Assembly (NCBI RefSeq): GCF_001404985.1
Contig: NZ_JRLF01000012.1
Span: 186,001 to 250,000 of the forward strand
DNA: 64,000 bases
Direction of reading: 5' to 3'
Origin: Flavobacterium aquidurense
GTDB taxonomy: Bacteria; Bacteroidota; Bacteroidia; Flavobacteriales; Flavobacteriaceae
The position numbers and the translations under genes are program-made. Numbering within the stretch: the stretch's first letter is position 1; each line of letters opens with the position of its first letter. Shown piece after piece: positions 1 to 64,000 of the stretch. A model generated the notes under the pieces. It searched no databases and was not told the DNA's origin. It saw only the letters and a list, made by a program, of their open reading frames with translations.

Positions 1-654
1 ATTGTAACGGGAAGAAACAAGGAAGCTTTGGCTCAAGCCGAAAAAGAATTAAATGTTACCGGAATCGTAGCAGATCAATCTGATCTAAAATCTATTGATA
101 GTTTGGTAGAACAGGTAAAAGCTCAATTTGGAAAAGTAGATATTCTATTTTTAAATGCTGGAATTGCAGCTTTCGCTCCAGTAGAAGTGGCTTCAGAAGA
201 TCATTATGACAGTATTATGAATGTGAATGTAAAAGGAGTTTATTTTACAGTTCAAAAAGTATTGCCAATTTTAAACGATGGTGGTTCTATTATCTTTAAT
301 ACATCAGTAAATGCTCAATTAGGAATGCCGGGTTCAAGTGTATACGGTGCAAGTAAAGCAGCAGTTTTATCATTAAACAGAATATTTGCAGCTGAATTAG
401 CACCAAGAAAAATTAGAGTAAATGCAGTTTCTCCTGGTCCAATCGAAACTCCTTTGTATGGTAAAGTAGGTTTAGAAAAAGAAGAAGTAGAAGGTTTAGG
501 AGCAGCTTTGGGACAAAAGATTTTATTGAAACGTTTTGGACAAGCGGCAGAGGTTGCAAAAACCATTAGTTTTCTGGCTTCTGATGATGCTTCATTCATT
601 ACAGGGACAGAAATTGTTGTAGACGGTGGACTTACTGTAAATACCGTATTATAA
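1..654 (+). CDS. SDR family oxidoreductase, 5' end outside window
   Basis: A classical short-chain dehydrogenase/reductase acting on an unknown alcohol, ketone or sugar substrate with NAD(P). The reading frame is open from base 1, and the first residues (IVTGRN) are the glycine-rich cofactor motif, so the start lies just before the window. Seen in order: the N-A-G motif (LNAGIA), the catalytic Ser (NTSVN), the Y-x-x-x-K pair (YGASK) and the PGPIETP motif, ending in the usual VDGG region. The substrate cannot be named. A TetR gene follows 71 bp downstream on the same strand with a palindrome between them, so the two may be functionally linked. The TTG at base 28 is not the real start. Confidence 0.93.
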   Translation: MVTGRNKEALAQAEKELNVTGIVADQSDLKSIDSLVEQVKAQFGKVDILFLNAGIAAFAPVEVASEDHYDSIMNVNVKGVYFTVQKVLPILNDGGSIIFNTSVNAQLGMPGSSVYGASKAAVLSLNRIFAAELAPRKIRVNAVSPGPIETPLYGKVGLEKEEVEGLGAALGQKILLKRFGQAAEVAKTISFLASDDASFITGTEIVVDGGLTVNTVL

Positions 655-670
655 TTTTTTACCTAATTCA

Positions 671-684
671 GGAACGATTGTTCC
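671..684. promoter_or_regulatory. palindrome and -7 box before the TetR gene
   Basis: GGAAC-GATT-GTTCC is an inverted repeat with 5-bp arms in the gap between the SDR and TetR genes. It covers a TTG (678-680), and a Bacteroidetes -7 box TATCTTTG lies at 695-702, although the spacing between them (14 bp) is shorter than usual. Placement fits an operator for autoregulation by the TetR protein. Binding is inferred. Confidence 0.45.
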
Positions 685-725
685 GTATTTTTAATATCTT
701 TGTAAAAGAATTTAATTATGAAGTC

Positions 726-1307
726 ATGGCAAGAACTAAAGAATTTAACGAAGATCAGGCTTTAGATAAAGCAATCGAAATTTTCTGGCACAAAGGATAT
801 AACGGAACATCGGCTCAGGATTTAGTAACACATTTAGGGTTAAGTCGTTCCAGTTTGTATGATACTTTTGGAGACAAGCAAAAGCTATTTGCACAATCTT
901 TGCAGCGTTATCAAAAAAATGCTCAAAACCAAATCATTGATTTGTTAGAGCAGTCAGATAATATTAAAGAGACTTTAAAGGAGATTTTTAAACAAGCTGT
1001 TATAGAAAGTTTAGAAGACCGGATTACAAAAGGCTGTTTTATGGTAAATTCTTCTGTAGAATTAGCAATGCATGATGAAGAGATTGCTAAAATTGTAAAA
1101 AATAACAGCCAGATTATGGAAGATGTTTTTACAAAAGCAGTGCAGAAAGGTCAGGATGCAGGACATATTTCAAAGGTAAATAGTGCGACAGTTTTAGCCC
1201 GATTCATTTTTAATACATATTCCGGGATCAGGGTTTTAGCCCGAACCGGTGAAAAAGACAAACAAGTTTACGATGATATTATAAAAGCCATGTTTTCTAT
1301 ATTGTAA
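726..1307 (+). CDS. TetR/AcrR family transcriptional regulator
   Basis: A 193-residue DNA-binding repressor type. The N-terminal helix-turn-helix is clear (about residues 10-55): ALDKAIEIFWHKGYNGTSAQ, followed by LGLSRSSLYDTFGDKQKLF, the typical TetR recognition helix ending. The C-terminal half is the ligand and dimer domain, and its ligand is not predictable. The ATG at 726 is preferred over an upstream TTG-type start at 678, because the protein then begins MARTKEF as in many relatives and the -7 box at 695-702 would otherwise lie inside the gene. Its neighbour is an SDR oxidoreductase, a common partner for this regulator class. A strong terminator follows. Confidence 0.9.
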   Translation: MARTKEFNEDQALDKAIEIFWHKGYNGTSAQDLVTHLGLSRSSLYDTFGDKQKLFAQSLQRYQKNAQNQIIDLLEQSDNIKETLKEIFKQAVIESLEDRITKGCFMVNSSVELAMHDEEIAKIVKNNSQIMEDVFTKAVQKGQDAGHISKVNSATVLARFIFNTYSGIRVLARTGEKDKQVYDDIIKAMFSIL

Positions 1308-1325
1308 TGATTTAAGGAAACTGTT

Positions 1326-1371
1326 AAAACAAAAAACGTTAATTACAATCGTGATTAACGTTTTTTGTTTT
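1326..1371 (+). terminator. intrinsic terminator after the TetR gene
   Basis: The arms 1326-1343 and 1354-1371 are perfectly complementary over 18 bp with a 10-base loop. The stem has an A-rich 5' side and a T-rich 3' side, so it can also work in the opposite direction. Confidence 0.85.
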
Positions 1372-1462
1372 TAATAGAGAATGAAAATAGAAAATAATCA
1401 GATTTTTTATTTCTAAAGGATTAGAAAATGTCTTTTTAGCTTAAAATATCATTTAAAAATAA

Positions 1463-1699
1463 TTACCTGTTTCCTTCAAGTAATTTCATCTCATCTATAA
1501 TAGTTGCAATCTCTGATTGCTCTTCTGCTTTCAACTGTTCTGTATATAAAAGAGTAATTAGGATAGTATAGGAATCCTCTAAATTTGAATTTTCTTGAAG
1601 TTTGGGAACATGTGGATTCGGATATTTGTGGAGTAATGTTTTGGCACACTCAAAAGCGCGTTTTTCTAATGTAGATTCTGTGTTTTTTAGAGCTGCCAT
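1463..1699 (-). CDS. small hypothetical protein
   Basis: A 78-residue protein of unknown function, acidic and helical toward the C-terminus (EEQSEIATIIDEMKLLEGN). No signal peptide, membrane segment or recognisable motif was seen. The ATG at 1699 (MAALKNTES) is chosen because the longer frame would begin at a TTG and the bases before the ATG are A-rich, as expected in this group. It stands alone between two hairpin terminators. It could be a minor regulator or a spurious frame, but its codon use looks coding. Confidence 0.5.
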   Translation of the reverse strand: MAALKNTESTLEKRAFECAKTLLHKYPNPHVPKLQENSNLEDSYTILITLLYTEQLKAEEQSEIATIIDEMKLLEGNR

Positions 1700-1835
1700 T
1701 TTTTTATTCTTAAATATGGATCTTATCAAATCTACTGAATTTTTCAATCAGTTTTTCTTTTTTAAATCTGCTAAAATAATGTTTATGATTGCTGTAAATT
1801 AATCTTAGTTTATGGATCGAAATATGGGGCAATAA

Positions 1836-1871
1836 AAAAAACGGCAATTACTAATGTAGTTGCCGTTTTTT
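1836..1871 (-). terminator. terminator of the NdpA-like gene
   Basis: The stem AAAAAACGGCAA (1836-1847) pairs with TTGCCGTTTTTT (1860-1871) across a 12-base loop. On the minus strand the A-run becomes the U-run, so it ends the transcript of the gene at 1904-2962. Confidence 0.8.
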
Positions 1872-1903
1872 GTTTTAAGTAAGTAATAGAAAATGAATAA
1901 CTA

Positions 1904-2962
1904 CTAGCTTTTTTCTTCTTTATTGAAATAAACTAAGTAGTAATACATTTGTTTTTCTTCATCCCAGCCTTTTTCAACAAATTTCTCTGCACTTTCAGGA
2001 TTGATAAAATCCATTTTGATCTGAATATGAGTATCCAGATTAATAACGTTTTTAATCGATTTTCTGGCGTCAGAAACTGCTGCGTTAGCAATAGGGAATG
2101 AGGTTACATCTTCGATGCTGTATTTTTCTCCTTTATCAACTTTATAATTTTTGAATTCAGGAATCAAGTCCGGATTGTCTAATACTTCATTTAAAAAGTT
2201 TTGCTCTTCGAACTGATCATTTTTAGCGAAATAATTCACAGATCTGTTCATAAACATTACTTCTTCTTTTTTGTCTTCTGCAGGTAAAACAACATCTTTT
2301 GCGAAGTTTTGACAAAATTTCAAGTATTTTTTAGTGATGAAGTTTTCATCTTCAAAAGCATCAACAGATAAAAAGTGCTCTAACCAGTAACGCGCATCAT
2401 AACGGTTACTGTCTACAGTTAGAATTTTGTATCCTTCTTCTTTTTTATAATTAAAAATCAAACAGCCTTTATCTAATTTGCTCAGGTTAATTCCTTGTTG
2501 CAAGATCATTTCCAGGTTACTGTTTTTTTCTTCAAACTGTAAAAAGTCGGCTTGTAACTCACTTTTAAAAATTCCAATAGCATCTACAACATTGTTGTCA
2601 ATACTTAAATTTGTTAAATAAGTTACGTAAACTTCTCCGTTTTTAATGTGCGGATGATTGGATTGTTCGAATAAATGCGTGGTGATTCTTTTAGAAATCT
2701 CCTGCAAATTATTCGGATTATCAAAAATCTCCGTTGCATATTTAAACATGTCGTTGTAATCCAAATCGACTTCGTGCGCAAACTGATAATAGTTTTCTTC
2801 TTTCTCTCTAAAAGGCTTAAAAAAGTACTCTTTTATCAAAGGCACAATTTCATCATTTAAGTTAAAAGGCTGTTCCGATAAAAAAATCGCTTCGTTTCTG
2901 CTTTTGTTTCCTACGCGGTGTATCGCAAGCGTCTCGATGTGGGTGTTGAATAAGTTGATCAT
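1904..2962 (-). CDS. nucleoid-associated protein, NdpA/YejK family
   Basis: A 352-residue cytoplasmic protein that matches the overall form of the NdpA (YejK) family: N-terminal AIHRVGNKSRNEAI, a central segment with GCLIFNYK and RYWLEHFL, and a long charged C-terminus. The family binds the nucleoid in gamma-proteobacteria, and its function in Bacteroidetes is not established. The length is close to the family norm. It forms its own transcription unit with a terminator directly after it. Upstream lies a remnant of the four-helix-bundle gene rather than an obvious operon partner. Confidence 0.75.
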   Translation of the reverse strand: MINLFNTHIETLAIHRVGNKSRNEAIFLSEQPFNLNDEIVPLIKEYFFKPFREKEENYYQFAHEVDLDYNDMFKYATEIFDNPNNLQEISKRITTHLFEQSNHPHIKNGEVYVTYLTNLSIDNNVVDAIGIFKSELQADFLQFEEKNSNLEMILQQGINLSKLDKGCLIFNYKKEEGYKILTVDSNRYDARYWLEHFLSVDAFEDENFITKKYLKFCQNFAKDVVLPAEDKKEEVMFMNRSVNYFAKNDQFEEQNFLNEVLDNPDLIPEFKNYKVDKGEKYSIEDVTSFPIANAAVSDARKSIKNVINLDTHIQIKMDFINPESAEKFVEKGWDEEKQMYYYLVYFNKEEKS

Positions 2963-2969
2963 ATTTAAA

Positions 2970-3116
2970 GGTGCTGAGTGTCTAAGTTGCTAAGTTTCTG
3001 AGTTTTTAGTTTCTATCTTTTAATTTTTTAATAAAGGAAACCAACATTCTCTCTACTTCTCGACTGTCCTCATATTTTGAGTTACTGAGATTCTAAGTCT
3101 CTAAGATTTTAAGTTT
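2970..3116. repeat. CTAAG-type degenerate short repeats
   Basis: Units resembling TTCTAAGTTGCTAAG lie on both sides of the gene remnant (about 2970-3003 and 3081-3116), and in reverse orientation at about 3529-3567. The same kind of text recurs at 10437-10745, 19096-19145, 32428-32480 and 32888-32940. The units diverge in sequence but keep CTAAG or CTTAG spaced 10-12 bp. No coding content. Confidence 0.55.
3006..3083 (-). pseudogene. decayed copy of the 3' end of the four-helix-bundle gene
   Basis: Read on the minus strand this stretch encodes YEDSREVERMLVSFIKKLKD and then two residues and a stop. The intact neighbour at 3118-3477 ends YEDSREIERMLASLIRKLKD and two residues. About 24 codons are recognisable. 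No start and no upstream part of the gene remain. It is a partial tandem duplication or the scar of a recombination between flanking CTAAG-type repeats. Confidence 0.75.
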
Positions 3117-3117
3117 T

Positions 3118-3477
3118 TTAAATAGTGTCTTTTAATTTTCTAATTAACGACGCTAACATTCTTTCGATCTCTCGACTATCCTCGTATAAATTGTTAAATT
3201 CTTCTTCTTTTATATAAATAATGTTTTTTGCAATTTCAAGCTGGGTCTGCATTTCAAATATAGAACCCATAGAAATATATAAAAACCGCAAAAAATCTTT
3301 ATTACTTTCTCTGCCTGATCCTTCGGCAATATTGCTCGGAATAGAAACTGAACTTCGGCGTATTTGTGAAGTTAGTCCAAAAATTTCTTCTTTGGGAAAC
3401 GTTCTTGTTGCTTTGTAAATTTTAGTAACTAAGGAAATTGACTTCTGCCAAACTAAGATTTTTTTAAAATGACTCAT
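3118..3477 (-). CDS. four helix bundle protein (23S rRNA IVS-like)
   Basis: A 119-residue all-helical protein of the family named after proteins encoded in 23S rRNA intervening sequences. Hallmarks are KILVWQKSISLVTKIYKATR at the start, TSQIRRSSVSIPSNIAEGSG near residues 40-60, and FLRFLYISMGS. Family members occur as free-standing genes in many Bacteroidetes and their job is unknown. Here it is not inside an rRNA gene. A decayed copy of its last 24 codons lies directly downstream, and CTAAG-type repeats flank it on both sides, suggesting past mobility or local duplication. Confidence 0.9.
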   Translation of the reverse strand: MSHFKKILVWQKSISLVTKIYKATRTFPKEEIFGLTSQIRRSSVSIPSNIAEGSGRESNKDFLRFLYISMGSIFEMQTQLEIAKNIIYIKEEEFNNLYEDSREIERMLASLIRKLKDTI

Positions 3478-3569
3478 TTTTTTATTTTTAAATTATTCTT
3501 AAAAATAAGAAAAATCTCTCAAAATAAAAAACTTAGAATCTTAGTACCTCAGAATCTTAGCAACTAACG

Positions 3570-4109
3570 TTAGTTCCAATTTTCCTCAAATCCAAAATCT
3601 TCAAAGCTGTCATCTCCTTCAAACATATCCAGATCGTCTTCGTCAAGGTCATCTTCAAATTCGCCGTAGATATCGTCGTGCATATCTGCTTCAAAACTTT
3701 TTTCTGTAGCTTCATCTGGCATTTCTCCGTGAGAGAATAAAGTTTCGGGATAAGGAACTCCTGCAATTTGATCTTCAATAGCGGCTAATTCAACTAAGAA
3801 AGTCCACATATTAATAAAATCATATACATAGATAATTTTGGTATTATCCTTATCTAAGATATCAGATAATTGATAGTCACTCATGGTTTTTTGCTCTCCG
3901 GGAACATCGCCAGTATCAAAAAGAGCAATTTCGTCTTCCTGATTCCAAGTTTCATCGCAGGTATAAAACGAAGCTACTTCCATTCCGTCAAAACCAAAAG
4001 CGTTGAAGATCGCATTGTGTAAATCCTCCAGAGTATCATCTTCAAGAATTGCAATGTCTCTAAAAATATCTTCTTCGGCGTCTAGAATTACTCTAAATTT
4101 ATAAACCAT
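3570..4109 (-). CDS. plasmid pRiA4b ORF-3 family protein
   Basis: A 179-residue cytoplasmic protein starting MVYKFRVILDAEEDIFRDI, with LEDLHNAIFNAFGFDG and FYTCDETWN, the layout of the pRiA4b ORF-3 / IS1096 TnpR-like family. Despite the name, chromosomal Bacteroidetes copies are not linked to transposons, and none is seen here. The last 50 residues are extremely acidic (runs of D and E), which is common in this family in flavobacteria. No operon partner is evident. The biochemical role is unknown. Confidence 0.8.
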   Translation of the reverse strand: MVYKFRVILDAEEDIFRDIAILEDDTLEDLHNAIFNAFGFDGMEVASFYTCDETWNQEDEIALFDTGDVPGEQKTMSDYQLSDILDKDNTKIIYVYDFINMWTFLVELAAIEDQIAGVPYPETLFSHGEMPDEATEKSFEADMHDDIYGEFEDDLDEDDLDMFEGDDSFEDFGFEENWN

Positions 4110-4230
4110 AATCTTTGTTTTTTTGAAAAGTCAAAGGTAAAATATAAAAAACGAAATCCGAATTGTGAATTACGATTTGTTGAAAAGATTTTCGGAATGA
4201 CAAACTATCCGGAAATATTGTTTTGAAAAC

Positions 4231-4329
4231 GAGTGTCCTAGCCCCGACAGAAGTGAAAATCCTTTTGTGGCGGTCCCGAGGCTTCGGGAGTTACAAAAGA
4301 TTGCAACGGATAGCGGGATTAGCTCCTGA
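4231..4329 (+). ncRNA. structured repeat element, copy B (GCCCCG/CGGG type)
   Basis: The left side TAGCCCCGACAGAAGTG and right side GGATAGCGGGATTAG can pair through CCCG/CGGG plus flanking pairs. The centre is a hairpin: CTTTTGT (4260-4266) with ACAAAAG (4293-4299), and an inner CCCGA-GGCT-TCGGG. It shares AG-nAG and GGATAGC with the elements at 28561, 44964 and 53373 but carries the core GGG and CCC on opposite sides. G-U pairs favour the plus strand slightly. It lies between two minus-strand genes and ends next to the HPP stop codon. Possibly the Flavo-1 RNA motif; untested. Confidence 0.55.
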
Positions 4330-4333
4330 AAAA

Positions 4334-4933
4334 TCACCTCCCTACCAATCTTTTCCTGATCTTGTGATAACGTTTATGATAGGTACTATGATTTGGATAC
4401 CTTCTTGTAGAAGTCATATTGTTGAAGATTAATGCTGTTATAAACAGAATCAGTACGCCGTCTAAGACCGGCGAAAGTACATACATATAACCTAAATCTT
4501 TTATTTGTGCAGAGCCCGTAACTGCAATAAGCGCCGTCGCACCTCCAGGAGGATGAAGTGTTTTGGTAATTTGCATAAATATAATCGAAAGAGAAACTGC
4601 TAAAGGTGCTGAAAGCCAAATAATGTCCGGTACCAATTTATTTATAGTAACCCCAATAACGGCCGAAATTACATGACCGCCAATTAAATTTCGGGGTTGC
4701 GAGAACGGACTTTGGATAATTCCATAAACCAACACGCTCGATGCTCCAAAAGAACCAATTAGAAAAACAATATCACTACCTGAAAAACGGATAGATTCAA
4801 GATAAGAGAGAATTCCGATGCCGACAAACGATCCTATAAATGACCAGAAATGTTCTTTGTAATCTATTAAAGTTTCTTTGTAAAGTATATAGCGTGTTTT
4901 ACGATACCCTCTTTTTATTTTTGGAGTTGGCAT
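4334..4933 (-). CDS. HPP family integral membrane protein
   Basis: A 199-residue protein with about four membrane segments, preceded by a basic N-terminus. It contains the family signature TLHPPGGATAL around residue 125 and the upstream GSFGASSVLVYG and QPRNLIGGH motifs. HPP proteins are inner-membrane proteins; cyanobacterial and plant members are implicated in nitrite transport, but most bacterial members are uncharacterised. Many members carry C-terminal CBS domains and this one does not. It lies downstream of the CLC channel gene on the same strand with an 86-bp gap and may be co-transcribed. Confidence 0.88.
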   Translation of the reverse strand: MPTPKIKRGYRKTRYILYKETLIDYKEHFWSFIGSFVGIGILSYLESIRFSGSDIVFLIGSFGASSVLVYGIIQSPFSQPRNLIGGHVISAVIGVTINKLVPDIIWLSAPLAVSLSIIFMQITKTLHPPGGATALIAVTGSAQIKDLGYMYVLSPVLDGVLILFITALIFNNMTSTRRYPNHSTYHKRYHKIRKRLVGR

Positions 4934-5019
4934 AGATGCTTAATATTTTTTGTGGTATTATAAGCCGCGAATTTTCCTAGTTTGTAAATGAAGATTCGTG
5001 AATTCGAGGCAAAAAAAAA

Positions 5020-6300
5020 TTATTTCGTCAAGCTTGGAGCGTAACTATAAACAGTATAAGGATAAATCGTTTTTGCTGTATATTTTGAAATTAGGCAAAC
5101 TACTAAAATCGGTAAAAATAAAGTATAGTCATTTGTTAATCCGCATACTAAGAAAATTGCTGTAAATGGGGCATGAATACTGGCGCTTAATACAGCTGCC
5201 ATACCAATAATCATAAAATTAACCGGAAGTACATGAACCTGAAAAAAGGTATTTAAAACGGATGCCAGTAATAAACCTAAAAAAGCACCAATAAAAAGAC
5301 TTGGAGCAAAAACTCCTCCGTCACCTCCAGAAGCAAGTGTTATAGAAGTTACAATAGGTTTTAAAAGTAAAACGCCCACAAAAGTAAAAGCTAAAGTTAG
5401 TGTTAACGGAATTTCGGCTGAATTGCTGAAAATGCCTTTTATAGCATGATATCCTTCGCCATATAATTGTGGAAAAATAAATAATGAAACACTTAAAACT
5501 ACTGAACCAATTAAGATTTTATAGTAATGTGTATCGATTTTACCAAATTGAGATTTAAAGAATAATACACATCGGGTTAGGTAAACAGAATTTAATCCGG
5601 CTAAAATTCCTAATAGAATAAAATACGGAATAGCTTTTAAATGCCAGGTTGTAATAGAAACAGCAAATAAAGGTTCTTCCTTTAATATAGTAAGTAATCC
5701 AAAAGCGACTGAAACGGCAATTATGTTTGAGATAATAAAAGCGCGGGTTACTTTTCTGGAGATAACTTCGAGGGCAAATAAGATTCCTGCAATCGGACTG
5801 CTGAATAAAGCTGTAACTCCGGCCGCAACTCCGGCACAAATAAGCTCTGTTTTGTATTTGCGAAATACATTTTCTTTTTGTTGTGCAACAGATCCAATTG
5901 TGGCAGTTGCAACTACTGTAGAAACTTCGATTCCGGTTGAACCGCCAAAAACAACGGTTAGTAATCCGTTTATAAAGTGTGATGGAATTTTGTATGAAGG
6001 TAAATTTTTTGAAGTTGACTTTGTGCTTTCAAAAACTTCTTTGATTCCTTTGTTTTCTTTTTTCTTAAATAAATATTGCCTTAGAAAATAAATTACAGAT
6101 AATCCGAAAACCGGAAAAATGACATAAAATATCGGATTTACAGATACTTCATGCAAGAAGATTTCTTCGTAATACTCTGTTATTTTTTTTAGTGAAATTC
6201 CTAAAAAGGCAGAAAGAAAGCCAATTAAAACAGAAACAATAATTAATTTTTGAAGGACAATGAATTGATGATTTTTTTTGATTTTCGCCGTTTTGTTCAT
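5020..6300 (-). CDS. CLC family chloride channel/transporter
   Basis: A 426-residue inner-membrane protein with the CLC fold. The signature blocks are GGSTGIEVSTV (gate region), FSSPIAGILFALE and GGDGGVFAPSLFIG. Against the E. coli exchanger, the external gating glutamate is kept (GIE), but the following GP is VS. The internal proton glutamate is a valine (ALEV instead of IIEE), and the GSGIP serine region reads NKGIK. Valine at the proton site is what animal CLC channels have, so this may be a channel or uncoupled transporter rather than a 2Cl/H antiporter (inference). There are no CBS domains. Confidence 0.9.
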   Translation of the reverse strand: MNKTAKIKKNHQFIVLQKLIIVSVLIGFLSAFLGISLKKITEYYEEIFLHEVSVNPIFYVIFPVFGLSVIYFLRQYLFKKKENKGIKEVFESTKSTSKNLPSYKIPSHFINGLLTVVFGGSTGIEVSTVVATATIGSVAQQKENVFRKYKTELICAGVAAGVTALFSSPIAGILFALEVISRKVTRAFIISNIIAVSVAFGLLTILKEEPLFAVSITTWHLKAIPYFILLGILAGLNSVYLTRCVLFFKSQFGKIDTHYYKILIGSVVLSVSLFIFPQLYGEGYHAIKGIFSNSAEIPLTLTLAFTFVGVLLLKPIVTSITLASGGDGGVFAPSLFIGAFLGLLLASVLNTFFQVHVLPVNFMIIGMAAVLSASIHAPFTAIFLVCGLTNDYTLFLPILVVCLISKYTAKTIYPYTVYSYAPSLTK

Positions 6301-6511
6301 CAGATGTTGATTTGTAGATCGCAGGATTATATTTGCGATTTCACAAAATTAAAGAATCATATTCGTTTTTTAATGAAAAACACTCAGTATATTGTGTTAA
6401 AGTTACTAATTAAGGAAAATTCTCTCAAGTTGGATTTGTTGAATTAACTTGAACTTAACCGAGTAAATATTCTGATAAAAACGCAAAGTCGCCATTTTTT
6501 CTCCTTAATTA

Positions 6512-6613
6512 TGCCATTTCGACGAAGGAGAAATCTACATAAGTAACTACACAATCAAAATCGTCAATCTTTGTGGAGCTCCTTACAAAGATTTCTCCTT
6601 CTTCTAAATGGCA
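6512..6613. repeat. MITE-like inverted repeat, copy 1
   Basis: About 102 bp with ends TGCCATTTCGACGAAGGAG and the matching TTCTCCTTCTTCTAAATGGCA, so the terminal arms pair over roughly 24 bp with a few mismatches. It is homologous in size and ends to the elements at 50033-50132 and 57854-57952. No coding capacity. It occupies the gap of almost 390 bp between the CLC and glyoxalase genes; the rest of that gap shows nothing else. Confidence 0.8.
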
Positions 6614-6687
6614 AACTGAAGATTTAATTATTAGTTTTAAAGAAAACCTTTGTCTCTTTAAATCTTTGCAAATCTGAGCCTTAGTTC

Positions 6688-7077
6688 CTATCTTTCATAA
6701 AACTCAATAGGCAACAAATCAGGATCAGCGATAAAAGTAAATCGTTTTTCGGTTATTTCATCAATTCTGATGGGTTCTGATTCGATGTTTTTAGTGTTTA
6801 AAAATGCAATTGTTTCTTCGAGGTTAATAACTTCAAAAGCCAAATGTCGCAAACCAACAGCTTCGGGTCTTGAAGGACGTTGTGGCGGATTTGGAAACGA
6901 AAATAACTCGACAATATAAGTACCGTTCAACGCCAGGTCAAGTTTGTAAGATTGACGTTCTTCGCGGTAGATTTCTCTAATAATAGTTAATCCTAAAATT
7001 TCAGTATAAAAAGTTTTGGATTTTTGATAATCAGAGCATAAAATGGCAATATGATGAACTTTATTTAAGGTAAGCAT
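6688..7077 (-). CDS. VOC family protein, GloA2/YaeR-like
   Basis: A 129-residue vicinal-oxygen-chelate protein with two beta-alpha-beta-beta-beta modules. Putative metal ligands are His in KVHHIAI (residue ~8-9), Glu in YIVELFSF, His in GLRHLAFEV and Glu in PIEFYE, the H/E/H/E pattern of glyoxalase I-type enzymes. The closest named group is the SMU1112c/YaeR type, whose substrate is not firmly known. Its ATG overlaps the stop codon of the acetyltransferase gene upstream by one base (TAATG), which implies translational coupling. Confidence 0.88.
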   Translation of the reverse strand: MLTLNKVHHIAILCSDYQKSKTFYTEILGLTIIREIYREERQSYKLDLALNGTYIVELFSFPNPPQRPSRPEAVGLRHLAFEVINLEETIAFLNTKNIESEPIRIDEITEKRFTFIADPDLLPIEFYER

Positions 7078-7652
7078 TAGATGTTTTTTTCAGGTTCCTG
7101 ATTTAATTTTCGAATTACTTTTGCCGGATTCCCAACGGCTAATGAATTGTCCGGAATATTTTTTGTTACAACAGATCCTGCGCCAATAACACATCCATTA
7201 CCGATAGTAACACCTGGACAGATAACAGAGTTTCCGCCAATCCAGCAATCGTCACCAATAGAAATTGGTAAAGCATTTTCGAGTGTTTTTCTTAATTCGG
7301 CGTCAAGTGGATGAGTTGCAGTGTAAATTTGAACATTGGGAGCGAAAAAAACATTCGATCCAATATTTACGGGAGCGCAATCTAAAACAACACAATTGAC
7401 ATTAAAATAAACGTTGTCTCCACAAAAAATATTGTAACCATAATCACAATGAAATGGAGGCTCTATATAAAAACTCTTTCCAACATTTGGGATTAATTCG
7501 GCTAAAATTTCTTTCGCTTTTTTTGTTAAACGATATTCGGTCACGTTTAGGCGATGCAATAAATTTTTTGCTTTTCGACGCTCTTTCACTAAAACAGGAT
7601 CACCTGCAATGTAATATTCTCCCGAAATCATTTTTTCTTTTTCAGTATTCAT
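7077..7652 (-). CDS. sugar O-acetyltransferase, maltose/galactoside type
   Basis: A 191-residue left-handed beta-helix enzyme using acetyl-CoA to acetylate sugar hydroxyls. The N-terminal cap (EKEKMISGEYYIAGDPVLVK) is the Maa/LacA domain. Hexapeptide repeats follow from about residue 70, including the catalytic His in TATHPLD and the late block GVTIGNGCVIGAGSVVTKNI. The length matches the family (180-200). It is the first gene of a two-gene unit with the VOC protein. The sugar specificity cannot be read from the sequence. Confidence 0.92.
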   Translation of the reverse strand: MNTEKEKMISGEYYIAGDPVLVKERRKAKNLLHRLNVTEYRLTKKAKEILAELIPNVGKSFYIEPPFHCDYGYNIFCGDNVYFNVNCVVLDCAPVNIGSNVFFAPNVQIYTATHPLDAELRKTLENALPISIGDDCWIGGNSVICPGVTIGNGCVIGAGSVVTKNIPDNSLAVGNPAKVIRKLNQEPEKNI

Positions 7653-7671
7653 GAAGGTAATTGTTTTTTAT

Positions 7672-8130
7672 TTAAAGTAGTTTTTTCAAAATAACAATTT
7701 GTCCTAAATGATAAACATCATGCTGTATAATTCCGTGTATGTGCTCGTAATAAGTATGATTATTATGCGGATATATTTTTTCGAAATCATGATCATCAAA
7801 ATCTTCAAAGAAAGCATCCCATAATTCCTGTGATTTCCCAAGACTTTGTAACGACTGTTCCCAGGCTGCTTCAGATGAATCCAGAATAGGCACGAAATAA
7901 TTATGATCCGGCGTAATCACTGTTTCTCCCTGAACACGCCTTAGGATATTTCTTCTCCATTGGATAAGATGATTTACGATTTCCCAAATGGTATTTAATT
8001 TTGGGTTTATTTTTCTGTAAGCCTGTTCAGCAGTTACATTTTCTAAAGTATGTGCCAAAGTAACCTCCAGCCACGGATTTCCATTATAAATGGATTGATA
8101 TAAATTCGAAACTCTTTTACTTTCTGACAT
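7672..8130 (-). CDS. DinB family protein
   Basis: A 152-residue four-helix protein of the DinB/DfsB superfamily. His residues in the expected metal-binding places are seen in WEIVNHLIQWR (residue ~55) and near the C-terminus in HDVYHLGQIVILKKL. Family members include metal-dependent thiol transferases such as bacillithiol transferases, but many are uncharacterised. It ends 19 bp before the acetyltransferase start on the same strand, so the three genes 8130-6688 likely form one operon. Confidence 0.88.
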   Translation of the reverse strand: MSESKRVSNLYQSIYNGNPWLEVTLAHTLENVTAEQAYRKINPKLNTIWEIVNHLIQWRRNILRRVQGETVITPDHNYFVPILDSSEAAWEQSLQSLGKSQELWDAFFEDFDDHDFEKIYPHNNHTYYEHIHGIIQHDVYHLGQIVILKKLL

Positions 8131-8241
8131 AATAGTTCGTTTTTAAAACTTAAAAGCTAAGATACAAATAAGTATTTTACAACTCATCCCTGAAATTCTA
8201 CAATTGGGTTATTTAATATTTTTTAACTAAAACTGTTAAAA

Positions 8242-8249
8242 TATATTTG
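8242..8249 (+). promoter_or_regulatory. -7 box of the TonB receptor gene
   Basis: TATATTTG fits the TAnnTTTG Bacteroidetes -7 consensus and lies 20 bp before the ATG. No clean TTG is found at the expected -33 distance, which would suit a regulated or weak promoter. Confidence 0.5.
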
Positions 8250-8268
8250 TCTCATCAAAACCAATGAT

Positions 8269-10428
8269 ATGAAAACCAAATTTACTTTAATTTTATTATT
8301 ACTTGCTTCTTTCATTTATGCCCAGAATACTGTTTCGGGAAAAGTAACAGATCAAAAAGGCAAACCGGTTCCGGGTGCAAATATTTATATAGACGGAACT
8401 TATGACGGGGCAACGAGTTCTGAAACCGGGGATTTTTCTTTTGAAACCACCTCGACAGGAAATCAGACTTTAGTGGTTAGTTTTTTACTTTATGAAACTT
8501 TCAAAAAAGAAATTGATGTTACAAATTACAAGGATCAAATTGTAAAACTCAGAGAAAATGTAAATGCGCTTGATGCCGTTGTAATTACCGCCGGAACTTT
8601 AGAATCCGGAGACAAAGCCAGAGTATCTGTTTTAAAACCTTTAGATATTGTAACAACAGCAGGTTCTGCCGGGAATATAATTGCTGCTTTGCAAACTTTA
8701 CCGGGTACACAAACTGTTGGCGAAGACGGACGTTTATTTGTTCGTGGAGGTGAAGCCAGCGAAACACAAACATTTGTAGATGGACTTCGTGTAGCACAGC
8801 CTTATGGCGCGACCACTAATAATTTACCAACCAGAAGCCGATTTTCCCCTTTTTTGTTTAGCGGAATCGCTTTTTCTACCGGTGGTTATTCAGCTGAATA
8901 TGGCGAAGCTCTATCAAGTGTTTTATTATTAAATACACAAGATGAACCGGATCAAAATAAAACTGATATTGCTTTAATGACGGTGGGTTTAGGAATTGGA
9001 AATACGAAAAAATGGAAAAAAAGTTCGTTTAGTATCAACACCAATTATATTAATCTTGCTCCTTATCAGGCTGCAATTCCTCAAAATGTAGACTGGAATA
9101 ATCCGTATCAGTCTTTGGGAGGAGAAGCAGTTTACAGATATCATTTTGAAAGAGGGATCTTTAAATTCTATGCTGCTTTTGATGCTGAAAAATTCGATCT
9201 GAATCAGAAGAATGTAAATTTTACAAATCCAATCAGAACAGATTTAAATAATAATAATTTTTATTTAAATGCTTCGTATAAAGGAGATTTTGGAACAGGA
9301 TGGCAGCTTACCTCCGGAATTAGTTACGGCTACAGCAATAACAAAGTAAAATATGATATAAATGATGTTGACAGCAATGAAAATGCAGCACAGTTAAAAT
9401 TGAAATTAAGAAAAAATATCTCTAACTATTTTAAATTGTCTTTTGGAGCCGACTATTTTATTACCAAATACAATGAAAATTTTAATGATAATGTTGCTAT
9501 AAAAACGGCAAACGGTTATGACTCAAATATTGCTGCTTTTTATACAGAAGGAGATATCTTATTCTCTAAAAAGCTCGCAGCCAAAGTAGGTTTCCGACTT
9601 TCGAACAACAATTTGCTGGACGAAACTAATATCGCTCCAAGGGCTTCAATTGCTTACAAAGTTTCTAAAAGCAGTCAGTTTTCTTTTGCTTATGGAGATT
9701 TTTCTCAAACTCCGGTGGTTGATTATATCAAATATTCTAAATACCATCAGTTCGAAAGTGAAAAAGCAAAACATTATATCCTGAATTATCAGTTTACCAA
9801 ACCAGGTCAGACTTTTAGGGCAGAAGCTTATTATAAAGATTACAGCAATTTAGTTCAATATGATACCAGAGATATTCAGTATAATTCTGTTTTTAATAAT
9901 AACGGATCGGGTTATGCAAAAGGATTGGATTTGTTTTGGAGAGACAGCAATTTATACAAAAACCTGGAATATTGGATATCTTATTCGTACATTGATTCTG
10001 AAAGACAATACAAGAATTTTCCAAACATGGCGACTCCAAGTTTCGTAGCCAATCATACGTTATCAATTGTTACCAAATATTTCATCACCGATTGGAAATC
10101 GCAAATAGGTTTTACCAACAGTTATAGTTCAGGAAGACCTTATAATGATCCAAACCAAACTCAATTCATGAACGGAAAAACAAAATCATACAACAGTTTG
10201 AGTTTTAACTGGGCATATTTATTAACTACCCAAAAAATCCTGTATTTCTCTGTTTCGAATGTATTGGGAACTCAAAATGTTTTTGGTTACGATTACGCAA
10301 AATTACCGGATCCAAATGGAGTGTACCAAAGACAAGCGGTTGTACCAAACGCAGACAGATTCTTTTTTATAGGTTTCTTCTGGACGATCAGTGATAATAA
10401 GAATGAGAATCAATTGAAGAATTTGTAA
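8269..10428 (+). CDS. TonB-dependent outer-membrane receptor
   Basis: A 719-residue protein with a signal peptide (cut near AQNTVSG), an N-terminal carboxypeptidase-like regulatory domain (residues ~20-105: GKVTDQKGKPVPGANIYIDG), a plug domain (AALQTLPGTQTVGEDGRLFV, RGGEASETQTFVDG) and a C-terminal beta-barrel rich in aromatic residues. Such receptors import a bound ligand using TonB energy. No SusD partner follows, so it is not a glycan-type SusCD pair. Genes for a DUF2141 protein, a TPR-like protein and a histidine kinase follow on the same strand, so it may feed or be controlled by that signalling set. The substrate is unknown. Confidence 0.92.
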   Translation: MKTKFTLILLLLASFIYAQNTVSGKVTDQKGKPVPGANIYIDGTYDGATSSETGDFSFETTSTGNQTLVVSFLLYETFKKEIDVTNYKDQIVKLRENVNALDAVVITAGTLESGDKARVSVLKPLDIVTTAGSAGNIIAALQTLPGTQTVGEDGRLFVRGGEASETQTFVDGLRVAQPYGATTNNLPTRSRFSPFLFSGIAFSTGGYSAEYGEALSSVLLLNTQDEPDQNKTDIALMTVGLGIGNTKKWKKSSFSINTNYINLAPYQAAIPQNVDWNNPYQSLGGEAVYRYHFERGIFKFYAAFDAEKFDLNQKNVNFTNPIRTDLNNNNFYLNASYKGDFGTGWQLTSGISYGYSNNKVKYDINDVDSNENAAQLKLKLRKNISNYFKLSFGADYFITKYNENFNDNVAIKTANGYDSNIAAFYTEGDILFSKKLAAKVGFRLSNNNLLDETNIAPRASIAYKVSKSSQFSFAYGDFSQTPVVDYIKYSKYHQFESEKAKHYILNYQFTKPGQTFRAEAYYKDYSNLVQYDTRDIQYNSVFNNNGSGYAKGLDLFWRDSNLYKNLEYWISYSYIDSERQYKNFPNMATPSFVANHTLSIVTKYFITDWKSQIGFTNSYSSGRPYNDPNQTQFMNGKTKSYNSLSFNWAYLLTTQKILYFSVSNVLGTQNVFGYDYAKLPDPNGVYQRQAVVPNADRFFFIGFFWTISDNKNENQLKNL

Positions 10429-10436
10429 AAGGAGGT

Positions 10437-10745
10437 ACAAAGTGGCAAAGATCCAGAGGTACAAAGATTTGTAAGCTCAAAATTTAAGATTTAAGAGTAA
10501 CCTTTGAACCTTTGTTCCTAAAAAAACAATTCAGTAGCAAAAATCAACAACTCAGTATCATTTAATTTTAAAACAATAAAAACCAGCATACTTTTGAAGT
10601 ATAAAATAATAAGCGACTAAGTTGCTAAGCCTCTAAGACAAAAACAAAAAAAGAAGCTTATCTCCTTAAAACCTTAACAACTTAAAAAGAAGAGTTTTAA
10701 TCATCAACAAAACTTAGAATCTCAGAACCTTAGCATCTTATTAAC
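10437..10745. repeat. degenerate short-repeat region
   Basis: The 332-bp gap after the TonB receptor gene contains AGGTACAAAG-like units (10437-10470), ACCTTTGAACCTTTG (10499-10514), a run resembling CTAAGTTGCTAAGCCTCTAAG (10617-10638), and its inverted form ACTTAGAATCTCAGAACCTTAGC (10710-10735). The last two could form a long imperfect hairpin. No gene or clear promoter was seen. Confidence 0.5.
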
Positions 10746-10760
10746 TTTAAAAAAGAAATC

Positions 10761-11168
10761 ATGACCAAAATTATTACAATAATCACATTATTTATCTGCA
10801 GTTTGATATCTGCTCAAAATGTAAAACTAACCGTTTCTATTTCAGGTTTAAAAAATAATACGGGAACAGTTAAGGTGGGTTTATATAACTCAGACGGTAC
10901 GTTTCTTAAAACGACGTACAAAAGTCTTGGGTCTGAAATTAAAAACAACAAAGTAGTTGTAACATTCGATAATCTTCCTGCAGGAGAATATGCAATTTCG
11001 ACATATCACGATGAAAATAATAACGGAAAACTAGATAAGAATATGATGGGAATTCCATCTGAAGATTATGCCGCTTCAAATAATGCAAAAGGATTTATGG
11101 GACCGCCTTCATATAAAGATGCTAAATTTGACATTGCGAAAGATTCAAAAATTGAAATAATATTATAA
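10761..11168 (+). CDS. DUF2141 family secreted protein
   Basis: A 135-residue exported protein with a signal peptide (MTKIITIITLFICSLISAQ). The mature part is a single beta-sandwich domain of the DUF2141 type: VGLYNSDGTF, FDNLPAGEYAISTYHDENNN, then GKLDKNMMGIPSEDY. The D-E-N-N-N-G-K-L-D string resembles a calcium-binding loop. The family is of unknown function and often sits near TonB receptors and extracellular systems in Bacteroidetes. It is separated from the receptor by a repeat-rich gap, and a short 50-bp gap leads to the next gene. Confidence 0.85.
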   Translation: MTKIITIITLFICSLISAQNVKLTVSISGLKNNTGTVKVGLYNSDGTFLKTTYKSLGSEIKNNKVVVTFDNLPAGEYAISTYHDENNNGKLDKNMMGIPSEDYAASNNAKGFMGPPSYKDAKFDIAKDSKIEIIL

Positions 11169-11218
11169 TAATAACGAACAAAACAACTTAAAAACAACCA
11201 TTTTAATTATTTATAAAA

Positions 11219-11842
11219 ATGAAAAAAATCATCACTTTAGCAGCATTATTTGTAGTCGTAGTAAGTTCTGCACAGACACAGTTTGAACAAGGAATGGGAA
11301 AAGCTTTCGGGCTTTGGAAAGAAGGAAAAAATACAGAAGCTTCGGCATTATTCGAAAGAATCGCTGCAGCAGAAAAAACAAGTTATTTACCCAATTACTA
11401 TGTAGCTTTAGTCAACACTACATCTGCATTTAAAGAAAAAGATAAAACGAAAATTGATTTGTTATTGACAAAAGCACAAGATGCATTGGATGTAGAATTG
11501 ATAAAAGATCAAAATAATGCTGAATTATATGCAATGCAGGCATTGATTTATACTGCTTGGGTAGTTGCAGATCCAATGACAAACGGAATGAAATATTCTG
11601 CCAAAGTGATGGAAGCTTATGCTAAAGGAAAAGCAATAGATCCTAATAATCCAAGAATCGTTTTTGGTGAAGCTGATTATCAAATAGGTGGTGCAAAATG
11701 GTCCGGAGTTGATACAAAACCACTTTGTGCACAAGTTGATAAAGCTGTTGAACTTTTTGCTACTTTTAAACCTGAAACTCCTTTTTCTCCAAAATGGGGA
11801 TTAGACAGAGCTTTAGAAGTTCAGAAAAATTGTAAAAAATAA
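11219..11842 (+). CDS. secreted TPR-like protein
   Basis: A 207-residue protein with a signal peptide ending SSAQTQF. The rest is helical with repeat-like spacing (WKEGKNTEASALFERIAAAE; AELYAMQALIYTAW; AYAKGKAIDPNNPRI), consistent with two or three divergent tetratricopeptide repeats. It is probably periplasmic, where it may bind another protein. It sits between the DUF2141 gene and the histidine kinase gene (22-bp gap), so it is likely part of the same operon. No specific function is recognised. Confidence 0.75.
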   Translation: MKKIITLAALFVVVVSSAQTQFEQGMGKAFGLWKEGKNTEASALFERIAAAEKTSYLPNYYVALVNTTSAFKEKDKTKIDLLLTKAQDALDVELIKDQNNAELYAMQALIYTAWVVADPMTNGMKYSAKVMEAYAKGKAIDPNNPRIVFGEADYQIGGAKWSGVDTKPLCAQVDKAVELFATFKPETPFSPKWGLDRALEVQKNCKK

Positions 11843-11864
11843 AATTAAATAAAAACGGATTATA

Positions 11865-13223
11865 ATGAAAGATCATAGAAACTCATTTTCTAGCTTAAAA
11901 AGTGGAACAATAATTTGTTTCAGGATTTCTATGGTCTTTACAGTAATATTTTCTGCTTTTTTAGGAGCTGATTTAAATGTAAGAAATATAGCAATCACGT
12001 TCTTTTTAAGCTGTTTGTATTCATTTGGACTTGGTTTTGGAAATGGATTTCTAAATGTTCTTTTAGATAAAAAATGGGATTGGCTGGAACAAACAAATCT
12101 GAGAGTTTATTACGGAATTTTAGTTACCGTTTTATATACTGTTCCAGCTGTTTTAGGTATCAATTATATCATTTTTGTTATAATTCAACATTTACCTGTA
12201 GAAAAGTTTTTTAACGAAAGAATGATTTGGGTGCATCTTTTTTACATCATCTTATCCTTGGGAGTTTCAACTTTCCTGCAAGCCAGAAGCTTTATGGTAA
12301 AATGGAAACAGGCATCAAAATTTGAAATAACACAACAAAAGATTATTGCAGGAACGGCAAATGCTAAATTTGAAAGTTTAAAAAATCAGATCGATCCGCA
12401 TTTTCTTTTTAATAGTTTAAATGTTTTAAGTTCTTTAATCGAAGAAAATCCGGATAATGCACAGCGATTTACAACTTCTTTATCCAAGATTTACCGCTAC
12501 GTTTTAGAGCAAAAAGATAAAGAGCTGGTTTCAGTAGAAGATGAATTATCATTTGCAAAAACCTACATGAATTTGCTGAAAATGCGTTTCGAGAATAGTT
12601 TGTTTTACGAATTGCCAACAACAAACATAAACCCGGATGCAAAAGTGGTTCCTTTATCGCTGCAGCTTTTATTAGAGAATACAGTAAAACATAATGTAGT
12701 AAGCGAGCAAAAACCATTGCATATCAGGATTTTTATTGATGGAGATTATCTGGCGATTCAAAATGATTTTCAAAAGAAAGAAGTTTTACAGGACAGGCAA
12801 GGAGTTGGTTTGCAGAATATTGTTAATCGATACGGAATTGTAACCAACAGAAAAGTATTGATTGAACAAAATGAGAAAAATTTCACAGTCAAAATTCCAA
12901 TTTTAACCAAACAAGTTACAGTTATGGAAACAAGTGCAGAATACAGCGATGAAAATAAAGCTTATTTCAGAGCTAAAAAAAGAGTAGAAGAATTAAAAGG
13001 ATTTTATGCTAATATAATATCATATTGTTGTGTGATTCCGTTTTTGATATTTATAAATCTAAGATTTTCTCCCGGATTTCAATGGTTTTGGTTTTCGGCT
13101 TTAGGTTGGGGATTTGGAGTAGTAATGCATGCTTTTAAAGTTTTTGGTTACAGCTCAGATTGGGAGGAACGAAAAATCAGAGAGATTTTACAAAAAGAAA
13201 ATAACAAACAAAGCTGGAAATAA
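11865..13223 (+). CDS. LytS/YehU-type histidine kinase with C-terminal 2TM domain
   Basis: A 452-residue inner-membrane sensor kinase. Residues ~15-150 hold about four membrane segments. The His_kinase domain carries the phospho-acceptor in IDPHFLFNSLNVLSSL (His179), then an HATPase with LLLENTVKHNV and GVGLQNIVNRYG. After the catalytic part (from ~residue 360) comes an added 2TM domain: KKRVEELKGFYANI, two membrane helices and the end motif DWEERKIREIL. The same domain is encoded alone by the next three genes. The tail of a kinase is an unusual place for it. The LytTR regulator at 14322 is the obvious partner. Confidence 0.92.
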   Translation: MKDHRNSFSSLKSGTIICFRISMVFTVIFSAFLGADLNVRNIAITFFLSCLYSFGLGFGNGFLNVLLDKKWDWLEQTNLRVYYGILVTVLYTVPAVLGINYIIFVIIQHLPVEKFFNERMIWVHLFYIILSLGVSTFLQARSFMVKWKQASKFEITQQKIIAGTANAKFESLKNQIDPHFLFNSLNVLSSLIEENPDNAQRFTTSLSKIYRYVLEQKDKELVSVEDELSFAKTYMNLLKMRFENSLFYELPTTNINPDAKVVPLSLQLLLENTVKHNVVSEQKPLHIRIFIDGDYLAIQNDFQKKEVLQDRQGVGLQNIVNRYGIVTNRKVLIEQNEKNFTVKIPILTKQVTVMETSAEYSDENKAYFRAKKRVEELKGFYANIISYCCVIPFLIFINLRFSPGFQWFWFSALGWGFGVVMHAFKVFGYSSDWEERKIREILQKENNKQSWK

Positions 13224-13225
13224 TC

Positions 13226-13573
13226 ATGGAAACAAATTGTAATAAAGATTATGAGAAATTTGAATTCGAGGAATTTTTCAGCAAAAAGGTCATTAAACTT
13301 AGATCCTTTTATATTCATGCCTTTATTTATACTATCGGATTAATTATTTATGCCTTAAAGGAATATTATGGATTAAAAGAATATTACGGGATACCCTTAA
13401 ATTTCTTTCCGATAAAATATTTAAATAATGTTGTAATGGTAATCTGGACCAGTGTGTTTTTAGCTTCGGCTATTGATTTGTTTGCCTCTTATAAAATTTT
13501 TGGAGAAGAATGGGAGGAACGCAAAATGAAAAGTATTTTAGATAAAAAAGAAAAAAAACAAAAATGGGAGTAA
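13226..13573 (+). CDS. 2TM domain protein, first stand-alone copy
   Basis: A 115-residue small membrane protein of the 2TM family, starting 2 bp after the kinase stop. It has the family frame: a basic-acidic start with KVIKLRSFYIHAFIYTIG, two hydrophobic helices, and the C-terminal EEWEERKMKSIL. It includes a short duplicated YYGLKEYYG segment not present in its neighbours. It is homologous to the C-terminal domain of the kinase, so it could pair with it in the membrane (inference). Confidence 0.87.
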   Translation: METNCNKDYEKFEFEEFFSKKVIKLRSFYIHAFIYTIGLIIYALKEYYGLKEYYGIPLNFFPIKYLNNVVMVIWTSVFLASAIDLFASYKIFGEEWEERKMKSILDKKEKKQKWE

Positions 13574-13575
13574 TC

Positions 13576-13881
13576 ATGGAAGTAAATTTAAACGACGAGG
13601 ATAAATATTATATCGCAAAAAAGAAAGTTGAGAATATTAAAGGATTTTATGGGAATTTGACTTCGTTTTTATTCGTAAATGCAATTTTAATTTTTATCAA
13701 TTTGTATACATCACCCAATCATTTGTGGTTTTACTGGCCTTTAATATGGTGGGGATTTGGAGTTGTTTTTCATGGATTAAAGGTTTTTGAAGTATTTCCG
13801 GTTCTTGGTAAAGGATGGGAAGAAAGAAAAATCCAGGAATTGATGGAAAAAGAAAGACAGAATAAAAATAAATGGCAATAA
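13576..13881 (+). CDS. 2TM domain protein, second stand-alone copy
   Basis: A 101-residue membrane protein with KKKVENIKGFYGNLTSFLFV, two helices, WWGFGVVFHGLKVF and GWEERKIQELM. The ATG at 13576, 2 bp after the previous stop, is preferred over an ATG at 13564 that lies inside the previous gene, because the preceding gene starts in the same TAATCATGGAA context. It most resembles the kinase tail, sharing the WGFGVV-H--KVF block. Confidence 0.87.
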   Translation: MEVNLNDEDKYYIAKKKVENIKGFYGNLTSFLFVNAILIFINLYTSPNHLWFYWPLIWWGFGVVFHGLKVFEVFPVLGKGWEERKIQELMEKERQNKNKWQ

Positions 13882-13897
13882 TTTAATTCAAGATAAA

Positions 13898-14284
13898 ATG
13901 GGACGATTTAGACAACGTATGTATGAAGATTACAGACACGAATTTAGTACAGATGAAAGTTATAATGTTGCGTACAGAAAAGTTAAGAAGATTAAAGGAT
14001 TTTATTCGCATTTGAAAATTTACATTTTGGTAAATATTATTATAATTGTTTCAAGCTTGAATAGAGATTATCTGGGAAGTCATTTTTATGCCGGAAATAA
14101 TTTTGAAGTAAGAGGATTTAGAGATTGGGAAATTTATTCGACAGCATTTTATTGGGGAATTGGGTTGCTGATTCATGCATTTACAGTTTTTGGGCCAAAT
14201 ATTTTTTTTAGTAATGATTGGGAGCAAAAGAAAATTCAAAAATATATGGATAAAGATGCTCAGAATAAAAATAAATGGGAGTAA
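13898..14284 (+). CDS. 2TM domain protein, third stand-alone copy
   Basis: A 128-residue membrane protein with an extra charged N-terminal 25 residues, YRKVKKIKGFYSHLKIYI, two hydrophobic helices separated by a longer loop (NRDYLGSHFYAGNNFEVRGF), and the ending NDWEQKKIQKYM. It is the most divergent copy and lies just upstream of the response regulator. Together with the previous two it makes a chain of paralogues that probably arose by tandem duplication. Confidence 0.86.
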   Translation: MGRFRQRMYEDYRHEFSTDESYNVAYRKVKKIKGFYSHLKIYILVNIIIIVSSLNRDYLGSHFYAGNNFEVRGFRDWEIYSTAFYWGIGLLIHAFTVFGPNIFFSNDWEQKKIQKYMDKDAQNKNKWE

Positions 14285-14321
14285 TTTTAGACTGAATTTT
14301 TCAATTTTTGCATTGTATTAA

Positions 14322-15089
14322 ATGACCACATTAATTATAGAAGACGAAAAACCGGCAGCGAGATTATTACAGCGTAAACTCGAAAAGTTAGATATTGCTG
14401 TAGAAACCATGCTGCACTCTGTAGAAGAATCAATTCATTGGTTTACCAATAATGAACATCCTGATTTGATTTTTCTCGATATTCAGTTATCAGACGGTTT
14501 GTCGTTTGAAATTTTCGAAAAAATAAACATTCAAAGTGCCATTATTTTTACCACTGCTTATGATGAATATGCTTTAAAAGCATTCAAACTAAATAGTATC
14601 GATTATCTTTTAAAACCAATTGACGAAGATGATTTAGAAATTGCCGTTACGAAATTTAAATCCCGAATTCCTAAAACAGATTCCGGAAATCAAAATCTGC
14701 AGCTTGATTTTGAGCAAATACGCCAAATGTTGTCAAATCCTTTCGAGAAGAATTATAAAAAGAGATTTACCGTTAAAATCGGTCAGCATTTAAAAGTAAT
14801 TACTGCTGATGAAATCGAATGTTTTTATAGTGAAAACAAAGGAACTTATATTCATACTTTCGATAATAGGAACTATTTAATTGATTCCACTTTAGAAGTT
14901 CTGGAGCAGGAACTGGATATGAAAGATTTTTTTCGTGTTAGCCGTAAATTTATAGTTCCGCTTATAGCAATTAAAGAAATTCAGGTTTACACAAATTCTC
15001 GCTTAAAAGTGATTTTGCCTACTTACAAAGAAGATGAGGTAATTGTAAGCCGGGAAAAAGTACAGGATTTTAAAGCCTGGCTGGGATAA
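14322..15089 (+). CDS. LytTR family response regulator
   Basis: A 255-residue two-component regulator. The receiver domain (residues 1-115) has the acidic pair ED (7-8), phospho-acceptor Asp53 in IFLDIQL, Thr in IIFTTAYD and Lys in YLLKPID. The C-terminal LytTR DNA-binding domain (residues ~155-250) shows FTVKIGQHLKVI, IECFYSENKGTYIHT, FFRVSRKFIV and LKVIL. It pairs with the LytS-type kinase encoded upstream. A terminator follows, marking the end of the block that begins at the TonB receptor or the DUF2141 gene. Confidence 0.94.
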   Translation: MTTLIIEDEKPAARLLQRKLEKLDIAVETMLHSVEESIHWFTNNEHPDLIFLDIQLSDGLSFEIFEKINIQSAIIFTTAYDEYALKAFKLNSIDYLLKPIDEDDLEIAVTKFKSRIPKTDSGNQNLQLDFEQIRQMLSNPFEKNYKKRFTVKIGQHLKVITADEIECFYSENKGTYIHTFDNRNYLIDSTLEVLEQELDMKDFFRVSRKFIVPLIAIKEIQVYTNSRLKVILPTYKEDEVIVSREKVQDFKAWLG

Positions 15090-15117
15090 AAGTATCTCTA
15101 AATCGCATTATAAAAAA

Positions 15118-15148
15118 CAAAAAAATCCTTCAGCTGAAGGATTTTTTT
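15118..15148 (+). terminator. terminator of the LytTR operon
   Basis: AAAAATCCTT-CAGCTG-AAGGATTTTT is a complete inverted repeat ending in a run of seven T. It can also serve the minus-strand ctaA gene that ends at 15161. Confidence 0.85.
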
Positions 15149-15160
15149 GTTTAAAGTTAT

Positions 15161-16186
15161 TTACTTACTCAATCTGTGCAAAGTAAAAGTCATGGCACTC
15201 AAAAGGAAGAAGGCCATAATCTGGTGAATTAATCCTAAAGCTAACGGAACACTATATAAAAGTGTAAAAACGCCTAGCGCAAATTGAATAAATACGAAAA
15301 CGACTAAAGTTTTAATTCCGTTTGCTTGTGTTCTGGAAAGCGAAAATTTTGTGCTTTTATAATACAAGAACAAAATAAAAGCAACGACAACATATGCAAA
15401 AGTTCTGTGTACAAACTGAACACCGCTTTTACCCTCGATTAAATTTTTGACCAAAGTTGATTGTTCTATAAAAACAGAATCGTGTATAAATTGCCCGTCA
15501 CTCATTAAAGGCCAATGATTGTGAATTAATCCGGCATTTAAACCTGCTACAAAACCACCATAAATAATCTGAATTAAAAGTGCAACAAGTGCAAATCGTG
15601 CGATATTTCGAAGCGGAATCACTTTAGTAATAGTTCTTTCCGGATAAATTAAATCCAAGGCTACCCATAAAGTATATGCAAAAGTGATAAAGGCAAAAGT
15701 AAGATGCAAAGAAAGTCTGAAATGACTAACATCCGGATTATCAATTAATCCGCTACGAACCATAAACCATCCAAGAAAACCTTGAAAACCTCCCATTGCC
15801 AGAAGAACAATACATTTTTTGATGGTAGCTTTATCCAGTTTTTTCCTAATTAGGAAATAAACAAAAGGAACAAAGAAAACAAGTCCGATGATACGACCAA
15901 TAAAACGGTGAAACCATTCCCAGAAGTAAATAAATTTATAATCGGCTAATTGAAAATCATTGTGAATGTTGATTTTTTGATACTCAGGAAATTTCTTGTA
16001 TTGCTCAAAAGCTTCATTCCATTTTGCTTCAGTCAATGGTGGAAAAGTATCTGTTACTAAATGCCAATCCGTCATTGATAAACCTGAATTGGTCAAACGC
16101 GTAATTCCGCCAACAACAACCATTAAAAATAATAAAACACAACCTGATAGTAACCAAATGATTACTGATTTATTCTTTTTTTTCAT
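15161..16186 (-). CDS. ctaA: heme A synthase, COX15/CtaA family
   Basis: A 341-residue inner-membrane enzyme with about eight helices that oxidises heme O to heme A for cytochrome oxidase. Seen: the N-terminal VVVGGITRLTNSGLSMTDWH, the heme-ligand His of the EWFHRFIGRIIG motif (residue ~93), HFRLSLHLTFAF in the middle, FVHRTFAYVVV and LIHQIMAF near the end, giving the usual paired histidines. The length and GGxTRLTxSGLSMxxW signature fit the alpha-proteobacterial and Bacteroidetes type. Its start overlaps the stop of the small membrane gene upstream (ATGA). Confidence 0.95.
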   Translation of the reverse strand: MKKKNKSVIIWLLSGCVLLFLMVVVGGITRLTNSGLSMTDWHLVTDTFPPLTEAKWNEAFEQYKKFPEYQKINIHNDFQLADYKFIYFWEWFHRFIGRIIGLVFFVPFVYFLIRKKLDKATIKKCIVLLAMGGFQGFLGWFMVRSGLIDNPDVSHFRLSLHLTFAFITFAYTLWVALDLIYPERTITKVIPLRNIARFALVALLIQIIYGGFVAGLNAGLIHNHWPLMSDGQFIHDSVFIEQSTLVKNLIEGKSGVQFVHRTFAYVVVAFILFLYYKSTKFSLSRTQANGIKTLVVFVFIQFALGVFTLLYSVPLALGLIHQIMAFFLLSAMTFTLHRLSK

Positions 16187-16554
16187 TCTTTTCCAATTAA
16201 TTCAATCTCGTTAATCTTGTTTTTGCTTTTTCTTTCTCTTCTTTTTAAATAAAGTTTTAATAAAGTAAAGTTTGCTATAATATTGATAATTAAGATCACT
16301 GTCATAATTATTATTCTATATTGATAGCTTTTAATATTCATTGTTATTTTAAAATAATCAATTAAAACTACATTTTGAAATATTGCACCTATAATCATTA
16401 TAGCAGATATCGAAGCAATACTCATTAAAAAAAAGAAGATTTTATATTTATAGTGACTATCGTTCGTTCTATTAATTTTTCTAATAAAAATAATATTAGT
16501 TACTAAGACTATTAATATTAAAATAATAGAAAAAACAGCCCCTAATAGATCCAT
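16183..16554 (-). CDS. small hypothetical membrane protein
   Basis: A 123-residue protein with three hydrophobic helices (residues ~4-24, ~42-65, ~82-105) and a strongly basic C-terminal tail (KRRERKSKNKINEIE). No known family is recognised. It is packed with no gap between cca and ctaA: its ATG directly follows the cca stop, and its TGA overlaps the ctaA ATG, so it is translated as part of that operon. Its AT content and Ile/Lys richness exceed those of its neighbours, suggesting a recent or fast-evolving insertion. Confidence 0.7.
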   Translation of the reverse strand: MDLLGAVFSIILILIVLVTNIIFIRKINRTNDSHYKYKIFFFLMSIASISAIMIIGAIFQNVVLIDYFKITMNIKSYQYRIIIMTVILIINIIANFTLLKLYLKRRERKSKNKINEIELIGKE

Positions 16555-17985
16555 TTACTTTTTAGGCGTTAAATTTAATTTTGCAGCTCTATTAATAATA
16601 AAATCATATGCAGCCTGATATTCATTCGGGATGTCACCTTCTAAAATAGCTTCTTTCACCGCTTCTTTCAAAACTCCAATTTCCCGCGAAGGTTTTAAAT
16701 CGAACATTTCCATAATTTCTTCGCCAGAAATTGGCGGTTGAAAATTACGCACATGATCTCGTTCTTCTACTTCGACAATTTTCTTGCGAACAATTTCAAA
16801 GTTCTTATGATATTTCTTGAATTTCGACGGATTCTTGGTAGTAATATCAGCTTCACATAATGTCATTAAGTCCTCTACATCTTCACCGGCATCAAAAACC
16901 AGACGACGAACTGCGCTGTCAGTCACAATATCCTGCGCCAGAACAATTGGGCGGGAACTCATAATAACCATTTTTTGCACAAATTTCATTTTGTGGTTTA
17001 ATGGCATATGCAAACGTTCGAATATTTTTTTAGCCATTTTACCGCCTAAAAATTCGTGTCCGTGAAACGTCCATCCTTGTTTTTTAGTGAAACGTTTTGT
17101 TGGTGCTTTTCCAATATCATGCAGCAAAGCTGACCAACGCAACCAAACATCATCTGTATTTGGGCAAATATTATCAACAACTTCTAAAGTGTGATAAAAA
17201 TTGTTTTTATGTGTATGACCTTCAATTTCTTCCACCTGATTTAAAGCTGTTAATTCAGGTAAAATAATATCTAAAAGTCCGGTTTGATATAAAAGTAAAA
17301 AACCAATCGAAGGTTTATCTGTAGACAATATTTTATTTAATTCATCAACAATTCTTTCGCCAGAGATAATTTTAATACGATCTGCATTTTTAGTAATCGC
17401 GTCAAGAGAGTTTTTCTCGATTTCGAAATTCAATTGCGTTGCAAAACGAATTGCACGTAACATTCTCAAAGGATCATCAGAATAAGTAATATCTGGATTT
17501 AAAGGTGTTTTAATTGTTTTGTTTTCTAAATCTGCCAAACCATTAAAAGGATCAGAAAGATCTCCGAATGTTTTTTCGTTTAGTGATAATGCCAAAGCAT
17601 TGATGGTAAAATCACGACGATTTTGATCGTCTTCTAGAGTTCCGTTTTCAACAATAGGATTTCTGCTGTCAAAATTATAAGACTCTTTTCTGGCGCCAAC
17701 AAATTCAATGTCTGTATCTTCAAAACGTAACATTGCCGTTCCGTACGTTTTAAAAACTTGTACTTTTGGTTTTTTTGGAAGTAATTCAGAAACTTTCAAA
17801 GCCAGTTCGATACCGCTACCAACAGCAACAACATCAATGTCTTTTTTTGAGCCCCGGTTTAAAAGCAAATCCCTGACAAAACCACCAATCACATAACTGT
17901 CTACGTTGAGTTCCTGAGAAGCTTTCGAAATTATTCCGAAGATTTTATGTTCTAATGCTGTTTTATAGTTTGTTTGTATAGCCAC
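16555..17985 (-). CDS. CCA tRNA nucleotidyltransferase with HD domain
   Basis: A 476-residue enzyme that adds or repairs the 3' CCA of tRNAs. The nucleotidyltransferase core has YVIGGFVRD (residues 31-39), the metal-binding DID (49-51) and RRDFTINALAL, then DPLRMLRAIRFATQLNFEIE. An HD phosphohydrolase domain follows (LLHDIGKAPT). The only suitable start is GTG at 17985, which is the exact edge of a GCCACGAATT repeat, so the annotated start seems to be donated by that repeat. Relatives usually begin with an ATG near this place. Confidence 0.9.
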   Translation of the reverse strand: MAIQTNYKTALEHKIFGIISKASQELNVDSYVIGGFVRDLLLNRGSKKDIDVVAVGSGIELALKVSELLPKKPKVQVFKTYGTAMLRFEDTDIEFVGARKESYNFDSRNPIVENGTLEDDQNRRDFTINALALSLNEKTFGDLSDPFNGLADLENKTIKTPLNPDITYSDDPLRMLRAIRFATQLNFEIEKNSLDAITKNADRIKIISGERIVDELNKILSTDKPSIGFLLLYQTGLLDIILPELTALNQVEEIEGHTHKNNFYHTLEVVDNICPNTDDVWLRWSALLHDIGKAPTKRFTKKQGWTFHGHEFLGGKMAKKIFERLHMPLNHKMKFVQKMVIMSSRPIVLAQDIVTDSAVRRLVFDAGEDVEDLMTLCEADITTKNPSKFKKYHKNFEIVRKKIVEVEERDHVRNFQPPISGEEIMEMFDLKPSREIGVLKEAVKEAILEGDIPNEYQAAYDFIINRAAKLNLTPKK

Positions 17986-18140
17986 GAATTCACTAATTTA
18001 AAAAATTACATTTCTTTTCTTGAAGAGAATGAAACGTCCGCAAATTTACAACATAGAAAATGCCTATTATAATGTAAAGGGCACTTTTTTATAGAAATTC
18101 ACAGTTTGAGGTGAAGAATTTTATCAAAATAAAAATGGTA

Positions 18141-18219
18141 GCCACGAATTGCACTAATTTTCGCGAATTAGATTGAATGTAGAAAAAAGAAATTTGTGAA
18201 AATTAGTGGAATTTGTGGC
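18141..18219. repeat. GCCACGAATT palindromic element
   Basis: An inverted repeat of about 79 bp. The left arm is GCCACGAATTGCACTAATTTT and the right arm is AAAATTAGTGGAATTTGTGGC. A second full copy is at 55340-55397. Half-copies are at 17981-18000 and about 52724-52741. It fills much of the 339-bp gap between cca and yaaA. Confidence 0.65.
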
Positions 18220-18296
18220 GAAAATAAAACGAAAAAAGATGTATACTACTATCAAACAAATCAATTGCAATAACATTTTTTTAGAAATTCAATTTG

Positions 18297-18304
18297 TATT
18301 TTTG
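18297..18304 (+). promoter_or_regulatory. -7 box of yaaA
   Basis: TATTTTTG matches TAnnTTTG and lies 20 bp before the ATG of the peroxide-stress gene. No good TTG was found at -33. Confidence 0.4.
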
Positions 18305-18324
18305 AATTCTATAAAAACGTACAC

Positions 18325-19083
18325 ATGAAAATTGTTATATCGCCAGCGAAGTCATTAAATTTCGAAAAAGAATTACCAACTCCTCAATATACAGAACCAG
18401 CTTTTTTAAAAGAAGCACGTCAGGTTCATAAAGTTTTAAAAGAAAAAAAACCGGCTGAATTATCTGAATTAATGTCGATTTCGGATAAATTATCAGATCT
18501 AAACTGGAAAAGAAATCAGGATTGGAAAACGCCTTTTTCTCCTGAAAATGCACGTCCGGCAATTTATACTTTTGACGGAGATGTTTATACAGGATTAGAT
18601 GCGTATACAATTCCGCTGGAAAAGGTAGAAGTTTTACAAAACAAACTTAGAATTTTATCCGGTCTTTATGGTGTTTTAAAACCATTAGATCTAATGCAGG
18701 CGTATCGTTTAGAAATGGGAACAAAACTGCCAATTGGTGAATACAAAAATCTGCACGAATTCTGGAAACCAACTGTTACTAAAGCTCTAAATAAAGAACT
18801 TGAAAAAGGAGAATTGTTTGTGAATTTGGCTAGTAATGAATATTTTTCGGCAGTAGATGTAAAGGCTTTAAAAGTTCCTGTTATCACTCCGGACTTCAAA
18901 GATTATAAAGACGGAAAATTAAAAATAATCAGCTTCTTTGCTAAAAAGGCAAGAGGAATGATGGTTCGTTATATTATTGATACGAATGCCGAAACTATTG
19001 ATGATTTAAAAGGTTTCAATTATGAAGGATATCATTTTGATGCCAATCTTTCTGAAGCGAATCATTTGGTTTTTACAAGATAG
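18325..19083 (+). CDS. yaaA: peroxide stress protein YaaA
   Basis: A 252-residue cytoplasmic protein of the YaaA (DUF328) family, which in E. coli lowers free iron and DNA damage under hydrogen peroxide stress. The N-terminus KIVISPAKSLNFE is diagnostic. Further blocks are NARPAIYTFDGDVYTGLDA, GLYGVLKPLDLMQAYRLEMG, NLASNEYFSAV and FAKKARGMMVRYI. The length equals the family norm. It is a single gene with its own -7 box. No link to an OxyR gene is seen. Confidence 0.95.
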   Translation: MKIVISPAKSLNFEKELPTPQYTEPAFLKEARQVHKVLKEKKPAELSELMSISDKLSDLNWKRNQDWKTPFSPENARPAIYTFDGDVYTGLDAYTIPLEKVEVLQNKLRILSGLYGVLKPLDLMQAYRLEMGTKLPIGEYKNLHEFWKPTVTKALNKELEKGELFVNLASNEYFSAVDVKALKVPVITPDFKDYKDGKLKIISFFAKKARGMMVRYIIDTNAETIDDLKGFNYEGYHFDANLSEANHLVFTR

Positions 19084-19274
19084 GTTTTTTTTGAAAAAGG
19101 CTCAAAGGTTCAAAGTTGCAAAGGCTCTGAGGTACTAAGTTTCTTATTAGAGAATCGGAGATTCGGGCCATATTGTAGGGAGAGATTTTAATCTCTTCAA
19201 ATTCAAGAATATTTTAGGGAGGCATTTTAATCCCTTCTTTTTAAGGAGTAAAAATTCAAATACTAAAATTATAA

Positions 19275-19879
19275 ATGGTTAGATATAGGGTTTTTACAGA
19301 AAGTAAGAAGTTTGTTGTAACAAACAATGTGATTTTATACTCTTCCTTAATCGTTGGATTTTTGTTATTTATTTTACAAAAATATGTTTTTAGTTATTTT
19401 TTAATTCCTGAAAAAATTTTAGGGTTTATTTTGCTTTCAATATGGTTGATAGGAATTTTTTTCGTCATATTTTTTAGTTGGCATACTTATGAACCATTAA
19501 AAGGAAAATTAGATTCCTTTTTAGAGCTTCATGAAAATTATATTGTTGTAAAAAAGGATATTTTTTTTTAGATGAAATCAAATCTATAGAAATTCTAAAT
19601 TTTGATTTTAAGGGTGACCATAATTATGGTGGAAAAGGAAATTATAATGGAACGTTATCAAATGGAATTGGAAATCTTTTCAAAATAAAATTAATTTCAG
19701 GGAAAAATGTAGAAGTTCACTTTCAACAAGATAAAAATAATGAAATGGCTTCCGCAAAAAAAGAATTAGTTAATTATTACCAAAAAGGAAAAATTTCTTT
19801 GAAGAATTTTGCTGAAGTTTTAGGTTACAAAGAATCTGATCTAGATATAATTGAATCAACTATAAAATATTACTCCTGA
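19275..19879 (+). pseudogene. membrane protein gene with frameshift in a T run
   Basis: The first frame (19275-19571) encodes 98 residues with two membrane helices and stops just after a run of nine T (19561-19569). The frame starting at 19571 then continues without a stop to TGA at 19877-19879 with clearly coding text (DEIKSIEILNFDFKGDHNYG; KGKISLKNFAEVLGYKESD). One extra T would fuse both into a ~201-residue protein. This is a frameshift mutation, a sequencing error in the homopolymer, or phase-variable or slippage control. No family is recognised. A terminator follows directly. Confidence 0.65.
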
Positions 19880-19894
19880 ATCAAATAAAAAATA

Positions 19895-19928
19895 AAAAAG
19901 CCGGACTAATTAAATAGCCCGGCTTTTT
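19895..19928. terminator. bidirectional terminator
   Basis: AAAAAGCCGG (19895-19904) pairs with CCGGCTTTTT (19919-19928). It lies between the convergent frameshifted membrane gene and the emrB-like gene and serves both. Confidence 0.85.
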
Positions 19929-19949
19929 CGTATTATAAATCAATTATTA

Positions 19950-21536
19950 TTAATGCATTGCATCAGCAGGATTAATTTTGTTTTTTCCTTTTTTAATGAA
20001 AAGAATAATTGGTATACAGAATAAGAACATGATTCCCAGATACATAAATATATCCATGTATGACATCACTGTACTTTGTTTCAAGACTGCGTAATCTATT
20101 GCCTGATAGGCTTTTTTAAGGGCAACATCAGCACTATAGCCTTTCGCTTCAAAAGCTCTTTGCATTCCTATAATGCGTTGTTGAACCTGATAATTGGCAG
20201 GATCTAAATTCGTTAATAAATTAACTCTGTGTTCCTGGCTTAAACGAGTGATAAAAGTGGTAATGATTGCAATACCAAATGATCCTCCTAATTGTCTCAT
20301 CATTCCGGTAAAAGCAGCTCCTTCACCAATATGTTTTCCTTTTAATGTAGAAAGCGAAAGTGTTGTAATTGGTACAAAAAGTAATCCTAATCCAATTCCT
20401 CTTAAAATCAAAGGCCAATACATATGTTCAACTCCGGTATCAGGCGTAAGACGGTTTCTCATCATAAAGGTAAAGAAGAAGAAAATTAAAAATCCTATTC
20501 CAACCATATATCCTTGCGGAACCCCTTTTTGAATCATATTACCTACAAATGGCATCATGATCGCTGTTGTAATCGATCCCGGAATCAATAATAATCCGGC
20601 ATCAGTGGCTGTCCATCCTAAAATTGACTGCGTGTAAATTGGGATAATCAAAGTTGATCCGTATAAACCAAAACCAAGAATAAAACACATTACGGTTCCA
20701 ATTCTTAAGTTACCATCTTTTAAAACACTTAAGTTTACAATTGGATGTTTATAAGTAAGCTCTCTCCATACAAATAAAATTAATCCAAGAACTGTAACTA
20801 CACTTAAGGTTACAATAAGCGAATCATTAAACCAATCATCTTGTTGTCCGTGTTCCAAAACGAATTGTAACGATCCAATAAATGCGGCTAATAATATAAT
20901 TCCCCACCAGTCAACCTGATTTGCTTTTAATTTTTCTCCATATTTAGGACTTCTTACAAAAGTAAGTGCCAGAATTGTAGCAATAATTCCTAACGGAATA
21001 TTGATATAAAATATATAAGGCCAAGAGTAATTATCTACTAAATATCCTCCTAAAGGCGGGCCTAAAGTTGGACCAACAATTACACCCATTCCGTAAATAG
21101 CTTGCGCCATACCACGTTTTGCCACAGGATAACTTTCGGTAATAATCGTTTGAGCTGTTACAAGCAGGGCACCACCACCCATACCCTGAACAAATCTAAA
21201 GGCGACCAGTTCCCAAATATTACTGGCGTTACCACACAAAAAGGAGCAGACTGTAAATATTATGATAGAAGCCACAAAATAGTTACGTCTCCCAAATTGC
21301 TGCGAAAGCCAACTCGTCATCGGAATTACAATTACATTCGCAATTGCGTATGCTGTAATTACCCAAGCCACATCAGTCAAAGTAGCACCAAGGCTACCTC
21401 GCATGTCTGTTAGTGCTACGTTTACAATCGTGGTATCTACAATTTCCAGCAGTGCACAAAGTACTGCAGTAATCGTAATGATCACACGTCTATAACCGTA
21501 TTCTACTAAATCGTCGTCTCCTTGTACTGCTGTCAT
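19950..21536 (-). CDS. MFS drug exporter, DHA2 (EmrB/QacA) type
   Basis: A 528-residue inner-membrane proton antiporter with 14 helices. It has the DHA2 motifs LEIVDTTIVNVALTDMRGSL in helix 1, WVITAYAIANVIVIPMTSWL, LSQQFGRRNYF, and the antiporter motif C region GVIVGPTLGPPLGGYLVD. It is the pump of a tripartite set with the membrane-fusion gene upstream (4-bp gap) and a TolC gene, all under a TetR regulator. Drugs, bile-like compounds or fatty acids are likely substrates by family; the real ones are unknown. Confidence 0.95.
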   Translation of the reverse strand: MTAVQGDDDLVEYGYRRVIITITAVLCALLEIVDTTIVNVALTDMRGSLGATLTDVAWVITAYAIANVIVIPMTSWLSQQFGRRNYFVASIIIFTVCSFLCGNASNIWELVAFRFVQGMGGGALLVTAQTIITESYPVAKRGMAQAIYGMGVIVGPTLGPPLGGYLVDNYSWPYIFYINIPLGIIATILALTFVRSPKYGEKLKANQVDWWGIILLAAFIGSLQFVLEHGQQDDWFNDSLIVTLSVVTVLGLILFVWRELTYKHPIVNLSVLKDGNLRIGTVMCFILGFGLYGSTLIIPIYTQSILGWTATDAGLLLIPGSITTAIMMPFVGNMIQKGVPQGYMVGIGFLIFFFFTFMMRNRLTPDTGVEHMYWPLILRGIGLGLLFVPITTLSLSTLKGKHIGEGAAFTGMMRQLGGSFGIAIITTFITRLSQEHRVNLLTNLDPANYQVQQRIIGMQRAFEAKGYSADVALKKAYQAIDYAVLKQSTVMSYMDIFMYLGIMFLFCIPIILFIKKGKNKINPADAMH

Positions 21537-21540
21537 TATT

Positions 21541-22620
21541 TTATTTTAAATGTACGTCTACGTCAACATTCATCCCTGGTCTTAGTAATTTTACTTTTTC
21601 AGGATCGTTTGATTCATCTAAACTAATTTTTACAGGTAATCTCTGAATTGTTTTTACGAAGTTACCAGTCGCGTTATCAGGAGGTAATAATGAAAAACGT
21701 GATCCTGTAGCAGGAGAAAATGAAGTTAATGTACCTTTGAATTCATATTTAGGATAAGCATCAACTTTTAAGCTTACTTTTTGTCCCACAACCATTTTGT
21801 TCAATTGTGTTTCTTTAAAGTTTGCAACAACCCAAGCTTCGTTGTTATTGATAATATAAAATAATGATTGTCCTGGCTGAACCAATTGTCCAGGCTGAAT
21901 ATCTACTTTAGAAACCTGACCATCAATTGCTGCAGTTACAACAGTATATGTTAAGTTTAAATGTGCAACATCCAACATCGTTTTTGCTCTTTTGATATTT
22001 GCAGCAGCAACTTCAGTTTGTTTGTCTGAAACTTTAGATTTAGACTGGATCACTGATTTTTGGTAAGAACTTGCTCTTTGTTGTTGCTCTAAAACACGTA
22101 CTTGATTTTCAGCTTCATCTTTTGCAGATAATGCCTGCTCATATTGTTGTTTTGTAATTGTATGCGTTTTATACAAATTGCTGTAACGGTTATAATCGTT
22201 TGTAATTTGTCTCAATCTAATTTTAGCACTTTCGATAGAACCACTTGCAGATCTCATTTGAGCATCAGAAACTGAGATGTTTGCATTTGCACTTCCAATG
22301 TCGGCTTTTGCAGCTTCATATTGACCTTCAGCACCTAATAATGCAGCATTAGCTTCATCAATCTTTAATTGGTAATCTCTTTTATCGATAGTAAATAATG
22401 TATCTCCTTTTTTTACAAAGTCATTATCTTTTACATACACTTTGCTAATATATCCAGATACTCTAGGAATAATTGGATTCATTTTTTTCTCGATTTGGGC
22501 ATCATCTGTTTCTTCATGAGCCAATGAGTGCATGTATTTTGTTATTCCGTAAGTTCCGCCCACTAAAATCAATACGGTTAGTATGATGATGAATTTAGTA
22601 TTTGTTTTTTTCTTTTCCAT
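21541..22620 (-). CDS. HlyD/EmrA family membrane-fusion protein
   Basis: A 359-residue periplasmic adaptor anchored by one N-terminal helix (residues ~8-28). It has a split biotinyl-lipoyl domain (VSGYISKVYVKDNDFVKKGD and TAAIDGQVSKVDIQPGQLV), a long coiled-coil hairpin between them (residues ~85-200) and a beta-barrel end (LRPGMNVDVDVHLK). It links the MFS pump to the TolC channel. Order and spacing, 12 bp after tolC and 4 bp before the pump, fit one transcript. Confidence 0.95.
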   Translation of the reverse strand: MEKKKTNTKFIIILTVLILVGGTYGITKYMHSLAHEETDDAQIEKKMNPIIPRVSGYISKVYVKDNDFVKKGDTLFTIDKRDYQLKIDEANAALLGAEGQYEAAKADIGSANANISVSDAQMRSASGSIESAKIRLRQITNDYNRYSNLYKTHTITKQQYEQALSAKDEAENQVRVLEQQQRASSYQKSVIQSKSKVSDKQTEVAAANIKRAKTMLDVAHLNLTYTVVTAAIDGQVSKVDIQPGQLVQPGQSLFYIINNNEAWVVANFKETQLNKMVVGQKVSLKVDAYPKYEFKGTLTSFSPATGSRFSLLPPDNATGNFVKTIQRLPVKISLDESNDPEKVKLLRPGMNVDVDVHLK

Positions 22621-22632
22621 GAGAGCTATCGA

Positions 22633-23952
22633 TTATATTTTAGAAAGATTGAATGATTGTGATAATTGTCCTGATACTGAAAGTAATTCGTAATATTTTT
22701 GAATTATAGTTGCTTTAGATACAGCAGTATTGATTTTAGCGCTTAATTGCTCAACATCAGCCTCAACCAAATCATTGGTGTCCGCTAAACCATTGTCGAA
22801 CTTATCTTTTACAAGTCTGTAATTTTCAGATGCCTGTTGAAGCGCTTCGTCATAAACAACACTTTGATTAATAGCAAGGTCATAATCTTCAATAGATTTT
22901 TGAACCTCAACTTTAATGCGATCTGTCATTACAGCTTCTGTATTCTTAACTTCTAATGCTCTGCTTTCAGCTTCTCTTACATGAGCACTATTTTTGTAAA
23001 TTCCAGAGATATCATACGTTAAGCCCAAACCAAAGTTCATGGCATATTTTACAGTAATAATATCTTTAAGGTCTAAAGCAGTATAACCTCCAAGTAATGC
23101 TAATGTAGGATAGTATGCAGCCTTTGCGACTTTAATATTTGCTTCAGAAGCTTTTTGTTGAAAACGAATCGCTTCTAAATCTTTTCTGTTTTGTAATGCT
23201 AAAGCATCAGATGTTGGAGCATTACTAGTTTTTAAATTAAAGAAATCATCTTCATTAACCTGAAGTTTTGTACTTGGATCCAGCTTAAGTAAAGTAGTTA
23301 GATAAAAGTTGATGTTATTAAGGTTATTAGTAGCTTCATCAATAGATAATTGTGTTTTTGAAACTAATAATTGTGACTTTAATAAATCATTTCTTGGGAT
23401 GATTCCGTTTTTCTCTAATTCTGTAAAATCAGTAACACGCTGTTTGGCGCTTTTTTGATTTTCATTTAAAACATCCAAAGTTTTTTGAGCTTTGTATAAA
23501 GCAGTATAATATGTAATAACTCTTAAAGCTACATCTTCTCTTGTTTTAGAAGCATTTGCATTTTCAGCTTCATATAAGTTATCATATGCACTAATGCTAT
23601 TTTGAATTTTAAATCCGGCAAAAAGAGGCAGACTTAAATTAGCCATTCCAATCATTGCTCTGTCAGGAGATGCCAAAGATGCATTTTCTCCCTGATTAGG
23701 CATATCAATCGATGCTTTTGTAAGGCGTTGATATTGTCCTGAAACTTTAATATCAGGATATTGATTGTTTTTTACCGATTGTAATTCGTACTTTTTTGTG
23801 TTTACCTTAGTGCTGGCAAGCGTAACTTCGTTACTTTTTTCCCAGGCCAATTTAACGGCTTCGTCCAAGGTTAAACTTGTTTTTTCTTGTGCTTCTATTG
23901 ATGAAATTCCGATAAAGAAAATCCCAAAGAGCATTAATTGACTAATTTTCAT
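22633..23952 (-). CDS. TolC family outer-membrane channel
   Basis: A 439-residue protein with signal peptide ending IEAQEKT. It has two repeats of alpha-hairpins with beta strands, as in TolC/OprM (SLTLDEAVKLAWEKSNEV; NLSLPLFAGFKIQNSISAYD; LGLTYDISGIYKNSAHVREA; VKDKFDNGLADTNDLVEAD). The ATG at 23952 gives a proper signal peptide; the longer frame begins at a TTG. The start lies inside the 3' end of the TetR gene (11-bp overlap), so translation is likely coupled. Confidence 0.94.
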   Translation of the reverse strand: MKISQLMLFGIFFIGISSIEAQEKTSLTLDEAVKLAWEKSNEVTLASTKVNTKKYELQSVKNNQYPDIKVSGQYQRLTKASIDMPNQGENASLASPDRAMIGMANLSLPLFAGFKIQNSISAYDNLYEAENANASKTREDVALRVITYYTALYKAQKTLDVLNENQKSAKQRVTDFTELEKNGIIPRNDLLKSQLLVSKTQLSIDEATNNLNNINFYLTTLLKLDPSTKLQVNEDDFFNLKTSNAPTSDALALQNRKDLEAIRFQQKASEANIKVAKAAYYPTLALLGGYTALDLKDIITVKYAMNFGLGLTYDISGIYKNSAHVREAESRALEVKNTEAVMTDRIKVEVQKSIEDYDLAINQSVVYDEALQQASENYRLVKDKFDNGLADTNDLVEADVEQLSAKINTAVSKATIIQKYYELLSVSGQLSQSFNLSKI

Positions 23953-24571
23953 AAACAAGTAGCGCTTTTATAGTTTGTTGAATGTGCTTTGTAAGACTGG
24001 TTTTAATATAATCATTGTACAATGCGTCTGTTTTTAGATTCAATAATTCTTCGAAGAAAGGTTTATTCATATGAAAGTGAAAAAAGGTTCCAATGATAGT
24101 AGGAGTAATAAGCGGAATGATAACATCTTTCCTGAAAACACCTTTTGACTGACCTTGTGTAATAATACTTTCAACAGATTTTAAATTTCCTTTTTTTAAT
24201 TCTGTAAAAGCTGCCATGCTTTTTTCTCTGTTTTTTGAGTTCAGTTCAAAATGTAAAACCCTGAAAATTCCTTTGTTACAGCTAATTCTGTTAATGTAAA
24301 TTTCGATTAATTTATTGACTTTTTCAATAGGTTCGAGATTTTCCTGTAATAAATTTTCCAGTTGTAGTTTTAAATCTGATGTTTTGTAGATAATTAAAGC
24401 CTCTAGCAATCTTTCTTTAGAACCAAAATAATACGAAACCATTGCAATATTTATTTTTGCATGTTTGGAGATATCCCGTATCGATGTACCTTCAAATCCT
24501 TTTTCAGAAAATAGCTTTTCAGCAACCTCAAGAATCTGAATTTTTTTATCGTTAAATTCGAAGTTTGACAT
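23942..24571 (-). CDS. TetR/AcrR family regulator of the efflux operon
   Basis: A 209-residue repressor with the HTH at residues ~10-55: LEVAEKLFSEKGFEGTSIRD and ISKHAKINIAMVSYYFGSKE. The ATG at 24571 is used; the longer frame starts with TTG and would run through the promoter. It is the first gene of the efflux operon, and its own promoter contains two matching 16-bp palindromes (24598-24630). It therefore probably represses itself and the whole operon, and is released by a pump substrate (inference). Confidence 0.93.
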   Translation of the reverse strand: MSNFEFNDKKIQILEVAEKLFSEKGFEGTSIRDISKHAKINIAMVSYYFGSKERLLEALIIYKTSDLKLQLENLLQENLEPIEKVNKLIEIYINRISCNKGIFRVLHFELNSKNREKSMAAFTELKKGNLKSVESIITQGQSKGVFRKDVIIPLITPTIIGTFFHFHMNKPFFEELLNLKTDALYNDYIKTSLTKHIQQTIKALLVYEN

Positions 24572-24592
24572 GGTATTGTTTCTAATCGGGTA

Positions 24593-24630
24593 CAAAATTA
24601 AACAAGCGTTTAATTTAAACAGTTGTTTAA
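24593..24630 (-). promoter_or_regulatory. double operator and -7 box of the efflux operon
   Basis: Two 16-bp palindromes, TTAAAC-4-GTTTAA each, lie at 24598-24613 and 24615-24630, separated by one base (17 bp centre to centre). On the minus strand a -7 box TAATTTTG (24593-24600) overlaps the first. The TetR start is 27 bp downstream. The layout is that of an autoregulatory operator that blocks RNA polymerase. Confidence 0.8.
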
Positions 24631-24696
24631 TTTTATTTTAACATAATTTTAACAGAAAACCATGTAGTAATTTGAAACTGTTTTTTGCCTTTAAAA

Positions 24697-26388
24697 CTAC
24701 TCAGATCCATTGATTTCTTTGACTTTTATGTAAAAATTAATATCTACTTGTAAAGGATTTATATTATTTTGTAACTCTGCTTTCGTTGTTTTCCAACTTG
24801 TATTTGGATAAATCCAAACATCTTTTGTCAAGTTTGTTTTAATAGGCATAGCAAAATTTTCGTTGCAATTTGCATAGCGATATATCAATTCACCATTATG
24901 TACTTTATATTCAAAAACCGGAACATTGTTCGTTCTAAGATATTGATCAAAAAGATATTTAAAATCAATTCCTGATGATGCGCTTATATAATTTTCTATC
25001 TCATTTGTTGTAACCACTTTATGATAGAAAGTGCGATTTAAGCCTTGTAATATTTCGAGAAATTTCGAATCATTATTTACAATCGTTTTAATCATATGTA
25101 AAATTGCCCATCCTTTTACATAATTATCCTGACTTCCATCTTCATTTATGCCGTATCGCGCAATAATAGGTTTGTCGTTTGCTATAGTTCTAAATCTGCC
25201 AGCCATAAATTCATTTCCGGCCTGTTTACCTGATATGTCTGCAATAATGAGTTCTTCTGCCAGACCTGAAAAGCCTTCCTGAATCCATCTGTCAGCGATA
25301 TCTATAGCGGTAATACTATTACCAAACCATTCATGGGCCATTTCATGAACGATAATTTTATCTGTTTTTTTGCCCCAGCCCGTATTAGAAATATCTCCTC
25401 CTTTTTTATTGGTTCCTCTTTTGTAGGAACTGCCATATGCAATCGCACTTTGATGTTCCATGCCAATATAAGGCGCATCAACCATTTTAAAACCGTCTTC
25501 ATAAAAAGGGTAGGGACCAAACCAATGTTCCAGAGATTTCATGGTTGTGTTTACCTCAGGAATCATATGATTTTCAGCTTTTTGTTTGTTGTAATCAAGA
25601 AAGTGGTAATTCATGGATAAATTTCCTTTTTTACCTTTATAAACCTTGCTGATATTTACATAATTACCTACATAAAATGAAATCGCATAATGACTTATTG
25701 GGTTTTTAACTTCCCATTTATAAGTAGATGTATTATTACTGTTTTTGGTTTTATTTTTTAAACGTCCGTTTGCTATTGCACTTAAATTATCCGGAACCGT
25801 AATAGAAATTGTAGCTCCTTTGTCAGGTTCGTCATACATCGTGTTTTTGCAGGGATACCACAAACTGGCTCCTTTATATTGGCATGCAACTGAAATCCAT
25901 GGACGATTTAATGAATCTTTTGCCCAAACTAATCCGCCATCCCACGGTGGTTTAATAGATTCTGTGGGTTTGCCCGAATAATAAATGGTAATTTTATTTT
26001 TTTTAGAAGCTTGATTTTGTGGAATTTTCAAGTACCAGATATTCTGATTTTGTGTATAATCGACTTTTTTACCTTTTTGAAATACGCTGTCTATTTTAAG
26101 CGGACTTAGTAAATCAATCTGCATTAAATGAGAATGCTTCTTGCTTGTAATATTATACTCAATTACATTTTTTCCTGTGATCGTTTTATTGATGTAATCA
26201 GGATTAATACTTAAGTCATAATGTTGAATATCCCACCAAATTCTTTCCGGAGTAATAGAGCCATTAAGTGTATCGTGCTTAGTTGGGATTCTAAGAGATG
26301 TATTTTCCTGTGCCTGAAGCGAGCAAAGCAACAAATTCAGAATAAAAAGAAAAGATGTTTTTTTATTAATTATCAAATATATCAGCAT
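24697..26388 (-). CDS. M1 family metallopeptidase
   Basis: A 563-residue exported aminopeptidase-like enzyme. A signal peptide (up to LQAQENT) precedes an N-terminal beta domain. The M1 substrate motif appears as APYIGMEHQSAIAYG. The zinc site is VHEMAHEWFGNS (near residue 347), with the third ligand Glu in WIQEGFSGLAEEL. A second M1 enzyme is encoded at 58090-59961. It is likely periplasmic or outer-membrane associated. It is not part of the efflux operon, being separated by about 125 bp that hold the TetR operators. Confidence 0.93.
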   Translation of the reverse strand: MLIYLIINKKTSFLFILNLLLCSLQAQENTSLRIPTKHDTLNGSITPERIWWDIQHYDLSINPDYINKTITGKNVIEYNITSKKHSHLMQIDLLSPLKIDSVFQKGKKVDYTQNQNIWYLKIPQNQASKKNKITIYYSGKPTESIKPPWDGGLVWAKDSLNRPWISVACQYKGASLWYPCKNTMYDEPDKGATISITVPDNLSAIANGRLKNKTKNSNNTSTYKWEVKNPISHYAISFYVGNYVNISKVYKGKKGNLSMNYHFLDYNKQKAENHMIPEVNTTMKSLEHWFGPYPFYEDGFKMVDAPYIGMEHQSAIAYGSSYKRGTNKKGGDISNTGWGKKTDKIIVHEMAHEWFGNSITAIDIADRWIQEGFSGLAEELIIADISGKQAGNEFMAGRFRTIANDKPIIARYGINEDGSQDNYVKGWAILHMIKTIVNNDSKFLEILQGLNRTFYHKVVTTNEIENYISASSGIDFKYLFDQYLRTNNVPVFEYKVHNGELIYRYANCNENFAMPIKTNLTKDVWIYPNTSWKTTKAELQNNINPLQVDINFYIKVKEINGSE

Positions 26389-26478
26389 ACACGGATTTTT
26401 AAGAATTATAAAATCCGTGTAAATTACATTTTATTTATCTGATTTCGCTCATAAATCTGTTGATTTTTGAACTTTCGA

Positions 26479-27243
26479 TTATCGAATCTCACCAACAAAT
26501 TCTTCAATTTTCCCGGAACCGCTTTCGCTTAAATGTTTGATAAAAGCACTGCCAATAATCGCTCCTTTTGCAAATTTAGTTGCCTGATTAAAGGTCTCTT
26601 TGTTTGAAATACCGAAACCAATAATTTGTGGATTTTTAAGGTTCATGTTTGAGATTCTTTCAAAATAATCTTCCTGAACGTTTCCAAAACCTGATTGAGA
26701 TCCCGTAACACTAGCAGAACTTACCATATATATGAATCCGTTTGAAACGCTGTCGATAAAACGAATGCGTTCGTCAGATGTTTGCGGTGTGATCAAAAAC
26801 ACATTTATTAAGCCGTATTTTTCGAAAATTGCTTTGTATTCGTCTGCATAAACATCAACTGGTAAATCAGGAATAATTAATCCGTCGATACCAATTTCAG
26901 CACATTTTTTACAAAATTCTTCCACTCCGTATTGTAACATCGGGTTAAAATATCCCATAATAATCAACGGAATTTTTACGCTTTCGCGGATATTCTTCAA
27001 CTGATCAAAAAGAATTTGAGTCGTCATTCCGTTATGAAGCGCCTGAGTTGAACTTGCCTGAATAGTTGGTCCATCTGCCAAAGGATCACTAAAAGGCAAA
27101 CCAATTTCGATTAAGTCAACACCATTTTTTTCTAAATCCTGAATGATTTGAACGGTGTCATTTAAATTAGGATATCCAGCCGAAAAATAAATCGAAAGTA
27201 TCTTTTTATCTTCTTGTAATTTTTGAGTTATTCTATTCATCAT
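26479..27243 (-). CDS. trpA: tryptophan synthase alpha chain
   Basis: A 254-residue TIM-barrel subunit that cleaves indole-3-glycerol phosphate to indole and glyceraldehyde-3-phosphate. It shows the catalytic Glu in LIEIGLPFSDPLADGPTIQ (residue ~42), catalytic Asp in GLIIPDLP (residue ~130), and the phosphate-binding end GFGISNKE and GAIIGSAFI. It is the last gene of the trp series but is split from trpB by two unrelated genes and repeats. Two start codons, ATG ATG, are adjacent; either may be used. Confidence 0.97.
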   Translation of the reverse strand: MMNRITQKLQEDKKILSIYFSAGYPNLNDTVQIIQDLEKNGVDLIEIGLPFSDPLADGPTIQASSTQALHNGMTTQILFDQLKNIRESVKIPLIIMGYFNPMLQYGVEEFCKKCAEIGIDGLIIPDLPVDVYADEYKAIFEKYGLINVFLITPQTSDERIRFIDSVSNGFIYMVSSASVTGSQSGFGNVQEDYFERISNMNLKNPQIIGFGISNKETFNQATKFAKGAIIGSAFIKHLSESGSGKIEEFVGEIR

Positions 27244-27330
27244 TTTTATTTTTTATCCTAACAGGTTTCCAAAACTTGTTAAGTATGTTATTATTTAGCC
27301 AGAGGTTAAAAAGATTGTTTCAGATTTTTT

Positions 27331-27417
27331 ATTTCACGCAGATTTGGCAGACTAAGCAGATTTAGTAAAAATAAATCTGCGCAAATCAGCTTAAATCCAT
27401 TTAAATCTGCGTGAAAT
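27331..27417. repeat. CACGCAGATTT inverted repeat
   Basis: ATTTCACGCAGATTT (27331-27345) and AAATCTGCGTGAAAT (27403-27417) are perfect 15-bp inverse copies around internal CTGC/GCAG-type units. Related text (AAATCTGCG, CCGCTTAATC) occurs at about 53628-53660 and 54526-54690. It lies in the trpA gap. No gene is inside. Confidence 0.65.
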
Positions 27418-27464
27418 AATTTGCAACAAGAATCAGTAACATCATTCTAATCTGTGGTATCTTT

Positions 27465-28202
27465 TTAATTTTTTATAATCTTACTTGTCCAATTATCATT
27501 TTGTTTTTCTAGTAATAACAATCCGGAATCTGAATCATTCATTTGAGCAACCAATTCGCCTTTGTTATTCCAGAAAGCACTTTGTCCAGCGGAAGGTGAA
27601 CCCCAGGATTCACCACTGAAATTCGACATCAAAATATTCATTTGATGTTTTTGAGCATAGTTTTGCAAATCTCTGTATGCATTCGGAATTCCGTTTGGCG
27701 AAAAGAAAATACTGGCAATATAAATATCAGTTTCTCTTTTAGAGGCTTTTTGCGGATGCAGCGGATTATCAATATCGGCACAAATAGCAAATGAAATGTT
27801 TTGATTTTCAATCTTAATCATCGGATTATAATCAAAAGAAGGTTGAAAAAATTCCTCTTCTCCTTCATGTAAAAACTGCTTTGTGTAGATTTCAATTCTA
27901 TTATCCGGAAAAATTATAAATTCCCCAATAAATATTTCCAAATCAATTTGAATTGGAGCTCCGGCAACAATAATAATATTATTTTCAAAAGCCAATTTTT
28001 TCAGATGATCTAAACGTGAATCATCTTTTTCAAAAGCTAATTTTTGAGCATGTTCTCTTTCATAACCTGTAATAGACATTTCAGGAAATGCAATTAATTG
28101 CGCTCCGTTTTGCACAGCCAATTCTACAAGACGATAATGATCTAATAAATTAGTTTTAATGTCTCCTCTTGTTGGTTTTGTTTGTGCTGCAGCTAAAATC
28201 AT
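27465..28202 (-). CDS. carbon-nitrogen hydrolase family protein
   Basis: A 245-residue nitrilase-superfamily amidase. The E-K-C triad is visible as Glu in IAFPEMSITGYE, Lys in YTKQFLHEGEEEFF, and Cys in ISFAICADIDNP. Such enzymes hydrolyse amide or nitrile C-N bonds; the substrate is not identifiable. It is embedded in the trp gene row between trpB and trpA. With the gamma-glutamylcyclotransferase-like gene 9 bp upstream it forms a two-gene insertion. Confidence 0.9.
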   Translation of the reverse strand: MILAAAQTKPTRGDIKTNLLDHYRLVELAVQNGAQLIAFPEMSITGYEREHAQKLAFEKDDSRLDHLKKLAFENNIIIVAGAPIQIDLEIFIGEFIIFPDNRIEIYTKQFLHEGEEEFFQPSFDYNPMIKIENQNISFAICADIDNPLHPQKASKRETDIYIASIFFSPNGIPNAYRDLQNYAQKHQMNILMSNFSGESWGSPSAGQSAFWNNKGELVAQMNDSDSGLLLLEKQNDNWTSKIIKN

Positions 28203-28211
28203 ATCAACTTT

Positions 28212-28532
28212 TTATTTATTTTCTATATAAACCCAGGCCACTTTCCCAGACTTCAATGTTACCTGAACTCTTTTGTATGAATTCGATTCGAATATATCTA
28301 CTTTAGCTAAATCTGAAGCCAAAATATTAAAAGCAACACCATGTATAGGATCTGAAGAATCTGCGCTGGGTACTGCTACAACATAGTCTGCCATTCCAAA
28401 TTCTTCTTCAATTTGCAGACTTTTTAGTTTGTAACCCAGCAGCTCATCACGAGTTCCGGTTAGCACTTTATTAAAAAGCTGCATCTGAATTTGTTTTGAT
28501 CTTAATGTTCCGTATGAGAATAACTTTTCCAT
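28212..28532 (-). CDS. gamma-glutamylcyclotransferase-like (AIG2 family) protein
   Basis: A 106-residue protein with the family nucleotide- or substrate-loop motif FSYGTLRSKQIQ at the start and the segment VDIFESNSYKRVQVTL, whose Glu is in the place of the catalytic acid. It may release pyroglutamate from a gamma-glutamyl compound. It is 9 bp upstream of the C-N hydrolase gene, an enzyme type that also works on amide bonds. Together they may be a small salvage pair unrelated to tryptophan. Confidence 0.85.
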   Translation of the reverse strand: MEKLFSYGTLRSKQIQMQLFNKVLTGTRDELLGYKLKSLQIEEEFGMADYVVAVPSADSSDPIHGVAFNILASDLAKVDIFESNSYKRVQVTLKSGKVAWVYIENK

Positions 28533-28560
28533 AAATTACTATTTTTCTCGTTATTTGTTT

Positions 28561-28667
28561 GCGTTAGGGATGGGAGCGGCATCGCCCAATTTAGAAAAAC
28601 ATGGCTTTTTAGCCATAGTTTTTGTTAATTGGGAATATAGCAGACAGCCCGACCGAAGGGAACGCCC
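28561..28667 (+). ncRNA. structured repeat element, copy A1
   Basis: Closing pairs GCGTT (28561-28565) with AACGC (28661-28665). Core GGGAT and AGCCCGACC sides. Inner stem CCCAATT with AATTGGG, and a hairpin AAAAACATGGC-6-GCCATAGTTTTT. It lies between trpB and the next gene, on the strand opposite to both. Homologous to copy A2 at 53373-53479, with compensatory differences. A transcript is inferred. Confidence 0.6.
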
Positions 28668-28676
28668 AAATTAATC

Positions 28677-29858
28677 TTATAATTTAAAATAATCAATATA
28701 ATTGTCTAAATCTTTATCGCCACGGCCAGAAAGACTGATAACTACGATATCAGTTGGTTTAAATTTCTTTTGGTCTAAAACGGCAAAAGCATGCGCGCTT
28801 TCAATCGCCGGAATAATTCCTTCTAGTTTTGTCAATTGTAAACCAGCATTCATTGCATCATCATCTGTAACCGAAAAGAATTCTCCACGACCGGTTTGTG
28901 CCAAATGTGCGTGCATTGGTCCAACTCCGGGGTAATCCAAACCTGCAGAAATTGAATAGGGTTCTGTAATTTGCCCGTCAGGAGTTTGCATTAAAAGGGT
29001 TTTACAACCATGAATAACGCCTACTTTTCCTAATTTACTTGTTGCTGCACTATGACCGCTATCAACGCCTTTTCCGGCTGCTTCTACGGCAATAATTCCA
29101 ACTTCGGGTTCGTGCAAAAAGTGATAATATGTTCCAGCTGCATTACTTCCGCCACCAATACAAGCGACTACATAATCAGGATTTTCACGTCCTTCTTTTT
29201 CTTTTAACTGCCATTTTATTTCCTCAGATATTACACTCTGAAAACGGGTAACCATATCCGGATATGGATGTGGACCAATTGCAGATCCAATAATATAATG
29301 TGTGTCAACAGGATTATTAATCCAATCGCGAATGGCTTCATTTGTAGCATCTTTTAGGGTTCTTGAACCTGAAAGTGCGGGACGAACCTCAGCGCCCAAC
29401 ATTTTCATTCGAGCCACGTTTGGTGCCTGACGTGCAATGTCGATTTCGCCCATATACACGATACATTCCATTCCCATAAGAGCACAAACAGTAGCAGTTG
29501 CCACGCCATGTTGACCAGCTCCTGTTTCGGCGATAATTCTTTTTTTACCCAAACGTTTCGCTACTAATATTTGTCCAATTGTATTGTTTACTTTATGTGC
29601 TCCGGTATGGTTTAAGTCTTCTCTTTTTAAGTAAACTTTGGTATTGTATTTTTCAGATAAACGTTTTGCAAAATAAAGCGGACTTGGACGCCCAACGTAA
29701 TCTTTTAGTAATTGGTCAAACTCGGCTTTAAAATCAGGCTCGCTTGTTATTTTTAAATAATTCTGGCGTAATTCTTCTACATTTGGATACAGCATTTCAG
29801 GAATGTAAGCTCCTCCAAATTCTCCGTAATATCCTTTTTCGTTGACGTTAAAATTCAT
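28677..29858 (-). CDS. trpB: tryptophan synthase beta chain
   Basis: A 393-residue PLP enzyme that joins indole and serine to tryptophan. Features: the PLP lysine in HTGAHKVNNTIGQ (residue ~83), the catalytic Glu in IAETGAGQHGVATA, the phosphate-binding GGGSNAAG, and the C-terminal SLSGRGDKD. The length is typical of TrpB1. It follows trpF by 12 bp and is the last gene of the compact trpD-C-F-B part. Confidence 0.98.
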   Translation of the reverse strand: MNFNVNEKGYYGEFGGAYIPEMLYPNVEELRQNYLKITSEPDFKAEFDQLLKDYVGRPSPLYFAKRLSEKYNTKVYLKREDLNHTGAHKVNNTIGQILVAKRLGKKRIIAETGAGQHGVATATVCALMGMECIVYMGEIDIARQAPNVARMKMLGAEVRPALSGSRTLKDATNEAIRDWINNPVDTHYIIGSAIGPHPYPDMVTRFQSVISEEIKWQLKEKEGRENPDYVVACIGGGSNAAGTYYHFLHEPEVGIIAVEAAGKGVDSGHSAATSKLGKVGVIHGCKTLLMQTPDGQITEPYSISAGLDYPGVGPMHAHLAQTGRGEFFSVTDDDAMNAGLQLTKLEGIIPAIESAHAFAVLDQKKFKPTDIVVISLSGRGDKDLDNYIDYFKL

Positions 29859-29870
29859 TTTTTCGAAATT

Positions 29871-30494
29871 TTAAAGGTTGACAATTTCAAGTTTTCGTTT
29901 GAAATTGGTTAATAGGTTTTTGTTTTTTAATCCGGGCTCAATTTCAAATCTACTATTTACATCAATGGCGTAAACCGGTAATTTTAGATTTTTAATCGCT
30001 GCTATTTCTTCTATTCCAATACCACCACTTAAGAAAAAGGGCTTATCAGATTTATAATTTTTTAATATTTTCCAATCGAAAATTGTTCCGTTTCCTCCCG
30101 GTAATTTTCCTTTGGTATCAAACAGAAAATAATCACAGACATTTTCAAAAGGCTTTATACTTTCGAAATCAAAATTGTCTCCAACTGAAAACACTTTTAT
30201 GATTTCGACTTCCTTATCGATTTTATTTTTTAATTCCTCACAATATTCAACAGATTCATCGCCGTGTAACTGAATGGCCTGTAAATTGTGTTCTTTTATT
30301 TTGACTATGATATTCTCAATAGATTCATGTACAAAAACACCAGTTTTTTTAATTGTTTTTATAAGTTCTGGAATCTTTCCGGTAAAATATCGAGCAGATT
30401 TCTCATAGAAAATAAATCCCATATAATCGGGTAGGAGTGCGCCTACTTCGAGAATATTCTCAGGATATTTCATGCCGCATATTTTGAGTTTCAT
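29871..30494 (-). CDS. trpF: phosphoribosylanthranilate isomerase
   Basis: A 207-residue TIM-barrel enzyme that performs the Amadori rearrangement in tryptophan synthesis. The catalytic Cys is in LKICGMKYPENI (residue 5-6), the QLHGDE motif is near residue 75, and the catalytic Asp is in YFLFDTKGKLPGGNG. It ends with FLSGGIG and IDVNSRFE. The gap to trpC upstream is 84 bp and holds an imperfect hairpin made of CTTTAAGCTT-like units. Confidence 0.97.
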   Translation of the reverse strand: MKLKICGMKYPENILEVGALLPDYMGFIFYEKSARYFTGKIPELIKTIKKTGVFVHESIENIIVKIKEHNLQAIQLHGDESVEYCEELKNKIDKEVEIIKVFSVGDNFDFESIKPFENVCDYFLFDTKGKLPGGNGTIFDWKILKNYKSDKPFFLSGGIGIEEIAAIKNLKLPVYAIDVNSRFEIEPGLKNKNLLTNFKRKLEIVNL

Positions 30495-30578
30495 TTTTTT
30501 TGATGCTTTAAGCTTTAAGCTGTAGGCTTTAGGCTAAATTAGTAATGTTAAGAAGGGGTATTGCTTATAGCTTAAAGC

Positions 30579-31358
30579 CTAGAGCTGACTAATAAAGTCA
30601 ATAGCTGCTTTTCCGGCGTTGTCGGTTTTCATGAAGTTTTCTCCAATTAAGAATCCGTTGTAACCGTAAGGTCTAAGTTCTGAAATGGCTTCTATTGATG
30701 AGATTCCGCTTTCGGATACTTTTACAAAATCATCCGGAATTTGTGATGCCAGTTGTTTACTGAAATCCAGACTTACTTCAAAAGTTTTCAAGTTTCTGTT
30801 GTTTACACCAATCATATCTAAACTAGGCATAATCGATTTTTCTAATTCTTCCTGATTGTGAACTTCAAGTAAAACTTCTAAACCCAATTTTTTTGCAAAT
30901 TCTGATAACAATTTGATTTCTTCGCGTGTTAAAACCGCAGCAATCAATAAAATTAAATCGGCGCCAAAAGCTTTAGCTTCGAGAATCTGGTATTCATCGA
31001 CAATAAATTCTTTTCGCAATAGCGGAATATTTACACTCGCTCTTGCCAAAAGTAAATCATCAAGTGAACCTCCAAAATATTTTCCGTCCGTTAAAACAGA
31101 AATTCCGCAAGCGCCTGCATTTTCGTAACCTTTCACAACTTCTTCAACCGTAAAACTATGATTGATTACTGATTTTGAAGGCGAACGGCGTTTGTGTTCA
31201 GCGATAATTCCGGTTGAACTTGTTTTTAGTTTCTGACTCAAAGAAATCGTTTGTCTTTCGAAAAAAACAGAACTTTCCAACTGCGAAACCGGAATGATCG
31301 ATTTTTTAAGAACGACTTCTCGTTGTTTATCAAATATTATTTTATCTAAAATATTCAT
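30579..31358 (-). CDS. trpC: indole-3-glycerol phosphate synthase
   Basis: A 259-residue TIM-barrel enzyme closing the indole ring. Motifs: IIAEHKRRSPSKSVI (catalytic Glu and Lys), ISVLTDGKYFGGS, PLLRKEFIVDEYQI, LLEVHNQEE, IGVNNRNLKTF and VSESGI, in order. It is monofunctional; trpF is a separate gene downstream. 74 bp separate it from trpD. Confidence 0.98.
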   Translation of the reverse strand: MNILDKIIFDKQREVVLKKSIIPVSQLESSVFFERQTISLSQKLKTSSTGIIAEHKRRSPSKSVINHSFTVEEVVKGYENAGACGISVLTDGKYFGGSLDDLLLARASVNIPLLRKEFIVDEYQILEAKAFGADLILLIAAVLTREEIKLLSEFAKKLGLEVLLEVHNQEELEKSIMPSLDMIGVNNRNLKTFEVSLDFSKQLASQIPDDFVKVSESGISSIEAISELRPYGYNGFLIGENFMKTDNAGKAAIDFISQL

Positions 31359-31432
31359 GGCTTTTGTTTTGCCACAAAGTCACAAAGACGCAAAGTTAAT
31401 TTGTGCTAATTCGTGAAATTTGTGTTTGTTTC

Positions 31433-32425
31433 TTATTTGCTTAATTCTTGTAATGTCTGCAATGCTTTTAATCCCTTTCCTGAGAACAGACTCTCTTTTG
31501 CCAATTCAAAACCTTCGAGCGGAGAACACTTTGTAACCGTTGCGATTGCCATTGCAGCATTGGCTAAAACTACATTATTCTGTGCTTCAGTTCCTTTTCC
31601 TGAAATGATATTGGTAAACATTTCTGCCGACTCTTCGATTGTTTTTCCACCTTCGATTTCGCTTTGAGATAAAAGTCTAACGCCAAAATCTGAAGAGTTT
31701 AACATTCCTTCCATATGTGATGTGATCGTTTTGGTTGGACCGGTTAAGGAGATTTCGTCATATCCGTCAAGCGAATGTAAAATCGTGAAATTGATATCCG
31801 TATTTTGATATAAATAAGCATACATTCTAGCTAATTCAAGATTGAAAACACCTACTAATTGATTTTGTGGAAACGAAGGATTCACCATTGGTCCCAACAT
31901 ATTAAAGAAGGTTTTTACCGCTAATTCTTTACGGATTGGTCCAACGTTTTTCATAGCAGGGTGAAATAGGGGAGCGTGCAAGACGCAAATTCCGGCTTTA
32001 TCTATACATTTTTCTAAAAATGAAGGATCATTACTGAATTTAATTCCCATTTTTTCCATTACGTTGCTTGATCCTGAAATCGATGAAACACCGTAATTTC
32101 CGTGTTTGGCTACTTTTATTCCTGCTCCTGCAGATATAAACGAAGCTAAAGTTGAGATATTGAAAGTGTCTTTTCCGTCACCGCCTGTCCCGCATAAATC
32201 GATTGTATTGTAAGCTGATAAATCAACACGAACGCACAATTCTAATAATGCTTCACGAAATCCGGAAAGTTCATCAATTGTAATGCTTCGCATCATAAAC
32301 ACGGTCAAAAATGCCGAAATCTGACTTGGATTATATTGACCGCTCGAAATATTAATCAATACGTTTTTAGCTTCTTCTTTAGAAAGCACTTCGTGGTTGA
32401 TTAATTTATTTAGTATATTTTTCAT
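31433..32425 (-). CDS. trpD: anthranilate phosphoribosyltransferase
   Basis: A 330-residue homodimeric enzyme transferring phosphoribose from PRPP to anthranilate. The PRPP loop CGTGGDGKDTFNIST lies near residue 77-91, followed by KHGNYGVSS and FNMLGPMVNP. It is not fused with trpG, which is a separate gene upstream past a GNAT gene. About 57 bp of repeat text separate it from that GNAT gene. Confidence 0.98.
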   Translation of the reverse strand: MKNILNKLINHEVLSKEEAKNVLINISSGQYNPSQISAFLTVFMMRSITIDELSGFREALLELCVRVDLSAYNTIDLCGTGGDGKDTFNISTLASFISAGAGIKVAKHGNYGVSSISGSSNVMEKMGIKFSNDPSFLEKCIDKAGICVLHAPLFHPAMKNVGPIRKELAVKTFFNMLGPMVNPSFPQNQLVGVFNLELARMYAYLYQNTDINFTILHSLDGYDEISLTGPTKTITSHMEGMLNSSDFGVRLLSQSEIEGGKTIEESAEMFTNIISGKGTEAQNNVVLANAAMAIATVTKCSPLEGFELAKESLFSGKGLKALQTLQELSK

Positions 32426-32427
32426 TT

Positions 32428-32480
32428 TTTTAAGGTTCTAAGTTGCTAGGCTTTTTTCTGTAAACTGAGACTGTAAACTG
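32428..32480. repeat. direct repeat downstream of the GNAT gene (R1)
   Basis: Contains TTCTAAGTTGCTAGG, then TTTTTTCTGTAAACTGAGACTGTAAACTG. The region 32888-32940 on the other side of the GNAT gene (R2) has the same order: TTCTAAGTTGCTAAGG, then TTTTTTCTGAGACTGAATACTGTAAACT. The two are direct repeats flanking that gene. Confidence 0.6.
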
Positions 32481-32482
32481 CT

Positions 32483-32887
32483 TTAATGTTCATTTCCCTG
32501 ATAAATCCACATGGGCTCTGTTTTTCCGGCTCTTTCAAATCCGTTTTTCTTGTAGAAATCAACAGATCTACCGTCAGCGGTTAACATTTGCATATGAAAG
32601 TGACTGTATTTTTCCTGCATTTTATCTACAATCAATTTCCCAATTCCTTTTCCCTGATAATCTGGAAGCACTAATAAATGCGGATAATAAACCGTTAAAA
32701 ATCCATCAGAAATTGCATTCCCAAGTCCGACTAATTTTTTTCCTTCCCAAGCCGTAATTAAGGTTTCTGAATTTAAAAGAGCATTATATAATTCGTTTGG
32801 CTTATTTGCTGAACTCCATTCGTTTGCTTTGTATAAAACCAATATATCTTCAAGATTGATTTCTTTAGTTTCTGAAATAGTTATCAT
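32483..32887 (-). CDS. GNAT family N-acetyltransferase inside the trp operon
   Basis: A 134-residue acetyl-CoA dependent transferase. The CoA-binding motif reads LVLPDYQGKGIGKLIVDKMQ, with the preceding beta strand VYYPHL and a late FYKKNGFERAG segment. The substrate is unknown. It is placed between trpG and trpD and bordered on both sides by matching direct repeats, so it looks like a later insertion in the operon rather than a pathway enzyme. Confidence 0.9.
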   Translation of the reverse strand: MITISETKEINLEDILVLYKANEWSSANKPNELYNALLNSETLITAWEGKKLVGLGNAISDGFLTVYYPHLLVLPDYQGKGIGKLIVDKMQEKYSHFHMQMLTADGRSVDFYKKNGFERAGKTEPMWIYQGNEH

Positions 32888-32938
32888 TTTTTGAGATTCT
32901 AAGTTGCTAAGGTTTTTTCTGAGACTGAATACTGTAAA

Positions 32939-33505
32939 CTAGCTCTTTATCCAGTTCTCTAAAATCAATTTCCCTTTTGGCGTAAGCACGCTTTCCGGAT
33001 GAAACTGAACGCCTCTTACATCATAAGTTTTATGTCTTAGTGACATAATTTGTCCGTTTTCATCGATTGAAGTTGCTTCCAGAACATCTGGTAAATTTGA
33101 ATCAACAACCCATGAATGATAACGTCCTACTTCGAATTCATTTCCTAAACCTTCAAACAAAATTTCATCTGAAACTACTGTTTTTACGTTTGTTGCAACA
33201 CCATGATATACTTTATCAAGGTTAGAAAGTGTTCCGCCAAAAACTTCTCCAATGGCTTGTTGTCCCAAACAAACGCCTAAAATGCTTTTTGTTGGAGCAT
33301 ATTTTGCGATTACTGCTTTTAATAAACCTGCTTCATCCGGAATTCCGGGACCTGGGGAAAGAAGTATTTTATCGAAAGCAGCGATTTCATCAATTTCGAA
33401 TTCGTCGTTTCTGTAAACCGTAACCTCGCAATTTAAATCCTCTAAATAGTGCACTAAATTATAAGTGAAACTATCGTAATTGTCTATAACTAATATTTTT
33501 TTCAT
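32939..33505 (-). CDS. trpG: anthranilate synthase glutamine amidotransferase
   Basis: A 188-residue class I amidotransferase giving ammonia to TrpE. The catalytic triad is Cys79 (ILGVCLGQQAIGE) and the His/Glu of VQFHPESVLTP near the C-terminus; it also has LLSPGPGIP. The start is the ATG at 33505 (MKKILVIDNYDSF), since the upstream part of the frame is repeat-like. It could also serve aminodeoxychorismate synthase (pabA role), as in some bacteria, but the location argues for trp. Confidence 0.96.
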   Translation of the reverse strand: MKKILVIDNYDSFTYNLVHYLEDLNCEVTVYRNDEFEIDEIAAFDKILLSPGPGIPDEAGLLKAVIAKYAPTKSILGVCLGQQAIGEVFGGTLSNLDKVYHGVATNVKTVVSDEILFEGLGNEFEVGRYHSWVVDSNLPDVLEATSIDENGQIMSLRHKTYDVRGVQFHPESVLTPKGKLILENWIKS

Positions 33506-33554
33506 TTTGTTTTTATTTTGTTTCAAGTTTTCTTTTGTTTCATGTTTCAAGTTC

Positions 33555-33593
33555 TGTAACTGAAAACTGTAACTGAAAACTGTAACTGAAAAC
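33555..33593. repeat. tandem 13-bp repeat upstream of trpG
   Basis: Three perfect copies of TGTAACTGAAAAC lie side by side. Two near-copies (TGTGACTGAAAAC and TGCGACTGAAAAC) lie at 34101-34126, ending at the trpE stop codon. Both are preceded by TTTCAAG-type text. The two tracts flank the lipoprotein gene, much like R1 and R2 flank the GNAT gene. Confidence 0.75.
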
Positions 33594-33601
33594 TATTTTT
33601 T

Positions 33602-34051
33602 TTACTTTTCTCGAACGTATTTTTCTGTAATAATGCGATCGATTCCTAATTTCTCTACTTTTTCAATTCCTTTTTGAGTTAAAGTGTCATTTTTAATTTT
33701 TACCACAAATTCAAATTTTCCATTTTCCCATTGTCTGTTATTGAAGAACTCTAAATTCTCAGTATAAATACTATCTTTTAAAGTATATTTTCCGCCTCCG
33801 CCAAAAAATACTGCATTTGTTGAATCTTTACCATTATTTAAATCATGATTGAAAAATGCAAAATGAGTGTTATTTATAATTTTTATCATCTTCGTTTTTG
33901 GATTGAAAGTCGAGAACGTTGAATCTTTTTCAGTGGTTTCTGCTGATATCAGACGCCAGGTTCCAACCAACGGAATTACTGTTGTTTCTTTCTTAGATTC
34001 ACATGATACTAAAAGAACGAAAGCAAAAGCAATAGCAATTAAATTTTTCAT
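33602..34051 (-). CDS. small lipoprotein inside the trp operon
   Basis: A 149-residue lipoprotein. The signal peptide has the lipobox LLVSC, cleaved before Cys17. The mature part begins with a polar linker and then VGTWRLISAE, the start of a lipocalin-like barrel, with alternating beta strands and FFGGGGKYTL. No known function. It has no obvious link to tryptophan. It is placed between trpE and trpG and flanked by 13-bp repeat tracts, which suggests insertion. Confidence 0.75.
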   Translation of the reverse strand: MKNLIAIAFAFVLLVSCESKKETTVIPLVGTWRLISAETTEKDSTFSTFNPKTKMIKIINNTHFAFFNHDLNNGKDSTNAVFFGGGGKYTLKDSIYTENLEFFNNRQWENGKFEFVVKIKNDTLTQKGIEKVEKLGIDRIITEKYVREK

Positions 34052-34125
34052 AGGTTTTATGGTTTATTGTTTGTTTTGTTTCAAGTTTCAAGTTTGCAAC
34101 TGTGACTGAAAACTGCGACTGAAAA

Positions 34126-35526
34126 CTAAATTTTCTCCGCCATTTCAAGCGCTGTATTCAATGCTCTTAATTTATTATAAACTTCCTGCATTTCACTTTC
34201 TTCGTCAGAACTTGCTACGATTCCGGCTCCGGCCTGACAATGTAACTGATGGTTTTTGCTCAGGAATGTTCGAATCATAATCGCGTGATTAAAGTTGCCT
34301 TCAAAATCCATGAAACCAATTGCGCCTCCGTAAAAATTACGATTTGTTTTTTCGTAATCTTCTATTAATTGCATCGCTCTGTGTTTTGGAGCACCGCTTA
34401 AAGTACCCGCCGGAAAAGTATCTGCAACAACCTGCATTGTGGTTGCTTTTTCATGCAGATGGCCTGTAACTTTAGAAACCAAATGAATTACGTGCGAGAA
34501 AAATTGCACTTCTCTGTATTTTTCGACATTTACATCATGTCCGTTTCTACTTAAATCATTTCTGGCTAAGTCGACCAACATTACGTGTTCGCTGTTTTCT
34601 TTTTTATCCTCAGAAAGTTGTTTTGCTAAAACGGCATCACGCTCATCATTTCCGGTTCTTTTAAAAGTTCCGGCGATTGGGTGAATCTCAGCTTTTCTGT
34701 TTTTTACGATAATTTGTGCTTCGGGCGAAGAACCAAATATTTTGAAATCTCCATAATCAAAAAAGAATAAATATGGTGATGGATTGATACTTCTTAAAGC
34801 GCGGTAAACGTTAAATTCATCACCTTTGAAACCTTGTGTGAAACGACGTGATAATACCAATTGAAAAACGTCTCCACGGAAACAATGTTTTTTGGCTAAA
34901 GCTACATTGTGTTTAAATTCATCATCGGTTAAGTTAGAGAAACCTTCGCCTTCTTTAGAGAATTTATAAGATGCAATATTTCTGGATTGTAATAATTGTT
35001 CAATTTCCGAGATATTGTTTTTTCCATCTACACTATGACAAAAAATGTATGCTTCATTTTTGAAGTGATTTATGGCGATGATATTTTGATATACTGCATA
35101 AAACACATCCGGAATTAAAGTTGCACTATCTTTTTTAGCGATGGAAACCTTTTCGAAATAGCGAACTGCATCGTAAGAAATGTATCCGAATAAACCATTA
35201 TTAATGAATTTAAAATCGTTTTTCTCAGATTTAAACTGGCTCGAAAATTCCTGAATTACTTCTGGAATGTTTGTCGAAGAATCAATGTTAACCTGTGATG
35301 TTGTTCCATCAGGAAAAGTTTTTGATATGACTTCATTTTCGATTTTAATAGTAGCAATAGGGTTACAGCATATGTAGGAGAAACTATTATCATTTCCGTG
35401 ATAATCACTACTCTCTAATAATAAACTATTAGGGAATTTATCTCTGATTTTAAAATAAATACTTACCGGAGTAATTGTATCTGCCAGAATTTGTTTGTAA
35501 TGCGTGTTGAGTATAAATGGTTTCAA
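34126..35526 (-). CDS. trpE: anthranilate synthase component I
   Basis: A 466-residue chorismate-utilising enzyme making anthranilate with TrpG. N-terminal part has LLLESSDYH, the LLES feedback motif for tryptophan binding. The catalytic half shows LVLSRRFTQGF, NPSPYLFFFDYGDF, IAGTFKRTGNDERDAVLAK, FPAGTLSGAPKHRAM and YGGAIGF. The start is an unusual TTG (35524-35526), as no ATG in frame fits relatives. Expression should be limited by attenuation: a leader peptide with WWW and a terminator lie just upstream. Confidence 0.97.
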   Translation of the reverse strand: MKPFILNTHYKQILADTITPVSIYFKIRDKFPNSLLLESSDYHGNDNSFSYICCNPIATIKIENEVISKTFPDGTTSQVNIDSSTNIPEVIQEFSSQFKSEKNDFKFINNGLFGYISYDAVRYFEKVSIAKKDSATLIPDVFYAVYQNIIAINHFKNEAYIFCHSVDGKNNISEIEQLLQSRNIASYKFSKEGEGFSNLTDDEFKHNVALAKKHCFRGDVFQLVLSRRFTQGFKGDEFNVYRALRSINPSPYLFFFDYGDFKIFGSSPEAQIIVKNRKAEIHPIAGTFKRTGNDERDAVLAKQLSEDKKENSEHVMLVDLARNDLSRNGHDVNVEKYREVQFFSHVIHLVSKVTGHLHEKATTMQVVADTFPAGTLSGAPKHRAMQLIEDYEKTNRNFYGGAIGFMDFEGNFNHAIMIRTFLSKNHQLHCQAGAGIVASSDEESEMQEVYNKLRALNTALEMAEKI

Positions 35527-35572
35527 AGTATGTTGTTTTTTAGTTTAATATATTTTTGCTTGAGTTTTTACC

Positions 35573-35607
35573 AAAAAAAAAAGGCTTGTCGTGATGACAA
35601 GCCTTTT
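35573..35607 (-). terminator. trp attenuator terminator
   Basis: Stem arms 35596-35607 and 35579-35590 (AAAAGGCTTGTC / GACAAGCCTTTT) with loop 35591-35595. Minus-strand transcripts then run into a U-tract (A-run 35573-35582). It lies between the leader peptide and trpE. An alternative pairing of its segments with the leader end (35636-35650) would prevent it. Confidence 0.88.
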
Positions 35608-35643
35608 ATATTTATAGTTTTACAATACCATAGGAAGCTTTGT

Positions 35644-35700
35644 TCACGACGTTTGACGTAAATTCTTCCACCACCAAGTATTGTTCATTATTGTTTTCAT
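35644..35700 (-). CDS. trpL: trp leader peptide with three consecutive Trp codons
   Basis: An 18-residue peptide, MKTIMNNTWWWKNLRQTS, with three TGG codons in a row at 35668-35676. Its stop codon overlaps the sequence GTCGTGA (35644-35650), which can pair with TCACGAC in the terminator loop and arm. When Trp-tRNA is scarce, the ribosome stalls on the Trp codons and leaves GTCGTGA free to form the antiterminator. When it reaches the stop codon it covers it and the terminator forms. A Bacteroidetes trp leader motif of this kind (Bacteroid-trp) is known; this fits it. Confidence 0.88.
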   Translation of the reverse strand: MKTIMNNTWWWKNLRQTS

Positions 35701-35717
35701 ATCTTATTTTTGATGTC

Positions 35718-35746
35718 ACAAATATATAAATGTAATTTGAATTACA
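35718..35746 (-). promoter_or_regulatory. trp promoter
   Basis: On the minus strand TTG (35744-35746), an 18-bp spacer and TATATTTG (35718-35725) match the Bacteroidetes consensus TTG-N17-23-TAnnTTTG. Transcription should start about 35712, 10-15 bases before the leader peptide ATG at 35700. Confidence 0.82.
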
Positions 35747-35823
35747 ATACATGATTTGTAAAAAAAATCTTTTAATAATCCATAAAATTGTTAAATTCTG
35801 TAAAATATTATTTGTTTAAAGGC

Positions 35824-37101
35824 TTAATTCCCAATTGCCAGTGTATTGTTTTGGTTCATTCGAAAATCAGGATTCCCTTTGATATTAGGCATTGTAAACA
35901 ATTCAATATTTTTTATTCTTGTAAAATTAATTTCAAAATCAGGATTATTATAATATTTCTGAATTGTTGTATTAGCACCTCCGGCTTCGCTTGTAATTCC
36001 TCCATTGCAATTATTCACAATTAAATTTTTGAAAGCTATTTTAGCTAAATTAGCTTCTCCATTTCCAATATTTCCTTCCAATAACGCAAACGGAGTGAAG
36101 CCTGAAATAATACTATTGGATAAAGTAAAAAAAGTATCTTCTCTAACATAAACGGATTCTCTGACAAGTCCTTGGTTGTTTTCTTCTAAATTCACCAAAG
36201 TAATGTTACTGGCATTTATTTTGGTCATTTTTTTAGTCATATCAGTGTTTCCAATTTTATCATATGAATCTACTTCAAAACATCTTGATCCTGAAACATC
36301 AGATGAAAATGGATGACGAACAGCAATACTATTATTGATATTAATCTGAGCTCCTTGTGTAAAATCGAAATCATCATCTGTAGTTCTGTATGAAACAAGA
36401 TTATTCATATTCAAATCTCCGCCATAACATTCGAAAGAATCGTCGTTAGAAAAACTAATCTGAATATTACTTAAAACTGTTTTTTTACCCACACCGGCTA
36501 ATGAAAGTCCGTTAAGTTCCTTGGCAGCACTTAGTTTTCTGCCGGAATATTCGATACGAACATATTTTAAAATTCCTGAATTATCTTCAGCATCTTGTCC
36601 TCCGTAATGATTTAACATTGGTTCTAAATCAAATGGTAACGTGTGTATGCCTCCAATCGTGTTTATTGGCGCTTTTCCAAGTATAATGATGCCGCCCCAA
36701 TCTCCTGGTTTTCTGTCTGCTATTTCTTTATTCGAAGTAAAAACAATAGGATCAGTTTCTAATCCTTCGGCTATTATTTTTGATCCATTGGTAATAACGA
36801 GTGTTCCACAAGTTTTGTCATCGCCGCGAATAACTGTTCCCGGCTCTATGGTTAAAACTGCATTTTTGGTTACGTAAACAACTCCAACTAATTGATATGT
36901 ATTACGTTTGGTAAGTTTAGTGTCTTTATCAATAGTTCCTGCAATAATGTTTGTAGCTTCGCTATATTCAGTGTTGGCTGGTTTAAAATTGGTCCAGTTG
37001 CTCATCCAGTTTGTGTTGCCTATAATTCCTTTAGGTTGTTGGGCTTGTATAAATAAAGTGCTTAGAAGAGTAATAATTACAATACATGTTTTTGTTTTCA
37101 T
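35824..37101 (-). CDS. secreted parallel beta-helix-like protein
   Basis: A 425-residue exported protein with a signal peptide ending FIQAQQPKG. The rest is rich in short beta strands and Asn, with typical helix-coil phrases: VVYVTKNAVLTIEPGTVIRG, GTLVITNGSKIIAEG, PGDWGGIIILGKAPINT, LKYVRIEYSG and SFSNDDSFECYGGDLNMNN. These suit a right-handed beta-helix as in adhesins or polysaccharide lyases. No catalytic residues could be identified and no T9SS C-terminal domain is seen. No operon partner. It is found upstream of the trp promoter, on the same strand. Confidence 0.7.
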   Translation of the reverse strand: MKTKTCIVIITLLSTLFIQAQQPKGIIGNTNWMSNWTNFKPANTEYSEATNIIAGTIDKDTKLTKRNTYQLVGVVYVTKNAVLTIEPGTVIRGDDKTCGTLVITNGSKIIAEGLETDPIVFTSNKEIADRKPGDWGGIIILGKAPINTIGGIHTLPFDLEPMLNHYGGQDAEDNSGILKYVRIEYSGRKLSAAKELNGLSLAGVGKKTVLSNIQISFSNDDSFECYGGDLNMNNLVSYRTTDDDFDFTQGAQININNSIAVRHPFSSDVSGSRCFEVDSYDKIGNTDMTKKMTKINASNITLVNLEENNQGLVRESVYVREDTFFTLSNSIISGFTPFALLEGNIGNGEANLAKIAFKNLIVNNCNGGITSEAGGANTTIQKYYNNPDFEINFTRIKNIELFTMPNIKGNPDFRMNQNNTLAIGN

Positions 37102-37246
37102 AACTATGATTTTGAATTTCTAGTTTTGTTTTTTAATTACCCCAAAATTAGAAGCCGAATGTTAATCAAAGTCCTGTATGTTGTTACGAAAGTGTTACGT
37201 GATTGTTAAGGAGGTTATGTTTTTGAAAATAAATAAAAAAAACAAA

Positions 37247-37271
37247 CCCCAATAGTTACTAACTATTGGGG
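37247..37271 (-). terminator. terminator of the yceI gene
   Basis: CCCCAATAGTTA pairs with TAACTATTGGGG around a very short loop. An A-run (37234-37241) gives U's on the minus strand. It ends the MarR-nitroreductase-YceI unit. Confidence 0.8.
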
Positions 37272-37301
37272 TGTTATTATAAGAATTAGTAAATCTTAAA
37301 A

Positions 37302-37868
37302 TTAGAATTTTAAAGCTACAGTTAATTCGAAATCGTCATTGATAGTTTTATCTCCTAAGTTTTCGAAGAAGTTACCAGAGTTGTATTTGATATCGTATTT
37401 AGTTCTGTCAACTTTGAAAGCTGTTGTAGCAGTGTTTCCGTTTACAGCGATGTCAAAAGTTACTGGTTTAGTAATTCCTTTGATAGTTAAGTCAGCAGTT
37501 ACAGTATAAACGTCAGTTGCTTTAGCTCCGATAGTTTTGAAAACTAATTTTGCAGTTGGGAATTTATCCGTTCCAAAGAAATCGTCAGCTTTTAAGTGAC
37601 CATTCAATTTTCCTTGATATTCTCCAGTTAAGTCAGTTGAAGTTAAAGAAGTCATATCAACAGTGAAAGATCCACCAGTTAATTTTTTTCCTTTAAAAAC
37701 TACAGCTCCATCTTTAAAGTTTACAGTTCCAGAGTGTTCTCCAGTTACTTTTTTACCTACCCATTTGATAGTAGATGCTTTTACGTCGATTTTTTTAGTT
37801 TGAGCATTTACTGAAATACTAGCCGCTGCTACGAATAATGCTATTGCAATTGTTTTTAAATTTTTCAT
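37302..37868 (-). CDS. YceI family periplasmic protein
   Basis: A 188-residue exported protein with signal peptide (up to SVNAQTKK). It has the lipocalin-like YceI barrel: KWVGKKVTGEHSGTVNFKDG, FTVDMTSLTSTDLTGEYQGK, LNGHLKADDFFGTDKFPTA, VTADLTIKGITKPVTF and FKVDRTKYDIKYNSG. Family members bind isoprenoid-like lipids and react to stress, and their role here is unsure. It is 31 bp downstream of the nitroreductase gene, so it is probably co-regulated by the MarR protein. Confidence 0.93.
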   Translation of the reverse strand: MKNLKTIAIALFVAAASISVNAQTKKIDVKASTIKWVGKKVTGEHSGTVNFKDGAVVFKGKKLTGGSFTVDMTSLTSTDLTGEYQGKLNGHLKADDFFGTDKFPTAKLVFKTIGAKATDVYTVTADLTIKGITKPVTFDIAVNGNTATTAFKVDRTKYDIKYNSGNFFENLGDKTINDDFELTVALKF

Positions 37869-37899
37869 GTTGTTAAAATTGATTTTGGATTAATAATAA

Positions 37900-38532
37900 T
37901 TATATAGTGATAAATAATTCCTCGTGAGATTTTCTAACTTTTTTGTAATGTTGAGCGTCGTCCTCATTATGTCTGTATCCTACAGTAGCAATAACTGAAG
38001 CGTTTAAACCTAATTTATCTAAGCCTAAGATTTCATTGAATGCAGCAGGATTAAAACCTTCCATTGGCGTTGCATCAATTTTTAATTCAGATGCAGCACT
38101 TAATAAAGTTCCTAAAGCGATATAAGTTTGTTTTGCTGTCCAGATATTTTTAGCATCTTGTGATAAGTTAGCGATTGTACCTTTCATCATATCAGCAAAT
38201 CCAGCCAAAGCATCAACAGGAACACCTCTTGTTTCGCTGATATTTTTGATGTAAGCATCTACAGATTCTGCTCCGGCGTTTAAGTCGTTTGCAAAAATAA
38301 ATAGTTGAGAAGCATCTGTAATTTGAGTTTGTCCGTAAGCAGCAGCTTTTAATTGCTCTCTAATTTCCGGATTTTCTACGATAATTACTTTGTAAGGTTG
38401 TAATCCGTATGAAGAAGCACTTAGTCTAACAGCTTCTTTTAAGGTATTTAAATCTTCTGCAGAGATTTTTTTGGTTGCATCAAATTTTTTAGTTGCATAT
38501 CTCCAGTTTAGATTGTCTAATAATGTGCTCAT
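37900..38532 (-). CDS. NAD(P)H-dependent FMN oxidoreductase (nitroreductase family)
   Basis: A 210-residue flavoprotein of the nitroreductase/NfsB type. N-terminal LNWRYATKKFDATKKISAED, AVRLSASSYGLQPYKVIIVE (FMN-binding) and later ATPMEGFNPAAFNEILGL and IATVGYRHNED fit it well. It reduces quinones, nitro compounds or other electrophiles with NAD(P)H. The marR gene is 5 bp upstream on the same strand, a common pair for sensing reactive compounds. Confidence 0.94.
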   Translation of the reverse strand: MSTLLDNLNWRYATKKFDATKKISAEDLNTLKEAVRLSASSYGLQPYKVIIVENPEIREQLKAAAYGQTQITDASQLFIFANDLNAGAESVDAYIKNISETRGVPVDALAGFADMMKGTIANLSQDAKNIWTAKQTYIALGTLLSAASELKIDATPMEGFNPAAFNEILGLDKLGLNASVIATVGYRHNEDDAQHYKKVRKSHEELFITI

Positions 38533-38537
38533 AAATA

Positions 38538-38999
38538 TTAATTTTGTTGGGTTCGGTATTTTTCTAATAATTTATTCAGTAATTCTAATTCTTCAGGACT
38601 TATATTCTCGGCAAATGCACGCTCGTGTTCATCTACTTTCGGGTCTAATTCTTTCAAAACATCTAATCCCTTTTGGGTGATCAGAACTTCAATTTTACGA
38701 CGATTGCCAAGGCAAACATTTCTTGTAACAAAATCCTTTAATAATAGTTTGTCTACTAATCGCGTTGTATTACTTGTTTTAGCAAGCATACGTTCCTGTA
38801 TTACACACATATTAGCAGGATTTCCTTTTTGTCCTCTTAATATACGTAACACATTATATTGCTCTCCGGATAAATCATACGGTTTTATCAACTCGTTGAA
38901 ATGATCCTGAATCACGTTTTGCGTGTACATGATATTCAGAATAACTTTTTTCGCATTATCCATCTTAACTGTACTTTTTATAACCTCTTCAATTGTCAT
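38538..38999 (-). CDS. MarR family transcriptional regulator
   Basis: A 153-residue winged-helix repressor. HTH region: GLSGEQ-type helix LSGEQYNVLRILRGQKGNPA, then ERMLAKTSNTTRLVDKLLLK and the wing VTRNVCLGNRRKIEVLITQK. A single Cys in NVCLGNRR and one in NMCVIQE could sense oxidants. The ATG at 38999 is chosen; the longer frame runs through the operators. Palindromes TTGTATATACAA at 39017-39028 and 39047-39058 are its probable binding sites. Confidence 0.92.
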   Translation of the reverse strand: MTIEEVIKSTVKMDNAKKVILNIMYTQNVIQDHFNELIKPYDLSGEQYNVLRILRGQKGNPANMCVIQERMLAKTSNTTRLVDKLLLKDFVTRNVCLGNRRKIEVLITQKGLDVLKELDPKVDEHERAFAENISPEELELLNKLLEKYRTQQN

Positions 39000-39014
39000 A
39001 GTCGTAAGTGTATA

Positions 39015-39058
39015 ATTTGTATATACAAATGTATATCTTTTAATAGTTGTATATACAA
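39015..39058 (-). promoter_or_regulatory. paired palindromic operators over the marR promoter
   Basis: ATTTGTATATACAAAT (39015-39030, perfect 16 bp) and TTGTATATACAA (39047-39058, perfect 12 bp), 30 bp apart centre to centre. On the minus strand a -7 box TACATTTG (39026-39033) overlaps the first and a TTG (39056-39058) is part of the second, spacer 22. A repressor on both would cover the promoter. Confidence 0.75.
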
Positions 39059-39238
39059 ATGTCATGTTAATTTTTTGTTAATTCAAATAACTTAGAATTG
39101 ATAGTAATGTGATTCCTTAAAAACTGCAATAAAAATACTATATTTTTTAATTTAAAATATTGATTGTTTGATATTTAACGATAGTTTAAAGTTCTTTAAT
39201 ATTTTTGAGTTTCCTTTTTTAAAGATTGATATAAAAAC

Positions 39239-39278
39239 ACTAAACCCAACAAGTTTTTAAAGGCTTGTTGGGTTTAGT
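39239..39278 (-). terminator. terminator of the glycerol operon
   Basis: ACTAAACCCAACAAG (39239-39253) pairs perfectly with CTTGTTGGGTTTAGT (39264-39278), followed on the minus strand by U-rich text. The remaining part of the gap up to marR (39066-39238) is AT-rich with nothing else seen. Confidence 0.8.
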
Positions 39279-39302
39279 GGAAAAAATAATTGCTGTTTAG
39301 CT

Positions 39303-40070
39303 TTAGAATAATGAAACTCCAAGTTGCATACGAGTATATTTCTCAGCTGGATTCCACATAATACCTGCAAAAACGGGAAGTTTATATTGAAATATCGAAA
39401 TATCTTTAGAGGCTTTAAGTCCTGTATTTACGATATTAAAATTACTATCAGAATCTTTAACATAGAGATTTGTTTTTCCGTCAAGCGAAAATCCTGCACC
39501 TACATAAGCGTCTAATGTTATTTCGTTGTTTTTTATCAACGGATATCCTAATTCTACGTAAGTTGAATATCTGCTTTTATAATCAAGATCAGATTTTAGT
39601 TCTTTATCATTTCCATATAGAATTATGTCAGCCTCTATTCGTAAAGGAAATTCCTGAGAAAAGCGATATGAAGTTCTTAAATCAATAAGATGTGTTGTAG
39701 TGTTTTTATCGTAATTAAAAACCTCCGGATGTTCCACATTTGTAGTGTTGAATAAATCCCACAGACCAATTGTAAAACCTTTATGTTTGTACTGAACATA
39801 ATAATCTACCTCAGTATATTTACCATCAAAACTGTTACCACCCCAAACCCCAACCGAAAATTTTCGTTTTTTATCAAAGGTGTAATGAATATCTCCCATG
39901 GCAGTCATGCTAGGGCTAATGATTAATCCTCTCCAAAGGTGACTGGTTGCAAGTGTAACATTAAAATTTAATCGGCTTGGTTCTTTACTGGTCGCAATTT
40001 CCGGCGTTGTTTCTTGAGCATAGCCAGCTAGTCCTATGATTGTGATCATAGAAAGAAAAAGATTTTTCAT
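39303..40070 (-). CDS. outer-membrane beta-barrel protein in the glycerol operon
   Basis: A 255-residue exported protein with signal peptide (GLAGYAQET). The mature part has alternating aromatic strands, such as VTLATSHLWRGLIISPSMTA, FSVGVWGGNSF, YYVQYKHKGFTIGLWDLFN, and ends MQLGVSLF with a C-terminal Phe, the classic barrel ending. No exact family is known. It is 28 bp after glpF, so it may help glycerol or glycerol phosphodiester uptake (inference). Confidence 0.72.
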   Translation of the reverse strand: MKNLFLSMITIIGLAGYAQETTPEIATSKEPSRLNFNVTLATSHLWRGLIISPSMTAMGDIHYTFDKKRKFSVGVWGGNSFDGKYTEVDYYVQYKHKGFTIGLWDLFNTTNVEHPEVFNYDKNTTTHLIDLRTSYRFSQEFPLRIEADIILYGNDKELKSDLDYKSRYSTYVELGYPLIKNNEITLDAYVGAGFSLDGKTNLYVKDSDSNFNIVNTGLKASKDISIFQYKLPVFAGIMWNPAEKYTRMQLGVSLF

Positions 40071-40098
40071 GAAATTTTTAGATTAAAAGAGGATATTG

Positions 40099-40830
40099 TT
40101 AATTAAGAATGAGGTATAATCCAGCAGCCAATGAAGCTCCAATTATTGGACCTACGATAGGTATCCAGGCGTATCCCCAGTTGCTACTTCCTTTTATAGG
40201 TAAAATAGCATGTATAATTCTTGGTCCTAAATCTCTTGCAGGATTTATAGCATATCCGGTAGTACCTCCTAACGAAAGACCAATTGCCCATACGACTATA
40301 GCAACAGGAAGTGCACCTATAGTTCCTAAGCCAATTGTTGCATTAGTATCAGCTGTAATTTGTAAACTTGGTCCGGCGATATAAAAAATAGAAAATATCA
40401 AAACGAAAGTCGCAATTGCTTCACTTAGCAAATTAGAGAAATTATTTTTGATGGCTGGTCCTGTAGAAAAACAAGCCAGTTTTGCACCTTCATCTTCTGT
40501 TGCGGCAAAATGGTCTTTATGGGATAACCATACTAAAAGTGCGCCTAACATTGCACCGATTATTTCACCTAATATATAGGTAGGAACTAAACTCCAGCTA
40601 AATTTTCCTATAAGTGCTAAACCAATTGTAACAACAGGATTTAAATGTGCGCCGCTCACAGGTCCTGCAATAGTTACGCCTACAAATACGGCAAAAGCCC
40701 ATGCGGTTGTAACAACAATCCAACCTGAATTATTACCAATTGTACCTTTAAGATTGACGTTTGCAACAACGCCATTTCCTAGTAAAATCATTACCATTGT
40801 ACCTAAAATTTCTGCTATAAAAGGGGTCAT
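40099..40830 (-). CDS. glpF: glycerol facilitator (aquaglyceroporin)
   Basis: A 243-residue MIP channel with six helices and the two half-helix motifs SGAHLNPVVT (NPV instead of NPA, residue ~64) and YAINPARDLGPR (NPA, residue ~196). The RDLGPR arginine and the Asp after it are typical of glycerol-conducting members. It lets glycerol through the inner membrane to be trapped by GlpK. It is 15 bp downstream of glpK. Confidence 0.95.
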   Translation of the reverse strand: MTPFIAEILGTMVMILLGNGVVANVNLKGTIGNNSGWIVVTTAWAFAVFVGVTIAGPVSGAHLNPVVTIGLALIGKFSWSLVPTYILGEIIGAMLGALLVWLSHKDHFAATEDEGAKLACFSTGPAIKNNFSNLLSEAIATFVLIFSIFYIAGPSLQITADTNATIGLGTIGALPVAIVVWAIGLSLGGTTGYAINPARDLGPRIIHAILPIKGSSNWGYAWIPIVGPIIGASLAAGLYLILN

Positions 40831-40845
40831 ATCGTTAGTTTTTAG

Positions 40846-42345
<1,500 letters not shown>

Positions 42346-42394
42346 TTATAGTATATATTTAAGTTAATAAAGTTCTATTGAAATTCAGATTCTT

Positions 42395-43972
42395 CTATCG
42401 AAATTCAGATAGAAAAAATCCTTTTGAAATATCTTTGAAATTTGCAATCTCCTGAGTTATCCAGGCTTCGTCATGTCCTAGTTCTTTAGCAAGTAATCTT
42501 GCTACTTTTTCAGAAGACTGAACTGCTGCTCTTGCATCTAAGAATAATAAACGAACACGTCTTGCTAAAATATCATCGACAGTTCTTGCCATTTCGTATC
42601 GAATCGCCCAGGCTGCTTCTGCCATTGTGAACTCGTGATCTGGATGTACTTTTTCGTTTAATTCAGGTTCATTTTGTTGCAATTGGCGTATTTTAGGAAT
42701 ATCAGAACCATAAATGTATAAGTGGTTTTCTCTGTCTAAAGTTGTAGTAGGCTGATTTCCATGAATAGAAAGATGTTCTGTATTACATCCTTTTGCAGGT
42801 ATTTTTCGTGTTTTAATTGCTTTGTCTATAATGTCTTCGGCAATTTTTCTATAAGTGGTCCATTTTCCGCCTGTAATGGTTATTAAACCGGTTTCAGAAA
42901 CTATGATTTTATGACTTCTTGAAACTTCTTTGGTGCTTTTTCCTTCTTCTTTTGGTGCTGCCAAAGGACGTAAACCAGCGTAAACAGATAAAACGTCGGC
43001 TCTGGTTGGTTTTTTTGCTAAAAATCGTTGTGCTGTTTCCAGTACAAACTCAATTTCGCTTTCTAAGGCAATTGGCTCTAAACTTTGTTTCTTGATTAAT
43101 GTATCAGTTGTTCCAACTACGATTCGATTATGCCACGGCACAGCAAATAAAACTCTTCCGTCGCTTGTTTTAGGAATCATTAAAGCATGATCGCCAGGTA
43201 AAAACGATTTGTCAAAAACCAGGTGAATTCCCTGACTTGGAACAATATATTTTTTATAAACGGTATCGTTTAGTTTCATTATAGCATTTGTAAAAACTCC
43301 TGTTGCATTAATAATGGCAGATCCTTTTAAATCATATTTGTCTCCTGTTTCCTGATCTAGTACTTGTACACCAATAACTTGATTGTTGTCATCTTTTAAT
43401 AAGTTTACAACTTTACAGTAATTTAAAATACAGGCGCCTTTTTCTGCTGCTGTTTGGGCAATATTGATAGCAAGACGTGAATCATCAAATTGTCCGTCAT
43501 GATAAATTACTCCGCTTGTTAGACCTTTTTCTTCTACGTTAGGAAGCATTTCGATTGTTTTTCTTTTCGAAATATATTTTGAACGGCCCAAACTCAAACG
43601 TCCGGCCAGTAAATCGTAAATGGTTAAACCAATGGTGTAAAAATAACCGCCCCACCAATTGTAATTTGGAATTACAAAAGATTGGTTTTTAACTAAATGT
43701 CCGGCATTTTGTGCCATTAAACCTCTTTCTTTAAGGGCTTCTTTTACTAAGTGTACATCACCTTGTTCTAAGTAACGTACACCGCCATGAACTAATTTTG
43801 TGCTTCTGCTTGAAGTACCTTTTGCAAAATCTATCGCTTCTACTAAAATGGTTTTATACCCTCTGCTTGCTGCATCAAGAGCAGTTCCAAGACCACTAGC
43901 TCCACCACCTATTACAATTACATCCCACTTTTCAGTGTTTTTTAGTTTCGATAACTGTTCTGAACGTTTCAT
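42395..43972 (-). CDS. glpD: aerobic glycerol-3-phosphate dehydrogenase
   Basis: A 525-residue FAD enzyme oxidising glycerol-3-phosphate to DHAP and giving electrons to quinone. N-terminal FAD motif: WDVIVIGGGASGLGTALDAA; then SSRSTKLVHGGVRYLEQGD, and the C-terminal DAO_C part (ARTVDDILARRVRLLFLDA). It is the first gene of the glycerol operon. Its promoter overlaps tandem repeats that are probable GlpR-type sites, and the DeoR-family regulator is encoded divergently. Confidence 0.97.
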   Translation of the reverse strand: MKRSEQLSKLKNTEKWDVIVIGGGASGLGTALDAASRGYKTILVEAIDFAKGTSSRSTKLVHGGVRYLEQGDVHLVKEALKERGLMAQNAGHLVKNQSFVIPNYNWWGGYFYTIGLTIYDLLAGRLSLGRSKYISKRKTIEMLPNVEEKGLTSGVIYHDGQFDDSRLAINIAQTAAEKGACILNYCKVVNLLKDDNNQVIGVQVLDQETGDKYDLKGSAIINATGVFTNAIMKLNDTVYKKYIVPSQGIHLVFDKSFLPGDHALMIPKTSDGRVLFAVPWHNRIVVGTTDTLIKKQSLEPIALESEIEFVLETAQRFLAKKPTRADVLSVYAGLRPLAAPKEEGKSTKEVSRSHKIIVSETGLITITGGKWTTYRKIAEDIIDKAIKTRKIPAKGCNTEHLSIHGNQPTTTLDRENHLYIYGSDIPKIRQLQQNEPELNEKVHPDHEFTMAEAAWAIRYEMARTVDDILARRVRLLFLDARAAVQSSEKVARLLAKELGHDEAWITQEIANFKDISKGFFLSEFR

Positions 43973-44018
43973 ATAGTGTTTGTTTTTGTTTCTTTTGTTG
44001 TTTTTTGTTTCTTTAAAG

Positions 44019-44045
44019 CAAAATTAACGAAACTAAACGAAACTA
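44019..44045 (-). promoter_or_regulatory. glpD -7 box and tandem regulator sites
   Basis: On the minus strand the -7 box TAATTTTG is at 44019-44026. Directly upstream, AACGAAACTA is repeated twice without a gap (44026-44035 and 44036-44045), reading TTTCGTTTAG-type on the minus strand. E. coli GlpR sites also contain TTCG-T core. The DeoR-family gene starts 83 bp away, so these are likely its operators. Confidence 0.68.
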
Positions 44046-44127
44046 AAGTAATAAAATAAGGTTTTTTTTGAATTATTTTTTTATCGTACATTTATACCTT
44101 CAAAAATCTTAATATTATCAGGCTATT

Positions 44128-44898
44128 ATGGTTATTATAAACAAAAGACAAGAAGAAATACTTAAAGAACTGGACAAAAATGGACATGTAAATGTGGCTG
44201 ATTTGTGTGAAATTCTTAATGTTTCAACCGTAACAATAAGAAAGGATTTGAACTTTTTAGAAAATGAAAACTTGTTACACCGTACACATGGCGGTGCAAG
44301 TAAACAGCCTATTTATGCTTTCGAAAGGGATTTAAGTGATAAAGAAGGATTGCAGGTAGAGCAAAAAAAGCAAATTGCAAAAGAAGCTTTAAAGTACATT
44401 AATAATTTCGATTACATCATATTAGGTTCAGGATCTAATATTCAATACTTAGCGCAGATTATTTCAGGATTTCAAAAATTAACAGTGCTAACGCCTTCTT
44501 TAAAGGTTTCATTAGAACTAAGTAATGAAACAAATGTAGATACAATACAGTTGGGTGGTGATGTCAGGAAAAGTTCAAATTCAGTTATTGGGCCAATTTC
44601 TGAAGCAATACTGAATCAATTTTCCTGTAATAAATTGTTTTTAGGTGCAGATGGGCTTCATTTAGATTTTGGTTTAAGCACCTCAAATGCTTTAGAAGCA
44701 CATCTTAATCAAGTTATGATTTCAGTGGCAGAAAAGGTTATTGTGCTGGTAGATTCTACAAAAATGAATGTTAGAGGCTTTGGCAAGATATGCAATTTAG
44801 ATAAAATTGATGTGTTGATTACTGATGATGGAATCGATAACGAAACCAAAACGAAACTAGAAGAAATAGGAGTAGAGGTAATAATTGCATCAAAATAG
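44128..44898 (+). CDS. DeoR/GlpR family transcriptional regulator
   Basis: A 256-residue repressor. The N-terminal HTH (residues ~5-55) reads RQEEILKELDKNGHVNVADL, then LNVSTVTIRKDLNFLE and the signature HRTHGGA. The sugar-phosphate-sensing C-terminal domain has ILGSGSNIQYLA, LTPSLKVSLELS and VLVDSTKMNVRGF. Divergent from glpD, so it most likely represses the glycerol operon until glycerol-3-phosphate is present. Confidence 0.92.
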   Translation: MVIINKRQEEILKELDKNGHVNVADLCEILNVSTVTIRKDLNFLENENLLHRTHGGASKQPIYAFERDLSDKEGLQVEQKKQIAKEALKYINNFDYIILGSGSNIQYLAQIISGFQKLTVLTPSLKVSLELSNETNVDTIQLGGDVRKSSNSVIGPISEAILNQFSCNKLFLGADGLHLDFGLSTSNALEAHLNQVMISVAEKVIVLVDSTKMNVRGFGKICNLDKIDVLITDDGIDNETKTKLEEIGVEVIIASK

Positions 44899-44963
44899 TG
44901 TTTTTATAAAGATTCGAAAAAACGAAACTTTTGATTTTTTGAAATAAGTTCTTTCGTTTACGC

Positions 44964-45076
44964 GCGTGAGGGATAGGAGCAGGCTACCTAAGTAGCGTGG
45001 ATAGCCCGACAGCATGCCGATAAGAGGGCGTATAAGCGCAAAGTATATTTGCCCTCTTATCGGGATGGTGGCACGC
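44964..45076 (+). ncRNA. structured repeat element, copy A3
   Basis: Closing pairs GCGTG (44964-44968) with CACGC (45072-45076), where copies A1 and A2 have GCGTT and AACGC. Core AGGGATAGGAGC and GGATAGCCCGAC. A small hairpin CTAC-CTAA-GTAG. A second, very strong hairpin CCGATAAGAGGGC with GCCCTCTTATCGG is unique to this copy. It lies between two convergent genes. Confidence 0.58.
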
Positions 45077-45135
45077 CGCAATGCTTTTAATATCAAATTT
45101 TTAAATTCCAAATTCCAATTGGAACTGAAAAATTA

Positions 45136-45909
45136 TTATTTACTTAAGTATTTTTCGATGTGGTTAAATAGTATTTTTCGTTCTTCGGTTGTTGCATCAT
45201 TGTCCATGTCGCTGTGGTTGATTGGGGTGAACTGAACTGTCATTCCGTATTTCTTTTGTTCTTGCTCGGTGGGTAATACGCCTTCGTCTGCTGCATAGTT
45301 TTTAGAACGCAACGTATATATTTTAGGATGCTTAACTCTTGGAAGAGGCATTCTTCGATTGTCCATTGTGATTATTTTATAAACCAGTTTGGGATATTTG
45401 GTAGCGAATAAAGCTGTCATGTCTCCGCCGTTCGAATGGCCAATTAGTGTTAGGTGCTTGAAATCTAATTCGGGTTTGATTGTTTTAAATTCGTTTAAAA
45501 CATAAAGAATGTTTTCTGTGCCTCGTTCCCAATTTGGTCTTCTTGTAACTTTTAGATCTCCTTCCATTGGCAAAAGATCATCGGTAGGTAATTCGTGCTG
45601 AATGCTGATAACGAAATATCCTTGCGATGCTAAATGTTCTGTTAAGTAAGAATAGATTTTATTGTCTCCGCCTTTATTTTCTCCGTAACCGTGACTGAAG
45701 ATTATAAGTTGCTGGTTGTTTATTTTCGTATCAGATTTTGGATGATAAAGTGCAACCGGAATTTTGCGGTTTCTGGATTGATCAAATAACTCTAAACTAT
45801 CAAGCTGAACATCATAGGTTTTATTTGATGTCTGAACTGTTGATTTTTTAATATTGGAGCAACTTATTAAAAATAAGGATAATAAAATCTGAAAATATAT
45901 TTTGTTCAT
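45136..45909 (-). CDS. alpha/beta hydrolase lipoprotein
   Basis: A 257-residue serine hydrolase. Signal with lipobox LFLISC places it as a lipoprotein of the envelope. Catalytic features: oxyanion HG in IIFSHGYGENKGGD, nucleophile elbow LIGHSNGGDM (Ser about residue 160), and a late His in TPINHSDMDND. It resembles platelet-activating-factor acetylhydrolase or dienelactone hydrolase types; substrate unknown. It stands alone. Confidence 0.85.
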   Translation of the reverse strand: MNKIYFQILLSLFLISCSNIKKSTVQTSNKTYDVQLDSLELFDQSRNRKIPVALYHPKSDTKINNQQLIIFSHGYGENKGGDNKIYSYLTEHLASQGYFVISIQHELPTDDLLPMEGDLKVTRRPNWERGTENILYVLNEFKTIKPELDFKHLTLIGHSNGGDMTALFATKYPKLVYKIITMDNRRMPLPRVKHPKIYTLRSKNYAADEGVLPTEQEQKKYGMTVQFTPINHSDMDNDATTEERKILFNHIEKYLSK

Positions 45910-45934
45910 TTTTTTGATACGCTTTAATAAGAAA

Positions 45935-45961
45935 CCCGACAGTTTTTTGAATTCTGTCGGG
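45935..45961. terminator. hairpin between hydrolase and GNAT genes
   Basis: CCCGACAG (45935-45942) pairs with CTGTCGGG (45954-45961). On the minus strand it is followed only by TTTCTTATT, so it is a weak terminator candidate for the GNAT gene. Confidence 0.5.
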
Positions 45962-45990
45962 GTTGATTTGTAATATTGAGATTGTATATT

Positions 45991-46512
45991 TTAGGCTAGC
46001 TTTTTTTCGAAAGCTTTTCGGGCTGCTCCTCTAAAATATACTTCACCACAATAAGTGTACTCTAATTTGTCTAAAATTTTAAGCATCGGAATATTGTCAA
46101 AGTTGGTATCTACTTTTATACTATTAATATTTTTTTTGAGGCACAAACCTTCGATGCTTTTAAAGAGTTTGGTTGCGATACCTTTTCCTTTTGCCAATTT
46201 CGATACGGCTACACGATGTACAACACTATAATCTCCGTTGGTAAGCCATTTACCTTCTATGTCTTCGTATGCTGGTTCTTTGTCGAAAATAATAGCTGCG
46301 TAACACAAAATAGTTTCGTTTTCTGTAAGTACGTATCCGTAGCCATTTTTGATGTCGTTACTAATCGAAACTTCATTAGGGTAACCGTCTTGCCATTGCG
46401 AACTTCCTTCCTGACGTCTTTGTTCGATAGCATCTTGTATAATCGTCCAGATAACAGGTACTTCTGAAATATCAGCTTTTCTTAATAGTAGTTGTTCTGT
46501 TGTGTTGCTCAT
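45991..46512 (-). CDS. GNAT family N-acetyltransferase
   Basis: A 173-residue acetyltransferase. Core motif VHRVAVSKLAKGKGIATKLF provides the acetyl-CoA loop. It has the typical N-terminal LRKADISEVPVIWTIIQDAI and the final strand EYTYCGEVYF. The substrate is unknown. It is 17 bp downstream of the YeeE half gene on the same strand, perhaps only by proximity. Confidence 0.92.
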   Translation of the reverse strand: MSNTTEQLLLRKADISEVPVIWTIIQDAIEQRRQEGSSQWQDGYPNEVSISNDIKNGYGYVLTENETILCYAAIIFDKEPAYEDIEGKWLTNGDYSVVHRVAVSKLAKGKGIATKLFKSIEGLCLKKNINSIKVDTNFDNIPMLKILDKLEYTYCGEVYFRGAARKAFEKKLA

Positions 46513-46529
46513 TTTTTATATTTTAAATC

Positions 46530-47009
46530 TTAATGAGGAAGTTTGTCTTTGATTAGACCGTAAAACCAGGTTCCTAAAATGGCACTTATTAAAGTAACTA
46601 CAATTACGGTGACTCCTGTCCCAATTTGAGCAAAAAGCGGACCTGGACAAGCTCCGGTTATTGCCCAGCCAAAACCAAACATTAAGCCGCCATAAATTTG
46701 TCCTTTGTTAAAAGTTTTAGGCTGGATTTCGATTTTTTCTCCCTGAATGGTTTTGATGTTGAATTTTTTAATTATCTGAACGGATATAACCCCAACGACT
46801 ACAGCGCTGCCAATTACACCATACATAAAGAAAGATTGTAACTGAAACATTTCCTGAATACGGAACCAGCTGATAATTTCGGCTTTTACGAATACAATCC
46901 CAAAAAAGATTCCAACCAAAAGATATTTTAAGTTTGAGAATCCTGAATCTTTGATTTGACTTCCGTTGATTCCTTCTGTATCAGTATTTTTATTTTCTAA
47001 ATTATTCAT
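46530..47009 (-). CDS. YeeE/YedE-like half transporter (DUF6691 type)
   Basis: A 159-residue membrane protein with four helices and the key signature GWAITGACPGPLFAQIG, with the Cys thought to handle sulfur in thiosulfate transporters (TsuA/YeeE). It is half the size of YeeE, and its partner half is encoded 10 bp upstream. The two probably fold together into one channel for thiosulfate or another reduced sulfur compound. Confidence 0.88.
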   Translation of the reverse strand: MNNLENKNTDTEGINGSQIKDSGFSNLKYLLVGIFFGIVFVKAEIISWFRIQEMFQLQSFFMYGVIGSAVVVGVISVQIIKKFNIKTIQGEKIEIQPKTFNKGQIYGGLMFGFGWAITGACPGPLFAQIGTGVTVIVVTLISAILGTWFYGLIKDKLPH

Positions 47010-47019
47010 TTTTGAAATT

Positions 47020-47589
47020 TTAAAGTGAAAGGATATAAGGTAAAATCAAATTTGCCATAATAAAACCGCCAATCATAAAACAGATTGTAGCTACTAATGA
47101 AGGCCATTGTAAATTTGAAATTCCCATAATGGCGTGTCCACTTGTACAACCTCCCGCATAACGTGTTCCAAAACCTACTAGAAATCCTCCTAACACAATC
47201 ATGATAAAACCACGAAGTGTGAATAAACTTTCCCACGAAAAAAGCTCTTTTGGCAATAATCCGGAATGATCCGTGATTCCGTAAGTCGCTAATTGTTCTG
47301 AAAGCTGCGGCGTGATTTCAACCGGATTTGGATTTGCCAAAAAATATGCAGCAATTATTCCGCCAAGGAAAATTCCGAAAACGAAGAATAAATTCCAACT
47401 TTCTTTTTTCCAGTCGTATTTAAAGAACGAGATATTCGCAGGAATACAAGCCGCGCAAATATGACGAAGTGAGGAACTAATCCCGAAAGATTTGTTTCCG
47501 ATAATTAATAAAATCGGAACAGTTAGTCCAATTAACGGACCTGCAACATACCAAGGCCAAGGTTCTTTGATGATTTCGATTAGACTCAT
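47020..47589 (-). CDS. YeeE/YedE family half transporter
   Basis: A 189-residue membrane protein with five helices. It has [10 protein letters not shown] and the family motif [19 protein letters not shown], whose Cys and His form part of the sulfur-binding path in YeeE. It forms a pair with the next gene. Together with the MBL/rhodanese gene upstream it suggests import and oxidation of sulfane sulfur. It starts after a long inverted repeat. Confidence 0.9.
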
Positions 47590-47621
47590 GTTTTACTTTA
47601 AAAATTAGATTTTTATTTTTT

Positions 47622-47743
47622 ACCATATAAGTGATATAAGAAATTATAAGTTGGAGCTTCTTACATTACTTTGAAAAGTTAAAATATAAGATGTAGATTT
47701 AAAATGATCCCAAACTAAAATGAACTTATATCACTTATATGGT
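47622..47743. repeat. long inverted repeat ACCATATAAGTGATATAAG
   Basis: Arms 47622-47640 and 47725-47743 are perfect 19-bp inverse copies about 84 bp apart, filling the gap between the MBL/rhodanese and YeeE genes. A half-copy (TTTTACCATATAAGT) lies at about 49289-49303, upstream of the MBL/rhodanese gene. It may be a mobile hairpin element or regulator sites for the sulfur genes. Confidence 0.7.
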
Positions 47744-47762
47744 GAAAATTAATATTCAATGT

Positions 47763-49181
47763 TTATGCTTTCAATACCTTGCTCTTACAAACAAAATCTG
47801 ATTTTGGAATATTCGTTTTTGCAATTGCTCCAAAACCACCGTCAATTTCGGTAAAATTCCTGAAACCACGTGCTTGCAAAATCGATGCTGCGATCATACT
47901 GCGATATCCTCCGGCGCAATGCAGGTAAAAATGTTCATTTGGGTTAATGTCTTTTACCCAGTCATTAATATAAGCTAGAGGTTTGCTGTAAGCATCTTCG
48001 ATATGTTCTGCCTCGTATTCGGTTTCTTTACGAACATCAATTATTTTGTCTTCTTCAATTTTGAATTCACCTGCAAATTGTTCAGCCGAAATTCGGTTTA
48101 CCGTATCCACTTCAAAACCTGCTTTTTCCCAGGCTTCAAACCCTCCTTCAAGATGTCCAATAATTGCATCGAAACCTACACGGCTTAAACGCGTTACGGT
48201 TTCTTCTTCAAGACCGCTTTCGGTTACTAATATAATAGGTTGTTTTACATCTGCAATCAAAGTTCCAACCCACGGTGCAAAATCACCATTGATTCCAATA
48301 TTTATAGATTGCGGAATAAATCCTTTATGAAAATCGGCACTTTTTCTGGTGTCTAAAATCAATGCTCCGGTTTCTTCGGCAACAGCCTCAAATTCTTTTA
48401 CATCAATGGCTTTCATTCCGTTATTCAAAACCGATTCAAAGCTTTCGTAACCGCCTTTATTCATGGCAACATTCATACTGAAATAAGCTGGCGGAGGTAA
48501 TAATCCGTCGGTTACTTCAGTGATAAATTCGGCTTCAGTCATATTAGCGCGCAAAGCATAATTAGTAGCTTTTTGGTTTCCAATAGTCGAAACGGTTTCT
48601 TTACTCATGTTTTTACCGCAAGCGCTTCCTGCACCATGCGCAGGATAAACAATTACATCATCAGCAAGAGTCATGATTTTATCTCTTAAGGAATGATATA
48701 AAATTCCTGCCAATTGATCTTGTGTCATTCCGGCAGCTTTTTGCGCCAGATCCGGACGACCAACATCGCCAATAAATAAGGTATCTCCAGAGAAAATAGC
48801 GTGATCTTTTCCGTTTTCGTCAATTAATAAATAGGTTGTGCTTTCCATGGTGTGACCCGGAGTATGTAACGCTTTTATTGTAATTTTTCCAATTTTAAAT
48901 TCTTGTCCGTCTTTCGCAGATATGCAATCAAATTCGCAAGCCGCATTAGGTCCGTAAACAATTGGCGCCTCAGTTTCTTTGCTTAAATCGATATGTCCGG
49001 AAACAAAATCAGCGTGAAAATGCGTTTCAAAAATATATTTCAGTTTTACGGCATCACGTTCTAAACGATCGAGATAAGGCTGGATTTCACGAAGCGGATC
49101 AATAATTGCAGCTTCGCCATTTGAAGTAATATAATAAGCACCTTGAGCAAGGCATCCGGTGTAAATTTGTTCTATTTTCAT
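47763..49181 (-). CDS. MBL-fold hydrolase fused to two rhodanese domains
   Basis: A 472-residue cytoplasmic enzyme. The MBL part (residues ~1-250) has the persulfide-dioxygenase-like metal motif THFHADFVSGH, then HTPGHTMES, SGDTLFIGDVGRPDL and PAHGAGSACGK. Two rhodanese domains follow: the first lost its active Cys (ILVTESGLEEE), while the second has it (FYLHCAGGYRS). It likely oxidises glutathione- or low-molecular-weight persulfides and moves sulfur. The ATG at 49181 is chosen (MKIEQIYTGCLAQGAY). Confidence 0.93.
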   Translation of the reverse strand: MKIEQIYTGCLAQGAYYITSNGEAAIIDPLREIQPYLDRLERDAVKLKYIFETHFHADFVSGHIDLSKETEAPIVYGPNAACEFDCISAKDGQEFKIGKITIKALHTPGHTMESTTYLLIDENGKDHAIFSGDTLFIGDVGRPDLAQKAAGMTQDQLAGILYHSLRDKIMTLADDVIVYPAHGAGSACGKNMSKETVSTIGNQKATNYALRANMTEAEFITEVTDGLLPPPAYFSMNVAMNKGGYESFESVLNNGMKAIDVKEFEAVAEETGALILDTRKSADFHKGFIPQSINIGINGDFAPWVGTLIADVKQPIILVTESGLEEETVTRLSRVGFDAIIGHLEGGFEAWEKAGFEVDTVNRISAEQFAGEFKIEEDKIIDVRKETEYEAEHIEDAYSKPLAYINDWVKDINPNEHFYLHCAGGYRSMIAASILQARGFRNFTEIDGGFGAIAKTNIPKSDFVCKSKVLKA

Positions 49182-49395
49182 GATAAATATTCTAAAAATA
49201 TGGGAATACAAAGGTAACCTAGTTTTTCCTTAAAATAAGTGACTAATGTTACAGAAATTTGATTTTTATGTAAAAAAAGATTTAATGGTTTTACCATATA
49301 AGTCCTATAGGAAAATGCAAAACGAGTATATTCAAGAAGTATGATTTGATAAAGAGAAGCATTTTGTAATTTTACATTTATAAAACATTCCCGAT

Positions 49396-49989
49396 ATGAA
49401 CACAGAAGATTTATTAAACCAAATTGCTTTTATAAAAGAAATTGATAAAGTAAAATACATTCAGCGAAAAACGAAGCTGTTTAATAGTGACCGAAACGAA
49501 AATGACGCAGAACATAGCTGGCATTTGGCTTTAATGGCAATTGTTTTGGCTGAGCATTCTGATGAACCTATTGATGTTTTAAAAGTTGTAAAAATGGTTT
49601 TGATACACGATATTGTCGAAATCGACGCCGGAGATGTTTTTATATATGATACACAAAAAAGTCACGATAATACTGACGAAGAACGATTGGCAGCAAATCG
49701 TATTTTTGGTTTGCTTCCTGAAAAACAAGCCCAAGATTTAATTGCTATATGGGAAGAATTTGAAGCCGGAGAAACCAATGAAGCAAAATTTGCAAAATCA
49801 ATGGACAGATTAGAACCTTTATTGCAAAATACATCTAATAATGGTGGAACCTGGAAGGAATTTGGCGTAAATTATAAAAAAGTCTACGAGAAAAAAAGCG
49901 TCATAAAAGAAGGTTCTAAAACTTTATGGAATTATGCCGAAGACTTAATAAATGAAAGCGTAGCAAAAGGGATTCTAAAAAAAGAGTAG
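49396..49989 (+). CDS. HD domain protein, YfbR/HDDC2-like
   Basis: A 197-residue metal-dependent phosphohydrolase. HD motif: NDAEHSWHLALMAIVLAEHS and VLIHDIVEIDAGDVF, then later the conserved Asp in AKSMDRLEPLLQN. Relatives are 5'-deoxynucleotidases that act on nucleoside monophosphates. It is divergent from the MBL/rhodanese gene; no partner. The TTG/TAnnTTTG promoter is not clear. Confidence 0.9.
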   Translation: MNTEDLLNQIAFIKEIDKVKYIQRKTKLFNSDRNENDAEHSWHLALMAIVLAEHSDEPIDVLKVVKMVLIHDIVEIDAGDVFIYDTQKSHDNTDEERLAANRIFGLLPEKQAQDLIAIWEEFEAGETNEAKFAKSMDRLEPLLQNTSNNGGTWKEFGVNYKKVYEKKSVIKEGSKTLWNYAEDLINESVAKGILKKE

Positions 49990-50032
49990 TTTTTTAAGCA
50001 CGCAGTTCCAAGTCCAAATATATCTACGATAT

Positions 50033-50132
50033 TGTCATTTCGACGAAGGAGAAATCTTCGCAAGTAACTCCGCAACGTAAACCCAATCTTTGTCGAGTTT
50101 CTCGTGAAGATTTCTCCTTCGTCGAAATGACA
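50033..50132. repeat. MITE-like inverted repeat, copy 2
   Basis: A 100-bp element whose first and last 26 bases are perfect inverse copies (TGTCATTTCGACGAAGGAGA...). Centre with GCAAGTAACTC and CAATCTTTGTCGAGTTTC. It lies between the HD gene and cydA. It is the best-preserved of three copies. Confidence 0.85.
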
Positions 50133-50252
50133 AACTTTGTGCGCATCAGAATTAAATATAAGTGTAATTTACACCATTCAAATTGTTGAAAAGTTTAACA
50201 AATATCAGGCGATAAACTTTTTTTAAAGGCAGGAAATTCGGGTTTTAATGGG

Positions 50253-50260
50253 TAAATTTG
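50253..50260 (+). promoter_or_regulatory. -7 box of cydAB
   Basis: TAAATTTG matches TAnnTTTG and lies 26 bp before the cydA ATG. A TTG at -33 is missing; this could mean an activator is needed. Confidence 0.5.
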
Positions 50261-50286
50261 TGGGACTTCATAAATAAAATACCACT

Positions 50287-51633
50287 ATGGAAGAAATGCT
50301 TTTTTATGACCGAATGCAATTCGCCTTCACCATTACTTTTCACTATCTTTTTCCGCAACTTACAATGGGTCTTTCGCTGATCATTGTTTATTTTAAATGG
50401 AAATATCTACGAACTAAAGACGATCAATACAATCACGCGACTCATTTCTGGATGAAAATCTTCGCTTTGAATTTTGCGATGGGCGTTGTAACCGGAATCC
50501 CAATGGAGTTTCAGTTTGGAACCAATTGGGCAAAATTCTCTGAACTAACAGGCGGAATCATTGGACAAACTTTAGCGATGGAAGGAATGTTCTCCTTTTT
50601 CTTAGAATCCTCTTTTCTGGGAATCTTTTTGTTTGGAGAAAAAATAATAGGACATAAGTGGCATTTTGTAACCGGATTATTAATTATGATTGGTTCCTGG
50701 GCCAGCGGATATCTTATTATAGCCACACATTCGTGGATGCAGAATCCGGTGGGATATGAAATTCTTGAAAACGGAAAATTTGTATTGACTAATTTCAAGG
50801 CTTTATTCCTGAATCCGTGGTTATGGCCTTCGTATTTACATAATCAGGCAGCTTCATTAGTTACAAGTTCTTTTGTTGTAGCCGGAATTGGCGCTTTTTA
50901 TATTTTGAGCCAAAAGAATGTTGCTTTTGGAAGAATGTTTGTGAAAACCGGCGTAATCTTCGGATTGATTTCGAGTATTATAGTGGCAGTTCCTACGGGA
51001 GATTTACTGGCAAAAAATGTCGTAAAATATCAACCCGTAACTTTTGCCGCAATGGAGGGGATTTTTCATACCGAAAAGAAAGGTTCTGAGATTGTTTTAA
51101 TTGGGCAGCCCGATGTAAAAGATAAAAAACTAGACAATAAAATCGCCGTTCCCAATATTTTGAGTTTCCTGACTTACGGAAGCTGGCATGAGGAAATAAA
51201 AGGTCTGGACCAATTTGAAGAAGATCTCCACCCAACCAATATTTCAGGATTGTATTACGCTTATCATATTATGGTAGGACTTGGAACCATATTTATAGGT
51301 TTGATGGCTTTTGCGCTTTTTCAATTGATTAGAAAAAAACTATTTGAGACTAAATGGGTTTTATGGTCCTTGATGTTCATGATGCCATTTCCGTATATAG
51401 CGAATACTACAGGCTGGTACACGGCAGAATTAGGAAGACAACCCTGGCTGGTTTATAATTTATTACGAACTGCCGAAGGCGCTTCGCCAACCGTTTCATC
51501 CGGAAATACCTTGTTTACTTTGCTGGGATTTATAGGATTGTATCTTTTACTTGGAATGTTGTTTCTTCTTTTAGTTGGAAAAATTATCAATAAAGGACCG
51601 CGTCATGTGGAACTTTCAACAGAAAAAATATAA
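50287..51633 (+). CDS. cydA: cytochrome bd ubiquinol oxidase subunit I
   Basis: A 448-residue membrane protein with about nine helices that binds hemes b558, b595 and d and reduces oxygen with quinol. Seen: His in FAFTITFHYLFPQLTMG (heme b595 ligand), GIPMEFQFGTNWAKF, and GRQPWLVYNLLRT, the conserved GRQPW motif. It is shorter than the 522-residue E. coli subunit, fitting the short Q-loop type. It gives respiration at low oxygen and sulfide resistance. Confidence 0.97.
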   Translation: MEEMLFYDRMQFAFTITFHYLFPQLTMGLSLIIVYFKWKYLRTKDDQYNHATHFWMKIFALNFAMGVVTGIPMEFQFGTNWAKFSELTGGIIGQTLAMEGMFSFFLESSFLGIFLFGEKIIGHKWHFVTGLLIMIGSWASGYLIIATHSWMQNPVGYEILENGKFVLTNFKALFLNPWLWPSYLHNQAASLVTSSFVVAGIGAFYILSQKNVAFGRMFVKTGVIFGLISSIIVAVPTGDLLAKNVVKYQPVTFAAMEGIFHTEKKGSEIVLIGQPDVKDKKLDNKIAVPNILSFLTYGSWHEEIKGLDQFEEDLHPTNISGLYYAYHIMVGLGTIFIGLMAFALFQLIRKKLFETKWVLWSLMFMMPFPYIANTTGWYTAELGRQPWLVYNLLRTAEGASPTVSSGNTLFTLLGFIGLYLLLGMLFLLLVGKIINKGPRHVELSTEKI

Positions 51634-51635
51634 AT

Positions 51636-52712
51636 ATGGAATTTTTTTGGTACGTAGTTTTAATGGGAATCCTGGCCGTATATATTGTATTAGACGGTTA
51701 CGATTTTGGGGCAGGAATTATTCATTTATTTTTTGCTAAAAACGAGAAAGATAAAAAAGCAATTACAAGCGCCATTGGTCCATTTTGGGATGCAAATGAA
51801 GTTTGGATAATTGCTGCCGGAGGTGTTTTATTTTTTGCTTTCCCAACTTTATATGCTTCTTCTTTTAGCGGATTTTATTTGCCTTTGATCATGATTTTAT
51901 GGCTTTTGATTTTTCGGGCAATTGGTCTTGAAATGCGCGGACAAGTACATCACCCAATGTGGGAAGCCATTTGGGATAAAGCTTTTGGGATTGCAAGTTT
52001 GCTTCTGGCGTTGTTCTTTGGGATTGCTTTAGGGAATATTGTTCGCGGTGTAAATTTAGGAATGGTAACTAACGGTGTTTCGACGCAAGAAGCTCATTAT
52101 TTCTTTTTGCCTTTATGGAATCCTACTTTTAGTCCGCAAGCAAATGAATTGGGTATTATCGACTGGTTTACGCTTTTTTTGGGTATTGTGAGCGTTGTCG
52201 CTTTAACGATTCATGGCGCAAACTGGATTATTTTTAAAACTAATTCGGCTTTGAATCCGCAACTTAAAAATATAGTTTTTAAACTGAATATCGTTTTGCT
52301 GGTTTTAGTTTGTATTTCGTTGCAAATCTGGCATTTTATCGAACCAAAACCGTTTCATAATTTTGTCGAAAATCCTATTCTTTGGTTTTTTCCTCTAATG
52401 ACGTTTGTTGGAATTTTGGGCTTGTTTAAAGTTCGTTCCTGGCAAAAAGACGGTTTAGGATTTTTATTCTCTTCTTTATTTTTGGTGGGAGGATTTGCTT
52501 CGACAGCCGTTTCGATTTTCCCAAATGTTTTGCCTTCAACCAATAAAGTAAATCCGTCCTTGACGATTTATAATACAGCCGCTGGAGAATACGGTTTAAA
52601 CGCCGGAATGAGTTGGTTTTTTATTGCTTTGTTTCTGGTGATTGTTTATTTTATTATTCAGTACAGGGTTTTTAGCGGAAAGATGGATGATGTTGGGTAT
52701 GGGGAGCATTAA
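51636..52712 (+). CDS. cydB: cytochrome bd ubiquinol oxidase subunit II
   Basis: A 358-residue membrane protein with eight to nine helices, starting 2 bp after cydA. Family motif YIVLDGYDFGAGIIHLFF, then GPFWDANEVWIIAAGGVLFF, GLEMRGQ and LTIHGANWI. It forms a heterodimer with CydA. No cydX-size gene was found directly after it; a terminator follows at 52752. Confidence 0.97.
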   Translation: MEFFWYVVLMGILAVYIVLDGYDFGAGIIHLFFAKNEKDKKAITSAIGPFWDANEVWIIAAGGVLFFAFPTLYASSFSGFYLPLIMILWLLIFRAIGLEMRGQVHHPMWEAIWDKAFGIASLLLALFFGIALGNIVRGVNLGMVTNGVSTQEAHYFFLPLWNPTFSPQANELGIIDWFTLFLGIVSVVALTIHGANWIIFKTNSALNPQLKNIVFKLNIVLLVLVCISLQIWHFIEPKPFHNFVENPILWFFPLMTFVGILGLFKVRSWQKDGLGFLFSSLFLVGGFASTAVSIFPNVLPSTNKVNPSLTIYNTAAGEYGLNAGMSWFFIALFLVIVYFIIQYRVFSGKMDDVGYGEH

Positions 52713-52751
52713 GAATTTTTAGCCACGAATTCACGAATTAATTATAGGATT

Positions 52752-52779
52752 AACCGTTGGTTTTAACCAACGGTTTTTT
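52752..52779 (+). terminator. terminator of cydAB
   Basis: AACCGTTGGTT (52752-52762) pairs with AACCAACGGTT (52765-52775) and is followed by a T-run. Confidence 0.85.
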
Positions 52780-52874
52780 ATTTTGTTGTGGAATGGCTTT
52801 AGCCAAATACAATATATTTATTTAAAGCAGGAGACAATTTTAATAGTAAAATTTGAAATAATAAGAGTTCAAAA

Positions 52875-53115
52875 CTAGCTCTGAAAGAGCCTAAGCAATA
52901 GCATTTTGCGAAGCACTATGAATAAAAAAGATTGTTAGTTTAAGCCCTGAAAGGGCGAAAGCCTACTCGTGCACAAAAAAAAGTTTTACATGTTTTATGT
53001 ATTGTTTGTGAGGTAGTTATAGTTTTTTTTGAATTTGTATTGTCATTTTGCTTAACCCTTTCAGGGCGATATTATCGTTGATTTAGTTCGTAGTGCGATG
53101 CACTACGCTAGTGAT
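52875..53115. repeat. CCCTGAAAGGGC palindromic region
   Basis: Contains AGCTCTGAAAGAGC, AAGCCCTGAAAGGGCGAAAG and, inverted, AACCCTTTCAGGGCGATATT, plus GCGAAGCACTATG and TAGTGCGATGCACTA, so two halves are imperfect inverse copies about 80 bp apart. GCCCTGAAAGGGCGA-like phrases are widespread repeats in Bacteroidetes genomes. No coding sequence is seen in 52780-53170. Confidence 0.6.
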
Positions 53116-53175
53116 TTTGTGCTTTCAGCCCATTTTTAAAGATTTTGAAAACTTTTTGGAAGAATCAGTTTTTAA

Positions 53176-53358
53176 TTTTTCAATAATTTTTATGATAATA
53201 GCGCAAGTAATGGTCAAGGTGCATCTGGACCAATTTTTACTTTCAATCCTTTAGATAAGATGGTTGAACTTTACGAACGTTTAGTTCTTGCAGAAAAAGA
53301 ATTAGTTCTGGCTGAAAAAGCAAAAGTAGAATATCTTAAAAAGCTTTTAAATAAATAG
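53176..53358 (+). pseudogene. 3' remnant of an XRE-type regulator gene
   Basis: An open frame of 60 codons without a start, preceded directly by a stop at 53173. It encodes NGQGASGPIFTFNPLDKMVE, then LYERLVLAEKELVLAEKAKV and YLKKLLNK. This is the C-terminal coiled-coil tail found in flavobacterial XRE helix-turn-helix regulators; the DNA-binding half is missing. Neighbours are a palindromic repeat and element A2, both possible causes of the truncation. Confidence 0.65.
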
Positions 53359-53372
53359 AAAGACGCGAATTT

Positions 53373-53479
53373 GCGTTAGGGATAGAAGCGGTATCTCCCG
53401 ATTTAGAAAAACAAGGCTTTTTAGCCGTAGTTTTTGTTAATCTGGAATATAGCGGATAGCCCGACCGTAGGGAACGCCC
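53373..53479 (+). ncRNA. structured repeat element, copy A2
   Basis: Closing pairs GCGTT/AACGC as in A1. The inner stem is CCCGATT with AATCTGG, where A1 has CCCAATT/AATTGGG: at one position A-T becomes G-C while pairing is kept (one other pair is lost). The hairpin AAAAACAAGGC-6-GCCGTAGTTTTT follows A1. A strong terminator follows 10 bp downstream on the same strand, which supports plus-strand transcription. Confidence 0.62.
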
Positions 53480-53488
53480 AAAATATAC

Positions 53489-53525
53489 AAATCCGTTTAC
53501 TCTCTCAGGAATAAACGGATTTTTT
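53489..53525 (+). terminator. terminator after element A2
   Basis: AAATCCGTTTA (53489-53499) and TAAACGGATTT (53512-53522) pair and are followed by T's. The next annotated gene is on the minus strand and ends at 53665, so this hairpin would terminate a transcript of A2 or of the regulator remnant. Confidence 0.75.
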
Positions 53526-53664
53526 AGTTTTTCATCTTTGATACTCACATTTTTGTCATTACAAGGAACAAGAAATCTTAGTAGAAATGACAATTATCGT
53601 GGCTATTTTGTAGAAAATGGTTTTAAAAAATCTGCCGAATCTGCTAAATCTGCGAGAGAAAAAC

Positions 53665-54450
53665 TTAAAATAAAACCTCCTTAGTAATAATATAAAACCC
53701 CATCACCAAAACAAACCAGCCAAAAATGGGTTTTAATTTTGTACCGTCTATTTTTTTAGAAAGCTGACTCCCAATAATCATCCCAAAAAGTGCCATTGCC
53801 GAAACGCCTAATAAAAAAGGATAATTTATAGGAGTTCCAATATAAAGATCTCCTGTAAAACCTATTGTTGAATTTATTGTTATGATTAATAACGAAGTTC
53901 CTACGGCTTGTTTCATAGGTAAATTGGCGAAAAACAATAAGGCAGGAATAATTAGAAATCTTCCTCCGGCACCTAGAAATCCGGTTATGATTCCTACAAT
54001 AAAACCTATTATACTTAATTGAATATAATTGGTTTCGGTTGCTTTTATTTCGGGTTTATTTTTTCTAATCATCGAGATTGCTGCCGTAATCATCAATACG
54101 GAGAAGATGATCATAATCAAAAAATCCTTTGAAACTGAATAGGAAGCGATAGAAAATAGGGTAGAAGCAATTTGAGGAAAAATAACTTCTCGAATTATCA
54201 AAATAGAAATTACCGAAGGAATGGCAAAATACAATGCCGATTTTAGCTTTAGATTTCCCATTTTATAATGGCTATAACTACCAAACATGGCTGTTAATCC
54301 CACAATAAATAAAGAATATGAGGTGGCTTGCTCTGGATTTACTTTAAACAAATACACTAAAATAGGAATGGTTAATATAGATCCGCCTCCGCCAATTAAG
54401 CCAAGCGAAATCCCGATAATAATCGAAGCAAAATAACCTAAATATTCCAT
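53665..54450 (-). CDS. TauE/SafE family sulfite/sulfonate exporter
   Basis: A 261-residue membrane protein with eight helices. Two family repeats are visible: GLIGGGGSILTIPILVYLF (near residue 20) and TGFLGAGGRFLIIPALLFF (near residue 150). It probably exports sulfite or a related sulfur anion. The ATG at 54450 (MEYLGYFASI) gives the normal start; the frame runs 20 codons further upstream but without family similarity. It lies next to a Crp/Fnr regulator with the same orientation. Confidence 0.92.
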   Translation of the reverse strand: MEYLGYFASIIIGISLGLIGGGGSILTIPILVYLFKVNPEQATSYSLFIVGLTAMFGSYSHYKMGNLKLKSALYFAIPSVISILIIREVIFPQIASTLFSIASYSVSKDFLIMIIFSVLMITAAISMIRKNKPEIKATETNYIQLSIIGFIVGIITGFLGAGGRFLIIPALLFFANLPMKQAVGTSLLIITINSTIGFTGDLYIGTPINYPFLLGVSAMALFGMIIGSQLSKKIDGTKLKPIFGWFVLVMGFYIITKEVLF

Positions 54451-54691
54451 TGTATTTGTTTTTATACAAAGGTGCTTGGATAAAAAGAAATCTACAGTAA
54501 CATTTATCACATAAGGAAATTTTTACTACGGATTTATAGGCCCACGGATTAAGCGGATTTTCTCAGGTTTTTTCTTTTTTCTATTGATGATTAAATTTAT
54601 CAATTGGAAAGTTTAAGGATTAAGAGTTTACATTGCAAAAAATAAATCGGTGACAATCCGCTTAATCAGCTAAATCTGCGGGCAAAAAAAA

Positions 54692-55318
54692 CTATCTTAA
54701 AAGTTCGATTTGGTTTCTGTTGAGTTTGACCAAACCTCTTTGTTCCATTTTTTTGAGTAATCTCGAAATAACTTCTCTTGAAGTATTTAATTCGGTTGCG
54801 ATTTCCTGATGCGATAATTTTACTTCGGTACAACCGCAGGCATCAGAATGTCTTTTAAGATAAAATTCCAGACGCTCATCCATAGATCTAAAAGCGATAT
54901 TATCAACAACTTCCAGAACTTCTTCGAATCTGCTTCTATAAGTTTCGATTACGAATTCGTACCAGGATCTGTGTTCCATCATCCATTTATCCATCATTTG
55001 CAACGGTATCATCATAACCGAAACATCTTCGACAACTTTTGCCATAATCTGACTTTTTTCGCTTTTGGCAGTACAAATCATCGAAATGGCGCAGGCTTGT
55101 CCTGGTTGCAAATAATACATTAAAAATTCGCCACCATCTTCGCCCTCGCGATAAATTTTGATTTTTCCTTTGGTAATCAAAACGGTATTTTTTATGTATT
55201 GTCCGGTTCGCATTAAAATAGTTCCGGCCTCAAAATCCTGCAGGCTTCCGTTTTCTTCGATGGTCGAAATTAGTTCGGTAGAGAAATTAGGAAATATATT
55301 TTTAAGTGAGTTTTGCAT
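54692..55318 (-). CDS. Crp/Fnr family transcriptional regulator
   Basis: A 208-residue regulator with a cyclic-nucleotide-binding-like domain (residues ~20-125: DFEAGTILMRTGQYIKNTVL, GGEFLMYYLQPGQACAISMI) and a C-terminal HTH (KLSHQEIATELNTSREVISR). No N-terminal FeS cysteine cluster as in Fnr. Cysteines in QACAISMIC and DACGCTE could sense thiols or persulfide. Its location among TauE, rhodanese, MBL and cyd genes suggests control of sulfur or low-oxygen genes. Confidence 0.92.
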   Translation of the reverse strand: MQNSLKNIFPNFSTELISTIEENGSLQDFEAGTILMRTGQYIKNTVLITKGKIKIYREGEDGGEFLMYYLQPGQACAISMICTAKSEKSQIMAKVVEDVSVMMIPLQMMDKWMMEHRSWYEFVIETYRSRFEEVLEVVDNIAFRSMDERLEFYLKRHSDACGCTEVKLSHQEIATELNTSREVISRLLKKMEQRGLVKLNRNQIELLR

Positions 55319-55339
55319 TAGATAGAGTTTGTTTTGTTT

Positions 55340-55397
55340 GCCACGAATTTCACAAATTAGCACGAATTAATTAGTGAGAATTAGGGCAATTTGTGGC
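55340..55397. repeat. GCCACGAATT palindromic element, second copy
   Basis: GCCACGAATTTCACAAATTAG at the left and GAATTAGGGCAATTTGTGGC at the right form an imperfect inverted repeat. It matches the element at 18141-18219. It lies directly upstream of the Crp/Fnr gene. The rest of the gap up to 55738 shows no gene. Confidence 0.6.
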
Positions 55398-55738
55398 GAA
55401 CATTTTTAATGATTCCAATCATTTTAATCTGTGATAAAAAAATATTTGTGCCAAACTATTTTATCAAATTAAAATTAAAATGCGCAATTTTATACAAAGA
55501 TAGCAGATTGAAATGGTATTAATTATGAGAAAAGTATATTTGAGATGCATTTTATGAAAATGAAAATATCCTATTTTCTATCGATTTTATAGACTGTATT
55601 TTTAAAAATAGTAAGTAAATTTGTGTTTCACTGATTATAATACTTTCTCTAAAACGTTTTCTGAGAATAATAATCGAAATCGCATTTGGCACGTTTTTAA
55701 TTAATAGAAACGTCGTAATTTTACAAAAAACAGATACT

Positions 55739-56050
55739 ATGAATTTATCACAAGAAGATTGGGTTAATCAGCTTGCTGCTGACGAGAATGCAGTTATACT
55801 GGACGTAAGAACTGAAGACGAATTTAATGACGGCTATATCGAGAATGCCGTAAACATTGACATTAATAAAGGTCAGGGTTTTATTTATGAAATCGAAGAA
55901 TTAGATAAAAATAAAAACTATTATGTGTATTGCCGTTCTGGAGCCAGAAGCGCTAAAGCATGTCAGGTTATGAATGAGTTAGGTATAAATAATGCCTATA
56001 ACTTGCTTGGCGGAATCCTGGATTGGGAAGGTGAAACTATAAATCCATAA
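55739..56050 (+). CDS. single-domain rhodanese
   Basis: A 103-residue sulfurtransferase. It has VILDVRTEDEFNDGYIENAV, NIDINKGQGF and the active-site loop VYCRSGARSAKAC with the catalytic Cys (residue ~66), plus GGILDWEGE at the end. It is free of other domains and has no signal peptide, so it is cytoplasmic. It moves sulfane sulfur, likely in the same sulfur network as the MBL/rhodanese fusion. A terminator follows. Confidence 0.93.
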   Translation: MNLSQEDWVNQLAADENAVILDVRTEDEFNDGYIENAVNIDINKGQGFIYEIEELDKNKNYYVYCRSGARSAKACQVMNELGINNAYNLLGGILDWEGETINP

Positions 56051-56059
56051 AACAAATGA

Positions 56060-56083
56060 AGAGGCATAAAAAGCCTCTTTTTT
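56060..56083 (+). terminator. terminator of the rhodanese gene
   Basis: GAGGC (56061-56065) and GCCTC (56073-56077) pair with one further A-T pair, followed by a T-run. Confidence 0.8.
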
Positions 56084-56124
56084 CTTTAATGCGCTATTAA
56101 TAACCAAACATAAATTACCAGACT

Positions 56125-57705
56125 ATGAGTTTAATACCCGAAGAATATCAGATTAAAACCCTTATAAATCAAGATACGTATCTTGTAAATGGAGAATTAA
56201 AACAATGGACAGGGCAGACTACTCCTGTGTTTTCGACCATTTCGTCTACAGAGAAATATACACCAACTTTATTGGGATCGATTCCGTTTATGGCAGAGAA
56301 AGAAGCTGCTGAAGTGGTAGAAGCTGCAAATGCGGCTTATAATAAAGGTCAGGGTTTATGGCCAACCATGAAAGTGGTTGATCGTATCAAATGCATGGAA
56401 AATTTCGTAAAACAAATGAAGGAAACCCGCGAAGAAGTGGTTAAACTATTGATGTGGGAAATTGGAAAAAACCTTGGCGATTCGCAAAAAGAATTTGACA
56501 GGACTGTAGAATATATTCACGATACAATCGATAGTTATAAAGAATTAAACAGTCGTAGTTCCTACTTCTCAAAAGTACAAGGCGTGAATGCTATGATTCG
56601 TCGTGGACCCCTAGGCGTTGTTTTATGTCTTGGGCCATACAATTATCCTTTAAACGAAACTTTTGCTTTGCTGATTCCGGCTTTGATTATGGGGAATACA
56701 GTAATTTTTAAACCTGCAAAACATGGTGTTTTATGTATCACGCCTTTGTTAGAAGCATTTAGAAGCAGTTTTCCTAAAGGAGTTATCAATATCGTTTATG
56801 GCAGAGGCCGTGAGGTGGCGTCGCCAATCATGAAATCAGGAAAAATTGATGTTTTGGCATTAATAGGGAATAGTAAATCTGCGATTGCATTACAGGATCA
56901 GCATCCAAATAAAAACCGTTTGCGTTTGATTCTTGGTTTAGAAGCTAAAAATCCGGCGATTATTTTACCGGATGCCGATTTAGATTTAGCAATTCAGGAA
57001 TGTATTGCAGGAACTTTATCATTCAACGGTCAACGTTGTACAGCTTTAAAAGTGCTTTATGTGCATGAATCTATTGCAGATGAATTTAATAAACGTTTCT
57101 CTGAAAAAGTAGATAGTCTGCAATTTGGAAATCCTTGGGAAAAAGGAGTTTCATTAACACCGCTTCCAGAAACCGAAAAACCAGCTTACATTCAGGGATT
57201 AATTGATGATGCTACTGCCAAAGGAGCAAAAGTCCTGAACGAAAAAGGAGGAAAACATACAGAGAACTATATTTTTCCAGCAGTTTTATATCCTGTAAAT
57301 AAAGAAATGCGTGTGTATCACGAAGAACAATTTGGACCAGTTGTACCAGTTATTTCTTTTAAGGATATTAATGAACCTCTGGAAGATATGGCCGAATCAA
57401 ACTACGGACAACAAGTAAGTTTGTTTGGTAAAGACATCAAAACTTTAGCACCGCTTATCGATGCTCTTGTAAATTTAGTATGTAGAGTAAACCTCAACAG
57501 TTCTTGCCAGAGAGGTCCGGATGCTTTCCCGTTTACAGGTCGTAAAGATTCTGCTGTGGGTACTTTGAGTATTCCTGATGCTTTGCGTTCCTTCTCCATT
57601 CGTACGTTTGTTGCTTCAAAAGATATCGATTATAATAATGAAATTTTGCAGGAATTGCTAAACAGCAAGGAATCGAATTTTATTAATACCGATTATATTT
57701 TGTAG
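56125..57705 (+). CDS. NADP-dependent glyceraldehyde-3-phosphate dehydrogenase, GapN type
   Basis: A 526-residue aldehyde dehydrogenase superfamily enzyme that oxidises glyceraldehyde-3-phosphate to 3-phosphoglycerate without phosphate, making NADPH. It has [45 protein letters not shown], the Glu in [11 protein letters not shown] and the catalytic Cys305 in [11 protein letters not shown]. The C-terminal [20 protein letters not shown] is typical of GapN. It is longer than streptococcal GapN (~475) by N-terminal and C-terminal tails. Confidence 0.9.
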
Positions 57706-57733
57706 TGATCAAGGTTATATATTAATTGTAGAT

Positions 57734-57768
57734 ACCGTCTTTTTCTTTTTAGAATTAGACGGTTTTTA
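57734..57768 (+). terminator. terminator of gapN
   Basis: ACCGTCT (57734-57740) pairs with AGACGGT (57757-57763) and is followed by T's. Confidence 0.75.
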
Positions 57769-57853
57769 TTTTTGACGGTTTTGTGTTGCTGTGCTAAACT
57801 TGATTTGCTTTGCAAAATGTAAAACGTAAAGTTTTGTATTAATCAGTTAAGGT

Positions 57854-57952
57854 TGTCATTTCGAGGAACGAAAAATCTTCAGAAGAAACTCGACAAAGAT
57901 TGGGTTTAATTGTGGAACTGCTTAAGAAGATTTCTAGTTCCTGGAAATGACA
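57854..57952. repeat. MITE-like inverted repeat, copy 3
   Basis: A 99-bp element with ends TGTCATTTCGAGGAACGAAA and TAGTTCCTGGAAATGACA. It is the most changed of three copies: both ends altered from CGACGAAGG to CGAGGAACG-type and CCTTCGTCG to GTTCCTGG. The internal ACTCGACAAAGATTGGGTT is the inverse of the copy-2 centre. The rest of the gap from gapN to 58089 has no gene. Confidence 0.75.
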
Positions 57953-58089
57953 AACCTCAGTACATAAAAAAACTTTGCGCTTTTGCGACTTTTCGGAATT
58001 AATTTTTTACAAATAACTGTAACTTTCTATCCAAAAAAGCCTCTAAGTAGTATAGCCAATATTTAATTATCAAAATTCAGAAACCACTT

Positions 58090-59961
58090 ATGAAAAAACC
58101 ACCATTTCAATTATTACTTGTTGCCTTTTTATTTTTGGCACAAAATACTTTTGCGCAGGAACTTTATATGCCCAGAAATATAAAAAATGCTTATGCAAAA
58201 GGTACGCGTTCTCCTGACGGAAAACCAGGAAAAAACTACTGGCAGAATCATGCAAAATATACTATGGAAATAGCTGTAGATCCTAAAACTAAAATTGTTT
58301 CAGGAACAGAAACTATTGTTTATGAAAACAACAGCAAGGATACTTTAAGGAATTTGCCTATTCGTTTTGTAAATAACCTGCATAAACCTTCGTCTCCAAG
58401 AAGCGGTAGTGTAAGCAATGATTTTTTAAGTGATGGATTAACGATTACTTCATTAAAAATTGCTGACGAAGTTTATAAAGAAGATGGAAGAAAATGGGGA
58501 ACAGTAGGAAATATAAAGATGAAAAAACCTGTACTGCCAAATTCTAAGGTAACAATCAATATCGAATGGAATTATCCTTTGTCTAAAGAAAGCGGAAGAG
58601 AAGGACAAATAGATGAAACTACTTTTTTTGTTGCCTACAGTTATCCTCGTGTTAGTGTTTTTGATGATTATAATAATTGGGACAGATTGCCTCACACAGA
58701 TCGTCAGGAGTTTTATAATGATTTTAATGACTATACTTTCTCTGTAAAAGCACCTAAAAATTATGTTGTTTATGCAACGGGAGATTTATTAAATCCGGAT
58801 GAGGTTTTACAGCCGGAGTTTTCTGCGAGCTTAAAAAAATCGTACAATACAGATGAAATTTTGCATATTGCAAATGAGCAAGAATTGAAAACCGGTGTTG
58901 TAACGAAACAAAATGAGTGGAACGTTTGGAAATTTGAAGCTAAAAATATCACAGATGTTTGTTTTGGTTTAAGTGATCATTATTTATGGGATGCAAGCAG
59001 TGTTGTGGTCGATAAAAAAACAAATCGTCGTGCGAGTGTTCAGGCAGCTTATGATGTAAAAGGAACTGATTTTGTAGACTCGGTAAAAAATAATCAATAT
59101 GCTTTAGGTTTCTTTTCGAACAGCTGGCCAGGAGTTCCATATCCGTTTTCTAAAATGACCGCTTTTCAGGGATTTGCAGACATGGAATATCCTATGATGT
59201 GCAATGATTCGCAAATGGGAGATCCTGTTTTTGCACAATTGGTTCAGGATCACGAAGTGGCACATACTTATTTTCCTTTTTATATGGGAATCAATGAAAC
59301 CCGTTATGCTTTTATGGATGAAGGTTGGGCAACTACTTTTGAATATTTAATAGGAATTGCAGAACATGGTAAAGAAGCTGCTGATAAATTTTACAAACAA
59401 TTTAGGGTCGAAAACTATATTAAAGATAAATCGACTGAAGAAGATCAACCCATAATTTCGATGTCGTCTCAGGTTTCTGATGCCGGTTACGGAAACAATT
59501 CATACGGAAAAGCGTCTTTGTCATACCTTGCCTTAAAAGATTTACTTGGCGATGACTTGTTCAAAAAGTCATTGCATGCTTACATGGATAACTGGAATGG
59601 TAAACATCCTATTCCGTGGGATTATTTTAATTCTATTAATACTGCGTCCGGAAGAAATTTAAACTGGTTCTTTAATAATTGGTTTTTCACCAATAATTAT
59701 ATTGATCTTTCCGTTAAAAGCGTAGCTAAAAATGTAGTTTCTGTAGAGAACGTTGGAGGTTTTGCTATTCCGTTTGATGTTATTGTTACTTATTCAGATA
59801 AAACAAAAGAAACAATTCATCAAACTCCTGCAGTTTGGCAAACCAATCAAAAACAGGTTTCTGTTGCAATAAAAAATAATAAACATATTGAGCTGATAAC
59901 AATTGATGGTGGTATTTTTATGGATGCTACTCCAGAGAACAATACTTTGGCAGTAAAATAA
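58090..59961 (+). CDS. M1 family metallopeptidase
   Basis: A 623-residue exported zinc aminopeptidase type. Signal peptide ends NTFAQELY. Substrate motif AFQGFADMEYPMMC corresponds to GxMEN. Zinc site DHEVAHTYFPFYMG (near residues 388-392) with Glu in FMDEGWATTFEY. The C-terminal part (from ~540) is a beta domain (VENVGGFAIPFDVIVTY). Probably periplasmic; it could digest peptides for nutrition. Confidence 0.93.
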   Translation: MKKPPFQLLLVAFLFLAQNTFAQELYMPRNIKNAYAKGTRSPDGKPGKNYWQNHAKYTMEIAVDPKTKIVSGTETIVYENNSKDTLRNLPIRFVNNLHKPSSPRSGSVSNDFLSDGLTITSLKIADEVYKEDGRKWGTVGNIKMKKPVLPNSKVTINIEWNYPLSKESGREGQIDETTFFVAYSYPRVSVFDDYNNWDRLPHTDRQEFYNDFNDYTFSVKAPKNYVVYATGDLLNPDEVLQPEFSASLKKSYNTDEILHIANEQELKTGVVTKQNEWNVWKFEAKNITDVCFGLSDHYLWDASSVVVDKKTNRRASVQAAYDVKGTDFVDSVKNNQYALGFFSNSWPGVPYPFSKMTAFQGFADMEYPMMCNDSQMGDPVFAQLVQDHEVAHTYFPFYMGINETRYAFMDEGWATTFEYLIGIAEHGKEAADKFYKQFRVENYIKDKSTEEDQPIISMSSQVSDAGYGNNSYGKASLSYLALKDLLGDDLFKKSLHAYMDNWNGKHPIPWDYFNSINTASGRNLNWFFNNWFFTNNYIDLSVKSVAKNVVSVENVGGFAIPFDVIVTYSDKTKETIHQTPAVWQTNQKQVSVAIKNNKHIELITIDGGIFMDATPENNTLAVK

Positions 59962-59983
59962 ATTGAATAAATAAACTCGTAAA

Positions 59984-60382
59984 ATGTCAGGACAAAAAAA
60001 TCTGCAGCAATTACTTAAAATGATGAAACCGGAACATAATCCCGGTGATTATGTTTTTTGTAAAGTCGAAAATTTAGAAGGGATAAATCTAAATGACATC
60101 GAAATGTTCTTTAAAGAAAAAGAAGCAATTACATTAATCCTTAAAAAAGAAACTGCAGATAAGTTAAGGCTAGATTATTCAGTTATAATGTCCTGGATAA
60201 CCCTTACGGTGCACTCTTCATTAGAAGCTGTGGGGTTGACAGCAGCATTTTCGAAAGCACTTTCAGAGAAAGAAATTAGCTGTAATGTTGTGGCGGCTTT
60301 TTATCATGATCACATTTTTGTGAATAAAAAAGATACAGCTCAAGCCATACAAATCCTGGGTTTATTTTCGAACTCTATGTAG
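59984..60382 (+). CDS. ACT domain-containing protein
   Basis: A 132-residue cytoplasmic protein. It begins LQQLLKMMKPEHNPGDYVF, then ITLILKKETADKLRL and SWITLTVHSSLEAVGLTAAF, the double ACT-like fold of the group formerly DUF2241. ACT domains bind amino acids or other small ligands. It follows the M1 peptidase gene by 22 bp and may be co-transcribed, which fits a link to amino-acid sensing (inference). Confidence 0.88.
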   Translation: MSGQKNLQQLLKMMKPEHNPGDYVFCKVENLEGINLNDIEMFFKEKEAITLILKKETADKLRLDYSVIMSWITLTVHSSLEAVGLTAAFSKALSEKEISCNVVAAFYHDHIFVNKKDTAQAIQILGLFSNSM

Positions 60383-60553
60383 TTTTTAAACCTCTTAAAT
60401 AATGAATATCGTAAAAAAAGGAGTCTAATATCATAGATTCCTTTCTTTTATTACAATAAGGTGGTTTTTTATATAAATAAAACAAATGTGGGAAAACGTA
60501 ATCGATATTCAGAATAAAAAACTAGGTTTGCAAAAAATAAACCAACATTGTTA

Positions 60554-61171
60554 ATGAAAAGAAAACTATTTTTTATTGTTTTATTAATCGCTTTTAAAAC
60601 TGTAGCACAAAATAATTCAAAACTTGCATTTCAAAAAAGCAGATATGAATTAGCTATATCGTATTATAAAAAAGCAGATTTTAAAAAAGCTATTGATTTG
60701 TTTTATGTTGCTTCTAAAATTAAACCTGATAGTGAAATAGGTCAGGAATCTATTAAAAAGGTAGATACGCTAAAAACGATTTTAAGAGAAAACATAATGA
60801 CTCAGGCTTTAGGTAACTGGAAAATGATTGGTGATAAACCAATTTGGGCTGCCAATCAAGCAAATGCTGCTGAAGCAAAAGATTTTGAGGAACTAGTAGA
60901 AATTAAGCAAGACGAAATTTTATTTTTTGAAAAAAATAAAAAAACGCAGGTAAAGAAACTGGTTAAATCAGAGAAATTAGTTTACTACAATAAAGAACAG
61001 TCAGATGCAGGATATTCTGATATTATTTTATCAGATGGAACTGTTTGGAATTGTGCCATAAATGATAGTGCTAATGAGTTACATGTGATTAATGTAGGGA
61101 AGACAGGAGAAAATGGTGTCGAGAAAATAACCAGCAATAATACAGAGCGATTTTATGTTAAAGTAAAATAA
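60554..61171 (+). CDS. secreted hypothetical protein with TPR-like start
   Basis: A 205-residue exported protein. Signal peptide up to TVAQNNSK. Residues ~20-60 form one or two TPR-like helices (YELAISYYKKADFKKAIDLF, YVASKIKPDSE), followed by a lipocalin-like beta part (LGNWKMIGDKPIW; ILSDGTVWNCAINDS). No family is recognised. The ATG at 60554 is used because the longer frame starts with TTG. No operon partner. Confidence 0.7.
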   Translation: MKRKLFFIVLLIAFKTVAQNNSKLAFQKSRYELAISYYKKADFKKAIDLFYVASKIKPDSEIGQESIKKVDTLKTILRENIMTQALGNWKMIGDKPIWAANQANAAEAKDFEELVEIKQDEILFFEKNKKTQVKKLVKSEKLVYYNKEQSDAGYSDIILSDGTVWNCAINDSANELHVINVGKTGENGVEKITSNNTERFYVKVK

Positions 61172-61173
61172 CT

Positions 61174-61204
61174 AAAAAAGGGAATCCAATTGATTCCCTT
61201 TTTT
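61174..61204. terminator. bidirectional terminator
   Basis: AAAAAAGGGAATC pairs with GATTCCCTTTTTT over 13 bp. It lies between the convergent genes ending at 61171 and 61222. Confidence 0.87.
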
Positions 61205-61221
61205 ATAGGCTAAATTAAGTT

Positions 61222-61785
61222 TTATAAGAATTTAAATCCAAGTGATATATTAGAAACGGCAGTTTTTAAGTTTCTTCCGGAAGGATCAAGATCTGTAACC
61301 CCGGCAAGATATCTGTAATCTAAAGTCAGTTTCCATAAATCTACGCCAACTCCGCCAAGAATACTACTGTTGTTTTTCTCAAAAGCAATGTAATTTAAAT
61401 TATTATTTGCTTTAATATCGGAGTAACTTTTCCAGTTATATCCTGCAAAGATGCGAACATTTCCCAGTTTTCCTAACGGAACTATTTTAAAACCGACAAG
61501 TAACGTGGCATCAGTTCCTGATAACTCATACTCAGTTTCTGCAATTCCGGTTTGAGCAATACTAAATTTTGATTTGGCATACCCAAATTCTCCCTGACCA
61601 TAAAAAAGCAACAAATTTACTCTGGCAAATCCTGCAACTCCCATACCGGTTCCGGAGCTTTTTGAACTAAAGTCATCTGAAAGCGGAGAGGTTATATTAT
61701 AAGAAACCTGAGGTCCAAACTGTATTAATTGTGCAAAACTATTGGCACTGATACATAATAATATTACTAAGATGAATTTTTTCAT
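61222..61785 (-). CDS. outer-membrane beta-barrel protein
   Basis: A 187-residue exported small barrel. Signal peptide MKKFILVILLCISANSFAQ, then IQFGPQVSYNITSPLSDDF, FYGQGEFGYAKSKFS, GYNWKSYSDIK and LDYRYLAGVTDL; it ends ISLGFKFL with aromatic Phe. It looks like an eight-strand OmpX/OmpA-type barrel. An ATG at 61809 exists upstream but the signal peptide begins at 61785. Function unknown. Confidence 0.82.
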   Translation of the reverse strand: MKKFILVILLCISANSFAQLIQFGPQVSYNITSPLSDDFSSKSSGTGMGVAGFARVNLLLFYGQGEFGYAKSKFSIAQTGIAETEYELSGTDATLLVGFKIVPLGKLGNVRIFAGYNWKSYSDIKANNNLNYIAFEKNNSSILGGVGVDLWKLTLDYRYLAGVTDLDPSGRNLKTAVSNISLGFKFL

Positions 61786-61958
61786 AACTGGATTGTTTTT
61801 ATATAACATAAAAATAAATATTATTAATTAGAAAAGAATGATTTATCTTATTTATTTGATGTATGTTTTTGATAATGAAAGAAATGTGGTTTTGGTTAAT
61901 TTGTAAGATATAATTTTAAAATCCTGTAAATTTGTATGCTTGTTCAAAATATTAAGAT

Positions 61959-62363
61959 ATGAAAATTAAAGGGATTGAAGCTTCGCAAACCTGGCAAATC
62001 AGGCATGAAGTAATGTGGCCGGATATGCCTTTTGAGTTCGTACAATTAGAAGAAGATGCTTTAGGATTGCATTTTGGTGTTTTTGAAAGTGAAAAATTAG
62101 TTTCAATAATTTCCTGCTTTATCACAAATGATGAAATGCAGTTTCGAAAACTGGCAACTTTAGAAGATTTTCAGGGAAAAGGAATCGCTTCAAAACTAAT
62201 AAATCATATTTTAGAACTTGCAAAACAAAAGAATTTAAGAAAAGTATGGTGCAATGCCCGAAGCAACAAAAAAACATTCTACGAAAAATTCGGGATGATT
62301 GATACGGGCGAAATTTTTAGCAAAGAAGGACAGGAATTTACTATAATGGAAATTTTGCTATAG
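61959..62363 (+). CDS. GNAT family N-acetyltransferase
   Basis: A 134-residue acetyltransferase. It has the acetyl-CoA motif FRKLATLEDFQGKGIASKLI, and VWCNARSNKKTFYEKFGM, then IDTGEIF. Resembles the ElaA-like group, with WQIRHEVMWP at the N-terminus. The substrate is unknown. It stands alone. The 226-bp gap after it is AT-rich with no gene seen. Confidence 0.92.
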   Translation: MKIKGIEASQTWQIRHEVMWPDMPFEFVQLEEDALGLHFGVFESEKLVSIISCFITNDEMQFRKLATLEDFQGKGIASKLINHILELAKQKNLRKVWCNARSNKKTFYEKFGMIDTGEIFSKEGQEFTIMEILL

Positions 62364-62622
62364 AATCTATAATCATATTTATAGAATAACTTATAGAGCA
62401 TCAAATATTTACGATTTTGATTGTTTTGATAGCTTCTTAGAATCATTCTTAATATAATTATGATTCGAGTCCTTTTTTTTATGATTTTTTCGCATAAAAG
62501 ATTAAGAATTTAATATAATTTCCTGCTAATAAAATAATGAAAACGTTTTCGTTTTTATTAAATGTTAAAGCTTATAAAAAAATCTTTTTTTGTTTCGATA
62601 CTTTGATTACTTTCGCACCCAA

Positions 62623-63006
62623 ATGAGAAAGTTAATAGTATTTTTAGTATTCATGAATTTGCTTCTGCTTGGCGGAGGGCAATATCTTAATGCTGGTACT
62701 CCACAAAACTTTCATCAGCATACTCTTGAGAAAAAGCACAGGGTAAAATTTACGAATCAGGATCAGGGCAGTTCAATTATTGAAGATGCCGATGTAGATC
62801 TTGAAGAGGAATATCTTGGAAGTGATGATCTTAAAGATGCACTTAGCAATAAATTTTTTGCAGCAAACTACAGTTTACTTGATAATTGGTATCTTTCATT
62901 TTCAGGTCAGACTATAGTAAATGATTACAATCGTTTCAAAATCTTCGCGCCATTTAATGGCCAGTCAAATCCTATTTACATTACTCAACAGGTTTTAAGA
63001 ATTTGA
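62623..63006 (+). CDS. small secreted hypothetical protein
   Basis: A 127-residue exported protein with an N-terminal hydrophobic stretch (MRKLIVFLVFMNLLLLGGGQ). The mature part is polar and acidic with EDADVDLEEEYLGSDDLKDA, and ends with an aromatic-rich stretch (NYSLLDNWYLSFSGQ). No family is known. The ATG at 62623 is chosen for the signal sequence. It is 173 bp before the RND adaptor gene on the same strand. Confidence 0.62.
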   Translation: MRKLIVFLVFMNLLLLGGGQYLNAGTPQNFHQHTLEKKHRVKFTNQDQGSSIIEDADVDLEEEYLGSDDLKDALSNKFFAANYSLLDNWYLSFSGQTIVNDYNRFKIFAPFNGQSNPIYITQQVLRI

Positions 63007-63179
63007 TTCAACAGTATACATCGGTTACCTAAGTTGTAATCCTGCATATCTTGTTGATGTATTTTTTTACTTCTTCTTGTATGAAAGTTAAGTTATAACT
63101 AAAGGCTGCCCGATGCATTTTTTCATCTAAGGGAATCTCTGTATTCCAAGCATTCATCGCTTAATTTCCAATAAAAATC

Positions 63180-64000
63180 ATGAAAAGAATTATCTTGTTC
63201 TCAGGCTTAATTGCCCTGATGTGCCTAACCAGTTGTACAACTAAAAAAGAAGAAAAAGAAGAAGCGGAAAAGTTTACTGTAACTAACCCCGTTAGAATTG
63301 ATACTTCGTTTACAAAGGAGTATGTTTCGCAGATTAAATCTGTGCGTAATATCGAAATCCGTGCTCAGGAAAAAGGGTTTCTACAAAACATTTATGTAGA
63401 TGAAGGTCAGTTTGTAAAAGCTGGTCAGCTGTTGTTTAAAATTATGCCAAACATGTATCAGGCAGAATTACTTAAAGCTCAGGCGGAACAAAAATCAGTA
63501 GAAATCGAATTACAAAACGCCAAATTACTGGCAGATAAAAATATCGTTTCCAAAAACGAATTGAGTGTGGCTCAGGCAAAATTGCAATCTGCAAAAGCTG
63601 AAGTTGCATTAGCAAAACTTCATTTATCATTTACAGAAATCAGAGCTCCGTTTGATGGAACAATTGACCGTATTCCTTTAAAATTAGGAAGTTTGATTGA
63701 TGAAGGCGAACTATTGACAAGTCTTTCAGACAACAGTCAGATGTTTGCTTACTTCAACGTTTCGGAACCTGAGTATTTACAATATCAGACAGATGTAAAA
63801 GACCGTGCGGACAATAAAGTAAGTTTGGTTTTGGCAAATGGTGATACTTTCAAAGAAAAAGGAAACGTAGAAGTTATCGAAAGTGAATTTAACAACGAAA
63901 CAGGAAACATTGCTTTCAGAGCAAGATTCCCTAATTCAGGCAAATTACTTAGAAACGGAGAAACTGGGCAGGTTCAAATGCTTGTACCGCTTAAAAATGC
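63180..64000 (+). CDS. RND efflux periplasmic adaptor (AcrA/MexA family), 3' end outside window
   Basis: An open frame of 273 codons from ATG at 63180 to the window end. The signal peptide carries a lipobox (LTSC, Cys19). Then comes the barrel-sandwich domain with lipoyl halves NIEIRAQEKGFLQNIYVDEG and FTEIRAPFDGTIDRIPLKLG, joined by a coiled coil (residues ~95-145), and the beta-barrel part FAYFNVSEPEYLQYQ. An AcrB-type pump gene is expected next. It connects an RND pump to a TolC-type channel. Confidence 0.93.
   Translation, partial: MKRIILFSGLIALMCLTSCTTKKEEKEEAEKFTVTNPVRIDTSFTKEYVSQIKSVRNIEIRAQEKGFLQNIYVDEGQFVKAGQLLFKIMPNMYQAELLKAQAEQKSVEIELQNAKLLADKNIVSKNELSVAQAKLQSAKAEVALAKLHLSFTEIRAPFDGTIDRIPLKLGSLIDEGELLTSLSDNSQMFAYFNVSEPEYLQYQTDVKDRADNKVSLVLANGDTFKEKGNVEVIESEFNNETGNIAFRARFPNSGKLLRNGETGQVQMLVPLKN

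Follow-up and report, generated by a model that had tools for sequence, protein, structure and literature searches.

The window, a stretch of 64,000 nucleotides of Flavobacterium aquidurense DNA, carries ahead of trpE an element by which a translating ribosome very probably controls transcription of the trp operon through attenuation (we put the probability at about 0.9). Its parts lie in place, they are conserved among relatives, and they include two competing helices that both covary. The element is a clear member of the known family RF01692 and is not new in kind. Of higher interest is a variant of the same trp chassis that likely senses lysine, which we found outside the window in related genomes. 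On the minus strand, from 35747 to 35573, the order of the trp element is promoter, leader open reading frame (ORF), hairpin over the ORF, and terminator, and its features and the genes that follow are these:

35719..35747, minus strand: whole Bacteroidota-type promoter (sequence and conserved position in relatives)
35747-35745, minus strand: TTG (-33) of the promoter (read from the sequence)
35726-35719, minus strand: -7 box TATATTTG (read from the sequence)
35644..35700, minus strand: leader peptide gene of 18 codons, MKTIMNNTWWWKNLRQTS, ending in TGA (sequence)
35668..35676, minus strand: three tandem Trp codons, the sensor (sequence)
35646-35644, minus strand: leader stop codon TGA (sequence)
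35623..35684, minus strand: hairpin P1, the Rfam consensus fold, over the Trp codons and the antiterminator arm (minimum free energy fold and Rfam alignment)
35637..35650, minus strand: antiterminator 5' arm GTCGTGAACAAAGC, which includes the stop codon (sequence; alignment for the GTCGTGA part)
35588..35602, minus strand: antiterminator 3' arm GCTTGTCATCACGAC, made of the terminator 5' arm, the loop, and the start of the 3' arm (sequence, shuffled-arm energies, alignment)
35573..35607, minus strand: intrinsic terminator AAAAGGCTTGTC-ATCAC-GACAAGCCTTTT with its U-run (sequence, fold, covariation)
35607-35579 and 35582-35573, minus strand: terminator hairpin and T10 (sequence and fold)
34126..35526, minus strand: trpE, anthranilate synthase component I, with a TTG start (NCBIfam)
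26479..33550, minus strand: trpG, trpD, trpC, trpF, trpB, and trpA, assigned by order, with non-trp genes between them (ORFs named by eye)

An earlier note, made from the letters of this stretch alone, had described a promoter, an 18-codon leader with WWW, a stop codon overlapping an antiterminator arm, and a terminator with a U-run, and each lies where it had been placed; the stop codon is inside the arm, and the U-run has ten U residues. The pairings proposed there are also correct in the sequence: GTCGTGA of the leader (35650-35644) is complementary to TCACGAC of the terminator (35594-35588), and ACAAAGC (35643-35637, with one bulged A) to GCTTGT (35602-35597). Its assignment to the Bacteroid-trp family is borne out by the Rfam search it had suggested, in which RF01692 matches 35720-35596 on the minus strand over the full model (1-131) with 73.7 bits against a gathering score of 49 (E 2.4e-7 for the window). 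A short leader ORF with tandem Trp codons and a position before trpE, the other marks of the family, are both present, and the Rfam model finds one copy in the organism's own genome. The minimum free energy fold of 35720-35573 (-34.2 kcal/mol, z -3.8) is reached by 0 of 200 shuffles and includes both the Rfam hairpin P1 and the terminator. The intrinsic terminator (35607-35573) lies between the leader ORF and the first gene, with 46 nt from the end of the U-run to the TTG start of trpE. The leader arm pairs with its own terminator at -17.3 kcal/mol, compared with a mean of -10.6 for shuffled arms, one of 100 of which is equally good.

The trpE product has TIGR00564 as its best NCBIfam match, at 439.5 bits and under the cut-off of 517.7, and trpB passes TIGR00263. 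The TTG start of trpE is identical in five of five hand-picked close relatives. Interspersed in the trp operon (26479-35526) are a lipoprotein-like ORF without a Pfam match (33602-34051) and a GNAT acetyltransferase (32483-32887), and between trpB and trpA we see by eye a gamma-glutamylcyclotransferase-like gene and a nitrilase-like gene. Elsewhere in the window, a Flavo-1 RNA (RF01705) lies at 4236-4324 on the plus strand, with 63.7 bits against a cut-off of 42.

The promoter follows the TAnnTTTG consensus given in the text of PMC9723704. In the window, the TTG starts 21 nt upstream of the -7 box, the distance in relatives being most often 22. Among the 135 loci filed for the window's family (f1), one of which (L099) is a Lys leader, 127 have TAnnTTTG no more than 45 nt ahead of the leader start codon. 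In 40 of these 127 (L039 among them) only 4-9 nt separate the -7 box from the start codon, and in 25 of the 40 a TTG stands exactly 22 nt upstream of the -7 TA. If transcription starts 5-7 nt past the -7 box, as we assume for this reading, these 40 leaders are predicted to be leaderless or nearly so; the window leader lies outside this short-spaced class, having 18 nt between TTTG and ATG, and its own transcription start is predicted near 35712.

A transcript from near 35712 would carry the 18-codon leader. With charged Trp-tRNA at hand, the ribosome would translate to the stop codon (35646-35644) and cover GTCGTGAACAAAGC; with this arm covered, the terminator at 35607-35573 would form and transcription would end before trpE. 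If charged Trp-tRNA runs short, a ribosome stalled at WWW (35676-35668) would open P1 and free the arm, which would pair with GCTTGTCATCACGAC once that is made and before the 3' arm of the terminator is complete, and trpE would be transcribed. We infer the stalling and the tryptophan response from the known mechanism of such attenuators. Folding of the nascent RNA is consistent with this scheme if the ribosome footprint is assumed to reach from -14 to +15 relative to the A-site codon. All seven arm bases are covered when the ribosome stands on the stop codon, and the nascent RNA to 35588 then folds without the antiterminator (-6.2 kcal/mol), while a ribosome at any of the Trp codons leaves the arm free, and the best nascent fold to 35588 is the antiterminator (-17.0 kcal/mol). 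Structure, covariation, and nascent folding with this footprint thus agree on an antiterminator that excludes the terminator and is free when the ribosome stands at the sensor codons.

The earlier note had held that the two folds exclude each other, which stands structurally, but in all computed states of the full-length RNA the terminator is the favored fold. Masking the Trp codons, as a stalled ribosome would, does not change this (-24.8 or -21.1 for the terminator versus -18.2 for the antiterminator), so the switch, if real, must be kinetic. Hairpin P1 is present in the full-length minimum free energy fold yet loses to the antiterminator in nascent RNA, which when untranslated prefers the antiterminator (-19.8) over P1. 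These computed folds lend no support to the idea that P1 acts as a brake when the RNA is untranslated.

The Rfam consensus ends inside the 5' arm of the terminator, and RF01692 has neither the terminator nor the antiterminator pairs. The antiterminator that the earlier note had drawn from a single sequence now has the backing of comparative data absent from that model. We aligned 148 leaders of the families f1, f11, and f12, with L099 as the one Lys leader among them. Pairing holds in 97.9% of cells for the terminator helix, which has double changes at 10 of 12 pairs, and in 94.2% of cells for the antiterminator GTCGTGA:TCACGAC, which has them at four of seven pairs (a count that covers the GTCGTGA part of the arm). 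Both helices lie above all slid controls, none of which exceeds 56.1% for the antiterminator, and at most three of 500 shuffles reach any of the measures. The main antiterminator double change is from G-C to A-U at the fourth base (CGTGA/CGTAA), and since the cells count sequences rather than events and this exchange separates families, the independent antiterminator changes are few. A further paired change occurs in L139, where CGCAA faces TTGCG in the terminator and the stop lies at +3, and in the f3 loci (L201-L217) the antiterminator seems by eye to be GGCAA with TTGCC instead of CGTGA with TCACG. The inner helix of P1 has moderate support, with 76.7% of cells paired in the same 148 leaders. 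In 119 of 135 f1 loci the last bases of the terminator loop are TCAC, which complement the leader arm and which the terminator's own stem does not need.

The leader arm motif is present in 130 of 135 f1 loci, and the stop codon lies inside it in 101 (L099 being one). In 26 of the 130 the stop lies 3-14 nt away from the kept motif (CGTGA, or CGCAA in L139) and in more than one reading frame, at +5 in 14 loci, at -9 in eight, and at -14, -8, -6, and +3 (L139) in one each. Because these 26 loci keep the motif with the stop elsewhere, the motif is kept for pairing, beyond serving as a stop codon. It is the RNA that holds the motif in place, and the stop is usually kept near it. Counting against a simple model are three f1 loci (L100, L101, and L102) with the stop 26-38 nt past the motif. 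With five f11 and f12 loci in which it lies 28-34 nt past (L153, L160, L165, L176, and L184), the simple model leaves eight far-stop leaders unexplained. The motif is absent in 16 of 213 loci (five f1, one f11, nine f3, and one f2).

Energies discriminate less well than covariation, and we preferred the covariation counts. When each arm was paired with its terminator and compared with shuffled arms, at most five of 100 shuffles were as good in 105 of 135 f1 loci, 15 of 30 f11 loci, and 5 of 30 f12 loci; in the remaining families the arm was better in 7 of 17 f3 loci and in the single f2 locus was not (0/1). Where terminators are GC-rich, energies of shuffled arms discriminate poorly, and the test is weak in f11, f12, and f3. 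Swapping arms between clades gave a mixed result: f12 arms reach -20.7 with f11 terminators and -19.5 with their own, and f3 arms -16.4 with f12 terminators and -15.5 with their own.

Within the genus, RF01692 occurs at E <=0.001 in 97 of 150 genomes; the corresponding counts are 184 of 249 for the family, 45 of 392 across the phylum, and 58 of 99, 41 of 151, and 17 of 151 for the families of G491, G383, and G503. Over the family cut-off, these counts become 95, 163, and 41 for genus, family, and phylum and 51, 28, and 7 for the three other families. Among trp genes, the one nearest behind the leader is trpE in 131 of 135 f1 loci, trpB in 30 of 30 f12 and 29 of 30 f11 loci, and trpD in 16 of 17 f3 loci. 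A run of three Trp codons is found in 132 of 135 f1 loci, and the distance from the last Trp to the stop is seven codons in 100 of 134 f1 trp leaders. Within the window's genus, L100, L101, and L102 are trp leaders before trpB, and L226 (G075), a trp leader before trpB that RF01692 does not list, looks like a fourth beside them.

One sub-threshold RF01692 match, L099 (46.2 bits against 49), precedes an aspartokinase gene, and its leader is MNTWIIKKGKKQYLRRTS. We built two covariance models whose E-values are rough: R1 from 42 trp loci, covering codon 16 to the U-run only and leaving out the sensor codons, and R2 from 29 Lys leaders only. Among the matches listed for R1 in 111 genomes of the genus (up to E 0.007), eight sites with E <1e-4 and one at 2.1e-4 are lysC leaders. 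The genus thus holds nine Lys leaders of 18 codons before lysC (L219-L225, L228, and L099), and the remaining R1 sites below 1e-4, compared by eye, are RF01692 matches apart from L226. In the family of G426, R1 matched 32 of 197 genomes, and the 30 loci read comprise 16 Lys leaders before lysC, five trp leaders, and nine plain terminators. The weak R1 matches L227 and L229-L238 in the genus and L287, L288, and L290-L296 in the G426 family have no sensor leader by eye and look like plain terminators.

In place of WWW, the 25 Lys leaders found with R1 carry mostly KKGKK, and no search fixed these sensor codons. Codons 8, 10, and 11 encode Lys in all 25, and codon 7 does so in 23; codon 9 encodes G in 19, A in four, S in one, and V in one, with KKGKK, KKAKK, and KKSKK all seen in the G426 family. 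L14 and R15 occur in 25 of 25, compared with 84 and 85 of the 97 f1 trp leaders of 18 codons, all 97 of which have S18 and for which the choice of start favors W at codon 9. An exact-pattern scan of one genome per species over 84,980 species gave 28 contigs, 27 of them with Lys leaders whose lysC starts within 400 nt: nine from Myroides, three from Paenimyroides, four from Flavobacterium, one from a Flavobacteriaceae metagenome-assembled genome (MAG), seven from Chryseobacterium, and three from Elizabethkingia. The pattern fixes codons 8-11 and TCGTGA, letters that thereby gain no independent support, and leaves the terminator unfixed. The other match, L243, lies in a coding region of a Legionellaceae MAG without a leader and was dropped.

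Together, R1 and the pattern scan yield 41 distinct Lys leaders, some of them near-identical. All 41 have an ATG-opened ORF of 18 codons with seven codons from the last Lys to the stop (nine have a further in-frame ATG upstream), and all 41 have CGTGA with TC[AG]CG in the terminator, the CGTGA partly by construction. The fold of one Lys leader has -42.8 kcal/mol (z -6.4), and its P1 overlaps the last sensor codons. The LysC of L223 passes TIGR00657 and best matches the model of lysine-sensitive aspartokinase 3, at 396.6 bits and below the cut-off of 455. Among 21 named contigs whose lysC is complete, nine have as their next ORF one that opens with a shared lysA-like stretch; the full protein of L262, the one tested, passes TIGR01048 (diaminopimelate decarboxylase), and two 50-residue LysA fragments gave no match in Pfam. 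Outside the 41, L300 in another genus of the family is a further Lys-type leader before lysC, with KKDKK and an apparent TTG start. In the window's family, R2 finds trp leaders again in nearly all loci read. It also turned up trp leaders with WW only in genomes without a listed RF01692 match (L330, L333, L335, and L338), and its matches L340, L341, and L343 are WW leaders as well.

No such lysine leader was found in the window's own genome. The exact pattern TCGTGA...TGTC...TCACGACA occurs there only at the trp site, the best two of five R1 matches are the trp site and a plain terminator (L237, E 0.006), and three aspartokinase-like genes, 26-32% identical to LysC, have no such leader in the 350 nt upstream. 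Before a thrA-like gene of bifunctional aspartokinase length in this genome, L297 (G000:C7) is a short ORF, MKSNSAKYQSTMTAQTGVAIAATTISTTTTTTP, with many codons for Thr and Ile, and a hairpin scan there gave no U-tailed terminator. On nine Lys-leader loci tested, no Rfam family reaches its cut-off: RF01692 stops at 46.2 bits against 49 on L099 and has no match up to E 0.1 on the other eight, and the suhB matches on these loci fall below the suhB cut-off. The Lys leaders have Lys codons and precede lysC, where RF01692 elements have tandem Trp codons and precede a trp gene; they seem to work in the manner of RF01692 without being members. Among the accessible literature on lysine leader peptides, no title or abstract opening describes such an attenuator in Bacteroidota.

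The Lys leaders look like a lysine attenuator that is built on the trp chassis and has not been described before. We consider it probable, as one joint proposition, that the window's element is one cassette of a portable attenuator chassis whose sensor codons were exchanged, KKxKK for WWW giving a leader-peptide attenuator that responds to lysine and is missing from Rfam 15; that codon 12 to the U-run is kept together with the geometry (last sensor codon at 11, then seven codons, and the stop at codon 19 inside the antiterminator arm); and that the element controls lysC, or in some genomes lysC-lysA, in Flavobacteriaceae, Chryseobacterium, and Elizabethkingia. Convergence, in which any attenuator with its stop in the antiterminator arm would come to look alike, seems unlikely to us. 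It would draw on the need of both types for a stop near the arm, for P1, and for a U-tailed hairpin, and on codons 14-15 (TTACGT), which double as P1 bases. The cross-searches speak against it, however, as R1, built from trp loci only, finds the genus Lys leaders at 44-68 bits, and R2, built from Lys leaders only, in turn recovers the trp leader of the window (76.3 bits, E 1.3e-11). The invariance of L14 and R15 in the 25 Lys leaders, at positions outside R1, likewise speaks against convergence.

For the trp element itself, the leader might chiefly affect how well the trpE message is translated or how stable it is, rather than termination. Bacteroidota mRNAs lack a Shine-Dalgarno sequence according to the text of PMC7366714, which makes another coupling conceivable, and the terminator persists in every full-length state computed. 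We nonetheless regard such a mode of action as very unlikely, given a covarying hairpin followed by T that is kept in three aligned families, an antiterminator that competes with exactly this hairpin, and a trpE start that lies 46 nt beyond the end of the U-run. It is less probable still, to the point of being hardly credible, that the RNA works as a Trp-binding riboswitch or is read by a trans-acting protein, the WWW leader being incidental. Rfam does give the element as a structured leader, but the constancy of WWW across f1 and of the seven-codon distance from the last Trp to the stop would then be surprising. The same scaffold with Lys codons precedes lysC, which makes sense only if codons are read. 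Attenuation of transcription by the translating ribosome remains our preferred account of the trp element.

The value of the window's element on its own is modest: a textbook switch with a tested antiterminator that the public model is missing. Its lysine sister, if it works as the anatomy says, would be a natural codon-swap experiment, with the same design and the same distances applied to another amino acid. The requirements of an attenuator could then be tested through exchanges of one cassette. It would also supply a regulator for lysine biosynthesis in these bacteria and a ready-made amino-acid sensor design for Bacteroidota.

In other bacteria, lysC is controlled by the lysine riboswitch (L box). 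The Lys leaders differ from it in carrying Lys codons in a short ORF, and the nine Lys-leader loci tested reach no Rfam cut-off. In Flavobacterium psychrophilum, leader-peptide attenuators have been inferred, with hisG and pheA named among conserved 5' elements (PMC9723704); attenuation before amino-acid operons in a Flavobacterium is thus shared with our case, whereas lysC, aspartokinase, and lysine are absent from the main text of that study. SEP5 of Sinorhizobium, for which a leader-peptide role has been suggested, has six codons for Thr and three for Lys (PMC10117765); it is similar to the Lys leaders as a short Lys-codon ORF in the 5' UTR of a gene that its authors link to the threonine/lysine pathway. 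It differs in belonging to another phylum, in mixing Thr and Lys codons, in being conserved only in Sinorhizobium according to its authors, and in a description, as given in the text of PMC10117765, that includes no terminator chassis. The leaderless trp leader trpL/rnTrpL of Sinorhizobium meliloti, treated in the same article (PMC10117765), is likewise a Trp leader attenuator, and its leaderless start resembles the 40 of 127 f1 leaders predicted to be nearly leaderless; the window leader, in contrast, is not short-spaced.

The closest known system is RF01692 Bacteroid-trp itself (Weinberg et al. 2010, PMC2864571), with a Trp leader peptide before the trp operon in Bacteroidota. Its model lacks the terminator and antiterminator pairs, both of which are added and tested here. 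The E. coli trp leader has two tandem Trp codons and the window leader three; a further difference is that the antiterminator arm of the window's element includes the leader stop codon, so that a ribosome there would block the arm directly. The two attenuators are alike in their Trp-rich leader peptide, in a terminator and an antiterminator that exclude each other, and in the use of the ribosome as the sensor (PMC6414381, and general background).
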